37,933 nucleotides of DNA from assembly GCA_017461775.1 (NCBI GenBank), contig JAFTXD010000148.1:1-37933 (forward strand). The letters are read 5' to 3'. The notes below the pieces were generated by a model. That model was not told the origin of the DNA. It made no database searches and worked only from the letters and a program-made list of their open reading frames with translations. Within the stretch, counting starts at the first letter, position 1. Each line of letters starts with the position of its first letter. This DNA is from Lachnospiraceae bacterium. GTDB taxonomy: Bacteria; Bacillota; Clostridia; Lachnospirales; Lachnospiraceae. The translations under genes were made by a program, and so were the position numbers. Below are positions 1-37,933 of the stretch, one piece after another.

Positions 1-30
1 AACGTATAGTAATTATAGAGAGGTGAAAAC

Positions 31-231
31 ATGAGAGAAGGAATCCATCCAGAGTATCATCAGACAACCGTAACCTGTAACTGTGGTAACACTTTCGTTA
101 CCGGTTCTACCAAAGCTGAAATTCACGTAGAAGTTTGCTCTAAGTGCCATTCATTCTACACTGGCCAGCAGAAAGTTGCCAGAGCTGATGGACGTATTGA
201 CAAGTTCAATAAGAAGTACGGCGTTAAATAA
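31..231 (+). CDS. rpmE: 50S ribosomal protein L31
   Basis: A 66-residue L31 of the zinc-binding type. The four metal ligands are visible as C16, C18, C36 and C39 (TCNCG and CSKC). The C-terminal part (FYTGQQK, then [10 protein letters not shown]) is typical of bacterial bL31. L31 sits on the large subunit and contacts the small subunit across a bridge. The start is supported by GAGAGGTG seven bases upstream. It is followed by a strong intrinsic terminator and then by the DUF1385-prmC-prfA group, an order common in Clostridia. The zinc-bearing paralogue is usually the one used when zinc is sufficient. Confidence 0.97.
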
Positions 232-246
232 GGATAAGTATTTCGG

Positions 247-281
247 AAAGGTTGAGGTAGATTTATCTCAACCTTTTTTTC
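247..281 (+). terminator. rho-independent terminator after rpmE
   Basis: Perfect 10-bp arms (AAAGGTTGAG / CTCAACCTTT) around a 10-nt loop, running into a T tract. It ends 29 bases before the next start codon, so the next gene either has read-through expression or a promoter inside this short gap. Confidence 0.9.
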
Positions 282-309
282 CTTGCTTAAGTGGAGAGGA
301 GATAAAAAG

Positions 310-1332
310 ATGGCTAGACGTAGGAAAACATGCTATTCCGGTATCGGTGGACAGGCCGTTCTGGAAGGCGTTATGATGAAAAACAATGACAAATACGCTG
401 TTGCTGTTCGTAAGCCGAATGGCGAAATTGAGGTAGATATCCAGAATTATCAGGGTGTGTTACACGGAAAGAGATTTAAGGAGTTTCCTTTTATCCGTGG
501 TATTTTCAATTTTGTAGATTCCCTGATGCTAGGAATGAAGAGTCTGAATTTCTCTGCCAGCTTTTACGAAGAGGATGAAGAGGAATCCGGCATTGACAAG
601 GCGCTGAACAAAATTACCAAGGGAAAAGCAGAGGAGCTTTTAACCACCATCGTCACTATTTTCTCCATGGTGTTGGCGGTGGGAATCTTTATTGTGCTTC
701 CGTACTTCATTTCCTCCTATTTTACGGAGGATGTGCAGAATAAATCCCTGATTGCCATTATCGAGGGCGCGGTGCGTATTGCTATCTTCGTTTTATATGT
801 ATGGGGTATCAGCTTTATGAAGGATATCCGCAGATTATACAGATACCATGGTGCAGAGCATAAGTGTATTAATTGTCTGGAACGTGGCTTTGCTCTGGAT
901 GTAAATACCGTAAAGAGATGCTCCCGTCTTCATAAGAGATGTGGCACCAGCTTTATGTTTTTCGTACTTTTTGTAAGTATTATTTTATTCTTCTTCATCC
1001 AGGTGGAGAATCCGGTGTATAAGGTGCTTCTGCGTATTGCAATGATGCCCATTGTAGCAGGTATTTCCTACGAAATCATCCGTCTGGCAGGAAGAAGCAA
1101 TAATCCCATTGTGTGGCTCTTATCCCTTCCGGGAATGCTGATTCAGCGAATGACTACCAAGGAGCCGGACAAGGAAATGATTGAGGTGGCCATCGCGGCT
1201 ATCGAGGCGGTGTTTGACTGGAGAGCATTCTTACAGGAAAATTTCGGGTATGAATTCGAGGAGGCAGATACCGAGGAAGAGGCTGCTGACGAGGTGGATT
1301 ACGAAGAAGTGACTGCTGATGAGGAAGAGTAG
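310..1332 (+). CDS. DUF1385 family membrane protein (YqhQ-like)
   Basis: A 340-residue polytopic membrane protein. It has the N-terminal GGQAVLEGVMM signature of the DUF1385/YqhQ family, several hydrophobic segments between about residues 105 and 285, and the conserved YHGAEHKCINCLE motif near residue 190. The last 35 residues are very acidic. The function is not established; family members usually sit beside prmC and prfA, as here. An in-frame TTG at 283 would add nine residues, but ATG 310 is preferred because GGAGAGGAG lies about 8 bases upstream. The stop codon directly abuts the prmC start. Confidence 0.88.
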   Translation: MARRRKTCYSGIGGQAVLEGVMMKNNDKYAVAVRKPNGEIEVDIQNYQGVLHGKRFKEFPFIRGIFNFVDSLMLGMKSLNFSASFYEEDEEESGIDKALNKITKGKAEELLTTIVTIFSMVLAVGIFIVLPYFISSYFTEDVQNKSLIAIIEGAVRIAIFVLYVWGISFMKDIRRLYRYHGAEHKCINCLERGFALDVNTVKRCSRLHKRCGTSFMFFVLFVSIILFFFIQVENPVYKVLLRIAMMPIVAGISYEIIRLAGRSNNPIVWLLSLPGMLIQRMTTKEPDKEMIEVAIAAIEAVFDWRAFLQENFGYEFEEADTEEEAADEVDYEEVTADEEE

Positions 1333-2172
1333 ATGACGTATCGAGATTGTTATGAGTGGGGCAAGGCAGCTCTGGAAAAGGCTAAGGTTGCAGAGTTTGC
1401 GCTGGATGCCAGATTTCTTTTAGAGGATATCTGTGGTACCAACCGGAATGACCTTTTGGTGCATGGTGACAGGGATGTGACCGGAGAGCAACAGGCCTTG
1501 TACGAGGCTGCTATCGAAAAGAGAGCACAGCGGATTCCCTTACAGCACATTACCGGGACCCAGGATTTCATGGGGCTGACCTTTCGGGTAAATGAAAATG
1601 TGCTGATTCCCAGACAGGACACGGAGATACTGGTGGAGGAGATTCTTCCCCATCTTTCCAGCGGGGTGCGCATTCTGGATATGTGTACCGGAAGCGGTTG
1701 TATTTTAATTAGTCTCCTGCACTACAGTCTGTGGGCAGAGGGCGTGGGCGCAGATATATCGCCCAAGGCACTGGAGGTTGCTAAGAGAAACCGGGAAGCA
1801 CTCCTTAAGCCGGATAGGCAGGTTTCCTTTGTGGAAAGCAATTTGTTTGAAAATGTGGAGGGGACCTTTGATATCATCGTATCCAATCCTCCTTATATTC
1901 GCACGGAAGTGATAAAGGGATTGATGCCGGAGGTAAAGGATCACGAACCCATGCTGGCACTGGATGGCAGTGAGGATGGGCTGTACTTTTACCGCCGTAT
2001 AGCAGCAGAAAGTAAGAGCTACCTTCGCAGGGAGGGACGACTCTTTTTTGAAATCGGCTATGACCAGGCTGAAGAGGTAAAGCAGCTGATGGAGGAGGCC
2101 GGATTTATAGAGGTAACCGTAGTAAAGGATTTTGCAGGACTGGACAGAGTTGTGCATGGATATTTGGCATAA
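1333..2172 (+). CDS. prmC: peptide chain release factor N5-glutamine methyltransferase
   Basis: A 279-residue class I SAM-dependent methyltransferase. The SAM-binding glycine loop is DMCTGSGC (from residue 116) and the substrate-glutamine motif is NPPY at residues 185-188, the hallmark of PrmC/HemK. It methylates the glutamine of the GGQ loop of release factors RF1 and RF2, which raises termination efficiency. Its substrate RF1 is encoded 14 bases downstream, so enzyme and substrate are co-transcribed. The start codon directly follows the DUF1385 stop, which implies translational coupling. Length is normal for the family. Confidence 0.96.
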
Positions 2173-2186
2173 GAAAGGAAAATCAG

Positions 2187-3263
2187 ATGTTTGACAAGTT
2201 AGAGGATTTATTAATCCGCTTTGAAGAAATTATGGGCGAATTAAATGAGCCAACAGTAACAGCCAATCAGGAAAGATTCAGAAAGCTGATGAAGGAGCAG
2301 AGTGATTTGACTCCGATCGTCAATGCTTATAAGGAATACAAGAAGAGCAAAGAAACCATCGAGGAGTCCCTTCTTATGCTGGATGAGGAGTCCGATGAGG
2401 ATATGCGTGAGATGCTGAAGGAAGAGCTTTCCGATAGCAAGAAGCGTGTGGAGGAATTGGAGCAGGAGCTTAAGATTTTACTCCTTCCTAAGGACCCTAA
2501 CGACGATAAGAATGTAATCGTAGAAATCCGTGCAGGTGCCGGCGGTGATGAAGCTGCTCTTTTTGCGGCAGAGGTTTATCGTATGTATGTACATTATGCG
2601 GAAGGCCAGCGCTGGAAGGTGGAGACCATGAATGTGGACGAAATCGGTATCGGTGGTATGAAGGAAGTACAGTTTATGATTACCGGCCAGGGCGCATACT
2701 CCAAGATGAAGTACGAAAGTGGTGTACATCGTGTACAGCGTGTACCGGAGACCGAAAGCGGCGGACGTATCCACACCTCCACCATTTCTGTAGCAGTGAT
2801 GCCCGAGGTTGATGAGGACATCGATATCGTTATCGAGGATAAGGATATCCGTATCGACGTAATGCGTGCATCCGGTAACGGTGGACAGTGTGTCAACACC
2901 ACCGACTCCGCAGTACGTTTAACCCACTATCCTTCCGGAATCGTGGTATACAGCCAGACGGAGAAGTCCCAGCTCCAGAATAAGGCGAAGGCATTTGCAC
3001 TTTTAAAGGCAAAGCTGTACGACATCGAGCAGCAGCAGAGACACGATGCCGAAGCAGAGCTTCGTAAGAGCCAGATTGGTACCGGTGACCGTTCTGAGAA
3101 AATCCGTACCTACAACTTCCCCCAGGGCCGTGTAACCGACCATCGTATCGGCCTCACCCTGTATAAGCTGGATAAGGTTATGAATGGGGATATCGTGGAT
3201 ATTATCGATGCTTGTATTGCTGCGGACCAGGCAGCGAAGCTGGCGAAGATGCAGGATAACTAG
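2187..3263 (+). CDS. prfA: peptide chain release factor 1
   Basis: A 358-residue class I release factor. The codon-recognition tripeptide is PET at residues 187-189 (PxT type, reads UAA/UAG), which separates it from RF2 (SPF). The catalytic GGQ is at residues 232-234 within GNGGQCVN. The N-terminal coiled region and overall length match RF1. AAAGGA lies about 9 bases before the ATG. It ends the rpmE-prmC group and is followed by a strong terminator. Confidence 0.97.
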
Positions 3264-3287
3264 GTGATAAGAATATAAGTAAATTAG

Positions 3288-3330
3288 ATGCTCTACATCA
3301 GTTGTTATGACTGATGTAGGGCATTTTTGT
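3288..3330 (+). terminator. rho-independent terminator after prfA
   Basis: Long hairpin: ATGCtCTACATCAG pairs with CTGATGTAGgGCAT around a 9-nt loop, followed by TTTTTGT. One G-T pair lies in the stem. Confidence 0.88.
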
Positions 3331-3383
3331 ATTGTTCATTGAAGTTTGAGGGTTAGTGACTCGGGCTTTTTATTAAATATCTA

Positions 3384-3447
3384 TTGTATTTTATGAAGAA
3401 AGCATTTATAATAACGTATATCTTGAAGTAGAATATTCTTTCTACTT
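3384..3447 (+). promoter_or_regulatory. strong promoter with downstream inverted repeat
   Basis: TTGTAT at 3384-3389, a 17-bp spacer and a consensus TATAAT at 3407-3412. Just after the expected start point lies an 8-bp perfect inverted repeat (AAGTAGAA / TTCTACTT, 3426-3433 and 3440-3447, 6-nt centre) that could be an operator. It serves the orphan gene starting at 3505, leaving a leader of about 85 bases. Confidence 0.6.
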
Positions 3448-3504
3448 ATTCATGACATTCGTCAAATTAATTCACGGAAAAATAATTCAATATGGGAGAG
3501 GTAT

Positions 3505-4020
3505 ATGGTAAGTATTTGTATGGAGGAGGAATTGTCCCGCTATAATCTCGACGGAAAATGGAATGATTATGTGGGGATTCAGAAAGAGGTCATTTCTGTA
3601 TTAAAGGAGGGGGGGTATTTTAATATCGCTGACATAGTAAACTGTGAAACTGGCATGAATATTAGATTTACAGCAAAAGGGGTAAAAGAGACAATCGGAA
3701 AGGGAAAGAGGTTCCAGAATTTACCCAAAAGAGTAAAACAACAAAAAGTTGCTACGCCAAGAGTGCTGCCTCTTCTAATCAAGGAAGGGACTTTGAGGGA
3801 AGATAATGTCAAAAATTATCATGAGGATAGTGATGACTTTTTTGCATATTTTCAGAGTAGAATGCTCATAGACGGTGAGACTCATGATGTACGTATTTCA
3901 GTGAAAAAGAAAATTAATTCCAACCATTTTTATATACATCATGTAGATACAGAAAAAAGCTCTGAATTACTCAGCCCATCTAAAAAGACAGAAATTACGA
4001 GATTCAGAACTTCTAATTAA
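3505..4020 (+). CDS. uncharacterised 171-aa protein, possibly LPD3/BECR-like
   Basis: A soluble, lysine-rich protein with no signal peptide or membrane segment. GGGAGAGG lies about 7 bases before the ATG. A second in-frame ATG at 3520 follows a weaker site. The middle (FTAKGVKETIGKGKRF, then LPLLIKEG) and the end (DVRISVKKKINSNHFYIHHV) resemble from memory the small LPD3-type domains of the barnase/EndoU/RelE-like fold found in Clostridial mobile elements and polymorphic toxins. This is an impression from motif spacing, not a verified match. The gene is AT-richer than prfA, has its own promoter and stands alone beside a decayed regulator gene, which suggests acquired DNA. Confidence 0.6.
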   Translation: MVSICMEEELSRYNLDGKWNDYVGIQKEVISVLKEGGYFNIADIVNCETGMNIRFTAKGVKETIGKGKRFQNLPKRVKQQKVATPRVLPLLIKEGTLREDNVKNYHEDSDDFFAYFQSRMLIDGETHDVRISVKKKINSNHFYIHHVDTEKSSELLSPSKKTEITRFRTSN

Positions 4021-4069
4021 TATTTAACATAGAATCAAAAAACTGTCAACCGCATTTCTTAAAACAACC

Positions 4070-4102
4070 TTAAACTCCAAAAACACAACATGATGCTATA
4101 AT
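4070..4102 (+). promoter_or_regulatory. extended -10 promoter before response-regulator relic
   Basis: TGCTATAAT (extended -10, TATAAT at 4097-4102). The only -35-like hexamer, TTAAAC at 4070, is badly spaced at 21 bp, so the -10 alone supports this call. It precedes the relic at 4148 and may be a leftover of its promoter. Confidence 0.4.
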
Positions 4103-4147
4103 AATATACGTCCCATGAACAGTGCCGTTAAGGAGTAGGAGTAGCAC

Positions 4148-4329
4148 ATGAACGAGAAGATTCTGGTAGTTGATGATGAAAAAGAAATTGCAGATTTAGT
4201 GGAGGCGTAAACTTATTACATCCAAAGAGTTTGATTTGGCTATTTTAGATGTAATGCTCCCCGATGTGGATGGTTTTTGCTGTGAGGATATGTGTACGAA
4301 GAGTGAGGAATGTGTTATGATATACTAGA
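4148..4329 (+). pseudogene. response regulator receiver-domain relic
   Basis: The first 20 codons encode MNEKILVVDDEKEIADLVEA, a perfect N-terminus of an OmpR/PhoB/VanR-type response regulator with the acidic DD pair. A TAA follows at 4208-4210. In the +1 frame from 4212 the reading resumes with SKEFDLAILDVMLPDVDGF, the region around the phosphoacceptor aspartate. It then drifts into unrelated sequence and stops at 4329. Roughly 25 residues of the receiver domain are missing with a frame change, and the DNA-binding domain and partner kinase are absent. GGAGTAGGAG precedes the ATG, so a 20-residue peptide could still be made, but no function is expected. Confidence 0.8.
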
Positions 4330-4354
4330 CTAAGTTGTCTACGAGGTATCATTT

Positions 4355-5695
4355 ATGGATAAAGAGAAAAAAGGTCTTGCAATCAGCATACAGAGTGTAG
4401 TAACAGCAGTAGGTGTACTGGCGGCACTGATGATTTTTACTTACATATTGACATTGGTGATTCCCGGAGAGGGGATTCCTTTTTGGAAATGGTTGTTATC
4501 TCCATTTTTAGTTCTGGGGTCTTCTCAGGGGGGGACGATTATTGCTGTGGTGGTTTTCCTTTTGGTGCTTGGAGGCGTTTTCAATGCGCTGGACAGAAGC
4601 GGAACCATGGATTATATGCTGCGTAAGATTGTTCATTTGGCAGGAGACAGGAAATATACTTTGCTGGCACTCATCACCCTGTTTTTCCTAAGCATGGGAG
4701 CGTTTATCGGGTGCTTTGAGGAGTGTATTCCCATGGTGCCATTGGTGGTGGCACTTTCTGTAGCCATGGGCTGGGATGAACTTACGGGGCTTGGGATGTC
4801 CATGGGGGCAGTGGCCTGCGGATTTTCCACAGGAGTACTGAATCCCTTTACCACGGGCGTTGCCCAGACCCTAATGGGACTTCCGGCATTCAGTGGAATT
4901 TCCTTAAGGCTTTTAACTTATGTGGCTATATACGGTTGTTTGCTATTATTTTTAGTGCCTTATGCTAAGAAGTGTGAGAAGAAAAACGCAGAGAATCCAG
5001 AAAAAGAGGCGTCCCAGGTGGTGAGCTTTGTAAAAGCACCGGAGAAGGAAAACGCGGTACGTTTCTTTGTGCTTACCATTTTGGCCTGCTTTTTATTTAT
5101 TATTTTGTCTGCATTTATAAAAGCACTGTCCGGAATTTTGATGATTGTAGTAGCGGTCTTTTTTCTGATTGCGGGAATTGGCTGCTGTATGTGTGTGAAG
5201 CTGGGCTTTCAGAAATCCTTTTTTTACTTCCGCCATGGTGTGGGAAGTGTGTTTCCCTCCACCTTTTTACTTTTGATGGCGGGAAGCATTCAATATACTA
5301 TGACGGAGGCGGGAATTATGGATACCATCCTGGAATTTGCGGTGTCGGTGATTTCTGAGCTATCCGTGTATGAAGGTATTTTGTGCATCTTTTTATTTAC
5401 CATGCTGGTGAATTTTTTTGTATCCTCCGGCAGTGCGGAGGCCATGCTGCTGATGCCTATTTTGGGGCCACTTGCAGATTCCTGTGACATCAGTAGACAG
5501 CTGACAGTGCTTGCCTACAACTATGGGGATGGATTTTCCAATCTGATATATTTCACGAATCCCTGCCTTTTGATAGCCTTAAATCTGGTGGGAATATCTT
5601 ATGGAAAATGGATTCGCTTCAGTGCAAAGCTGCAGCTGATGATAGGTGTGGTGTGTTGTCTGATTTTACTTTTGGGAACGGCAATAGAATATTAA
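4355..5695 (+). CDS. YfcC-type membrane carrier (DcuC superfamily)
   Basis: A 446-residue integral membrane protein with about 11-12 hydrophobic segments. The signatures are GAFIGCFEECIPMVPLVVAL (about residues 113-132), then GFSTGVLNPFTTGVAQ, and a second-half match (NFFVSSGSAEAMLLMPILGPL, followed by YNYGDGFSNLIYFTNP). These are typical of the YfcC branch of the C4-dicarboxylate/arginine-ornithine carrier superfamily. The substrate cannot be read from sequence; YfcC proteins are mostly assigned to carboxylates, peptides or amino acids. The start is ATG 4355 with a modest CGAGG site. It is monocistronic, between a decayed regulator and a bidirectional terminator. Confidence 0.8.
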   Translation: MDKEKKGLAISIQSVVTAVGVLAALMIFTYILTLVIPGEGIPFWKWLLSPFLVLGSSQGGTIIAVVVFLLVLGGVFNALDRSGTMDYMLRKIVHLAGDRKYTLLALITLFFLSMGAFIGCFEECIPMVPLVVALSVAMGWDELTGLGMSMGAVACGFSTGVLNPFTTGVAQTLMGLPAFSGISLRLLTYVAIYGCLLLFLVPYAKKCEKKNAENPEKEASQVVSFVKAPEKENAVRFFVLTILACFLFIILSAFIKALSGILMIVVAVFFLIAGIGCCMCVKLGFQKSFFYFRHGVGSVFPSTFLLLMAGSIQYTMTEAGIMDTILEFAVSVISELSVYEGILCIFLFTMLVNFFVSSGSAEAMLLMPILGPLADSCDISRQLTVLAYNYGDGFSNLIYFTNPCLLIALNLVGISYGKWIRFSAKLQLMIGVVCCLILLLGTAIEY

Positions 5696-5701
5696 TCATA
5701 T

Positions 5702-5757
5702 AAAAAACAGCTCCTTCTACCGGTTCATTGACGGATTGACGAAGAAGCTGTTTTTAC
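5702..5757. terminator. bidirectional terminator
   Basis: AAAAACAGCT at 5703-5712 pairs with AGCTGTTTTT at 5746-5755, with extra CTTC/GAAG pairing inside. A tract on the left and T tract on the right let it serve both the rightward carrier gene and the leftward broken gene that converge here. Confidence 0.8.
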
Positions 5758-5763
5758 TTATTT

Positions 5764-7011
5764 TTAACCGAGTAATCCGGACTTGATATACATAAAGCCG
5801 GAAAATACATGAATCCAGAATAATACCCAGGCGCAATCAATTAAGAAGCATTGTAGCTTGGTTTGGGCAGAGGTCCGTTCCAACATAAGAAGGCGAAGGA
5901 GTGATATAATCCAGATAACCAGCATGGCAGACATTAGTGGCCATAAGAAGTTACCATGAGATAATTTTTCTCCACCTTCTCCCAGCAATGCTGCTTCAAA
6001 GAATCCTACAGCATAGCAACATTAGGCTAATTTGCCCATATCATCATGCAAAAAGAAGGGAAGGTCTATTAAGATGATGAAAATGGGGAATGCCATGCCC
6101 AGTAAAATGGACAAAGGAATATTCTCACTGAACATTTTCCAGACTTCCAGCCATTTGGTTATGATAATGGTAGTTTCTGCATTATTATTTCCGCCAAAAA
6201 TGTAGTAATCGACAAACTGCAGAAGGATGTATAGCAGTGCGGGGAGAGCGCACCATAGCATATTTAAACAATGCTTGAAATATGATTTTGCGCTTCCGTC
6301 CTGTTTAACAAGCAGGGAAATCCATTGTACCAGCATAATCAGTGCTACTGTAGGAACAAACACTTCTACAAACGTAGGCTTGGCAAGTGTGGAAAGCAGT
6401 AGCAAAACGGAAAGCAGAATGTAGTACTTTTTTAAACCGGTTTCTACTCTAAAAAAGATACCCTTATAGCTTTCATTTTTCTGAATACCCCAAATATCAT
6501 ACGCAAGACAGATGCATAGCAGGGAGAAAACGCGTACGCACATTTGTGTTGGGTTGTGAATCGGATTCATGGAGTAAACTCCCATAAATCGGTCTCCTGC
6601 ATCCAGCCATGGGAAATAGAGAGCCTGTACCATGGAAAGGCCAAAAGCGACAGCTGCAGCTTTGGCGGAAGAGTCTGTACACCCTTTTGCAGAAGTGACT
6701 TTTCGAATCATCCAATACAGTACAAGATATGCTGCCAATGTAAAGAAACAACTGACGTATCCGCCGGATACTTCCAGGGGGATTCGCAGAAGCTTATTCA
6801 GGGCAAGCACACAGAGGTGCCACATACAGTAGGGAACAGTCTGCCAGCCCTCCAACCAGTTTTCCTGTGTAAACATAGGCAAATATACATAAAGGTGTCC
6901 GTTATAGTCGTTCAATATTCCTGTCATGGAGTGTAACGCATATCGATAGGTTAGAATTGACAGAAGGATTCCTAAAAGTATTAATATCGTATGCTCTTTT
7001 TTGTGTGTCAT
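5764..7011 (-). pseudogene. polytopic membrane protein split by an in-frame TAA
   Basis: Residues 1-329 end at a TAA (6022-6024 on the plus strand) directly after DDMGKLA. The frame then continues without a shift as CCYAVGFFEAALLGEGGEKL and on for 85 more codons to a TAA at 5764-5766. The two parts form one hydrophobic protein of about 415 codons with many membrane segments and a conserved-looking GVYSMNPIHNPTQMCVRVFS loop. It resembles large multi-span (GT-C-like) envelope proteins, but no family is firmly recognised. AAGGAG lies 9 bases before the ATG. A nonsense mutation is the simple explanation; the 329-residue piece might still be made. Confidence 0.72.
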
Positions 7012-7040
7012 GTTTTACATACTCCTTAACTCAAAATTCC

Positions 7041-7069
7041 TTGCAAAATATGGATTTTGTCAGTATTAT
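7041..7069 (+). promoter_or_regulatory. promoter for the 7110 gene
   Basis: TTGCAA at 7041-7046, 17-bp spacer, TATTAT at 7064-7069, about 40 bases before the rightward start. It lies in the 98-base divergent gap shared with the leftward broken membrane-protein gene. Confidence 0.5.
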
Positions 7070-7109
7070 AAATATATTATTTGCCATTATAACATAATTG
7101 GGAGGTAAC

Positions 7110-7706
7110 ATGAAGTATAAAAAAACGTTGATGGCAGTTTTTCTTGCCGTTGTTTCATTAGTATTTGTCTTTATGCCATGGCCTGCTTCGGACTTATATA
7201 TCAGAGTTCATTTCTCGGAAATTAACGGAGGCTTTTTGCAGCTTTTTTATACAACTGCTTCCAACAATACTTTTTGTGAGGAACAATGCATCACTTCGGA
7301 GGTAGATACAGAGAATAAGCAAGTGACTTTTTGCCTGGATAAGTCGCTTAGTGAGGAGCTTACGGGGCTACGTATTGATTTTGCATCTATGCAGGATTTG
7401 GTGGGGGTAAAAAGTATTACAGTAAGTAGTGCAGGAGTTATTCAGGAGGAATATAATCCGGTTCATTTCTTTGATGAGTCGAACATCGTCGGAACTAATG
7501 GAATTGAGATATCTCTTGTGAAAACAAGGAATCGTGCCTATATTGCTACCTCTGAAAATGATCCGCATGTTGTTTTGAGTGCTGCGCTTACAGAGCAGAT
7601 TGCCGGCAATTACAGCCATTTTCGAGGAACCAGATTGTGTATATGCGTCTTTATTCTGGGCTGCGTTCTTTTAACAAAAAAGAATATCTTTCAGACAAGA
7701 AAATAA
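7110..7706 (+). CDS. uncharacterised exported or membrane-anchored protein
   Basis: A 198-residue protein. It has an N-terminal hydrophobic segment (about residues 5-25), an external domain of about 140 residues rich in beta-type sequence, and a second hydrophobic segment near residues 175-192 followed by a lysine/arginine tail. This predicts a two-span protein with an outward-facing middle domain. No family is recognised. The start at ATG 7110 is chosen because GGAGGT lies directly upstream; the in-frame TTG at 7098 has no such site. It is divergent from a multi-span membrane protein, so the pair may have worked together at the cell envelope. Confidence 0.7.
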   Translation: MKYKKTLMAVFLAVVSLVFVFMPWPASDLYIRVHFSEINGGFLQLFYTTASNNTFCEEQCITSEVDTENKQVTFCLDKSLSEELTGLRIDFASMQDLVGVKSITVSSAGVIQEEYNPVHFFDESNIVGTNGIEISLVKTRNRAYIATSENDPHVVLSAALTEQIAGNYSHFRGTRLCICVFILGCVLLTKKNIFQTRK

Positions 7707-7707
7707 G

Positions 7708-7756
7708 TTGACTTTTACATCGCACTGCGATATATTATATATCGTGGTGCGATGTA
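7708..7756 (+). promoter_or_regulatory. padR promoter overlapped by a 41-bp palindrome
   Basis: TTGACT at 7708-7713, 17-bp spacer, TATATT at 7731-7736. The 41-bp inverted repeat 7716-7756 is centred on the -10. Its outer arms TACATCGCAC / GTGCGATGTA are perfect and the inner arms have two mismatches. The ACAT...ATGT ends fit the palindromic sites bound by PadR-family repressors, so PadR autorepression is the likely logic. Confidence 0.72.
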
Positions 7757-7782
7757 TTTTGCCAAATACAAGGAGAAGACCA

Positions 7783-8166
7783 ATGGATGCTCATATTAAA
7801 AAAGTATATGTACCTATGACGGAAACAGGCTTTTATATATTGCTATGTCTTCAGGAGGAAATGCATGGCTACAGCATTGTACAGAAGGTGGATGCCATGA
7901 CGGAAGGTGCCATACGCCTCAGTCCGGGAACCATGTATGGGAGCCTATCGAAGATGGAAAAGGATGGTCTGATTTTCTTTGTCCGGGAGGAGGAAAAGCG
8001 GAAAATATACTGCATTACTGCTCTTGGGAAAGAGGTATTAGGTCTGGAAATGCAGCGGATAGAGCGTCTGCACCGGAATCTTAAGGAGTACAGAAATGGG
8101 AAATACGAAGCGGAAGCTGGCGTTTTTTACGATACCGGAATATGCCAGGGAGCAGGAATGGCTTAG
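7783..8166 (+). CDS. PadR family transcriptional regulator
   Basis: 127 residues. The PadR winged-helix domain spans about residues 10-95: TGFYILLCLQEEMHGYSIVQ, then LSPGTMYGSLSKMEKDGLI and the wing KRKIYCITALGKEVLG. PadR proteins usually repress a neighbouring gene and themselves. The start is ATG 7783 with AAGGAGAAG upstream; a longer reading from 7708 would run through the operator and is rejected. The last 23 residues overlap the downstream gene in another frame and do not look like PadR sequence, so the ancestral stop was probably near 8100. The partner is the DUF2812 gene, a known pairing in Clostridia. Confidence 0.9.
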   Translation: MDAHIKKVYVPMTETGFYILLCLQEEMHGYSIVQKVDAMTEGAIRLSPGTMYGSLSKMEKDGLIFFVREEEKRKIYCITALGKEVLGLEMQRIERLHRNLKEYRNGKYEAEAGVFYDTGICQGAGMA

Positions 8167-8644
8167 GGAGCAGCATCAAAAGGGATGGAAGCTGATAGGA
8201 GCCCGGATGCCGGGAATTTATCGGTTTGAGAGATGCGAGCCCGAGGATGTGGTATATCAGCTGGATTATAATCAGGAGGGCCTGGCGCACAAGGAAGAGT
8301 ATGTACAGATGTTTCAGGATTGCGGTTGGGAATATATCACGGATATGGCGGGCTACAGTTATTTTCGTAAGTCTGTGACAGATATGGGAGGCGAGGAGGA
8401 AATTTTCTGTGATGATGCCTCCAGACTGGAATTTGCCGGGCGTATTTTTAAAGGGAAAATAGTACCCATGCTTGTGTTTTTTTTCATACTGATACTTCCA
8501 TTAATGGTTTTGCTTCGGCATGAGGAGACGCCTGTTTTACAGTTTCTGTTTGGAGCTTGTGTGGGACTGTTTGTAGTGTATCTCAGTGTTTTTATAAAAT
8601 ATGGGGTACAGTATGTTTGGATGAAAAAAAGAGTAGGGGAGTAA
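8096..8644 (+). CDS. DUF2812 domain membrane protein
   Basis: 182 residues. The N-terminal DUF2812 domain (about 1-110) has the typical pattern of an aromatic-rich start (FFTIPEYAREQEWLREQHQKG), GWKL, a YQLDYN strand, and CGWEYITDMAGYSYFRK. Two C-terminal membrane segments lie at about 125-145 and 150-170. The function is unknown; the family is nearly always next to a PadR regulator that controls it. AAGGAG lies 6 bases before the ATG, inside the padR reading frame, giving a 71-bp overlap and likely translational coupling. Confidence 0.85.
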   Translation: MGNTKRKLAFFTIPEYAREQEWLREQHQKGWKLIGARMPGIYRFERCEPEDVVYQLDYNQEGLAHKEEYVQMFQDCGWEYITDMAGYSYFRKSVTDMGGEEEIFCDDASRLEFAGRIFKGKIVPMLVFFFILILPLMVLLRHEETPVLQFLFGACVGLFVVYLSVFIKYGVQYVWMKKRVGE

Positions 8645-8705
8645 TTATTCAGGGAATGTAGACCTTGAATGATATAAATAATTAATATATAAGGAGGCTA
8701 TGAAA

Positions 8706-8885
8706 ATGGCAAAGGAAAGATTTGAAAAGGTATATTCACAGGGGGCTGTAAATATTACTGAAATCTGGGTGGACAAGGAGACAGGAGTAAATTATGTATG
8801 GCATTCTTCAGGTCATGCAGGCGGTTTAACTCCACTTCTTGACAGAGAAGGCAAGCCTGTGATTTCTGCAGTTACCAGCGAATAA
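8706..8885 (+). CDS. DUF6440 family small protein
   Basis: 59 residues, soluble, with no signal or membrane segment. The sequence FEKVYSQGAVNITEIWVDKE, then GVNYVWHSSGHAGGLTPLLD fits the DUF6440 family as recalled; no function is known. Of two nearby ATGs, 8706 is chosen because AAGGAGG ends 8 bases before it, while ATG 8700 leaves only 2 bases. It is followed by a strong terminator, so it is a short single-gene unit or the end of the padR operon. Confidence 0.82.
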   Translation: MAKERFEKVYSQGAVNITEIWVDKETGVNYVWHSSGHAGGLTPLLDREGKPVISAVTSE

Positions 8886-8903
8886 AATTAAATAGAGGTA
8901 GAT

Positions 8904-8943
8904 TAAGCCGGAAGTTTTGAAGAAGACTTCCGGCTTTTTTTTA
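8904..8943 (+). terminator. rho-independent terminator after DUF6440 gene
   Basis: AAGCCGGAAGT pairs perfectly with ACTTCCGGCTT around a loop of about 9 nt, followed by eight Ts. Confidence 0.92.
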
Positions 8944-8951
8944 TAAAAACA

Positions 8952-8981
8952 TTGAATTGCGGATGTTAACTATAGTATGAT
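8952..8981 (+). promoter_or_regulatory. promoter for the methyltransferase/MTHFR gene
   Basis: TTGAAT at 8952-8957, 18-bp spacer, TATGAT at 8976-8981. The leader is only about 30 bases, too short for a SAM riboswitch or T-box, unlike many Firmicute methionine genes. Confidence 0.55.
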
Positions 8982-9016
8982 AAACAAATAATTTACGAAA
9001 GTGTCAGGAGAAAATA

Positions 9017-10792
9017 ATGACAATAAAGGATAGATTGAAAATACAAAAGCTTCTTTTTGATGGAGCATTTGGAACATATTATAGACAGCTTTATGATACG
9101 GAGGAATTGCCGGAGCTTGCTAATACCCAGCATCCTCAAAGAGTCCGGAGGATTCACGAGCAGTATATTGAGGCAGGGGCACAGGTGATTCGTACCAATA
9201 CCTTTGCGGCAAATACAGTGACCATGAATATGAAATGGACGGACGTACAAGAGTGTATCCGTAGGGGGTATCGTATTGCAGAAGAGGCGGCAAATGATAA
9301 GGATGTGTATGTGGCTGCGGATATCGGACAGATACATTGTGAAAGCCAGGCAGCCAGAGAAAGGGCAGCATGGGAGTATGTGGAAATATGCAAGACTTTG
9401 TTGGAAGAGGGGGCAAAGGTCTTTGTATTTGAAACCATGTCTGATACAGAGAATATTGGCGAAGCATTGGAGTATATTGGGGATAAGGCTTTTGTTATTC
9501 TGCAATTTTCTGTAAATCAATTCGGATACAGTAGCTCCGGTTTAAGTGCCAGAAAGCTGCTGCAGCAGGCGGAAAGCCTAAAGGCAGTGGATGCCATCGG
9601 CTTCAATTGTGGTGTAGGCCCCGGACATATGCAGAAAATTATAAAGGGCCTGGATTTTTCCGGAAAGAAGTATTTGACGGCACTGCCTAATGCGGGATAC
9701 CCGCAGGTGGTCAATAGCCGAATGATATTTGATAACCATAACTTAGACTATTTTGTAGCCAAGGTAGGAGATATTGCTGCGGAAGGTGCGGATATTATTG
9801 GAGGCTGCTGTGGAACGACACCGGATTATACCCAGAAAATGCGTGAGAGTATTTCCTTCGCGCAGCCGGAAAAACGCTGCCGGGAGCAGGTGCCTGTGAA
9901 GAGTACTACGGAGGAGCAGAATAAGTCCTTTTTTACCGGCAAGGAGGGTAAAAAGTTGATTGCGGTGGAGCTGGCACCGCCTCTTGGAAGTGATGATGAA
10001 AAGCTGATGGATGCAGCACACTTGCTTTTAAAAAGTGGTGTGGACGTGCTTACCTTCCCGGATTCTCCTTCCGGAAGAACCAGAGCAGACTCCGTGCTTA
10101 TGGCAGAAAAGGTAGCAAGAGAAACCGGGATGTGTGTAATGCCCCATATCTGTTGCCGGGATAAGAATGCCATAGCCATGCGTTCCCAGCTCTTAGGGGC
10201 GTACATCAATCAGATACATAATTTCCTGGTAATCACCGGAGACCCCATACCATCCATGGTGCGTAACAGTGTAAAGAGTGTATTTAACTTTGATTCCGTT
10301 GGACTGATGAAAATCATGAGTGATATGAATGAAGACCAGTTTATACAGGCTCCAATCTGTTATGGTGGTGCGATCAATCAGGGACGAAGAAATCTGGAAG
10401 TAGAGATTGGACGAGTGAAAAAGAAAATGGAGGCAGGTGCGTCCTTCTTCTTGACACAGCCCGTGTCCACCAAGGAAAGTGCAGAAAGGGTACGTCGCAT
10501 AAAAGAAGAGACTGGTGCAAGAATTCTCTGCGGTATCATGCCCTTTGTCAGCTTAAAGAATGCGGAATTTATGAAAAACGAGATGACCGGCATCGATGTG
10601 ACGGATGAGGTTCTTTGCCGTTACCGTGAAGACATGACCAGAGAAGAGGGCGAGCAGGCAGGCATCGAGCTGGCCAGAGAGATGATGGCTCTTACCGCAG
10701 ATTTTGCGGATGGATATTACTTCTCCTTCCCATTTAATAGGGTGCAGATGCTGGAGAGGATACTTAGGAATGATAAAAAGGAGCAAGTATGA
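9017..10792 (+). CDS. homocysteine S-methyltransferase / methylenetetrahydrofolate reductase fusion (YitJ-type)
   Basis: 591 residues, two modules. Residues 1-285 form a Pcf1/homocysteine methyltransferase barrel: LFDGAFGT near the start, and the zinc ligands C198 (FNCG) and C264/C265 (GGCCGTTP). Residues from about 306 form a methylenetetrahydrofolate reductase barrel (IAVELAPP, FPDSPSGRTR, LVITGDP, FFLTQPV). The fusion is the YitJ architecture of Bacillus (about 612 residues). It reduces methylene-THF to methyl-THF and can pass methyl to homocysteine, either directly or as part of a split MetH system. AGGAG precedes the ATG. It overlaps the next gene by 4 bases. Confidence 0.93.
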   Translation: MTIKDRLKIQKLLFDGAFGTYYRQLYDTEELPELANTQHPQRVRRIHEQYIEAGAQVIRTNTFAANTVTMNMKWTDVQECIRRGYRIAEEAANDKDVYVAADIGQIHCESQAARERAAWEYVEICKTLLEEGAKVFVFETMSDTENIGEALEYIGDKAFVILQFSVNQFGYSSSGLSARKLLQQAESLKAVDAIGFNCGVGPGHMQKIIKGLDFSGKKYLTALPNAGYPQVVNSRMIFDNHNLDYFVAKVGDIAAEGADIIGGCCGTTPDYTQKMRESISFAQPEKRCREQVPVKSTTEEQNKSFFTGKEGKKLIAVELAPPLGSDDEKLMDAAHLLLKSGVDVLTFPDSPSGRTRADSVLMAEKVARETGMCVMPHICCRDKNAIAMRSQLLGAYINQIHNFLVITGDPIPSMVRNSVKSVFNFDSVGLMKIMSDMNEDQFIQAPICYGGAINQGRRNLEVEIGRVKKKMEAGASFFLTQPVSTKESAERVRRIKEETGARILCGIMPFVSLKNAEFMKNEMTGIDVTDEVLCRYREDMTREEGEQAGIELAREMMALTADFADGYYFSFPFNRVQMLERILRNDKKEQV

Positions 10793-11232
10793 GCATATAT
10801 TTAAGAAAAGCGACGCTGGCGGATGCTGAGATGATTTTAGAGTGGAGAAATGATGCGGTTACGAGGGAGCATTCTTTTTCGAAGGATGAGATTACGTTAG
10901 AAACACATACAAATTGGATGAAGAATAAGTTGGCAGATGTTAGTTGTACCATGTACATTTTGATGGATGGGGAAGCGTGTGTGGGGCAGCTACGAATCGA
11001 TAAGGTGGATAATGTAGGTGAAATCAGTTATATGATTGCCCCGGATAAGCGCAAAATGGGCTACGGAAAAAGGATTATTGCTCTGGCGGAGGAGATTGTC
11101 AGTGGTGATATTAAGGCCCTGATGGGGCTTGTGGAGAAGGTGAATGAGCCATCAAAGAAGTGCTTTCAGGCAAGTGGATATGCAGAGTTTATAGGGGGAG
11201 AGACCATTTGCTATATAAAGGTGCGGGCATAG
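10789..11232 (+). CDS. GNAT family N-acetyltransferase
   Basis: 147 residues. The single GNAT domain shows the N-terminal pattern YLRKATLADAEMILEWRND, a central beta-bulge GEISYMIAPDKRKMGYGKRI with the acetyl-CoA pyrophosphate loop (KMGYGK), and a late NEPSKKCFQASGYAEF segment. The substrate is unknown; the closest style is the small-molecule/sugar-amine type rather than RimI. The start overlaps the preceding stop (ATGA), so it is translated with the methionine gene, though no functional link is evident. Confidence 0.87.
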   Translation: MSIYLRKATLADAEMILEWRNDAVTREHSFSKDEITLETHTNWMKNKLADVSCTMYILMDGEACVGQLRIDKVDNVGEISYMIAPDKRKMGYGKRIIALAEEIVSGDIKALMGLVEKVNEPSKKCFQASGYAEFIGGETICYIKVRA

Positions 11233-11260
11233 TTACGAGTTGAAGTTTATCAATAGTCAA

Positions 11261-11289
11261 TTGAAATTCTAATAAAGTAGTGATATAAT
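11261..11289 (+). promoter_or_regulatory. promoter placed directly before a terminator
   Basis: TTGAAA at 11261-11266, exact 17-bp spacer, TATAAT at 11284-11289. The predicted transcript would start on the hairpin at 11291, so most transcripts would end after about 30 nt. Confidence 0.55.
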
Positions 11290-11290
11290 C

Positions 11291-11320
11291 AGAGTATGTC
11301 TTCATGACATACTCTTTTTC
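11291..11320 (+). terminator. rho-independent terminator
   Basis: AGAGTATGTC pairs perfectly with GACATACTCT around a 5-nt loop, followed by TTTTC. It ends the GNAT transcript and lies at the start point of the promoter just upstream. Confidence 0.88.
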
Positions 11321-11372
11321 TTTAAGGAGCGTTCGCTCCAAATTTCAAAAAAAGATAAAATAAATATTGACC

Positions 11373-11393
11373 GCACCCTATTGAATAGGGTGC
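11373..11393 (+). promoter_or_regulatory. operator-like 21-bp palindrome
   Basis: GCACCCTATT and AATAGGGTGC are perfect 10-bp arms around one G. It lies 25 bases before the toxin remnant and next to a TTGACC hexamer. This is the position and form expected for autoregulation by a HigA-type antitoxin. Confidence 0.6.
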
Positions 11394-11418
11394 CATGAGG
11401 TTGAGGGAAGGACAACGA

Positions 11419-11511
11419 ATGACAAGAACTTTTATTCAAGAATGTAATGAAATTAAGAAGTTGATTGCGATGTTGGAGACGTCCTTAAGTAAATGGTGTA
11501 AGAATGAGTAG
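11419..11511 (+). pseudogene. RelE/HigB-type toxin remnant with internal in-frame deletion
   Basis: A 30-residue open frame. It begins MTRTFIQ, the usual first residues of this RelE/HigB toxin group. It continues directly with ECNEIKKLIAMLETSLSK, which looks like the usual last helix (the form ...AERNAIKKMIxxLExSL). About 80 residues of catalytic core are missing without a frame change. GGGAAGGA precedes the ATG and the frame overlaps the antitoxin start by 8 bases. The toxin must be inactive, but the peptide could keep translation of the antitoxin coupled. The family assignment is from memory of consensus ends. Confidence 0.65.
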
Positions 11512-11827
11512 TGTTTATGAAAGTATTATCTCAGGTTTAACTGAGACTGTGGAAGAAGCAAAAAGTTGCGAAAAAAAGTTAAAGCGCAGAGTAGTAACGA
11601 TTGTCCCCGTAAAGGAGTATGGTGCGGAAGAGGTACAGACCATACGTAAAAGTACCGGATTGTCACAGAGACTTTTTGCCGGCTACATGGGGGTGTCTGA
11701 GAAAACCGTGGAAGCCTGGGAAGTGGGGAGAAATCAGCCATCCGGGGCAGCCAGCAGAATTCTGCATATGATGGAAATGGATTCCGAGTTGACCAAGGAG
11801 TTTCCTTTTGTGGAGATAAAAGGATAA
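11504..11827 (+). CDS. HigA-type antitoxin, XRE helix-turn-helix
   Basis: 107 residues. The C-terminal XRE helix-turn-helix lies at about residues 45-95: TIRKSTGLSQRLFAGYMGVS, then EKTVEAWEVGRNQPSGAASR. The N-terminal helix MSSVYESIISGLTETVEEAK is typical of antitoxins paired with RelE/HigB toxins, where it binds the toxin. Its toxin partner appears reduced to the 30-codon remnant that overlaps its start, so this is a solitary antitoxin. It may still bind the palindrome at 11373 and could neutralise related toxins elsewhere in the genome. Confidence 0.85.
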   Translation: MSSVYESIISGLTETVEEAKSCEKKLKRRVVTIVPVKEYGAEEVQTIRKSTGLSQRLFAGYMGVSEKTVEAWEVGRNQPSGAASRILHMMEMDSELTKEFPFVEIKG

Positions 11828-11847
11828 TTTTTTCTGCGCGCATCTCC

Positions 11848-11876
11848 TTGCTATTTTCTCCCGGCAGAGTTATGAT
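11848..11876 (+). promoter_or_regulatory. promoter for the MATE gene
   Basis: TTGCTA at 11848-11853, 17-bp spacer, TATGAT at 11871-11876, about 35 bases before the start codon. Confidence 0.55.
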
Positions 11877-11911
11877 TTAAGGTAAAGAGAATATAGGAAG
11901 TGTTTGTGACG

Positions 11912-13264
11912 ATGAATTTTTTGACCTATGATAAAGAACATGTGAGAAAAGCGATTAAGATTGCCTGGCCGGCCATTTTAGAGTCCTTTTTTGTGGCTAT
12001 GGTGGCCTTGGTGGATTCTTATATGGTAAGTGGACTGGGAGCCTCCAATGTGGCAGCAGTAGGACTTACCACCCAGCCTAAGATGGTGGGGCTGGCTCTA
12101 TTTTTTGCCGGAAATGTATCCATATCCGCCTTGGTGGCAAGGCGAAGAGGAGAGAAGGACAAGGAGGGGGCAAACCGCATTTTCTCCACCTTTCTCTGTT
12201 TTGTAATCGGCGCAGCCATCATTATCAGTACAGTACTGGTGTTGAATGCAGATACTATTATCCGTTGGTGTGGTTCCAATGCGGATACCCATGAAGCGGC
12301 GGTAGCGTATTACCGGATTATTATGGGCGGTATGATTTTTAACTGTATCCAGATGGGTATCAATGCGGCTCAGCGAGGTGCGGGAAATACTAAGATTACC
12401 ATGCGTACGAATCTGGTATCGAATACGGTAAATGTGATATTTAACTATTTACTTATCGGCGGTAATTTCGGATTTCCGGCGTTGGGAATCCGTGGTGCGG
12501 CAATTGCCACAGTGCTGGGTACGGTGATAGCGTGCTTTATGAGTATTTACTCTGTACGCAAGGAGGACAATTTTGTAAGTATCACTTACATATATAAGAA
12601 TAAGTTGCTCCCAACTATTGCGGCATTAAAGAATATTGTAAAGGTTGGTTACAGTATCTTCATCGAGCAACTGTTTATGCGAGTGGGCTTTATGCTTACG
12701 GCGCTGATGGCAGCAGAGCAGGGAACGGATGCCATGGCAGCCCATCAGGTGGCCATGAATGTAATGCATTTATCTTTCTCCTTCGGAGATGGTCTTCAGT
12801 CTGCAGCAGTGGCGCTTATTGGCTACAGTCTGGGGGCAAAGGACCAGGAGCTTGCCAAGGAATATGGTAAGATTTGTCGTATGCTGGGTGGTTGTATTTC
12901 TGTGGTGTTGGCAGTTGTATACCTGCTGGGAGGAAGATGGCTCTTTGGCCTGTTCTTCAAGGAACCTGCCATTGTGGATATCGGTACCAATATCATGTAT
13001 GTGATTGCCTTTATTGTAATGCTGCAGATTTCTCAGGTAATCTATATGGGGTGCCTGCGAGGTGCGGGAGATACTATGTTTACCGCGGTGGCAAGTACCA
13101 TCAGTGTAACAGTATGTCGAAGTCTGGGTTCCTATTTCTTCGGCTATGTGTTAAGCTGGGGAATTGTAGGCATTTGGCTGGGAGTTATTGCAGACCAGGG
13201 TTCCCGACTGATTATGGCGTCCATCCGATTTAAGCAGGGAAAATGGACGAAAATAAAGATCTAA
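11912..13264 (+). CDS. MATE family efflux transporter
   Basis: About 450 residues with 12 predicted membrane helices in two homologous halves. The N-terminal half starts IAWPAILESFFVAMVALVDS followed by YMVSGLGASNVAAVG. The second half repeats the pattern with FIEQLFMRVGFMLTALMAAE. These features fit MATE antiporters, which export organic cations or drugs using Na+ or H+. GTG 11900, GTG 11906 and ATG 11912 are all in frame; ATG 11912 is chosen with AGGAAG 11 bases away, though GTG 11906 is possible. The substrate is not predictable. Confidence 0.92.
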   Translation: MNFLTYDKEHVRKAIKIAWPAILESFFVAMVALVDSYMVSGLGASNVAAVGLTTQPKMVGLALFFAGNVSISALVARRRGEKDKEGANRIFSTFLCFVIGAAIIISTVLVLNADTIIRWCGSNADTHEAAVAYYRIIMGGMIFNCIQMGINAAQRGAGNTKITMRTNLVSNTVNVIFNYLLIGGNFGFPALGIRGAAIATVLGTVIACFMSIYSVRKEDNFVSITYIYKNKLLPTIAALKNIVKVGYSIFIEQLFMRVGFMLTALMAAEQGTDAMAAHQVAMNVMHLSFSFGDGLQSAAVALIGYSLGAKDQELAKEYGKICRMLGGCISVVLAVVYLLGGRWLFGLFFKEPAIVDIGTNIMYVIAFIVMLQISQVIYMGCLRGAGDTMFTAVASTISVTVCRSLGSYFFGYVLSWGIVGIWLGVIADQGSRLIMASIRFKQGKWTKIKI

Positions 13265-13287
13265 GAATAGAATATACAGAGGATGGA

Positions 13288-13325
13288 AAAAATGCTTCTT
13301 GACGAGTTTCGTTAAGAAGCATTTT
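13288..13325 (+). terminator. hairpin in the enolase leader
   Basis: AAAATGCTTCTT pairs with AAGAAGCATTTT around 13 nt, with only a short T run after it. It ends 17 bases before the enolase start and just upstream of its GGAGG site. It may end the MATE transcript, or act as an attenuator or stabilising leader for enolase. Confidence 0.65.
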
Positions 13326-13341
13326 GTATTTGGAGGATAAT

Positions 13342-14625
13342 ATGGTAATTGAAAAAGTAATTGGTCGTGAAATTTTAGATTCCAGAGGAAATCCCACCGT
13401 GGAGGCGGAAGTCCATTTAAAAAATGGTATTTCGGCCCGTGCTATGGTGCCCAGTGGGGCGTCCACCGGAATTCATGAAGCATTGGAGCTTCGGGACGGG
13501 GATAAGAACCGTTATCATGGAAGAGGCGTGAGCAAAGCGGTAAGCAATATCAATCATGTGATAAATGAATTGCTTCACGGAATGGATGTAACCGATATCA
13601 GCACCATTGACCGGATGATGTGTGAGGCAGATGGAACGAAGGATAAATCCTCCTTGGGAGCCAATGCGATCTTGGCAGTGTCCATTGCCTGTGTGAAGGC
13701 AGCAGCAAGGGTGAGTGGAATGAAAATCTATGAATATCTGGAGAGAAAAAGTGGTATGGTGCTTCCTGTACCCATGATGAACGTTATTAATGGTGGCAGA
13801 CACGCCAACAACCGCCTGGATTTTCAGGAGTTTATGATCATGCCTGTAGGCGCAGATTGCTTTTCGGAAGCACTTCGTATGGGAACAGAGGTGTACCACT
13901 CTTTAAAGGAGATTCTGGAGGAGAAGGGAATGAGCGTTGCCGTAGGGGACGAGGGAGGCTTTGCTCCGGATTTAAAGGATGCACACGAGGTATTTGAGGT
14001 ACTTTGCCAGGCAGTGGAGAAAAGTGGTTATGTGGTTGGCAGGGATTTTGTATTTGCTATGGATGCGGCAGCCTCTGAGCTTTACAACAAGGAGTCCGCT
14101 CTGTACAAATTCGAGGGAGAAGTGGTGGTTCGAAACAGTGAAGCCATGATTGCCTATTATAAGGATCTTTGTGAGAAATACCCTCTGGTATCCATTGAGG
14201 ATGGATTGGACCAGGATGATTTCGTGGGTTGGAAGGACCTTACCGGAGAACTAGGGGAAAAGATACAACTGGTGGGTGACGATTTGTTTGTGACAAATAC
14301 GGAGAGACTTTCTAAGGGAATCGAAGAAAGCTGTGGTAACGCCATTTTAATCAAGGTAAATCAGATTGGGACTGTCAGCGAGGCCATGGATGCTATTCAC
14401 TTGGCCCACAAGGCAGGATATCGGGTAGTTATTTCTCATCGTTCCGGAGAGACGGAGGATTCCTTCATCGCAGATTTAGCAGTGGCCACCAATGCAGGAC
14501 AGATTAAGACGGGGGCACCTTGTAGAAGTGAGCGCGTGGCCAAGTATAATCAGCTTCTTAGAATTGAGGAGCATCTTGGGGAAAAGGGCAGATACCTTGG
14601 AATGGATGCTTTAAATAAGAAATAG
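13342..14625 (+). CDS. eno: enolase
   Basis: 427 residues, normal length. It catalyses 2-phosphoglycerate to phosphoenolpyruvate in glycolysis. Signatures: [19 protein letters not shown] at the N-terminus, [16 protein letters not shown], the metal-binding aspartate/glutamate strands ([29 protein letters not shown]), the catalytic lysine in [10 protein letters not shown], and the enolase signature [18 protein letters not shown]. The start at ATG 13342 follows GGAGG at 13332-13336; the in-frame TTG at 13324 lies in the hairpin and is rejected. It is not next to other glycolytic genes. Confidence 0.97.
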
Positions 14626-14638
14626 GGCAAAGTACCTC

Positions 14639-14667
14639 TTGACATTACTGTGTATCTAATTTATCAT
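14639..14667 (+). promoter_or_regulatory. degV promoter
   Basis: Consensus TTGACA at 14639-14644, exact 17-bp spacer, TATCAT at 14662-14667. Confidence 0.65.
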
Positions 14668-14727
14668 ACTTTTAAACGTAGTTTTTAAAACTATATAAAA
14701 AGTTATGGTGAACGAGAGGAAACAGTA

Positions 14728-15567
14728 ATGAAAAGAAAAATTGTGGTTGATTCGGCTGCGAATATGAGAGCATTAGCAGGAGTGGATTTTGTATCCGTGC
14801 CGTTGGTCATTCGTACCGCAGATAAAGAATATGTGGATGATGCGAATCTGGATGTATTGGATATGGCGGAGACTCTGAGCACGTATAAGGGAAAATCCGG
14901 TACTGCCTGCCCCGGTGTTGGGGACTATTTGGAGGCCTTTGGAGATGCAGATGAGGTGTTCTGTGTAACCATTATCAGTACCTTATCCGGCAGCTATAAT
15001 TCTGCCATGACCGCTGCTTCCCAGTATATGGAGGAAAATCCGGGAAAGAAGGTATACGTGCTGGATTCCTATTCTGCAGGTCCGGAGATGAAGCTCCTTG
15101 TGGAGAAGATTTTAGAGGGAATCAAGGCGGAGAAGGATTTTGAGACTATTTGTAAAGAGACCAATCGCTATAAAGAGAATCATACTGCATTACTGTTCTG
15201 CCTGGAAAATATGAGAAATCTGGCCAACAATGGCCGCGTGAAGCCTGCTGTGGCGGCTATCGCAGGTCTTCTTGGAATTCGTGCGGTAGGTGATGTAAGT
15301 GTGGATGGTCAGATTCATCCGGTGGAGAAGTGCCGTGGAGAGAAGAAGGCTATTTCCAGCATCTGTAAGATTATGAAGCAGATGGGCTATAGGGGAGGTC
15401 AGGTGATTGTGGACCATTGTAATAATTTTAAAGCGGCCAGAGCCTTAAAGGAAGCTATTGTAGCAGAGTATAAGGAGGCGAAGGTTCGTATCGAGATGAC
15501 CACGGGGCTTTGCAGCTTTTATGCGGAAAAGGGCGGTCTGATGATTGGTTTTGTGAGAAATAAATAA
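14728..15567 (+). CDS. DegV family fatty-acid-binding protein
   Basis: 279 residues of the DegV fold. The N-terminal strand KIVVDSAANM, the segment TACPGVGDYLEAF (lipid head-group threonine/serine region) and CVTIISTLSGSYNSAMTAA match the family, as does the C-terminal lobe ending in HCNNFKAARALKE and GLCSFYAEKGGLMIGF. DegV/FakB proteins bind a fatty acid and present it to the kinase FakA. FakA is not in this window, so this may be one of several paralogues. It has its own promoter and a terminator shared with the converging ABC operon. Confidence 0.93.
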   Translation: MKRKIVVDSAANMRALAGVDFVSVPLVIRTADKEYVDDANLDVLDMAETLSTYKGKSGTACPGVGDYLEAFGDADEVFCVTIISTLSGSYNSAMTAASQYMEENPGKKVYVLDSYSAGPEMKLLVEKILEGIKAEKDFETICKETNRYKENHTALLFCLENMRNLANNGRVKPAVAAIAGLLGIRAVGDVSVDGQIHPVEKCRGEKKAISSICKIMKQMGYRGGQVIVDHCNNFKAARALKEAIVAEYKEAKVRIEMTTGLCSFYAEKGGLMIGFVRNK

Positions 15568-15576
15568 GAAATATAG

Positions 15577-15606
15577 AAAGGCGGGTGCTGTGAAGCATCC
15601 GCCTTT
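15577..15606. terminator. terminator between converging genes
   Basis: AAAGGCGGgTGC pairs with GCAtCCGCCTTT around a 6-nt loop. The A run on one side and TTT on the other suit both the rightward degV and the leftward permease gene. Confidence 0.85.
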
Positions 15607-15609
15607 GTC

Positions 15610-17757
15610 TTAGTATTCTATAAGTCTTTTCTTTTCATTTACAATCGTTGCGAGAGTACTTATTTCGCTATCTGTCATAGTTCCTTTTTTGATGTAACAG
15701 CTGATGTTTACACCGGTATTGAGTTCTATCTCGCCAAAGTAGTAGTAATTATCTGCATTCAGTCTGTCAGCATGGTCGCGGCTGGGTTCCAGATAATTAT
15801 ATAGCCATGTAAGCTCTTCCGGGGAAAAGCTGCATTCATAATCAGCGACAGGCTCTATGGTTGCATAAGTTTCGAAGTAATAGTCCTCGGATGCCTCGTA
15901 GGTCCCACGCTTTACCGGACCGGAAGGTGTCAGCATTTCCTGATAGTATTCCTCTACGGTTGTTTCTGTTCCCAGGGACAGGTTTACACGTAATTCGTTT
16001 ATCTTCAGGTCATCCTTGTGAAGGGCAAGATTCGGGTAGTGTTCCTTCAAGTATGCCAGTGTGTAGCGGAAAGTGCTCTTAATTGGCAAATCGCGCATGC
16101 AGTAATTTTCAGAATCATTCTCGCGGATGGAGAACTCGATATCACCCACAGCTATATAGGAGGTTTGTTCCTCCATGGAACAGTGTTCCTGTAAATCCAT
16201 GTGGTAAGCTTGCCAGAGCTGCTCAGCCTGGGTTGCATCCTCCACTTGGAAGCTTCCTCTGGTCAAGTCGTGAAGGTATACCCCACTCATTCGATTTGCA
16301 TTGTCAATATAGTCTTGATAAATATAGGCAAAGTAATCATCATCCTCAATGATAGGGCGAAGTGTTTCCACTTTGTCCATCGGAATATAGTAGCTTCGAT
16401 AGTAGGAAAAGCCACTTTTGGGAATTACCTTTACCGTGACACTGGTAGCGTTGGCGTATTCAGACTTTTCCACACCTGCGGTGAGAATATCATAAATAAC
16501 ATCCGGATTGTGGTAAGTATAGGGATTATCCTCATCGTAGTAATAATACTGGTTCATGGCACTGATACGGATTTCGCAGGAAGCAATGTTGTCCTTAGCC
16601 GGAAGGTAAGTATCATATCCGAAGATGTCAAAATGACATGCCAGGATAAAGCCCATGGAAAAAGCAGCAGTGACCACCATCTGCGCTTTGTGGGCAAATA
16701 ATGCTTTTACTGTTTTCTTCTGCACTGCACTGAGCACCGCGAAGGTGAAAACGCTGAAAAATACGCAGAAGAAAATGGACCAAAGGACGCGCCTATTACT
16801 GATACCTACAAAGTACAGGAAGATAACGCCAAAAAGTCCGGCCGCAATGGATGCGGGGGTACGGGTGAGTAATGCTGCCACTTTATTTTCCATACCACGG
16901 CCAGCCAGCTCACTTTTACGCTTTTGATAAATTCCTCTTGCAACTAAGAAATTTATTGCTGCAATCAATAGGCTGATGAAAATGATGATTCCCAACATAT
17001 TTCCCATATTGTCATCCATTTGCCCAACCTGAATAATGATGGGAGCTACAACAGGGGCAAAAGCACAGAGCAGGAATTCGTTAATGGTAAATTTATGAAA
17101 GGTATCAAAATACTGTTCAAAATGTACGTTAAAGAGAAGATAAAAAACAATGGGTGCAGTTCCCCACACCAGGGTGGCAATGATGGTATTGGACATATTT
17201 CCGCTGAGCATCACAGTGACCAGACACAGGTGATAGATGATGATAAAGCCCAGCGTCGGGATGGCCAGCATTTTAAGGAAAGCCACCAAAAGCATGTTGA
17301 TATGTGCAAACCCACCCGCACAGAAAATGGCCAGTGGCAGGGTAATTAAACTGTTCAAGATAAAGGGTACAAACCAAATGAGCAGACCTGCCAGATATCC
17401 ACTGTAAAACAGCTCATTTCTGGTAAGGGGAAGACTGTGGTATAAGTCCACCTTGGAGCTTTGGAATAGGTAATAGAAAATTCCCAAAGCTACAATCAGG
17501 GCACCGATCATGGACACAGCCAGAAACGTGCTTCCGCACAAATCGGCGAGACTGCTGACCATCACCGAAGACTTATAAAACAAGAATTCCTTGGCGTCAT
17601 ATATGGTTGCCAGGTAGTCATAATCCCGGTTACTGTATTCAAATAAAAGAATTACCGGGCCGGCAAACAGGTTACCGATGAAGGAAAGGGCAATCATCCA
17701 GCCGCTGTGACGCAGGTGCTCTAAGGTCATTTTATAAATAGAGTTCTTTGAAGTCAT
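15610..17757 (-). CDS. ABC transporter permease with large external domain (YtrC/DUF6449-like)
   Basis: 715 residues. It starts MTSKNSIYKMTLEHLRHSGW and has about ten hydrophobic segments in the first 380 residues (ABC-2/BcrB type). A long, acidic and tyrosine-rich C-terminal part (about 390-715) follows, presumably outside the membrane. It is the third gene of a GntR-ATPase-permease operon, as in the Bacillus ytr locus linked to cell-envelope antibiotic stress. GGAGG lies 9 bases before the ATG, and it overlaps the ATPase gene by 26 bases. The substrate is unknown. The DUF6449 label for the C-terminal region is tentative. Confidence 0.85.
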   Translation of the reverse strand: MTSKNSIYKMTLEHLRHSGWMIALSFIGNLFAGPVILLFEYSNRDYDYLATIYDAKEFLFYKSSVMVSSLADLCGSTFLAVSMIGALIVALGIFYYLFQSSKVDLYHSLPLTRNELFYSGYLAGLLIWFVPFILNSLITLPLAIFCAGGFAHINMLLVAFLKMLAIPTLGFIIIYHLCLVTVMLSGNMSNTIIATLVWGTAPIVFYLLFNVHFEQYFDTFHKFTINEFLLCAFAPVVAPIIIQVGQMDDNMGNMLGIIIFISLLIAAINFLVARGIYQKRKSELAGRGMENKVAALLTRTPASIAAGLFGVIFLYFVGISNRRVLWSIFFCVFFSVFTFAVLSAVQKKTVKALFAHKAQMVVTAAFSMGFILACHFDIFGYDTYLPAKDNIASCEIRISAMNQYYYYDEDNPYTYHNPDVIYDILTAGVEKSEYANATSVTVKVIPKSGFSYYRSYYIPMDKVETLRPIIEDDDYFAYIYQDYIDNANRMSGVYLHDLTRGSFQVEDATQAEQLWQAYHMDLQEHCSMEEQTSYIAVGDIEFSIRENDSENYCMRDLPIKSTFRYTLAYLKEHYPNLALHKDDLKINELRVNLSLGTETTVEEYYQEMLTPSGPVKRGTYEASEDYYFETYATIEPVADYECSFSPEELTWLYNYLEPSRDHADRLNADNYYYFGEIELNTGVNISCYIKKGTMTDSEISTLATIVNEKKRLIEY

Positions 17758-18634
17758 AGCCTGCCACCTCCGTTTCTGTAATAAAGATTTCCTCTAAGCT
17801 AAGAGGTAATAATTCGTAAAAAACCGGGGAGAGAGAAGCAATCTTGGCATCGATATCTTCTCTGGTTCCGCGCAGGGTAATGGTATATAAGCTGCCCCGC
17901 ATCTCCTGATGGATTACCGGGAAGGCATCGCACAGCGCAGTAACATCACCGATGTTTTTAAATACACACTGCATCTTGTAGATACCCAGCTTCATGGATT
18001 CCAAATCCTTGGAGAAAAGGATGCCGCCCCTATGTAACAGCCCCACATGGTCGCAGATATCCTCCAGCTCACGTAAGTTGTGGGATGCGATAATGGGCGT
18101 GAAATCTCTGGTTTCCATTTCCTTTACAAAAAGGCTTTTTACGGTCTGACGAACCACCGGGTCAAGACCGTCGAAGGTTTCATCGCAGATTAAGTATTTT
18201 GTGCCGGCACAGATACCGTAGAAAATACTGAGCTGCTTTTTCATACCCTTGGAAAAGGTGTTGATACGGCGGTTTTTGTCCAGATGGAAGCTCTCTAGGA
18301 ATTTTAAAAAGCGTGCACGGTCAAAGCTTTCGTACTGCTTCTCATAGAGCTTTAGCATATCCATAGGCGTTTCATTTGGGTAAAAATACTGGTCATCGGA
18401 TAAGTAAAATATCAGGGATTTTGCTTTTGGATTATCCCAGACGGGCTCCTCATCCACGGTGACGGTTCCACCATCTGCCTGATAGATTCCGCTGATAATA
18501 CGCAGGAGAGTACTTTTACCGGCACCATTGGTACCAATCAGGCCAAAGACCTGTCCCTCTTTGATGGTAGCGCATATATCAGATAACGCTTTGTAGTTTT
18601 CAAAGGTTTTGGAGATATTATGTATCTGAATCAT
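17732..18634 (-). CDS. ABC transporter ATP-binding protein (YtrB-like)
   Basis: 300 residues. Walker A GTNGAGKST at 34-42, a Q-loop region near 80 (SDDQYFYPNE), a divergent signature SKGMKKQLS, Walker B YLICDETFDGLDP and the switch histidine in IIASHNLRELED. The C-terminal 80 residues form the regulatory extension usual in ABC-2 exporters. It powers the permease encoded next. AAGGAGG lies before the ATG, and it overlaps the GntR gene by 17 bases, so the three genes are translationally linked. Confidence 0.95.
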   Translation of the reverse strand: MIQIHNISKTFENYKALSDICATIKEGQVFGLIGTNGAGKSTLLRIISGIYQADGGTVTVDEEPVWDNPKAKSLIFYLSDDQYFYPNETPMDMLKLYEKQYESFDRARFLKFLESFHLDKNRRINTFSKGMKKQLSIFYGICAGTKYLICDETFDGLDPVVRQTVKSLFVKEMETRDFTPIIASHNLRELEDICDHVGLLHRGGILFSKDLESMKLGIYKMQCVFKNIGDVTALCDAFPVIHQEMRGSLYTITLRGTREDIDAKIASLSPVFYELLPLSLEEIFITETEVAGYDFKELYL

Positions 18635-19013
18635 TTGCTGCCTCCTTTTTCATTTTTTGCCGGACAGAGTCCAGAATTGCGATAATGGATTCCTTGTCCA
18701 TTCCCGCGGAAAGAGCGTGTTCAAAGGCTTCTGCCAGCTCTTCTTTCAGTGCCAGCTGTTTGCCGCTTTGCCAGCTTTCTTCCGGAGCTACAAAATTTCC
18801 CCTGCCCACGATGGTATAGAGAAATCCGGACTGCTCCAGCAGGGCATAGGCACGCTGAATCGTGTTGGGGTTGATGGAAAGTTCCATGGCAAGTGCCCGG
18901 ACCGAGGGCATCTTAGAGTCCGGCTTTAAAGCACCGCAGACTATCAGATGCTCCAGCTTTTCCACCACCTGTTCGTACAAGGGACGTTTGTCCCTATAGT
19001 CCAGTAGAATCAT
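18618..19013 (-). CDS. GntR family regulator, YtrA subfamily
   Basis: 131 residues. The winged helix covers about 8-73: LYEQVVEKLEHLIVCGALKP, then MPSVRALAMELSINPNTIQR and the wing GFLYTIVGRGNFV. It has only a short C-terminal helical dimerisation part with no ligand-binding domain, which defines the YtrA subfamily. It heads the ATPase/permease operon and a matching operator (AGTGTA-N13-TACACT) lies directly upstream, so autorepression is expected and release is probably by a cell-envelope signal. Confidence 0.94.
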   Translation of the reverse strand: MILLDYRDKRPLYEQVVEKLEHLIVCGALKPDSKMPSVRALAMELSINPNTIQRAYALLEQSGFLYTIVGRGNFVAPEESWQSGKQLALKEELAEAFEHALSAGMDKESIIAILDSVRQKMKKEAANDSDT

Positions 19014-19048
19014 ATTTGCCTCCGCTTCTGTGTGAGTTGAGTGGGTGA

Positions 19049-19073
19049 AGTGTATTAAGAGAATTAATACACT
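19049..19073 (-). promoter_or_regulatory. YtrA-type operator
   Basis: AGTGTA-N13-TACACT inside an inverted repeat with perfect 11-bp arms (19048-19058 and 19064-19074, 5-nt centre). Both the half sites and the 13-bp spacing match the site described for Bacillus YtrA. It lies between the promoter and the GntR start, so binding would block transcription. Confidence 0.8.
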
Positions 19074-19082
19074 TATAAGGTA

Positions 19083-19111
19083 TAAGTATCACAGATGGAG
19101 GAGGATGTCAA
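19083..19111 (-). promoter_or_regulatory. GntR-ABC operon promoter
   Basis: Consensus TTGACA on the minus strand at 19111-19106. At 17 bp spacing the -10 is weak (TACTTA, 19088-19083). The operator begins about 9 bases further on. Confidence 0.5.
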
Positions 19112-19155
19112 GAAAAAGATAAGAAGAATATTTGAAAAAGATAAGAAGAATATTT
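19112..19155. repeat. 22-bp tandem direct repeat, two copies
   Basis: Two exact copies of a purine-rich 22-mer (GAAAAAGATAAGAAGAATAT followed by TT), at 19112-19133 and 19134-19155. They lie between the two divergent promoters. A recent slippage duplication is likely; it shifts the distance between the promoters by about two helical turns. Confidence 0.85.
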
Positions 19156-19182
19156 GAAATGTAAAGGGAAATAAGATATATT
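19154..19182 (+). promoter_or_regulatory. promoter for the DUF6020-like gene
   Basis: TTGAAA at 19154-19159, 17-bp spacer, TATATT at 19177-19182, overlapping the end of the tandem repeat. Confidence 0.45.
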
Positions 19183-19209
19183 TTTATTAAATAAAATGTG
19201 GAGAATATT

Positions 19210-20613
19210 ATGAAGTGTAAAATTCAAGGATGGATTGGTAATTTATCTTTTTTGTATTTGAAAATGCAGGAGTGGATTTATCGTTTGCCCGACTGGTTAT
19301 TCGGTACTTTGCTTTTTGCAGGCGTGTGTGTGTATTGGATACCGGCATATAGGGCTTTATATCCGGGGACATTTGGGTATGATGGACCGGTGCAAATGGC
19401 ACAATATTTTGGGGAAAGAACGTTATCGACGCATCATCCCATACTGCATACTTATTTTATGGGGATGTTTTTTTCTTTAGGAAAAGCATTGTTTGACAGT
19501 TATACAATCGGGTTTGCCATATATATTACTGTGCAAGGTTTATTTGTTGCTGCCGGTCTGGCATATGCTGCTACGGTAGCGAAGCGAAAAAATCTTAATT
19601 TTTTGCTTTTGGCTGCGGGGATTCTATACACTATCAGAAACCCTATGGTACAGATGATTACCTTTAGTTCTACAAAGGATGTGTTGTTTGGTGTCTTTTT
19701 ACTGTTGTTTTCGATGGAACTAATCAATGCTCCTAAAGAGAGTGGGAAAAGATATTATATCAAACTTTTGATATTTGGATGTTTGATGTGTCTTTTTCGA
19801 AATCAAGGAATTTATATTCTGTTGGCAATCCTTATTGTTGCCAAGGTGCTTAGACTGTGTAAGAGAGAGATACTGGTATGTTTGATAAGTGTGATTGCTT
19901 TGGTAGGAGTATTCAATGGTATTGTAACGTATGGACTTGGAATTCCCAAGGGAGATTTACGTGAAATGCTTTGTGTTCCAATGCAGCAGGTATCCTATGT
20001 TGTTGGAAAGCATTACGAGGAATTGACAGCGGTACAATTGGAATTGTATAAAGAGGTAATTCCGGAGGATGGATATAAGTATTGGGTATATAATTCGGCA
20101 GATGATATTAAGAGTCGCTTTCTGACGGATGAGCTTATGGATAATTTGGGAGCTCATTTGATAAACTATGTAGAATTGGGGCTAAAGTATCCGGAGGATT
20201 ACATATATGCGTGGAAAGGCTTGATAGAAGGATATTGGGATACCGATTTGATGCAGTATAGGTTGTTGGCGATGACATATACCTTTGATGAACTGAATGT
20301 TTATGGAATAGAACATGCCGGTTTGGATGATGAATATCATTTGGGGTTATGGTTGGCAACACAGTTTGAGGAAACACCGTGGAAGCTGCAACCGGAAATG
20401 TGTTTATGGTTTGGTTTGGCGTTACTTTGCGTAGCGTTGTTTCGAAGGGATAGAATGAGAATGCTGTTTCTATTGGTTTATGTGTTCTATTTTGGAACGG
20501 TTATTCTGGGGCCTGTGGCATTGGTACGTTATCTTTATCCAATTACAATTGCGTCTCCGATGTTGCTTGCTCTTTTACATAAAGCAAAGGAACAGGACAA
20601 TCAAAGATTTTGA
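19210..20613 (+). CDS. DUF6020-like polytopic membrane protein
   Basis: 467 residues with about ten hydrophobic segments. A conserved loop after the first segment reads YPGTFGYDGPVQMAQYF and then LSTHHPILHTYFMG. The acidic/His residues in this loop are what one expects of GT-C type membrane glycosyltransferases, and the pattern fits the DUF6020 family as recalled. A larger external loop lies at about residues 240-395. Its role is probably in envelope glycan or polymer synthesis, but this is inference. ATG 19210 with GTGGAG upstream is preferred over the in-frame GTG at 19198. It is monocistronic. Confidence 0.75.
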   Translation: MKCKIQGWIGNLSFLYLKMQEWIYRLPDWLFGTLLFAGVCVYWIPAYRALYPGTFGYDGPVQMAQYFGERTLSTHHPILHTYFMGMFFSLGKALFDSYTIGFAIYITVQGLFVAAGLAYAATVAKRKNLNFLLLAAGILYTIRNPMVQMITFSSTKDVLFGVFLLLFSMELINAPKESGKRYYIKLLIFGCLMCLFRNQGIYILLAILIVAKVLRLCKREILVCLISVIALVGVFNGIVTYGLGIPKGDLREMLCVPMQQVSYVVGKHYEELTAVQLELYKEVIPEDGYKYWVYNSADDIKSRFLTDELMDNLGAHLINYVELGLKYPEDYIYAWKGLIEGYWDTDLMQYRLLAMTYTFDELNVYGIEHAGLDDEYHLGLWLATQFEETPWKLQPEMCLWFGLALLCVALFRRDRMRMLFLLVYVFYFGTVILGPVALVRYLYPITIASPMLLALLHKAKEQDNQRF

Positions 20614-20622
20614 TAAGTTACA

Positions 20623-20671
20623 TTGCCCCTGCATGACAAACAAATAATCGCTGTTTGTCATGCAGGGGCAA
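20623..20671. repeat. perfect 20-bp inverted repeat between converging genes
   Basis: TTGCCCCTGCATGACAAACA at 20623-20642 pairs exactly with 20652-20671 around a 9-nt centre. It probably acts as a two-way terminator for the genes at 20613 and 20693, but neither side has a clean T tract, and the arms are much longer and more perfect than other terminators here. Confidence 0.85.
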
Positions 20672-20692
20672 ATTCTTTGATAAATCACTTTT

Positions 20693-22096
20693 TTAGAAGG
20701 ATTCAATTTGTGTTTCTTCGGAAATGCCGATGTTTCGTAAATATGCTTTAAACTTTTCAATGGCATCGTAGAACAGGTTGTAGCTTTCCAAGGTCAGATT
20801 AAAGTGGTGAAGGGCAAGCTCGCGGTTACCTTCTTCAGCAGCATACCAGGAATCACAGGCATGGGTATGTACACCATCATGATGCCTTAATACTTCCTTG
20901 AATTCATGGCTTCCGGTAATTCGCGGATCGGTCTGGGAAGCAGCCCATTTGCCGAGCTTACAACCCTTGGGATTGTTCAGCTGTTCAATCTTTAAATGTT
21001 CAAATCCGGCCAGATTATTGTATACACGCCATGTAAAGGTATGGTGGTCAATCTGGAAGACGCGGAGCCAGTCCTGCGTGGAGAGGTCAGTGAAGCCCCT
21101 TGCCATATTATTACGGGTGGTATCAATGTATCTGCCGATTCGATAGAGATGATTTCCGGTAGTAATACAATCGTCCGTCAAGGTGCGGTAGCTTTCTGCA
21201 ATGGAATCAATCATCTGCACAAAATCGTTGGTAACATTGGACTGGGTATTGACGGCATCAAAAATATTGGCAATACGGTCATTGATAAGGGTCATATGCT
21301 CGCTCAGATTGCTGATATCCTGAACGGAGCGCTGTACCTTTTGGTTGCCTTCCATCAGGTGACTGGTGGTATTATTTACAAGGGCTACCAGCTCTTCGAT
21401 ACTTCCGCGAAGCTCGGTAACATACTGAACGATGGTATCTGCGGATTGGGTAGTATTGGCAGAGAGGTCTTTTACTTGATTTGCGACTACCGCAAAGCCC
21501 TTTCCGGCTTCGCCGGCGCGTGCAGCCTCGATGGAGGCGTTCAGAGCAAGAAGACCGCTTTTGCTTGCTACCTTTTTTACCATGTCAACAATATTGGTAA
21601 TCTGTTCGATTTTTTCATGGAAATCCTGTACCTTTTCATTGATACCATGAATTTCATTTACAGAATTTGTAACAGCTGTGATAGTTTCGTTCATATGATT
21701 CATGCTGCTTTGGGAAACTTCAATGGCTTCCTGAGCATCTTTTTTGATGTGTTCTACATCATCGGAAATGCTGTGGATGGATGTTTCAAAATCCTTACTT
21801 GCAGTAGACATGTTCTGGATGGCTGTAGTTTGTGATGTAACCTGCTCTACCATTTTCTTTACACAGGAATTATCACCGCTAAGCTCCATACCATGGTTAA
21901 TTTTCATCAGATGAACATTATTTGCCTTCTTCAACGAGAGAATAACTTTGTTTAAAGTGTCTGCCAGCTCAGGATCAGAAAAAGGAGCAGTGTCAATGGG
22001 AGCATGATTTCCTTCAATAATCTGATGCATTGCATCTAAAAGAAGTTTTTTATCATTTTCTTTTTCCGTTGTTGCATGTTTTCTTTTGAACATCAT
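20693..22096 (-). CDS. soluble methyl-accepting chemotaxis protein with CZB domain
   Basis: 467 residues, no membrane segment, so a cytoplasmic receptor. The signalling hairpin tip is at about 182-205 (LLALNASIEAARAGEAGKGF). The C-terminal chemoreceptor zinc-binding domain has the full motif: H352-x-F, C379-x-L-G-x-W and H406-xxx-H410, the expected Cys/His zinc ligands. CZB receptors sense zinc and oxidants such as hypochlorous acid through the cysteine. The start is the MMFKRK pair with GGAGG upstream; an upstream extension to 22273 would read through the tRNA gene and is artefactual. No other chemotaxis genes are in the window. Confidence 0.92.
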   Translation of the reverse strand: MMFKRKHATTEKENDKKLLLDAMHQIIEGNHAPIDTAPFSDPELADTLNKVILSLKKANNVHLMKINHGMELSGDNSCVKKMVEQVTSQTTAIQNMSTASKDFETSIHSISDDVEHIKKDAQEAIEVSQSSMNHMNETITAVTNSVNEIHGINEKVQDFHEKIEQITNIVDMVKKVASKSGLLALNASIEAARAGEAGKGFAVVANQVKDLSANTTQSADTIVQYVTELRGSIEELVALVNNTTSHLMEGNQKVQRSVQDISNLSEHMTLINDRIANIFDAVNTQSNVTNDFVQMIDSIAESYRTLTDDCITTGNHLYRIGRYIDTTRNNMARGFTDLSTQDWLRVFQIDHHTFTWRVYNNLAGFEHLKIEQLNNPKGCKLGKWAASQTDPRITGSHEFKEVLRHHDGVHTHACDSWYAAEEGNRELALHHFNLTLESYNLFYDAIEKFKAYLRNIGISEETQIESF

Positions 22097-22127
22097 AAAG
22101 TCCTCCATATAGCATACTGTTAGTACT

Positions 22128-22156
22128 ATTGTACCAGTATGTGCGAGCGAAAACAA
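22128..22156 (-). promoter_or_regulatory. chemoreceptor gene promoter
   Basis: On the minus strand TTGTTT (22156-22151), 17-bp spacer, TACAAT (22133-22128). An imperfect inverted repeat (CATACTG / CAGTATG, 22113-22119 and 22135-22141) straddles the -10 and could bind a regulator. Confidence 0.5.
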
Positions 22157-22170
22157 GCGGAAAAGCAGAT

Positions 22171-22201
22171 AAAAAAAGTGGATACCATCGGTACCCACTT
22201 T
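22171..22201 (-). terminator. terminator after tRNA-Pro
   Basis: Reading leftward, AAAGTGGgTACC pairs with GGTAtCCACTTT and runs into TTTTTTT. It lies 5 bases past the tRNA end. Confidence 0.9.
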
Positions 22202-22205
22202 GTCG

Positions 22206-22279
<74 letters not shown>

Positions 22280-22300
22280 TTAAATTTAACGTACTATAAG

Positions 22301-22329
22301 ATAATATAGCGAAAGGGAGTTTTTGTCAA
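22301..22329 (-). promoter_or_regulatory. tRNA-Pro promoter
   Basis: On the minus strand consensus TTGACA (22329-22324), 17-bp spacer, TATTAT (22306-22301), about 22 bases before the mature tRNA 5' end. Confidence 0.8.
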
Positions 22330-22425
22330 GAAAAATATGTGGGAAAGTAAGTTTGCATTAACTAACTTAATGTGTTAAGGTATATAAGAGATATTTTGTG
22401 CAGAAAAGGGAATGATAGATAGCAA

Positions 22426-22983
22426 ATGAATGCAGCAGGGCAGAGGGGAAAGCTGAATACCGCCAGAATGACACAGATTGCGTTGATGACAGCTGTTATT
22501 TGTGTGATTTCTCCCTGGGTGATAGTGGTGCCCTTTAGCCCGGTGCCGTTGTCGTTTTCGCTGTTTGCAGTGCTTCTTGCGGCGTATCTTCTGGGAGCGA
22601 TGGATGGCTGTATATGCTGCGGGTTATATCTGCTGTTAGGAGGCTTGGGGCTACCGGTATTTTCCGGCGGTGTGGGAGGTCCGGGGAAATTGCTTGGACC
22701 CACCGGCGGTTATCTGGTAGGGTATCTTGCGGTGGCAGGGATAACCGGATATGTGGTGAATTGCTTTAAGAGGAAAATGCTAGTACATTTTGGGGGAATG
22801 CTTCTGGGAGTGTGTGTCTGTTATTTACTGGGAACCCTTTGGTTGTCTGTGAATATGGATATAGGTATGTTGGAAGGGCTGATGGTTGGCGTGGTGCCTT
22901 ACCTTCCGGCGGATTTACTGAAGATGGTACTGGTCTGTATTCTGGGCCGGGAGCTGCGCAAAAGAATGAGAAAAGGATTGTAG
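22426..22983 (+). CDS. bioY: BioY biotin transporter substrate-binding subunit
   Basis: 185 residues with about six membrane helices. Signatures are PFSPVPLSFSLFAVLLAAYL, the GLGLPVFSGGVGGPGKLLGP loop, and TGGYLVGYL, as in BioY S components of ECF transporters. It captures biotin and normally works with the shared EcfA1A2T module, which is not in this window; some BioYs work alone. The ribosome site is weak. No clear BirA operator was seen upstream. Its stop is 2 bases before the copper ATPase start, an unexpected operon partner. Confidence 0.9.
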   Translation: MNAAGQRGKLNTARMTQIALMTAVICVISPWVIVVPFSPVPLSFSLFAVLLAAYLLGAMDGCICCGLYLLLGGLGLPVFSGGVGGPGKLLGPTGGYLVGYLAVAGITGYVVNCFKRKMLVHFGGMLLGVCVCYLLGTLWLSVNMDIGMLEGLMVGVVPYLPADLLKMVLVCILGRELRKRMRKGL

Positions 22984-22985
22984 AG

Positions 22986-25526
22986 ATGGAACAATATATT
23001 GTAACAGGAATGACATGTGCGGCATGTAGTGCCAGAGTGGAGAGGGCCGTATCTAAGGTGGAAGGTGTAAGGAGTGTGTCAGTGAATCTTCTTACCGGCT
23101 CCATGGGTGTGGAAGGTGATGTGAAAAGTGATGCGGTAATCGCTGCAGTGGTGGATGCCGGTTACGGAGCTTCTAAAAAGGGAGAGGGCGTTTCTAAGAG
23201 GGAAGAGAGTGCAGGTGCTTTAGAAGATAGAGAGACGCCGCTTATGAAGAAAAGGTTGGTTTCTTCGCTGGGCTTTTTACTGCTGCTTATGTATGTCTCC
23301 ATGGGCTATGGTATGTGGGGCTGGCCTTTGCCGGGATTTTTCGAAGGAAATCCTGTGGCAGTAGGACTGTTGCAGCTGCTTCTTACCGTGATTGTGATGG
23401 TGATTAACCAGAAGTTCTTTATTAGTGGTTTTAAGAGTCTGCTTAAGAAATCGCCCAATATGGATACCCTGGTAGCTCTTGGTGCAGGAGCGGCTTTTGT
23501 ATATAGTACCTATGCACTTTTCCTGATGACGGATGCCCAGGCGAAAGGGGATATTCATGGGGCCATGCATTATCTCCATGAGTTTTACTTTGAGTCCGCA
23601 GCTATGATTTTGACGCTGATTACCGTAGGTAAGATGCTGGAAGCACGCTCCAAGGGAAAAACCACGGATGCCTTAAAAGGGCTGATGCAGCTGGCACCCA
23701 AAACTGCCACTGTGGTAAGAAACGGGGCAGAAGTCACTATTCCTGCGGGAGAAGTGGTGAAGGGAGATGTGTTTGTGGTTAGGCCGGGAGAGAGTATCCC
23801 AGTGGATGGTAAGGTCGTTGAGGGTAGTAGTGCCGTCAATGAAGCTGCGCTGACCGGGGAGAGTATCCCGGTGGATAAAGAGCCGGGAGCTAAGGTTTCC
23901 GCAGCAACCATCAATCAGTCCGGCTTTTTAACCTGTGAGGCCACGGCGGTCGGTGAAGATACTGCGTTATCTCAGATTATTCAGATGGTCAGCGATGCGG
24001 CGGCTACGAAGGCGCCCATTGCGAAGGTTGCGGATAAGGTGTCGGGCATTTTTGTTCCGGCGGTGATTACCATTGCGTTGATCGCCACCTTCGCTTGGCT
24101 GATATCCGGACAGGCTTTGGGGTATGCTATTGCCAGAGGTATTTCGGTGTTGGTAATCAGTTGTCCATGTGCCCTGGGACTTGCTACGCCGGTGGCTATT
24201 ATGGTTGGCAATGGTGTGGGCGCGAAAAACGGAATCCTGTTTAAAACCGCTGTTTCTTTAGAGGAAACCGGAAAGGTGCAGATTGCGGTGCTGGATAAGA
24301 CGGGAACCATTACCAGAGGTGAGCCGGTGGTGACGGATGTGGTGCCGGGAGAGGATGTGCCGGAAAAGGAGCTCCTTAGCGTTGCAAAGGCATTGGAGAA
24401 GATGAGTGAGCATCCCCTTGCCAAGGCCGTGGTAGCTTATGAATATAAGGATTTGGACGTATATACGACGGAGGCGTTCAAAGCGCTTCCGGGCAATGGT
24501 CTTACGGCACAGCTTGCCGGGGAGGTGGTATATGGTGGCAGCTTAAGTTTCATTTCCACGGTGGCAAAGGTTTCGGAAGAAATGAAGGAGAAGGCAGAGA
24601 CTTTTGCAAATGCAGGAAAAACGCCCCTTTTATTTTCCTGGGGAGGAAGGCTTTTGGGTATTATCGCTGTGGCGGATACCATTAAGGAGGACAGTCCCCG
24701 GGCAGTGAAAGAGCTGCAGAATATGGGACTTCAGGTGGTGATGCTTACCGGTGATAACCGCAGAACCGCAGAAGCTATCGGACGCCAGGTTGGTGTGGAT
24801 GGTGTCATAGCAGGTGTGCTTCCCGATGGAAAGGAAGCGGTGGTACGTGCCTTACAGGAAAAGGGCAAGGTTTTGATGGTAGGAGATGGTATCAATGATG
24901 CTCCGGCATTGACCAGAGCGGATATGGGCGTGGCTATCGGTGCCGGTACGGATGTGGCAATTGATGCTGCGGATGTGGTGCTGATGAAGAGTTCTCTGCG
25001 GGATGTGGCAGCAGCCATTCGCTTAAGCCGTGCCACACTGAAAAATATCCATGAGAATCTGTTCTGGGCATTTTTCTACAACTGTATCGGAATTCCGCTG
25101 GCAGCAGGGCTTTTTATCCCTTTGTTTCACTGGGAACTGAACCCTATGTTTGGGGCAGCAGCCATGAGCTTGTCCAGCTTTTGTGTGGTAAGTAATGCCC
25201 TGCGGCTGAATTTTGCAAGGATACGCGGAGAGCGTAAGGATTATAAAATCAGAAATGCAGTTTCTATTACCCAGGTAGTAGAGGCAGAAAATAAACGATT
25301 AGAGGAGAAAAAGACAATGACAAAGACAATGAAAATCGAAGGAATGATGTGTGGACACTGTGAGGCACGTGTAAAGAAGGTTTTGGAGGCTATGGAAGGT
25401 GTGGCAGAGGCAGTGGTAAGCCATACCGCGGGAACTGCGGTGGTTACTTTAAATGGTGAGGTATCTGACGAGTTGCTGACAAAGACCATTGAAGACCAGG
25501 ATTACAAGGTGTTGGGAATCGAGTAA
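22986..25526 (+). CDS. copA: copper-exporting P-type ATPase with C-terminal CopZ-like domain
   Basis: 846 residues. An N-terminal heavy-metal-associated domain has MTCAAC (C11, C14). Eight membrane helices follow, with the CPC metal motif at 393-395. Next come the phosphorylation site DKTGT (D437), the SEHPLAKAV nucleotide-binding motif (H476) and GDGINDAPAL in the hinge. After the last helix pair a linker leads to a second metal-binding domain (778-846) with MMCGHC. P1B-1 ATPases export Cu(I). The start is chosen by homology at ATG 22986; reading further upstream overlaps bioY. The C-terminal domain has its own ribosome site (see the 25317 entry). Confidence 0.95.
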   Translation: MEQYIVTGMTCAACSARVERAVSKVEGVRSVSVNLLTGSMGVEGDVKSDAVIAAVVDAGYGASKKGEGVSKREESAGALEDRETPLMKKRLVSSLGFLLLLMYVSMGYGMWGWPLPGFFEGNPVAVGLLQLLLTVIVMVINQKFFISGFKSLLKKSPNMDTLVALGAGAAFVYSTYALFLMTDAQAKGDIHGAMHYLHEFYFESAAMILTLITVGKMLEARSKGKTTDALKGLMQLAPKTATVVRNGAEVTIPAGEVVKGDVFVVRPGESIPVDGKVVEGSSAVNEAALTGESIPVDKEPGAKVSAATINQSGFLTCEATAVGEDTALSQIIQMVSDAAATKAPIAKVADKVSGIFVPAVITIALIATFAWLISGQALGYAIARGISVLVISCPCALGLATPVAIMVGNGVGAKNGILFKTAVSLEETGKVQIAVLDKTGTITRGEPVVTDVVPGEDVPEKELLSVAKALEKMSEHPLAKAVVAYEYKDLDVYTTEAFKALPGNGLTAQLAGEVVYGGSLSFISTVAKVSEEMKEKAETFANAGKTPLLFSWGGRLLGIIAVADTIKEDSPRAVKELQNMGLQVVMLTGDNRRTAEAIGRQVGVDGVIAGVLPDGKEAVVRALQEKGKVLMVGDGINDAPALTRADMGVAIGAGTDVAIDAADVVLMKSSLRDVAAAIRLSRATLKNIHENLFWAFFYNCIGIPLAAGLFIPLFHWELNPMFGAAAMSLSSFCVVSNALRLNFARIRGERKDYKIRNAVSITQVVEAENKRLEEKKTMTKTMKIEGMMCGHCEARVKKVLEAMEGVAEAVVSHTAGTAVVTLNGEVSDELLTKTIEDQDYKVLGIE
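25317..25526 (+). CDS. possible internally started CopZ copper chaperone
   Basis: In frame with copA, ATG 25317 is preceded by AGAGGAG at 25301-25307 with 9-base spacing. From there a 69-residue product would be made, exactly the size of a free CopZ chaperone, with the metal motif GMMCGHC near its start. So the 3' end of copA could encode two products: the fused domain and a free chaperone. It could also be a copA-copZ fusion by stop-codon loss that kept the old ribosome site. Separate translation is inferred, not shown. Confidence 0.5.
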   Translation: MTKTMKIEGMMCGHCEARVKKVLEAMEGVAEAVVSHTAGTAVVTLNGEVSDELLTKTIEDQDYKVLGIE

Positions 25527-26246
25527 ATGAAAGAGCAGTTTGCAAGAACGGGGCTTCTTCTGGGAGAAGAGGCCATGGAAAAGCTGGAAAAGGCCAGAGT
25601 AGCCGTGTTTGGCATCGGCGGCGTAGGCGGTCATGTGGTGGAAGCACTGGTAAGAAGTGGTGTGGGAGCTATTGATATCATTGACAATGATACGGTCAGC
25701 GTGACCAATTTAAACCGTCAGCTCCTTGCTACATGGGACAGCGTGGGCCGGGATAAGGTGACGGTGATGAAGGAGCGTATCTTGTCCATCAACCCGGACT
25801 GTAAGGTGACCTGTCACCAGTGCTTTTATCTACCGGAAACGGCAGAGCAGTTTAATTTTTATGCCTATGATTATGTGGTGGACGCGGTGGATACGGTGAC
25901 GGCCAAGATATCTCTGGTAATGGAGTGTCAGGAAAAGAATGTCCCCATCATCAGCAGTATGGGGGCGGGGAATAAGCTGGATCCCACGTCCTTTGAGGTG
26001 GCGGATATCTATAAGACCAGCGTGTGCCCGCTTGCCAAGGTCATGCGTAGGGAACTGAAAAAGCGTGGCGTGAAGAAGCTGAAGGTGGTGTATTCCAAGG
26101 AGGAGGCTTTAAAGCCCAGCGAAGAGGTGGGAGCCAGGTTCCCAGAGCCGGTGACAAAGAGAGTGCTTCCGGGCTCTGTTGCTTTTGTGCCCTCCGTGGC
26201 TGGACTTATCATTGCATCAGAAGTAATTAAGGACTTGATAAAGTAA
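25527..26246 (+). CDS. tcdA: tRNA threonylcarbamoyladenosine dehydratase (TcdA/CsdL)
   Basis: 239 residues of the ThiF/E1-like family. The nucleotide-binding loop is FGIGGVGGHVVEALVRSGVG, followed by the IDNDTVSVTNLNRQ motif, the adenylation site region and the long VYSKEEALKPSEE segment typical of TcdA rather than ThiF or MoeB. It converts t6A37 of tRNAs to its cyclic form ct6A using ATP. Its start directly follows the copA stop. The next gene is a cysteine desulfurase, recalling the E. coli csdA-csdE-csdL grouping. Confidence 0.9.
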   Translation: MKEQFARTGLLLGEEAMEKLEKARVAVFGIGGVGGHVVEALVRSGVGAIDIIDNDTVSVTNLNRQLLATWDSVGRDKVTVMKERILSINPDCKVTCHQCFYLPETAEQFNFYAYDYVVDAVDTVTAKISLVMECQEKNVPIISSMGAGNKLDPTSFEVADIYKTSVCPLAKVMRRELKKRGVKKLKVVYSKEEALKPSEEVGARFPEPVTKRVLPGSVAFVPSVAGLIIASEVIKDLIK

Positions 26247-26247
26247 T

Positions 26248-27405
26248 ATGAAGGATTTTATTTATTTGGACAATGCAGCAACCACCCGGGTAAGACCGGA
26301 GGTTTTAGAGGTCATGCTTCCCTATTTTTGTGAGGATTACGGGAATCCGGCGGCAATTTATGCCCCCGGAGGAAGTGCTGCCAAGGCAGTTGGGCTGGCC
26401 AGACGTCAGGTGGCAGAGCTCATAGGAGCTTTGCGGGAAGAAATCTATTTTACTGCCGGTGGCAGTGAGTCCGACAACTGGGCCATCCGTGGTGTGTATG
26501 AAAAGCTCTCAGAGAAGGGGAATCACATCATTACCACCAAAGTAGAGCATCATGCGGTTTTAAATACCTGCAAATATCTGGAAAAGAATGGGGCAAAAGT
26601 TACCTATCTTTCTGTGGATGAATATGGTATGATTTCTTTGGAAGAGCTGGAGAGGGCAATAACGCCGGAGACCATTTTAATATCCGTAATGGCGGCCAAT
26701 AACGAAGTGGGAACCATTATGCCCCTGGAGCGTATCGGAGAAATTGCAAAGGCACACAATGTGCTTTTTCATACCGATGCGGTGCAGGCCTATGGACATA
26801 TCCCTCTGGATGTGGAGCGGATGCATATCGACCTTTTAAGTGCCAGCGGGCACAAGCTGGGAGGGCCTAAGGGAATCGGCTTTCTCTATGCGCGGAAGGG
26901 GCTTAAGCTACCACCACTTATTTATGGTGGAGGGCAGGAGCGGGGCCGCAGGGGCGGCACCTTAAATGTTCCGGGGATTGTAGGTATGGGGCAGGCTGCT
27001 GTCATGGCCATGGCAGAGCTAAAGGTGCAGGGCAGGCAGGTAGCTGCATTGCGTGATTATTTTATTCAATGTATCCAAAAGGAAATACCGGAGGCAGTGG
27101 TAAACGGAACTCTTACGGACCGGCTTCCGGGCAATGTAAATATAACGATTCCACGGGTGGAGGGAGAGTCGGTGCTGATTCTCTTAGACCAGAGGGGAAT
27201 CTGTGCATCCAGCGGTTCTGCCTGCAGTATGTCTCAGGATGGACCATCCCATGTGCTTCTGGCTATGGGACGCAGCGAGGAGCAGGCAAGGGGCACCCTG
27301 CGTTTCTCTCTTTCCGCGGAAAATACGGAAGAGGAGATTGCAAAAGCGGTGACCGTTTTGGCAGAGGTGGTGAGCCATCTGCACGAAATTCTGTTGAAAA
27401 AATAG
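26248..27405 (+). CDS. cysteine desulfurase (NifS/IscS family)
   Basis: 385 residues, PLP-dependent class V aminotransferase fold. Features: YLDNAATTRVRPEV at the start, the PLP contacts EHHAVLNT and HTDAVQAYGH, the Schiff-base lysine K203 in SASGHKLGGPKG, and the catalytic cysteine C326 in ASSGSACSM. It takes sulfur from cysteine as a persulfide for Fe-S clusters or tRNA thiolation. No iscU or thiI follows, so the acceptor is not clear. It begins one base after the tcdA stop and is clearly co-translated. Confidence 0.93.
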   Translation: MKDFIYLDNAATTRVRPEVLEVMLPYFCEDYGNPAAIYAPGGSAAKAVGLARRQVAELIGALREEIYFTAGGSESDNWAIRGVYEKLSEKGNHIITTKVEHHAVLNTCKYLEKNGAKVTYLSVDEYGMISLEELERAITPETILISVMAANNEVGTIMPLERIGEIAKAHNVLFHTDAVQAYGHIPLDVERMHIDLLSASGHKLGGPKGIGFLYARKGLKLPPLIYGGGQERGRRGGTLNVPGIVGMGQAAVMAMAELKVQGRQVAALRDYFIQCIQKEIPEAVVNGTLTDRLPGNVNITIPRVEGESVLILLDQRGICASSGSACSMSQDGPSHVLLAMGRSEEQARGTLRFSLSAENTEEEIAKAVTVLAEVVSHLHEILLKK

Positions 27406-27491
27406 ACAATATACTGTCCATACTTTCTGGGCATTTGTTACAAAAATGCGCCGGAAGCCTTGATTTTACTGACTTTTTTGCTTCAATTTGG

Positions 27492-27508
27492 TATAATGAG
27501 GGTATAAT
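27492..27508 (+). promoter_or_regulatory. tandem -10 elements before the CarD gene
   Basis: Two perfect TATAAT hexamers, 27492-27497 and 27503-27508, each preceded by GG. No well-spaced -35 is evident; TTGCTT at 27479 is 18 bp before the second box. At least one is likely to be a working promoter for the CarD-TPR pair. Confidence 0.45.
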
Positions 27509-27551
27509 TTCGGCATAGAATGTGGCAAATTTTAGAAAGGATGGTTTTTAA

Positions 27552-28064
27552 ATGTTTAGCATAGGTCAATATGTAGTATGTGGCAACAAAGGAGTGTGTA
27601 CGGTAGAGCAGATTACCACACTGGATATTTCCGGCGTGGATAAGGCGAAGATGCATTATATCTTAAAGCCGGTGTATGCTGCTTCCAGTACTGTATACGT
27701 GCCGGTAGATTCTGCGATGACGTCTATGCGCCCTATACTTACTACTCAGGAGGCTTCGAAATTAGTAGAAGATATTCCGAATATTCCACTTTTGGAGATT
27801 GCAAACGAAAAGTTTGCTGAGCTAAGTTATAAAGAGTGCATGAAGAGTAACGATTGCGAGAAGTGGGTTCAGATTATAAAAACCATATATGACAGAAAAC
27901 AGAAGAGACTTCAGGCAGGAAGAAAGGAAACTGCGGTAGACAGTAAGTACTTTAAGCTTGCAGAGGAGCATCTGTACGGAGAACTGGCGGTGGCTCTGCA
28001 TATGGACCGCAGTCAGGTGTGCAGCTATATTGCAAACTTATACGAGGAAAAGAGTGTAAATTAA
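27552..28064 (+). CDS. CarD family transcriptional regulator
   Basis: 170 residues. The N-terminal CarD/TRCF RNA-polymerase-interacting domain (1-60) reads MFSIGQYVVCGNKGVCTVEQ, then HYILKPVYAASSTVYVPVD. The C-terminal part is helical (about 75-165). CarD proteins bind the RNA polymerase beta subunit and stabilise open promoter complexes. The rather short C-terminal helices and the lack of a CdnL tryptophan motif fit the Clostridial CarD-like type. AGAAAGGATGG lies before the ATG. Its stop overlaps the next start by one base (TAATG). Confidence 0.9.
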   Translation: MFSIGQYVVCGNKGVCTVEQITTLDISGVDKAKMHYILKPVYAASSTVYVPVDSAMTSMRPILTTQEASKLVEDIPNIPLLEIANEKFAELSYKECMKSNDCEKWVQIIKTIYDRKQKRLQAGRKETAVDSKYFKLAEEHLYGELAVALHMDRSQVCSYIANLYEEKSVN

Positions 28065-29116
28065 TGATTCGTTTTCATAAGAGAAACACATGTGCAGTCC
28101 TGTTACTATCGGGACTATTAATCGGTCTGACCGGTTGCGGCAGCGTGAATGAAAATATATCGAAAGGCATGGAAAGCATCAAGGCTCTCGACTATGAGAC
28201 AGCCCTTGGATGCTTTCAAAGTGCGTCCGAGCTTTCAGAGGATTCAAAGCTACTTTATCGTGGCATGGGCATCGCCTATATGGGGCTTGCTGACTATCAG
28301 CAGGCAGCAGATTCCTTTCTGAAGGCTCTTTCTATAACTAACGGAATTGTGGAAGAGGTGGATTTTGATATCAATTTCTATCTGGGAGCTGCCTATACAA
28401 AGCTGGGACAGCACCAGCAGGCAAGGGAAATCTATGATGCCATTTTAGCACTCAGACCACAGGACAAGGAGGCTCTTTATTTAAGAGGTCTTTCCTTGTT
28501 GAGTCTGAATCTTTACACCCAGGCAAAGGCGGATTTTGACCAGGCAGTTTCTTTGGATGATAAGGATTATGACCGTATTATCCAGATTTATGAGGCCTTA
28601 AATTCCCATGATTACAAGGATGCGGGGCAGGGGTATCTTACCGATGCATTACAGAAGTATGGGGAAGATATGAGTGCCTATGATAAGGGCCGCATGTATT
28701 ATTACATGGGAGATTATAACAGTGCTTATGCTGCGCTGGAGAAGGCAAGGGAAGAGGGGCATGTGGATGCCTATCTGTTCTTAGGACGGGCCTATGAAGC
28801 CACCGGGGATTATAATTATGCTTCTACCGTGTACAATTCCTATTTGGAAAAGGTGGAAGAGGATGCGGGTGTGTATAATCAGCTGGGGCTCTGTGAGATG
28901 CGTAAGGAGAATTATGTGCTGGCGCTTAATGCCTTTCAGAGTGGTATGAAGCTGGAGGATGAGGCCATGATGCAGGCGCTTCGCTTTAATGAGGCGGTTG
29001 CCTATGAATATATGGGTGAGTACCAGAAAGCAGCAGTGCTCATGGAAGAGTATCTGAAAATCTATCCGGATGACGAAAATGCAAAGAGGGAATATGAGTT
29101 TTTAGCAACACGCTAA
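28064..29116 (+). CDS. tetratricopeptide-repeat lipoprotein
   Basis: 350 residues. A lipoprotein signal peptide is clear: basic start MIRFHKR, a hydrophobic run, and lipobox LTGC with cysteine at about residue 27. About seven TPR units follow (for example YRGMGIAYMGLADYQQAADS and FLGRAYEATGDYNYASTVYN), indicating a helical solenoid for protein contacts on the outer face of the membrane. The partner is unknown. The start at ATG 28064 overlaps the carD stop; the upstream ATG at 28019 inside carD is rejected because it would bury the signal peptide. Confidence 0.88.
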   Translation: MIRFHKRNTCAVLLLSGLLIGLTGCGSVNENISKGMESIKALDYETALGCFQSASELSEDSKLLYRGMGIAYMGLADYQQAADSFLKALSITNGIVEEVDFDINFYLGAAYTKLGQHQQAREIYDAILALRPQDKEALYLRGLSLLSLNLYTQAKADFDQAVSLDDKDYDRIIQIYEALNSHDYKDAGQGYLTDALQKYGEDMSAYDKGRMYYYMGDYNSAYAALEKAREEGHVDAYLFLGRAYEATGDYNYASTVYNSYLEKVEEDAGVYNQLGLCEMRKENYVLALNAFQSGMKLEDEAMMQALRFNEAVAYEYMGEYQKAAVLMEEYLKIYPDDENAKREYEFLATR

Positions 29117-29123
29117 TATGTAG

Positions 29124-29152
29124 TTGACTATCTAAGCGAAGTATGTCATAAT
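29124..29152 (+). promoter_or_regulatory. pyrF promoter
   Basis: TTGACT at 29124-29129, 17-bp spacer, CATAAT at 29147-29152. The leader of about 35 bases has no room for a PyrR attenuator. Confidence 0.6.
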
Positions 29153-29190
29153 AATCGGTTGGAAAATAAAGACAAAGGACGGGTAAAAAG

Positions 29191-30120
29191 ATGATTAACA
29201 AGTTAGTGAAAAAGATTCAGGAAACAAACGCTCCTATCGTTGTAGGCTTAGACCCTATGATGAAATTTATTCCTAAGCACATCACGGACAAGGCTTTTGC
29301 AGAGTATGGCGAGACCTTAGAGGGTGCAGCAGAGGCTATCTGGCAGTACAATAAGGGTATTGTAGATGCTATCTATGATTTGGTACCTGCGGTTAAGCCA
29401 CAGGTTGCAATGTATGAGCAGTTCGGAATTCCCGGCCTTATGGCTTTTAAGAAGACCGTAGATTACTGTAAGGAAAAGGGTCTGGTAGTTATCGGTGATA
29501 TTAAGAGAGGTGACATCGGTTCTACCTCAGAAGCATATGCAGTAGGACATCTTGGTAAGGTGCAGGTGGGAAGCAAGTCCTACTATGGTTTTGATGAGGA
29601 CTTTGTAACCGTAAATCCATACCTTGGAAGTGATGGCGTAACTCCTTTCACTAAGGTATGTAAGGAAGAAAGCAAGGGTATCTTCGTACTGGTGAAGACC
29701 TCTAATCCAAGTAGTGGCGAGTTCCAGGATCGTTTGATTGATGGCAGACCGCTCTATGAGTGGATGGGTGAGAAGGTTGCACAGTGGGGAGCGGACTGCA
29801 TGCCGGAGACCGGCTCCTACAGCTATGTGGGTGCAGTAGTAGGCGCTACTTATCCGGAGCAGGGCAAAATCCTTCGTAAGCTGATGCCAAATACCTTTAT
29901 CTTAGTACCGGGCTACGGTGCACAGGGTGGTAAGGGTGCAGACCTTGTTCACTTCTTCAACGAGGATGGACTTGGTGCAATCATCAACTCTTCCCGCGGT
30001 ATCATCGCAGCACATCAGCAGGAGAAGTACGCAAAGTACGGCGAGGCAGCATACGCAGATGCTTCCAGAGCAGCAGTTATCGATATGAGAGAAGATATTG
30101 CACAGGCACTTGGTAAATAA
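29191..30120 (+). CDS. pyrF: orotidine 5'-phosphate decarboxylase (PyrF type 2)
   Basis: 309 residues. It converts OMP to UMP. The active-site motif is GDIKRGDIGSTSEAY (Asp-Lys-Asp catalytic set), with VGLDPM at the N-terminus and the phosphate loop VPGYGAQGGKG near residue 250. The extra length over 230-residue PyrF marks the longer type 2 form seen in Clostridia and Actinobacteria. AAAGGACGG precedes the ATG. It is not linked to other pyr genes here. Codon usage is strongly biased, as for a well-expressed gene. Confidence 0.96.
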   Translation: MINKLVKKIQETNAPIVVGLDPMMKFIPKHITDKAFAEYGETLEGAAEAIWQYNKGIVDAIYDLVPAVKPQVAMYEQFGIPGLMAFKKTVDYCKEKGLVVIGDIKRGDIGSTSEAYAVGHLGKVQVGSKSYYGFDEDFVTVNPYLGSDGVTPFTKVCKEESKGIFVLVKTSNPSSGEFQDRLIDGRPLYEWMGEKVAQWGADCMPETGSYSYVGAVVGATYPEQGKILRKLMPNTFILVPGYGAQGGKGADLVHFFNEDGLGAIINSSRGIIAAHQQEKYAKYGEAAYADASRAAVIDMREDIAQALGK

Positions 30121-30141
30121 TTGAAAATGAGTAAGCTTTGT

Positions 30142-30177
30142 AAAAGGTCTCGGACGTTGGTTCGGGGCCTTTTAAAA
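30142..30177 (+). terminator. terminator after pyrF
   Basis: AAAAGGtCtCG pairs with CGgGgCCTTTT (two G-T pairs) around about 10 nt. The tail is short (TTTTAAAA). Confidence 0.7.
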
Positions 30178-30210
30178 TATATGATTCCGGTAGTTTCATG
30201 GAGTTACCAA

Positions 30211-30239
30211 TCGACAAATGTCCACACGAATAGTAAAAT
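30211..30239 (+). promoter_or_regulatory. promoter for the NACHT gene
   Basis: TCGACA at 30211-30216, 17-bp spacer, TAAAAT at 30234-30239. It is weak by consensus, fitting a low-expressed defence gene. Confidence 0.45.
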
Positions 30240-30283
30240 AGATTGTAGAGACAGGCAATTCGTTTTGATTTTGGGAGATATAT

Positions 30284-33200
30284 ATGACAACAAGAACATT
30301 TCTTTTAGGGGAACTAAATCGACTATTTTCAGTGCTGGAAACTATGCTGGGAAATGGTGGAAGAATGGGGCTTTTGGATGATCATCTCTGCTGTGAGGAT
30401 ATTATGTGTAAGGTACTGAATGATATCTATGGCTGGGAGCTGGTGAATCTGAACAGGCAGAAGAAAAATTACCCGGGAATTGACTTAGGGGATGAGCATA
30501 TTGGTCTGGGAGTACAGATATCCGCGGACAAGAGCAGTGGAAAAATTACGGAAACCTTGGAAAAGGTTATAAGGCATAGGGTGTATGAGACCTTTCCCAG
30601 TATCAAGGTACTGATTTTAGGGAGAAAGCAGAAGAGTTATTCCATAAGCAGAGAGGTGGGACTGGAAAAAACGGAGTTTGTGGCAGAAAGAGATATTCTG
30701 GATCTTGGGGATTTATTGGAGCAGTGTCAGAATATGGAAACGGAGAGACTGCAGAAGGTCTGTGAAGGTCTACGCTATGAGCTTGGATTGCCGGAGAAAA
30801 ATGCTTCTCCATATCCCCCAAAGACCCGGGAAAAAATCAGGGAATATATGAGCTTTTTGGAAAAGGAAAGTGAATACATTACCATACTGGGGTTGGGAGA
30901 AAAGCTTCCTATGGAGCAGGTGTGGATACAATTATCCCTGATGAATGTGAAGGATATGGACGCGGGGCTGCCGGACGGACAGTGGAGCTTTTTGCAACAG
31001 TACAATGAGTACAAAATATCCCATAGGAATGCTTATGATATGGAGGCTGTACTGGCAGACAGGGAAAATGCGGTGATTCTTGCCGGTCCGGGAATGGGAA
31101 AAAGTACGCTGTGCAAGAAGCTGTTTATGGAGTTTCGAAAAGAACGAAAAACGGTGGTGAAGGTGCGTCTGTTTGATGTGGCCAGATATATGCGGGATGG
31201 GAATTCCTTTGTAGAAGCGGTGTGTCTTGCTGCTTCTGAGGCAGTGTCCTTTCATCTGGAAAAGGAGGAATTGGACAGGGAGTTTGATGTGCTGATTCTG
31301 GATGGTCTGGATGAATGCAGCGATTTGCAGCATGAGGTTGCAAAGGGGATTACCGTATGGGGGATTGGGCATGAGGCAGTAAGAATTATTGTGACAAGCA
31401 GGCCCATAGGATATTGTGCGGCGGAGTTTGAAGGCTACAGGCATTTTCAGATTGTACCTTTGGAGGATGAAGAGCTGGAGCATGCGGCAATCACTTTGCT
31501 TCGCGTGATTAAGGAGGATTATGAAGAGGATTTTCAATGGTTTCAGCAGCAGATGAAGAGCCGCAGTGCCAGAGAACTGGCCTGTCGTAGTCCCCTGCTT
31601 TTGGGATTTTTGGTGCAGCTTTCCCTGGGACGCAGGAATCTGGGACAGTACAAGGTAGGATTATATAAGGATATTATGCAGGTCTGGCTGGAGGGCTCCA
31701 GCAGACATAATGAGAAAAAACGTAAGGATGTGGAACTGCAGGAGGGGATAGAAGCCATTGCTTATTACCTGATGAGTTCCATCGAAGGGAAAACACAGAG
31801 TGCTTACTTTAAGGAAAGCATTGTTTCTTATGTGGGAGCTTTTTTTCAGACCGAGCTGGGTGTGGGAAGACTACAGGCCAGTGGGGTGGCGGAGGATTGT
31901 CTGGAATTCTGGACACAGCGTGGAATATTGGAGCGGAATTACATAAGTGGAAGGGAAAGCTATCTCTTTCTTCATTTGAATGTAGGTGAATATCTGGCGG
32001 CAAGCCATCTTGCAAAAAAATCTGTACAGGAAAGGTGTGGATGGATACGGGAGAATTACCGCAAAAATATCTGGCATGAGACCATACGAATGCTTGTGGC
32101 ATGTGACACAGAGGGGCATGCATTGGAAGAATTATTGAGGCTGGGAAGGCAGGAGAAATTACCGGATGTAGCTGTTTTTCTTGCAGCTGAGGGTGTGGCA
32201 GAACGGGAAACGGAAGAGTGTCCGCAAGAGCTGTATGACCGGCTTTTATTCTATGTGCAGGGGGATAATCCCTATTTGGCGGAAAAGGCTGCAGAAGCAG
32301 CAGCGAAGCTGAGGGGAAAGGAGATAGACTGGCATGTAGAGACCTTGCTTACTCTTTGGAGGAGTGGACAAAGCTGGAGTAAGAATGCTGCATATCATAT
32401 CTACCTTTCTGTTCCGCAGGAGCAGCAGGATTATGAGGTGATTCGGGAATATGTGCTTTATTATTCTGATGAGCGGGATCATAGGACGCGGTGGAAATAT
32501 TCCCGGGATTTGGAGAATACCATTCTGTTTTTGCGGGAGGATGCGCAGGACGCTCCGGTGGTTGAGGCATTGAAGGGGATTTATTATCATCATTGCTCCG
32601 TATATGAAATGCAGCAGCTGGACACCTATTTTGAGAGACTGGGGCTGGGAAACTGGACAAAGGAATTTATGGAAAAGGTGAGATCAGAGATGCCGCCGTA
32701 TGATTTTGGGGAGATTCATAAAAAGCTGGATGGTGCGGAGGCAAGGCTGGTGCAGATATTGGCGGAGCTCTATGGCAGTGAAAGTACGGAGGAGGATTTG
32801 CAGGTATGCGTGGAGTATTCGAAGCTGACGGAGGCCGTGGAATTGATGCAGCGTCCGGTATCGGAATTATTCCTTTTGGAACGCGATCTGGAAAAAAGCT
32901 GTGCAGCATCTCTCTTACGTGCAGCCTGCGCAGCAGCGGAGGTTGACACGAAGAAGATACGTAAGGAAATATTCGTGATGCAGACCATGCCGGCGGATAG
33001 TGTGATATCCATTTCCGGACAGCGGAGAGTAAAGGTTCTTAAGAGTCCATGCTGGGAGAAAACCAGAGGAATGGTTTCTAAGGAAGATATTGTAGAAGGA
33101 CTTTGTAGTGTTTCTTCTATCATGGGAGATTTGGCGATGCAGGTTGCCTATGAAAACTGGGAGATGGAAGGACTTCGCAGTGAGGTTGTGGCACTGTTTG

Positions 33201-34039
33201 AAGGAAATAAGCCAAGCTGTATTTACAGAGCAGGAATTCTGCTTCTGGCAGAGGATGTGAAGACGGCATCCGATTTCCTTCTGCAGCGGATGCTGAAAGG
33301 GGATGGTGCGATTTTGCCGGAGTTGTTACAATTGCTTGGAATTTGTAACTGTCAGTTAGATAATTGGCAGATGTGGCTGGAGGCTTTGAACCGCTGTCTG
33401 GAGTATGGCAGGGAGGCAGTGCGGGCTGTAGCCCTGTATTTGCAGGGAGATGTACTCAGGCAGGTACCTAAGGAGGCGCTTCACCAACTGTTGCCAGTTG
33501 TAAAACATACGCTACAGGAGTGGGAGAATAAGAAGCTAAAATGCAGGCGTTGTAAGGAACATCCCTACCTGGAACCGGATGGATTCTGCCCGATTTGTCA
33601 CACCGGCGGCGAGTTGCCCAATGTGAATCTGTTAAAGGCACTGCTGAAATGGGAACAGGTATCAATGGATGAGCTTGCAGGATATATGAAGCATCCCCTA
33701 TATGATATGAATAAAGCTGCGCGGGAGGGAATGTTTTCCCTTTTGGAAAAACATCCGGAGCAAGTGGGGAAGGCGCTGGAAAAGGTGGAGAGAGGCTTTT
33801 ATCCCAAGGATGTTTTTGAGGTGATATTAAAGCTTGCACCAGAGATAACAGGATCTCATGAAAAGACATTGCTCCGCCTTGCAGATGGTAGCTGTCCGGA
33901 AAGAACTAAAGCCTTTTTAAAACAGCTGAATAACCAGAAATGGATAAGTCCGGCAGACAGGCGGGCGTACGTGGAGAGAATGCTTCGGCATGAAAATGAG
34001 GAAATCCGCAGTGAGGCTATGGCGGCGTGGTTAAAATAG
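30284..34039 (+). CDS. SMEK-like/NACHT STAND NTPase, probable antiphage NLR-like protein
   Basis: 1251 residues. Residues 10-115 resemble the SMEK domain (E38 in CCEDIMCKVLNDIYGWELVN, then IDLGD with D67, and VQIS with Q78), a PD-(D/E)xK-nuclease-like module. The NACHT NTPase follows: Walker A GPGMGKST at 268-275, Walker B LILDGLDEC at 337-345 with the NACHT acidic DGLDE, and sensor TSRP at 371-374. From about 500 to the end it is helical and HEAT-like, with a four-cysteine knuckle C1087, C1090, C1102, C1105. The plan effector-NTPase-sensor is that of bacterial NLR/Avs-type antiphage proteins, where the C-terminus detects a phage component and oligomerisation activates the effector. GGGAG precedes the ATG. 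Single-gene unit. Function is inferred. Confidence 0.85.
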   Translation: MTTRTFLLGELNRLFSVLETMLGNGGRMGLLDDHLCCEDIMCKVLNDIYGWELVNLNRQKKNYPGIDLGDEHIGLGVQISADKSSGKITETLEKVIRHRVYETFPSIKVLILGRKQKSYSISREVGLEKTEFVAERDILDLGDLLEQCQNMETERLQKVCEGLRYELGLPEKNASPYPPKTREKIREYMSFLEKESEYITILGLGEKLPMEQVWIQLSLMNVKDMDAGLPDGQWSFLQQYNEYKISHRNAYDMEAVLADRENAVILAGPGMGKSTLCKKLFMEFRKERKTVVKVRLFDVARYMRDGNSFVEAVCLAASEAVSFHLEKEELDREFDVLILDGLDECSDLQHEVAKGITVWGIGHEAVRIIVTSRPIGYCAAEFEGYRHFQIVPLEDEELEHAAITLLRVIKEDYEEDFQWFQQQMKSRSARELACRSPLLLGFLVQLSLGRRNLGQYKVGLYKDIMQVWLEGSSRHNEKKRKDVELQEGIEAIAYYLMSSIEGKTQSAYFKESIVSYVGAFFQTELGVGRLQASGVAEDCLEFWTQRGILERNYISGRESYLFLHLNVGEYLAASHLAKKSVQERCGWIRENYRKNIWHETIRMLVACDTEGHALEELLRLGRQEKLPDVAVFLAAEGVAERETEECPQELYDRLLFYVQGDNPYLAEKAAEAAAKLRGKEIDWHVETLLTLWRSGQSWSKNAAYHIYLSVPQEQQDYEVIREYVLYYSDERDHRTRWKYSRDLENTILFLREDAQDAPVVEALKGIYYHHCSVYEMQQLDTYFERLGLGNWTKEFMEKVRSEMPPYDFGEIHKKLDGAEARLVQILAELYGSESTEEDLQVCVEYSKLTEAVELMQRPVSELFLLERDLEKSCAASLLRAACAAAEVDTKKIRKEIFVMQTMPADSVISISGQRRVKVLKSPCWEKTRGMVSKEDIVEGLCSVSSIMGDLAMQVAYENWEMEGLRSEVVALFEGNKPSCIYRAGILLLAEDVKTASDFLLQRMLKGDGAILPELLQLLGICNCQLDNWQMWLEALNRCLEYGREAVRAVALYLQGDVLRQVPKEALHQLLPVVKHTLQEWENKKLKCRRCKEHPYLEPDGFCPICHTGGELPNVNLLKALLKWEQVSMDELAGYMKHPLYDMNKAAREGMFSLLEKHPEQVGKALEKVERGFYPKDVFEVILKLAPEITGSHEKTLLRLADGSCPERTKAFLKQLNNQKWISPADRRAYVERMLRHENEEIRSEAMAAWLK

Positions 34040-34412
34040 AATACTCTGATTCGATTTGCAGGCGGTTTGATGTTAATGATTCGAAGGAAAGTGATGCAAA
34101 TTATCGTAAAATGATGTAGTTTGATGAAAAAAGTGTGTAGTAGAATGCGGTGAATTCGGGCCGTGAGGATGTTGGATACTGAGGGTGATGAAGCGGAGAT
34201 ATGGTCTGTGGAGACACCTAAAAGAGAATAGTGATGATGTAATAGAGGCGAGGACGGTGTTGGGCTGTTCTCGTTTTTCAATTCTACCAAAATCTATGGT
34301 TAGTAATACCGTGTCAAATAGCTGAAAGCTATTGAGATGAATTTTTATATTATAAGTTCAATGACAAAAGAGTGGAGTTACAGTAGAATGAAATGAAGTA
34401 TAAAAATATCAC
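34040..34412. other. gene-free gap between NACHT gene and AbiE operon
   Basis: No supported gene on either strand. The rightward frames are short and interrupted. The leftward frame reaching 34290 mostly shadows the end of the NACHT gene and has no ribosome site. The gap holds one terminator (34249-34279) and a small hairpin AATAGCT / AGCTATT near 34318-34334. Base composition becomes AT-richer from here to the window end. Confidence 0.6.
34249..34279 (+). terminator. terminator downstream of the NACHT gene
   Basis: CGAGGAC pairs with GTTCTCG (one G-T) around about 11 nt, followed by TTTTT. It lies 210 bases after the NACHT stop. Confidence 0.6.
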
Positions 34413-34452
34413 ATATCTATCGGCAAAAAGAAAACAATTTGCCAATGGATAT
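34413..34452 (+). promoter_or_regulatory. AbiE operator copy 1 (upstream)
   Basis: Left arm ATATCTATCGGCAA and right arm TTGCCAATGGATAT, 14 bp each with two mismatches, around a 12-nt A-rich centre. Same left arm and same spacing as copy 2. It lies just before the -35 of the operon. Confidence 0.8.
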
Positions 34453-34455
34453 TGG

Positions 34456-34486
34456 TCTTGTGAAGTAGGGAAAATTGTGCTATGAT
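34456..34486 (+). promoter_or_regulatory. AbiE operon promoter
   Basis: TTGTGA at 34458-34463, 17-bp spacer, TATGAT at 34481-34486 with a TG extension (TGCTATGAT). It is sandwiched between the two operator copies. Confidence 0.65.
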
Positions 34487-34526
34487 ATATCTATCGGCAA
34501 AAAGAAGAAAAATTGCCGATAGATAT
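34487..34526 (+). promoter_or_regulatory. AbiE operator copy 2 (at the transcription start)
   Basis: Perfect 14-bp arms ATATCTATCGGCAA / TTGCCGATAGATAT around a 12-nt A-rich centre. It begins at the base after the -10 and ends at the ribosome site, so a bound repressor would block initiation. AbiEi-family antitoxins are known to autorepress by binding inverted repeats in this position. Confidence 0.85.
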
Positions 34527-34537
34527 GAGGCGATAAT

Positions 34538-35281
34538 ATGTGGTATGAAGATGTAATAAAGAGACTACCGGAAGATTTGGTATTTACACGAAAAGAACTC
34601 TATATAAAATTGCAGGAGCATAATCGGGAATTTAGTTACAACTCTTATAAATGGATTTTGGCTGAACTGATATCGAAAGGATTGATTTATAGACGGGGAT
34701 ATGATGCATATTCCAGAAAACTATCGAAAGTAGGTGCAGTGTATACACCGCTCTATAGTGAAAAGGCAAAAAAATTACAGCAATTGATTGAAGAAGAGTA
34801 TCCATTAGCTGAGTTTTGCATTTTTGAAGCCTTTTTATTGAACGAATTTTTGAATCATCAAATAGCAAACAATACGATTGTGATACAAATAGAGAAAGAG
34901 ATTGGTGGCTTCCTGTTTGATTTTTTGGAAGAGGAATATGTGGGGAGAGTATTGTACAAACCCAAAGAAGATATGTTTCAACGATATTGGTGTGAAGATT
35001 GCGTGGTTATTGTGGATAAGGTCAGCGAAGCACCAAAAGATAAACAAAATCCTTATGGTATGACTTTGGAAAAGTTATTGGTGGATATATTTGCGGAGTC
35101 AATAATAAGATATTTGTTTAGCCCTAGTGAATATCCATTGATTGTGGAAACTGCAATGGAAAGATATCTGATTGATGAGAAAAAAATGATGCGGTACGCA
35201 AGACGGAGAAATGCTGCTGAAAAGTTGAAAAATTACATGAAGAGTAAAGGAGAAGAGGATGCTTACGAGAGAAAATTATAG
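34538..35281 (+). CDS. AbiEi-like antitoxin/regulator
   Basis: 247 residues. The first 65 residues form a winged-helix-like domain (YEDVIKRLPEDLVFTRKELY, later SKGLIYRRGYDAY). A mixed domain follows with the AbiEi-like pattern of a short aromatic segment, a CVVIVDKVSEAP strand and MTLEKLLVDIFAESI (the usual LEKLLVDI/L motif that precedes the helical end). The tail is basic (KMMRYARRRNAAEKLKNYMK). It pairs with the AbiEii gene, overlapping it by 23 bases. It is expected to neutralise the toxin and repress the operon. GAGG lies 7 bases before the ATG. The exact Pfam family (AbiEi or DUF6577) cannot be settled here. Confidence 0.8.
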   Translation: MWYEDVIKRLPEDLVFTRKELYIKLQEHNREFSYNSYKWILAELISKGLIYRRGYDAYSRKLSKVGAVYTPLYSEKAKKLQQLIEEEYPLAEFCIFEAFLLNEFLNHQIANNTIVIQIEKEIGGFLFDFLEEEYVGRVLYKPKEDMFQRYWCEDCVVIVDKVSEAPKDKQNPYGMTLEKLLVDIFAESIIRYLFSPSEYPLIVETAMERYLIDEKKMMRYARRRNAAEKLKNYMKSKGEEDAYERKL

Positions 35282-36299
35282 CAAGGAGCATATAGAAGCA
35301 TTACAAAAGGATAGTGGAAATGATCCTGCTCTATTGGAAAGGGTGCTATTTGCATTTGGATTGTTGGAAGCAATATCAAGGGTGGAACTGCCCTTTATAT
35401 TTAAGGGTGGTACGTGCCTGATGCTTCTTTTGAAGAAAACAATGCGTTTATCTACGGATATTGATATTGTGGTTGAACCGGGAACGGATATTGATAATTA
35501 TATAGACAAAGCGGGTAAGTTATTTCCTTTTGTGCGAGTAGAGGAGCAAAAGAGAATTGGTAAGAATAGCATTGAAAAGAGACATTTTAAATTTGCGTAT
35601 CTGTCTCCTACTTCCGGAAGGGAAGTTACTATTTGGTTGGATGTTTTGTTTGAAGAGAACCATTATCCGTCAGTGGTCAAAAGAAGCATAGAGAATGAGT
35701 TGCTTTTGGTGGAGAAACCAGATATTTTGGTGCAGATTCCGAATATCAACTGTATTTTGGGAGATAAGCTTACTGCGTTTGCACCAAATACAACAGGTAT
35801 TCCTTTTGGTGTCTCAAAAGAGCTTGAAATTATGAAGCAAATGTTTGACTGTATGACTTTGTTTCGTGAAATGAGTGATTTTAAAGAAGTAAAGAGTACC
35901 TACGATAGAATCGTGAAAGCAGAATTGGCATATCGAGGATTGGACATCAGTAAAGAGGATGTTTTAAAGGATACGATTAATGCTTGTGTATGCATTATAG
36001 GAAGAGGCAGTATACGGGCAGATGACTATAGGCATTATCAAAAGGGATTGAATGGTATCAGAGGGCATATCTACAAAACAAAATATAACGGGGAATATGC
36101 GGCGCTGTACGCTTGTGAAGTTATGTATCTGGCGGCAAGCGTTTTGACGAATCAAGAGAACTGTCCTCTGATAACGGAACCTGAAAAATACATAGATTCT
36201 AAGATCGCGTTAAAGGAATATCAAAAGCTTTCTTATATTAAGAAAGCGAAGTTGGAAGCATATGGTTATGTGGTAGAAGCCGTAAAGATGTTGGAGTAA
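35259..36299 (+). CDS. AbiEii/AbiGii-type nucleotidyltransferase toxin
   Basis: 346 residues. The polymerase-beta-type nucleotidyltransferase core is intact: FKGGTCL (K49-G-G-T), MRLSTDIDIVV with metal aspartates D67 and D69, and a third aspartate D128 in TIWLDVLF. The C-terminal half contains the AbiEii-type LGDKLTAFAPNTTG motif with its lysine, then a helical domain. AbiEii/MenA-like toxins transfer nucleotides to tRNA or other targets and stop growth, aborting phage infection. AAGGAG lies 7 bases before the ATG inside the antitoxin gene, the classic toxin-second overlap. The next gene starts 12 bases after the stop. Confidence 0.9.
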   Translation: MLTRENYSKEHIEALQKDSGNDPALLERVLFAFGLLEAISRVELPFIFKGGTCLMLLLKKTMRLSTDIDIVVEPGTDIDNYIDKAGKLFPFVRVEEQKRIGKNSIEKRHFKFAYLSPTSGREVTIWLDVLFEENHYPSVVKRSIENELLLVEKPDILVQIPNINCILGDKLTAFAPNTTGIPFGVSKELEIMKQMFDCMTLFREMSDFKEVKSTYDRIVKAELAYRGLDISKEDVLKDTINACVCIIGRGSIRADDYRHYQKGLNGIRGHIYKTKYNGEYAALYACEVMYLAASVLTNQENCPLITEPEKYIDSKIALKEYQKLSYIKKAKLEAYGYVVEAVKMLE

Positions 36300-36311
36300 G
36301 GAAGTGGTAAT

Positions 36312-36929
36312 TTGAGATATTATATTGCTGATTTGCACTTCTTTCATGCAAATATGAACACGCGCATGGACAGGCGCGGTTTTAAAAGCGTGGAAGAGAT
36401 GAATGAATATATGATTGAGAAATGGAATGGCAAGGTTCGAAAAAATGATGATGTGATTATCATAGGTGATTTGTCTTGGGGCAATGCAGAAGAAACAAAT
36501 GCTTTACTTAAGCGGTTAAATGGGAGACTTTATCTGATACAGGGAAATCATGACCGCTTTCTGACAAATAAAGATATGGATGCAAGTCGGTTTCGGTGGA
36601 TCAAATCATATGAGGAGCTTTCGGATAATAAGCGGAAAGTTGTTTTGTGTCATTATCCTATTATGTGTTATAACGGACAGTATCGCTTGGATGAAAATGG
36701 GGAACCTAGAACATACATGTTATATGGGCACGTCCATGATACGCAGGATCAAAGGCTCTTGGAGCAGTTTCAGGAGATAACCAGACAGACGGTTACTATA
36801 GATGCGCAGGGGAATGAGAGAAATATTCCCTGTAATATGATCAATTGTTTTTGTATGTATTCGGATTATGTGCCACTGACGTTGGATGAATGGATAACAC
36901 TTGAAAAAACAAAGAGGAAAAAAGAATGA
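36312..36929 (+). CDS. calcineurin-like metallophosphoesterase
   Basis: 205 residues, soluble. All metallophosphoesterase motifs are present: D7-x-H9 (ADLHFFH), GD at 52-53 (IIIGDLSWGN), GNHD at 78-81, H114 (LCHYPI) and GHVH at 139-142. The enzyme binds two metals and cleaves phosphoester bonds, possibly of a nucleotide or nucleic acid. The start is a TTG at 36312 with AAGGAAG 8 bases upstream; there is no better ATG. It lies between the toxin gene (12-base gap) and the TOTE gene (4-base ATGA overlap), so it belongs to the operon. It could process the toxin's or primase's product, but this is a guess. Confidence 0.88.
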   Translation: MRYYIADLHFFHANMNTRMDRRGFKSVEEMNEYMIEKWNGKVRKNDDVIIIGDLSWGNAEETNALLKRLNGRLYLIQGNHDRFLTNKDMDASRFRWIKSYEELSDNKRKVVLCHYPIMCYNGQYRLDENGEPRTYMLYGHVHDTQDQRLLEQFQEITRQTVTIDAQGNERNIPCNMINCFCMYSDYVPLTLDEWITLEKTKRKKE

Positions 36930-37933
36930 ACATAGAAGCCTATAATCTTGATTCCCTCAGAAAATTAGTCAGAGCCTTGCAGGCAGAAAATAAAGAACTC
37001 CGTGAATTGCTTGAAAAGGCGGAAATTCCGTATGCAAATAGTGAGGTATTTGCCGATACGCCTGGCAGGAAGGAAGAATTTGATTTAGACCAGGGCGGAA
37101 GAATCACGCAGCAGTTCATCGATAAAAAGCTTGCGGTTCGCTTCTTCTCTATGTTTTGGGGAAGGGAGGATGTATTTGCCAGAAGAGCAAAGAATGGCAA
37201 TTACTATCCACAATGCGATAACCGTTGGAATAATGCACTATGTCCGAAGCAAAAGGGTGAGAAGACTTATTGTGGGAATTGTGAACATTCATGTTGGACT
37301 GAACTGACACCGGAAATTTTGATGAATCATCTACTGGGGTATCGAGAAGATGGGGCAGATGTGATTGGTGTGTATCCACTTTTGGCAGATGGAACCTGTC
37401 GCTTTCTGGTCTTTGATTTTGATAATCATGAAAAGGATGCGGCAGAAACGGATTTTGCCAATGAAGATGAAATGTGGCATGATGAGGTGGATGCACTACG
37501 GCTTATTTGTAAGCAAAATGGTATTGATGCTCTTGTGGAGCGCTCGCGTTCAGGGAAAGGTGCGCATGTGTGGATTTTCTTCCAGAAGCCAATACCTGCT
37601 TCTTTGGCAAGAAATTTTGGTTTTCTGTTGTTGGATAAGGGTGCAACTACGATTAATCTCAAATCCTTTAAATATTATGACCGAATGTATCCCTCGCAGG
37701 ATGTAACAGACTGCATTGGAAATCTGATTGCTTTACCGTTGCAGGGTCGGGCATTAAAAAGCGGAAACAGTGCCTTTGTGGATGAAAACTGGAACGCTTA
37801 CCCACAGCAGTGGGAACGATTGCTTCAAACAAAAAAGTTGCTACAGGAAGAAGTAGAACAATATATTGCAAAATGGCAGGGAGACTTGTTTTTGCGTAAT
37901 AAAGCATCCGATTATGTCATGAGTAAGAATCGG
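36926..37933 (+). CDS. TOTE-type archaeo-eukaryotic primase protein (5' part, runs off window)
   Basis: 336 codons, open to the window end. After a short coiled start (about 1-35, RKLVRALQAENKELRELLEK) comes the TOTE primase domain: FFSMFWGREDVFARRAKNGN, a cysteine cluster (YPQC, LCPKQ, YCGNCEHSC) that likely binds zinc, the catalytic DxD in FLVFDFDN (D164, D166), ERSRSGKGAHVWIFF with H214, and LIALPLQGRALKSGNSAFVD. TOTE conflict-system proteins join such a primase to a superfamily 2 helicase and often a nuclease; those parts would lie beyond 37933. The start overlaps the phosphoesterase stop (ATGA). RBS: AAAGAGGAAA upstream. Confidence 0.85.
   Translation, partial: MNIEAYNLDSLRKLVRALQAENKELRELLEKAEIPYANSEVFADTPGRKEEFDLDQGGRITQQFIDKKLAVRFFSMFWGREDVFARRAKNGNYYPQCDNRWNNALCPKQKGEKTYCGNCEHSCWTELTPEILMNHLLGYREDGADVIGVYPLLADGTCRFLVFDFDNHEKDAAETDFANEDEMWHDEVDALRLICKQNGIDALVERSRSGKGAHVWIFFQKPIPASLARNFGFLLLDKGATTINLKSFKYYDRMYPSQDVTDCIGNLIALPLQGRALKSGNSAFVDENWNAYPQQWERLLQTKKLLQEEVEQYIAKWQGDLFLRNKASDYVMSKNR

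What the first reader, a model, noticed from the sequence alone, without database searches (positions are those of the whole stretch)
34413..37933. One operon joining an AbiE toxin-antitoxin pair, a metallophosphoesterase and a TOTE primase
The four genes are read in one direction with overlaps or gaps of 23 bp overlap, 12 bp gap and 4 bp overlap, behind one promoter with two operator copies. Each part is known singly: AbiE as abortive infection, and TOTE primase/helicase as a predicted conflict system. The tight coupling suggests they act together, for example a primase/helicase that senses or copies invader nucleic acid, a phosphoesterase that processes ends or nucleotides, and a nucleotidyltransferase toxin as the suicide step held off by AbiEi. 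The region is AT-richer than the housekeeping genes, in line with transfer. The composite role is inference.
Basis: partly seen in the sequence, partly recalled or inferred. Interest (0 to 1): 0.78.

Follow-up and report, generated by a model that had tools for sequence, protein, structure and literature searches.

The report
AbiE toxin operon with two riders
A common bacterial toxin-antitoxin operon (AbiE) here carries two extra genes behind it, a phosphoesterase and a primase-helicase; relatives suggest that these two are not one fixed machine with AbiE but exchangeable riders that have settled more than once in the same place behind different AbiE operons.

Summary
Four co-directional genes (AbiEi, AbiEii, small metallophosphoesterase MPE, TOTE primase) have the stated overlaps and two operator copies, but the window is a whole 37,933-bp contig of a draft genome, so TOTE is cut after 336 codons (relatives: about 990).

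The reading as one joint system is not supported. In 397 genomes of the bacterial family, an MPE orthologue next to TOTE was found only in the window. Of 80 AbiEii relatives kept by a scan, none has TOTE; only the three closest (82-83% identity) have MPE, broken in two of them while AbiEii stays open.

The pairings are nevertheless probably not random. Outside the window, AbiEii-family genes lie directly upstream of 3 of 49 MPE and 4 of 45 TOTE places, and directly downstream of none; they belong to several unrelated toxin lineages. In one lineage, a toxin followed by MPE and one followed by TOTE are 81% identical, so the slot behind AbiE changes content.

Best reading: an ordinary AbiE operon whose tail slot has collected two exchangeable accessory genes, here in series. 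Counts are small and joint function is untested. The recurrent slot is the interesting part.

The parts
34407..34452 (+). operator copy 1 (imperfect inverted repeat)
   Evidence: 46-nt direct repeat; two-copy layout also visible upstream of abiE in L173 and L096
34458..34486 (+). promoter-like site (TTGTGA-17-TATGAT, TG before second hexamer)
   Evidence: consensus scan, (17 found against 13.1 in shuffles, so weak by itself)
34481..34526 (+). operator copy 2 (14-nt perfect inverted repeat, 12-nt spacer)
   Evidence: such repeats upstream of 42 of 67 abiE operons, window included, 0.4% of shuffles
34538..35281 (+). AbiEi antitoxin / autorepressor (DUF6577)
35259..36299 (+). AbiEii nucleotidyltransferase toxin, motifs I/II intact (G50, G51, R63, D67, D69)
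36312..36929 (+). small calcineurin-like metallophosphoesterase (TTG start), metal-binding motifs intact
36926..37933 (+). TOTE primase, N-terminal 336 codons (AEP domain); gene cut by contig end

Best explanation
A standard type IV AbiE toxin-antitoxin operon whose tail slot has been filled, in series, by two accessory genes that move independently. Shown here: AbiEi and AbiEii are a conserved pair, many with palindromic operators; MPE and TOTE usually stand apart from AbiE, but each recurs directly behind unrelated AbiEii lineages, and within one lineage some members carry one, some the other and some neither. Inferred: all four genes are transcribed from the AbiEi-repressed promoter; AbiEii stops growth by a nucleotidyl transfer when AbiEi fails; MPE and TOTE work on their own (MPE hydrolysing phosphoesters; TOTE priming and unwinding, perhaps cutting, invading DNA); riding behind a toxin-antitoxin pair gives them a regulated promoter and protection from loss.
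For: Pair conserved: AbiEi found beside AbiEii in 78 of 80 loci; in the two exceptions, L095 and L114, the contig begins at AbiEii. Operators in 42 of 67 promoters. MPE: AbiEii directly upstream, same strand, in 3 of 49 places with at least 300 bp upstream; TOTE: 4 of 45; window not counted. Directly downstream: 0 of 51 and 0 of 47, of which 51 and 41 have at least 300 bp beyond the match. Base rate: 62 AbiEii matches in 60 genomes, giving rough binomial P of 8e-7 and 2e-9. Mostly unrelated toxins: L034, L035, L069, L201 and the window's AbiEii share about 27-38% at best, mostly over short parts, or nothing detectable. Swap: L034 AbiEii (MPE behind) and L073 AbiEii (TOTE behind) are 81% identical over 302 aa; L223 (decayed TOTE behind) is 87% identical to L073 over 199 aa. 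Of six members at 77% or more, two carry TOTE (one decayed), one MPE, two neither within 1.5 kb, one meets a contig end. Window lineage: MPE or a piece of it follows AbiEii in each of the four other members found at 82% or more (L173 intact; L096, L095 and the tail fragment G037 broken), TOTE in none.
Against: Counts are small and some are related (G373 with G296; G037 with the window). Counting related copies once, TOTE is 3 of 45 (P 6e-7) and MPE 2 of 49 (P 1.5e-4). Defence-island clustering raises the base rate: with 30-fold inflation P is 0.016 for MPE and 0.001 for TOTE, and 0.097 and 0.012 with related copies counted once. In other families of the phylum 0 of 27 TOTE loci (24 with at least 300 bp upstream) have AbiEii nearby, and 0 of 3 further TOTE genes in the genus sample do. 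A more distant relative of the window's AbiEii, G051 (69% over its first 127 residues), has lost its middle and has neither MPE nor TOTE in the 4.4 kb read behind it. Cotranscription is not tested. On re-reading I lowered this from 0.66 because of the once-counted MPE figure.
Confidence: 0.63

Rival explanations
1. Plain hitchhiking: AbiE, MPE and TOTE are unrelated accessory genes that meet by chance in defence islands, with no preferred slot.
For: Most MPE and TOTE genes have other upstream neighbours (46 of 49 and 41 of 45 places lack AbiEii directly upstream). With a 30-fold base rate and related copies counted once, the MPE figure is not significant (P 0.097). Other genes also follow window-type AbiEii: PIN, Fic, SF1-type helicase, WYL, DUF2971, Sel1. 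A SMEK-NACHT gene lies just upstream in the window. No matched set of other defence genes was counted as a control.
Against: Orientation is one-sided (7 directly upstream, 0 directly downstream), several toxin lineages are involved, and content differs within one lineage.
Confidence: 0.27
2. One reading: one dedicated four-gene defence system with a sensor or copier (TOTE), end processor (MPE) and suicide toxin (AbiEii).
For: Tight overlaps and the recurrent pairing of each rider with AbiE.
Against: Order found only in the window; MPE broken while AbiEii stays open in L095 and L096; TOTE absent from 80 of 80 AbiEii relatives, 58 of them with at least 3.5 kb downstream.
Confidence: 0.06
3. The arrangement is a dead or chimeric stretch: a decaying island or an assembly join near the contig end.
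For: Draft genome in 172 contigs, 82% complete; contig ends inside TOTE and its rest is not found in the assembly. Broken MPE or TOTE copies occur in relatives.
Against: The four frames are open as far as they go, with intact motifs; the MPE-TOTE junction is a natural ATGA overlap about 1 kb inside the contig.
Confidence: 0.04

Closest known systems
AbiE type IV toxin-antitoxin systems (Streptococcus agalactiae AbiE; M. tuberculosis Rv2827c/Rv2826c)
   Same: Antitoxin-toxin order, inverted repeats at the promoter, AbiEii motif II residues R63, D67 and D69 at the same numbers and a motif I GG one residue later than in S. agalactiae. The two repeat pairs resemble those described for Rv2827c.
   Different: The 2014 paper's abstract describes AbiE as bicistronic; here two further genes follow. 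The antitoxin is DUF6577, with no match to a solved structure.
TOTE (Pfam PF22548 AEP-TOTE) primase-helicases
   Same: Same AEP domain; two full-length relatives scanned add a ResIII/DEAD helicase and a PLD-like domain, the latter at or below Pfam's cut-off.
   Different: Usually no AbiE upstream; here it follows MPE and is cut by the contig end.
Small metallophosphoesterases (aq_1665, PDB 1xm7; PHROG 547)
   Same: Sequence family and metal motifs.
   Different: Substrate unknown; here behind AbiEii.
CRISPR-associated primase-polymerase (PDB 7nqd, 7nqf; identity with CAPP recalled)
   Same: Related AEP domain.
   Different: Far below NCBIfam's cut-off (87 against 200 bits); no CRISPR link was examined.

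Membership tests
AbiE type IV toxin-antitoxin | AbiEi directly before AbiEii, same strand | tested here: met
AbiE type IV toxin-antitoxin | AbiEii catalytic motifs I and II (hG[G/S]x15DhD) | tested here: met
   alignment against PMC3985639 passages
AbiE type IV toxin-antitoxin | AbiEii motifs III and IV | tested here: inconclusive
   KLTAFAPN resembles KLxAaxxR, which the paper gives for the COG4849 branch, but lacks its arginine; motif IV was not aligned with the published one
AbiE type IV toxin-antitoxin | inverted-repeat operators at the promoter | tested here: met
AbiE type IV toxin-antitoxin | AbiEi fold (winged helix plus antitoxin domain) | tested here: inconclusive
AbiE type IV toxin-antitoxin | toxicity and neutralisation | not testable with these tools
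   needs experiment
TOTE | AEP-TOTE domain | tested here: met
   1.9e-74
TOTE | helicase and PLD-like domains in the same protein | not testable with these tools
   contig ends; found in the relatives L055 and L059
calcineurin-like metallophosphoesterase | DxH, GD, GNHD, H, GHxH (motif names recalled) | tested here: met
   invariant in alignment A2 of six sequences
single four-gene AbiE-MPE-TOTE system | gene order conserved across genomes | tested here: not met

The most novel reading that the evidence does not exclude
AbiE operons of this family (Lachnospiraceae by the titles of the nearest named loci) carry a modular tail slot: the AbiEi-repressed promoter expresses interchangeable effectors (MPE or TOTE, perhaps also the PIN, Fic and helicase genes seen there), so AbiE serves as a regulated chassis that releases a second defence when AbiEi is depleted. 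The window would hold two effectors in series.
Probability: 0.2. Interest if true: 0.72.

Novelty: new variant of a known kind. Interest (0 to 1): 0.45.

Why it matters
AbiE was described as a bicistronic operon (PMC3985639 abstract). A recurrent tail slot that holds a phosphoesterase in one place and a primase-helicase in another, behind nearly the same toxin, would show how toxin-antitoxin loci recruit defence cargo, and gives a direct test of whether AbiEi depletion switches on a second effector. It also supplies a genomic partner for TOTE proteins, on which my searches of the held library found no paper.

Tried and rejected
Four-gene order as conserved: rejected. AbiE-MPE as special to the window's lineage: my first conclusion (notebook), overturned when Pfam showed unrelated AbiEii genes before MPE in L034 and L035 and before TOTE in L073. 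TOTE-AbiE adjacency as general in the phylum: not found (0 of 27; the profile used does reach outside the family, finding an Arcobacter AbiEii at 9e-10). MPE-TOTE junction pattern in viral contigs: none, with the window as positive control; it was not run on genome contigs, whose single scan went to AbiEii. TOTE in viral contigs: none confirmed. Rest of TOTE elsewhere in the draft genome: none. tRNA gene at the attachment-like sequence behind L095 and L053: none called. Solved structures for the AbiEi and AbiEii profiles: none useful.

Literature: no paper in the held library holds 'TOTE' with 'archaeo-eukaryotic primase' and 'conflict', 'TOTE conflict', or 'TOTE' with 'primase' and 'conflict'. 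Two wider searches listed 3 and 1 papers, seen as listings only; one found none. The eLife paper 10.7554/eLife.52696 has no mention of TOTE, AEP or AbiE (term search only). AbiEii with metallophosphoesterase: one paper on a phage genome, listing only; with calcineurin-like phosphoesterase: none. PMC3985639 and PMC7319586: abstracts and passages seen, not the whole texts.

Rows dropped: L225 (G315 TOTE, 39%) gave no place. Places with under 300 bp upstream (2 of 51 MPE, 2 of 47 TOTE) were left out of the denominators. L042, L050 and L051 MPE were missed by the first gene caller but are counted. MPE matches under about 42% identity, whose list was also cut, were not followed as orthologues; one such (31%) lies 12 kb from TOTE in L071. 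Of 32 AEP-TOTE rows, the window's aside, 29 had a new locus and 27 of these gave a TOTE frame. The 2,900 genes per genome is an assumption. The 9 downstream proteins were chosen for length from the 30.
Full report
Observation. The four frames, their overlaps and the two operator copies are as reported. Profile searches name them AbiEi (DUF6577; PADLOC AbiEi), AbiEii, a calcineurin-like phosphoesterase and AEP-TOTE. The stretch is AT-richer than the DNA before it. The window is the entire contig C125 of a 172-contig draft genome, so TOTE breaks off at codon 336; the remaining part was not found in the assembly. It is the only AEP-TOTE and the only AbiEii match in that assembly.

The AbiE pair. 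AbiEii has motif I glycines at 50 and 51 and motif II R63, D67 and D69. In the S. agalactiae toxin, changes at G49, R63, D67 and D69 abolished toxicity, while G50A alone did not (PMC3985639, abstract and passages); the motif II numbers agree, the glycines are shifted by one. In 80 related loci from a genome scan (524 pattern matches, 422 relatives, best 80 kept) AbiEi was found beside AbiEii in 78. At least one palindromic operator (11-nt arms, one mismatch allowed) occurs upstream of 42 of 67 operons, window included, against 0.4% of shuffles; two or more pass in only 6 of 67, and neither the window's first copy nor any site of L096 passes that test. By eye the window, L173 and L096 keep a two-copy layout with different arm sequences. 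Two repeat pairs resemble the arrangement described for Rv2827c (PMC7319586, abstract and passages). This part is ordinary AbiE.

Is the four-gene order conserved? In the same 397 family genomes, searches with MPE, TOTE and window-type AbiEii gave matches in 161, 56 and 38 genomes at E up to 0.001, the window's genome and weak paralogues included. No stretch fetched around 47 TOTE places holds an MPE at 38% identity or more, and no stretch around 51 MPE places holds TOTE; a 31% MPE paralogue lies 12 kb from TOTE in L071. Among the 80 AbiEii relatives, MPE follows in 3 and TOTE in 0; 72 loci have at least 700 bp and 58 at least 3.5 kb downstream. The three with MPE are exactly the three at 82-83% identity; the others are at 59% or less. 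L173 (Acetatifactor) has an intact MPE; L096 (Blautia schinkii) keeps about the first 43 codons; L095 has lost most of the middle in frame; a fourth relative, G037, keeps about 32 codons of AbiEii's tail and a broken MPE. A more distant relative, G051 (69% over 127 residues), has a toxin gene with its middle lost and neither rider behind it. So MPE probably joined this lineage once and decays while AbiEii stays open in two of the members; TOTE is an addition seen only in the window. A tree of 40 MPE rows puts window, L173 and G037 (30% of columns filled) in one supported group of five (98/94) with two MPEs not linked to AbiE; one origin of the linkage is neither shown nor excluded.

The riders recur behind other AbiE operons. 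Pfam scans of neighbours showed AbiEii-family genes directly before MPE in L034 (G329, behind a DUF6088 gene) and L035 (G136, behind AbiEi_4), and before TOTE in L073 (G296, behind DUF6088), L069 (G329, behind a 195-aa gene of no family), L201 (G142) and L223 (G373, decayed). Two further AbiEii genes lie near TOTE but not within that distance (L062, L218). With 62 AbiEii matches in 60 genomes and an assumed 2,900 genes per genome, chance gives P of about 8e-7 and 2e-9. Counting related copies once gives 1.5e-4 (2 of 49) and 6e-7 (3 of 45). So TOTE behind AbiE is the firmer of the two, MPE the weaker. The toxins involved are mostly unrelated, but L034 (MPE behind) and L073 (TOTE behind) are 81% identical over 302 residues, and L223 is 87% identical to L073 over 199. 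Of six members of that lineage at 77% identity or more, two are followed by TOTE (one decayed), one by MPE, two by neither within 1.5 kb and one meets a contig end. The slot therefore changes content on a short time scale.

Limits of the pattern. In a sample of 299 genomes of the phylum, 0 of 27 TOTE loci examined (24 with room) had AbiEii in the flank, and in 41 genomes of the genus none of the three other substantial TOTE matches, one of them in two pieces, did. On plasmids TOTE has varied partners: of 8 records read out of 105 with a match, one has TOTE 25 bp behind a HigB/HTH pair (Acinetobacter), one is followed by an unnamed gene and AbiEii (Arcobacter), one by HipA-type genes after a small hypothetical gene (Acidiphilium); five show no toxin-antitoxin annotation in the stretch. 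Window-type AbiEii is also followed by other genes: of 9 downstream proteins scanned, chosen for length, seven have a Pfam family, including PIN, Fic, an AAA/SF1-type helicase, WYL and DUF2971, and 30 of 75 loci with at least 300 bp downstream show some same-strand ORF within 80 bp, many of them short. MPE relatives are also common in phages: 1,388 of 50,697 phage records match, 71 of them over at least 80% of the query, the nearest at 62% in an unannotated faecal phage contig, and 5 viral contigs were found in another collection; so MPE may have come from phages. TOTE matches one phage record only but 105 plasmid records.

Mechanism. Shown: gene layout, conserved AbiE pair and operators, independent and recurrent linkage of MPE and TOTE. 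Inferred: cotranscription under AbiEi control; AbiEii as growth-arresting nucleotidyltransferase; MPE as phosphoesterase of unknown substrate; TOTE as primase-helicase with a PLD-like domain acting on foreign DNA (domain content from the relatives L055 and L059; the conflict role is Pfam's label). I take MPE and TOTE to be riders that gain a regulated promoter and protection from loss behind a toxin-antitoxin pair; PMC3985639's abstract states that AbiE can stabilise mobile elements. That AbiE needs them, or they it, is made unlikely by decay of MPE beside open AbiEii and by their common occurrence without AbiE upstream.

Verdict. A new variant of a known kind: ordinary AbiE with a filled tail slot. 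The four-gene machine is unlikely. The changing slot deserves a proper survey with matched controls.

Noticed in passing
window 30284-34039: A 1251-aa SMEK plus NACHT-like (STAND-type) protein, likely another defence gene, lies just before the AbiE operon and just after a core-type OMP decarboxylase gene (29191-30120).
   Followed up: partly
L095 about 1660-1690 and L053 about 6790-6830 (minus): Both broken AbiE-MPE copies are followed by a similar sequence resembling the 3' end of a tRNA (ggttcgatt...), perhaps an integration site; ARAGORN calls no tRNA there.
   Followed up: partly
L302 3183-6322: On an Acinetobacter towneri plasmid TOTE follows a HigB toxin/HTH pair by 25 bp, so TOTE also sits behind another toxin-antitoxin type.
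   Followed up: partly
L305 3866-7745: In Arcobacter cloacae TOTE is followed by an unnamed 212-aa gene and an AbiEii, the reverse order.
   Followed up: no
L035, L037, L038, L040: MPE is directly followed by a gene of one cluster, an SRAP protein in L035, in 4 of 17 MPE ORFs, hinting at a DNA-damage link.
   Followed up: no
L059, L062, L063: TOTE is directly followed by a large serine recombinase in three loci, a possible mobile unit.
   Followed up: no
L054, L055, L068, L069, L070, L072: Six TOTE loci have a gene of one cluster within 4 kb; the three members scanned (L055, L068, L070) carry HATPase_c_4, two of them also Schlafen AlbA_2.
   Followed up: no
window 22205-22279 (minus): A tRNA-Pro(cgg) gene overlaps the listed start of the 526-aa chemoreceptor ORF (20693-22273), so the true start of that ORF probably lies further in.
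   Followed up: no
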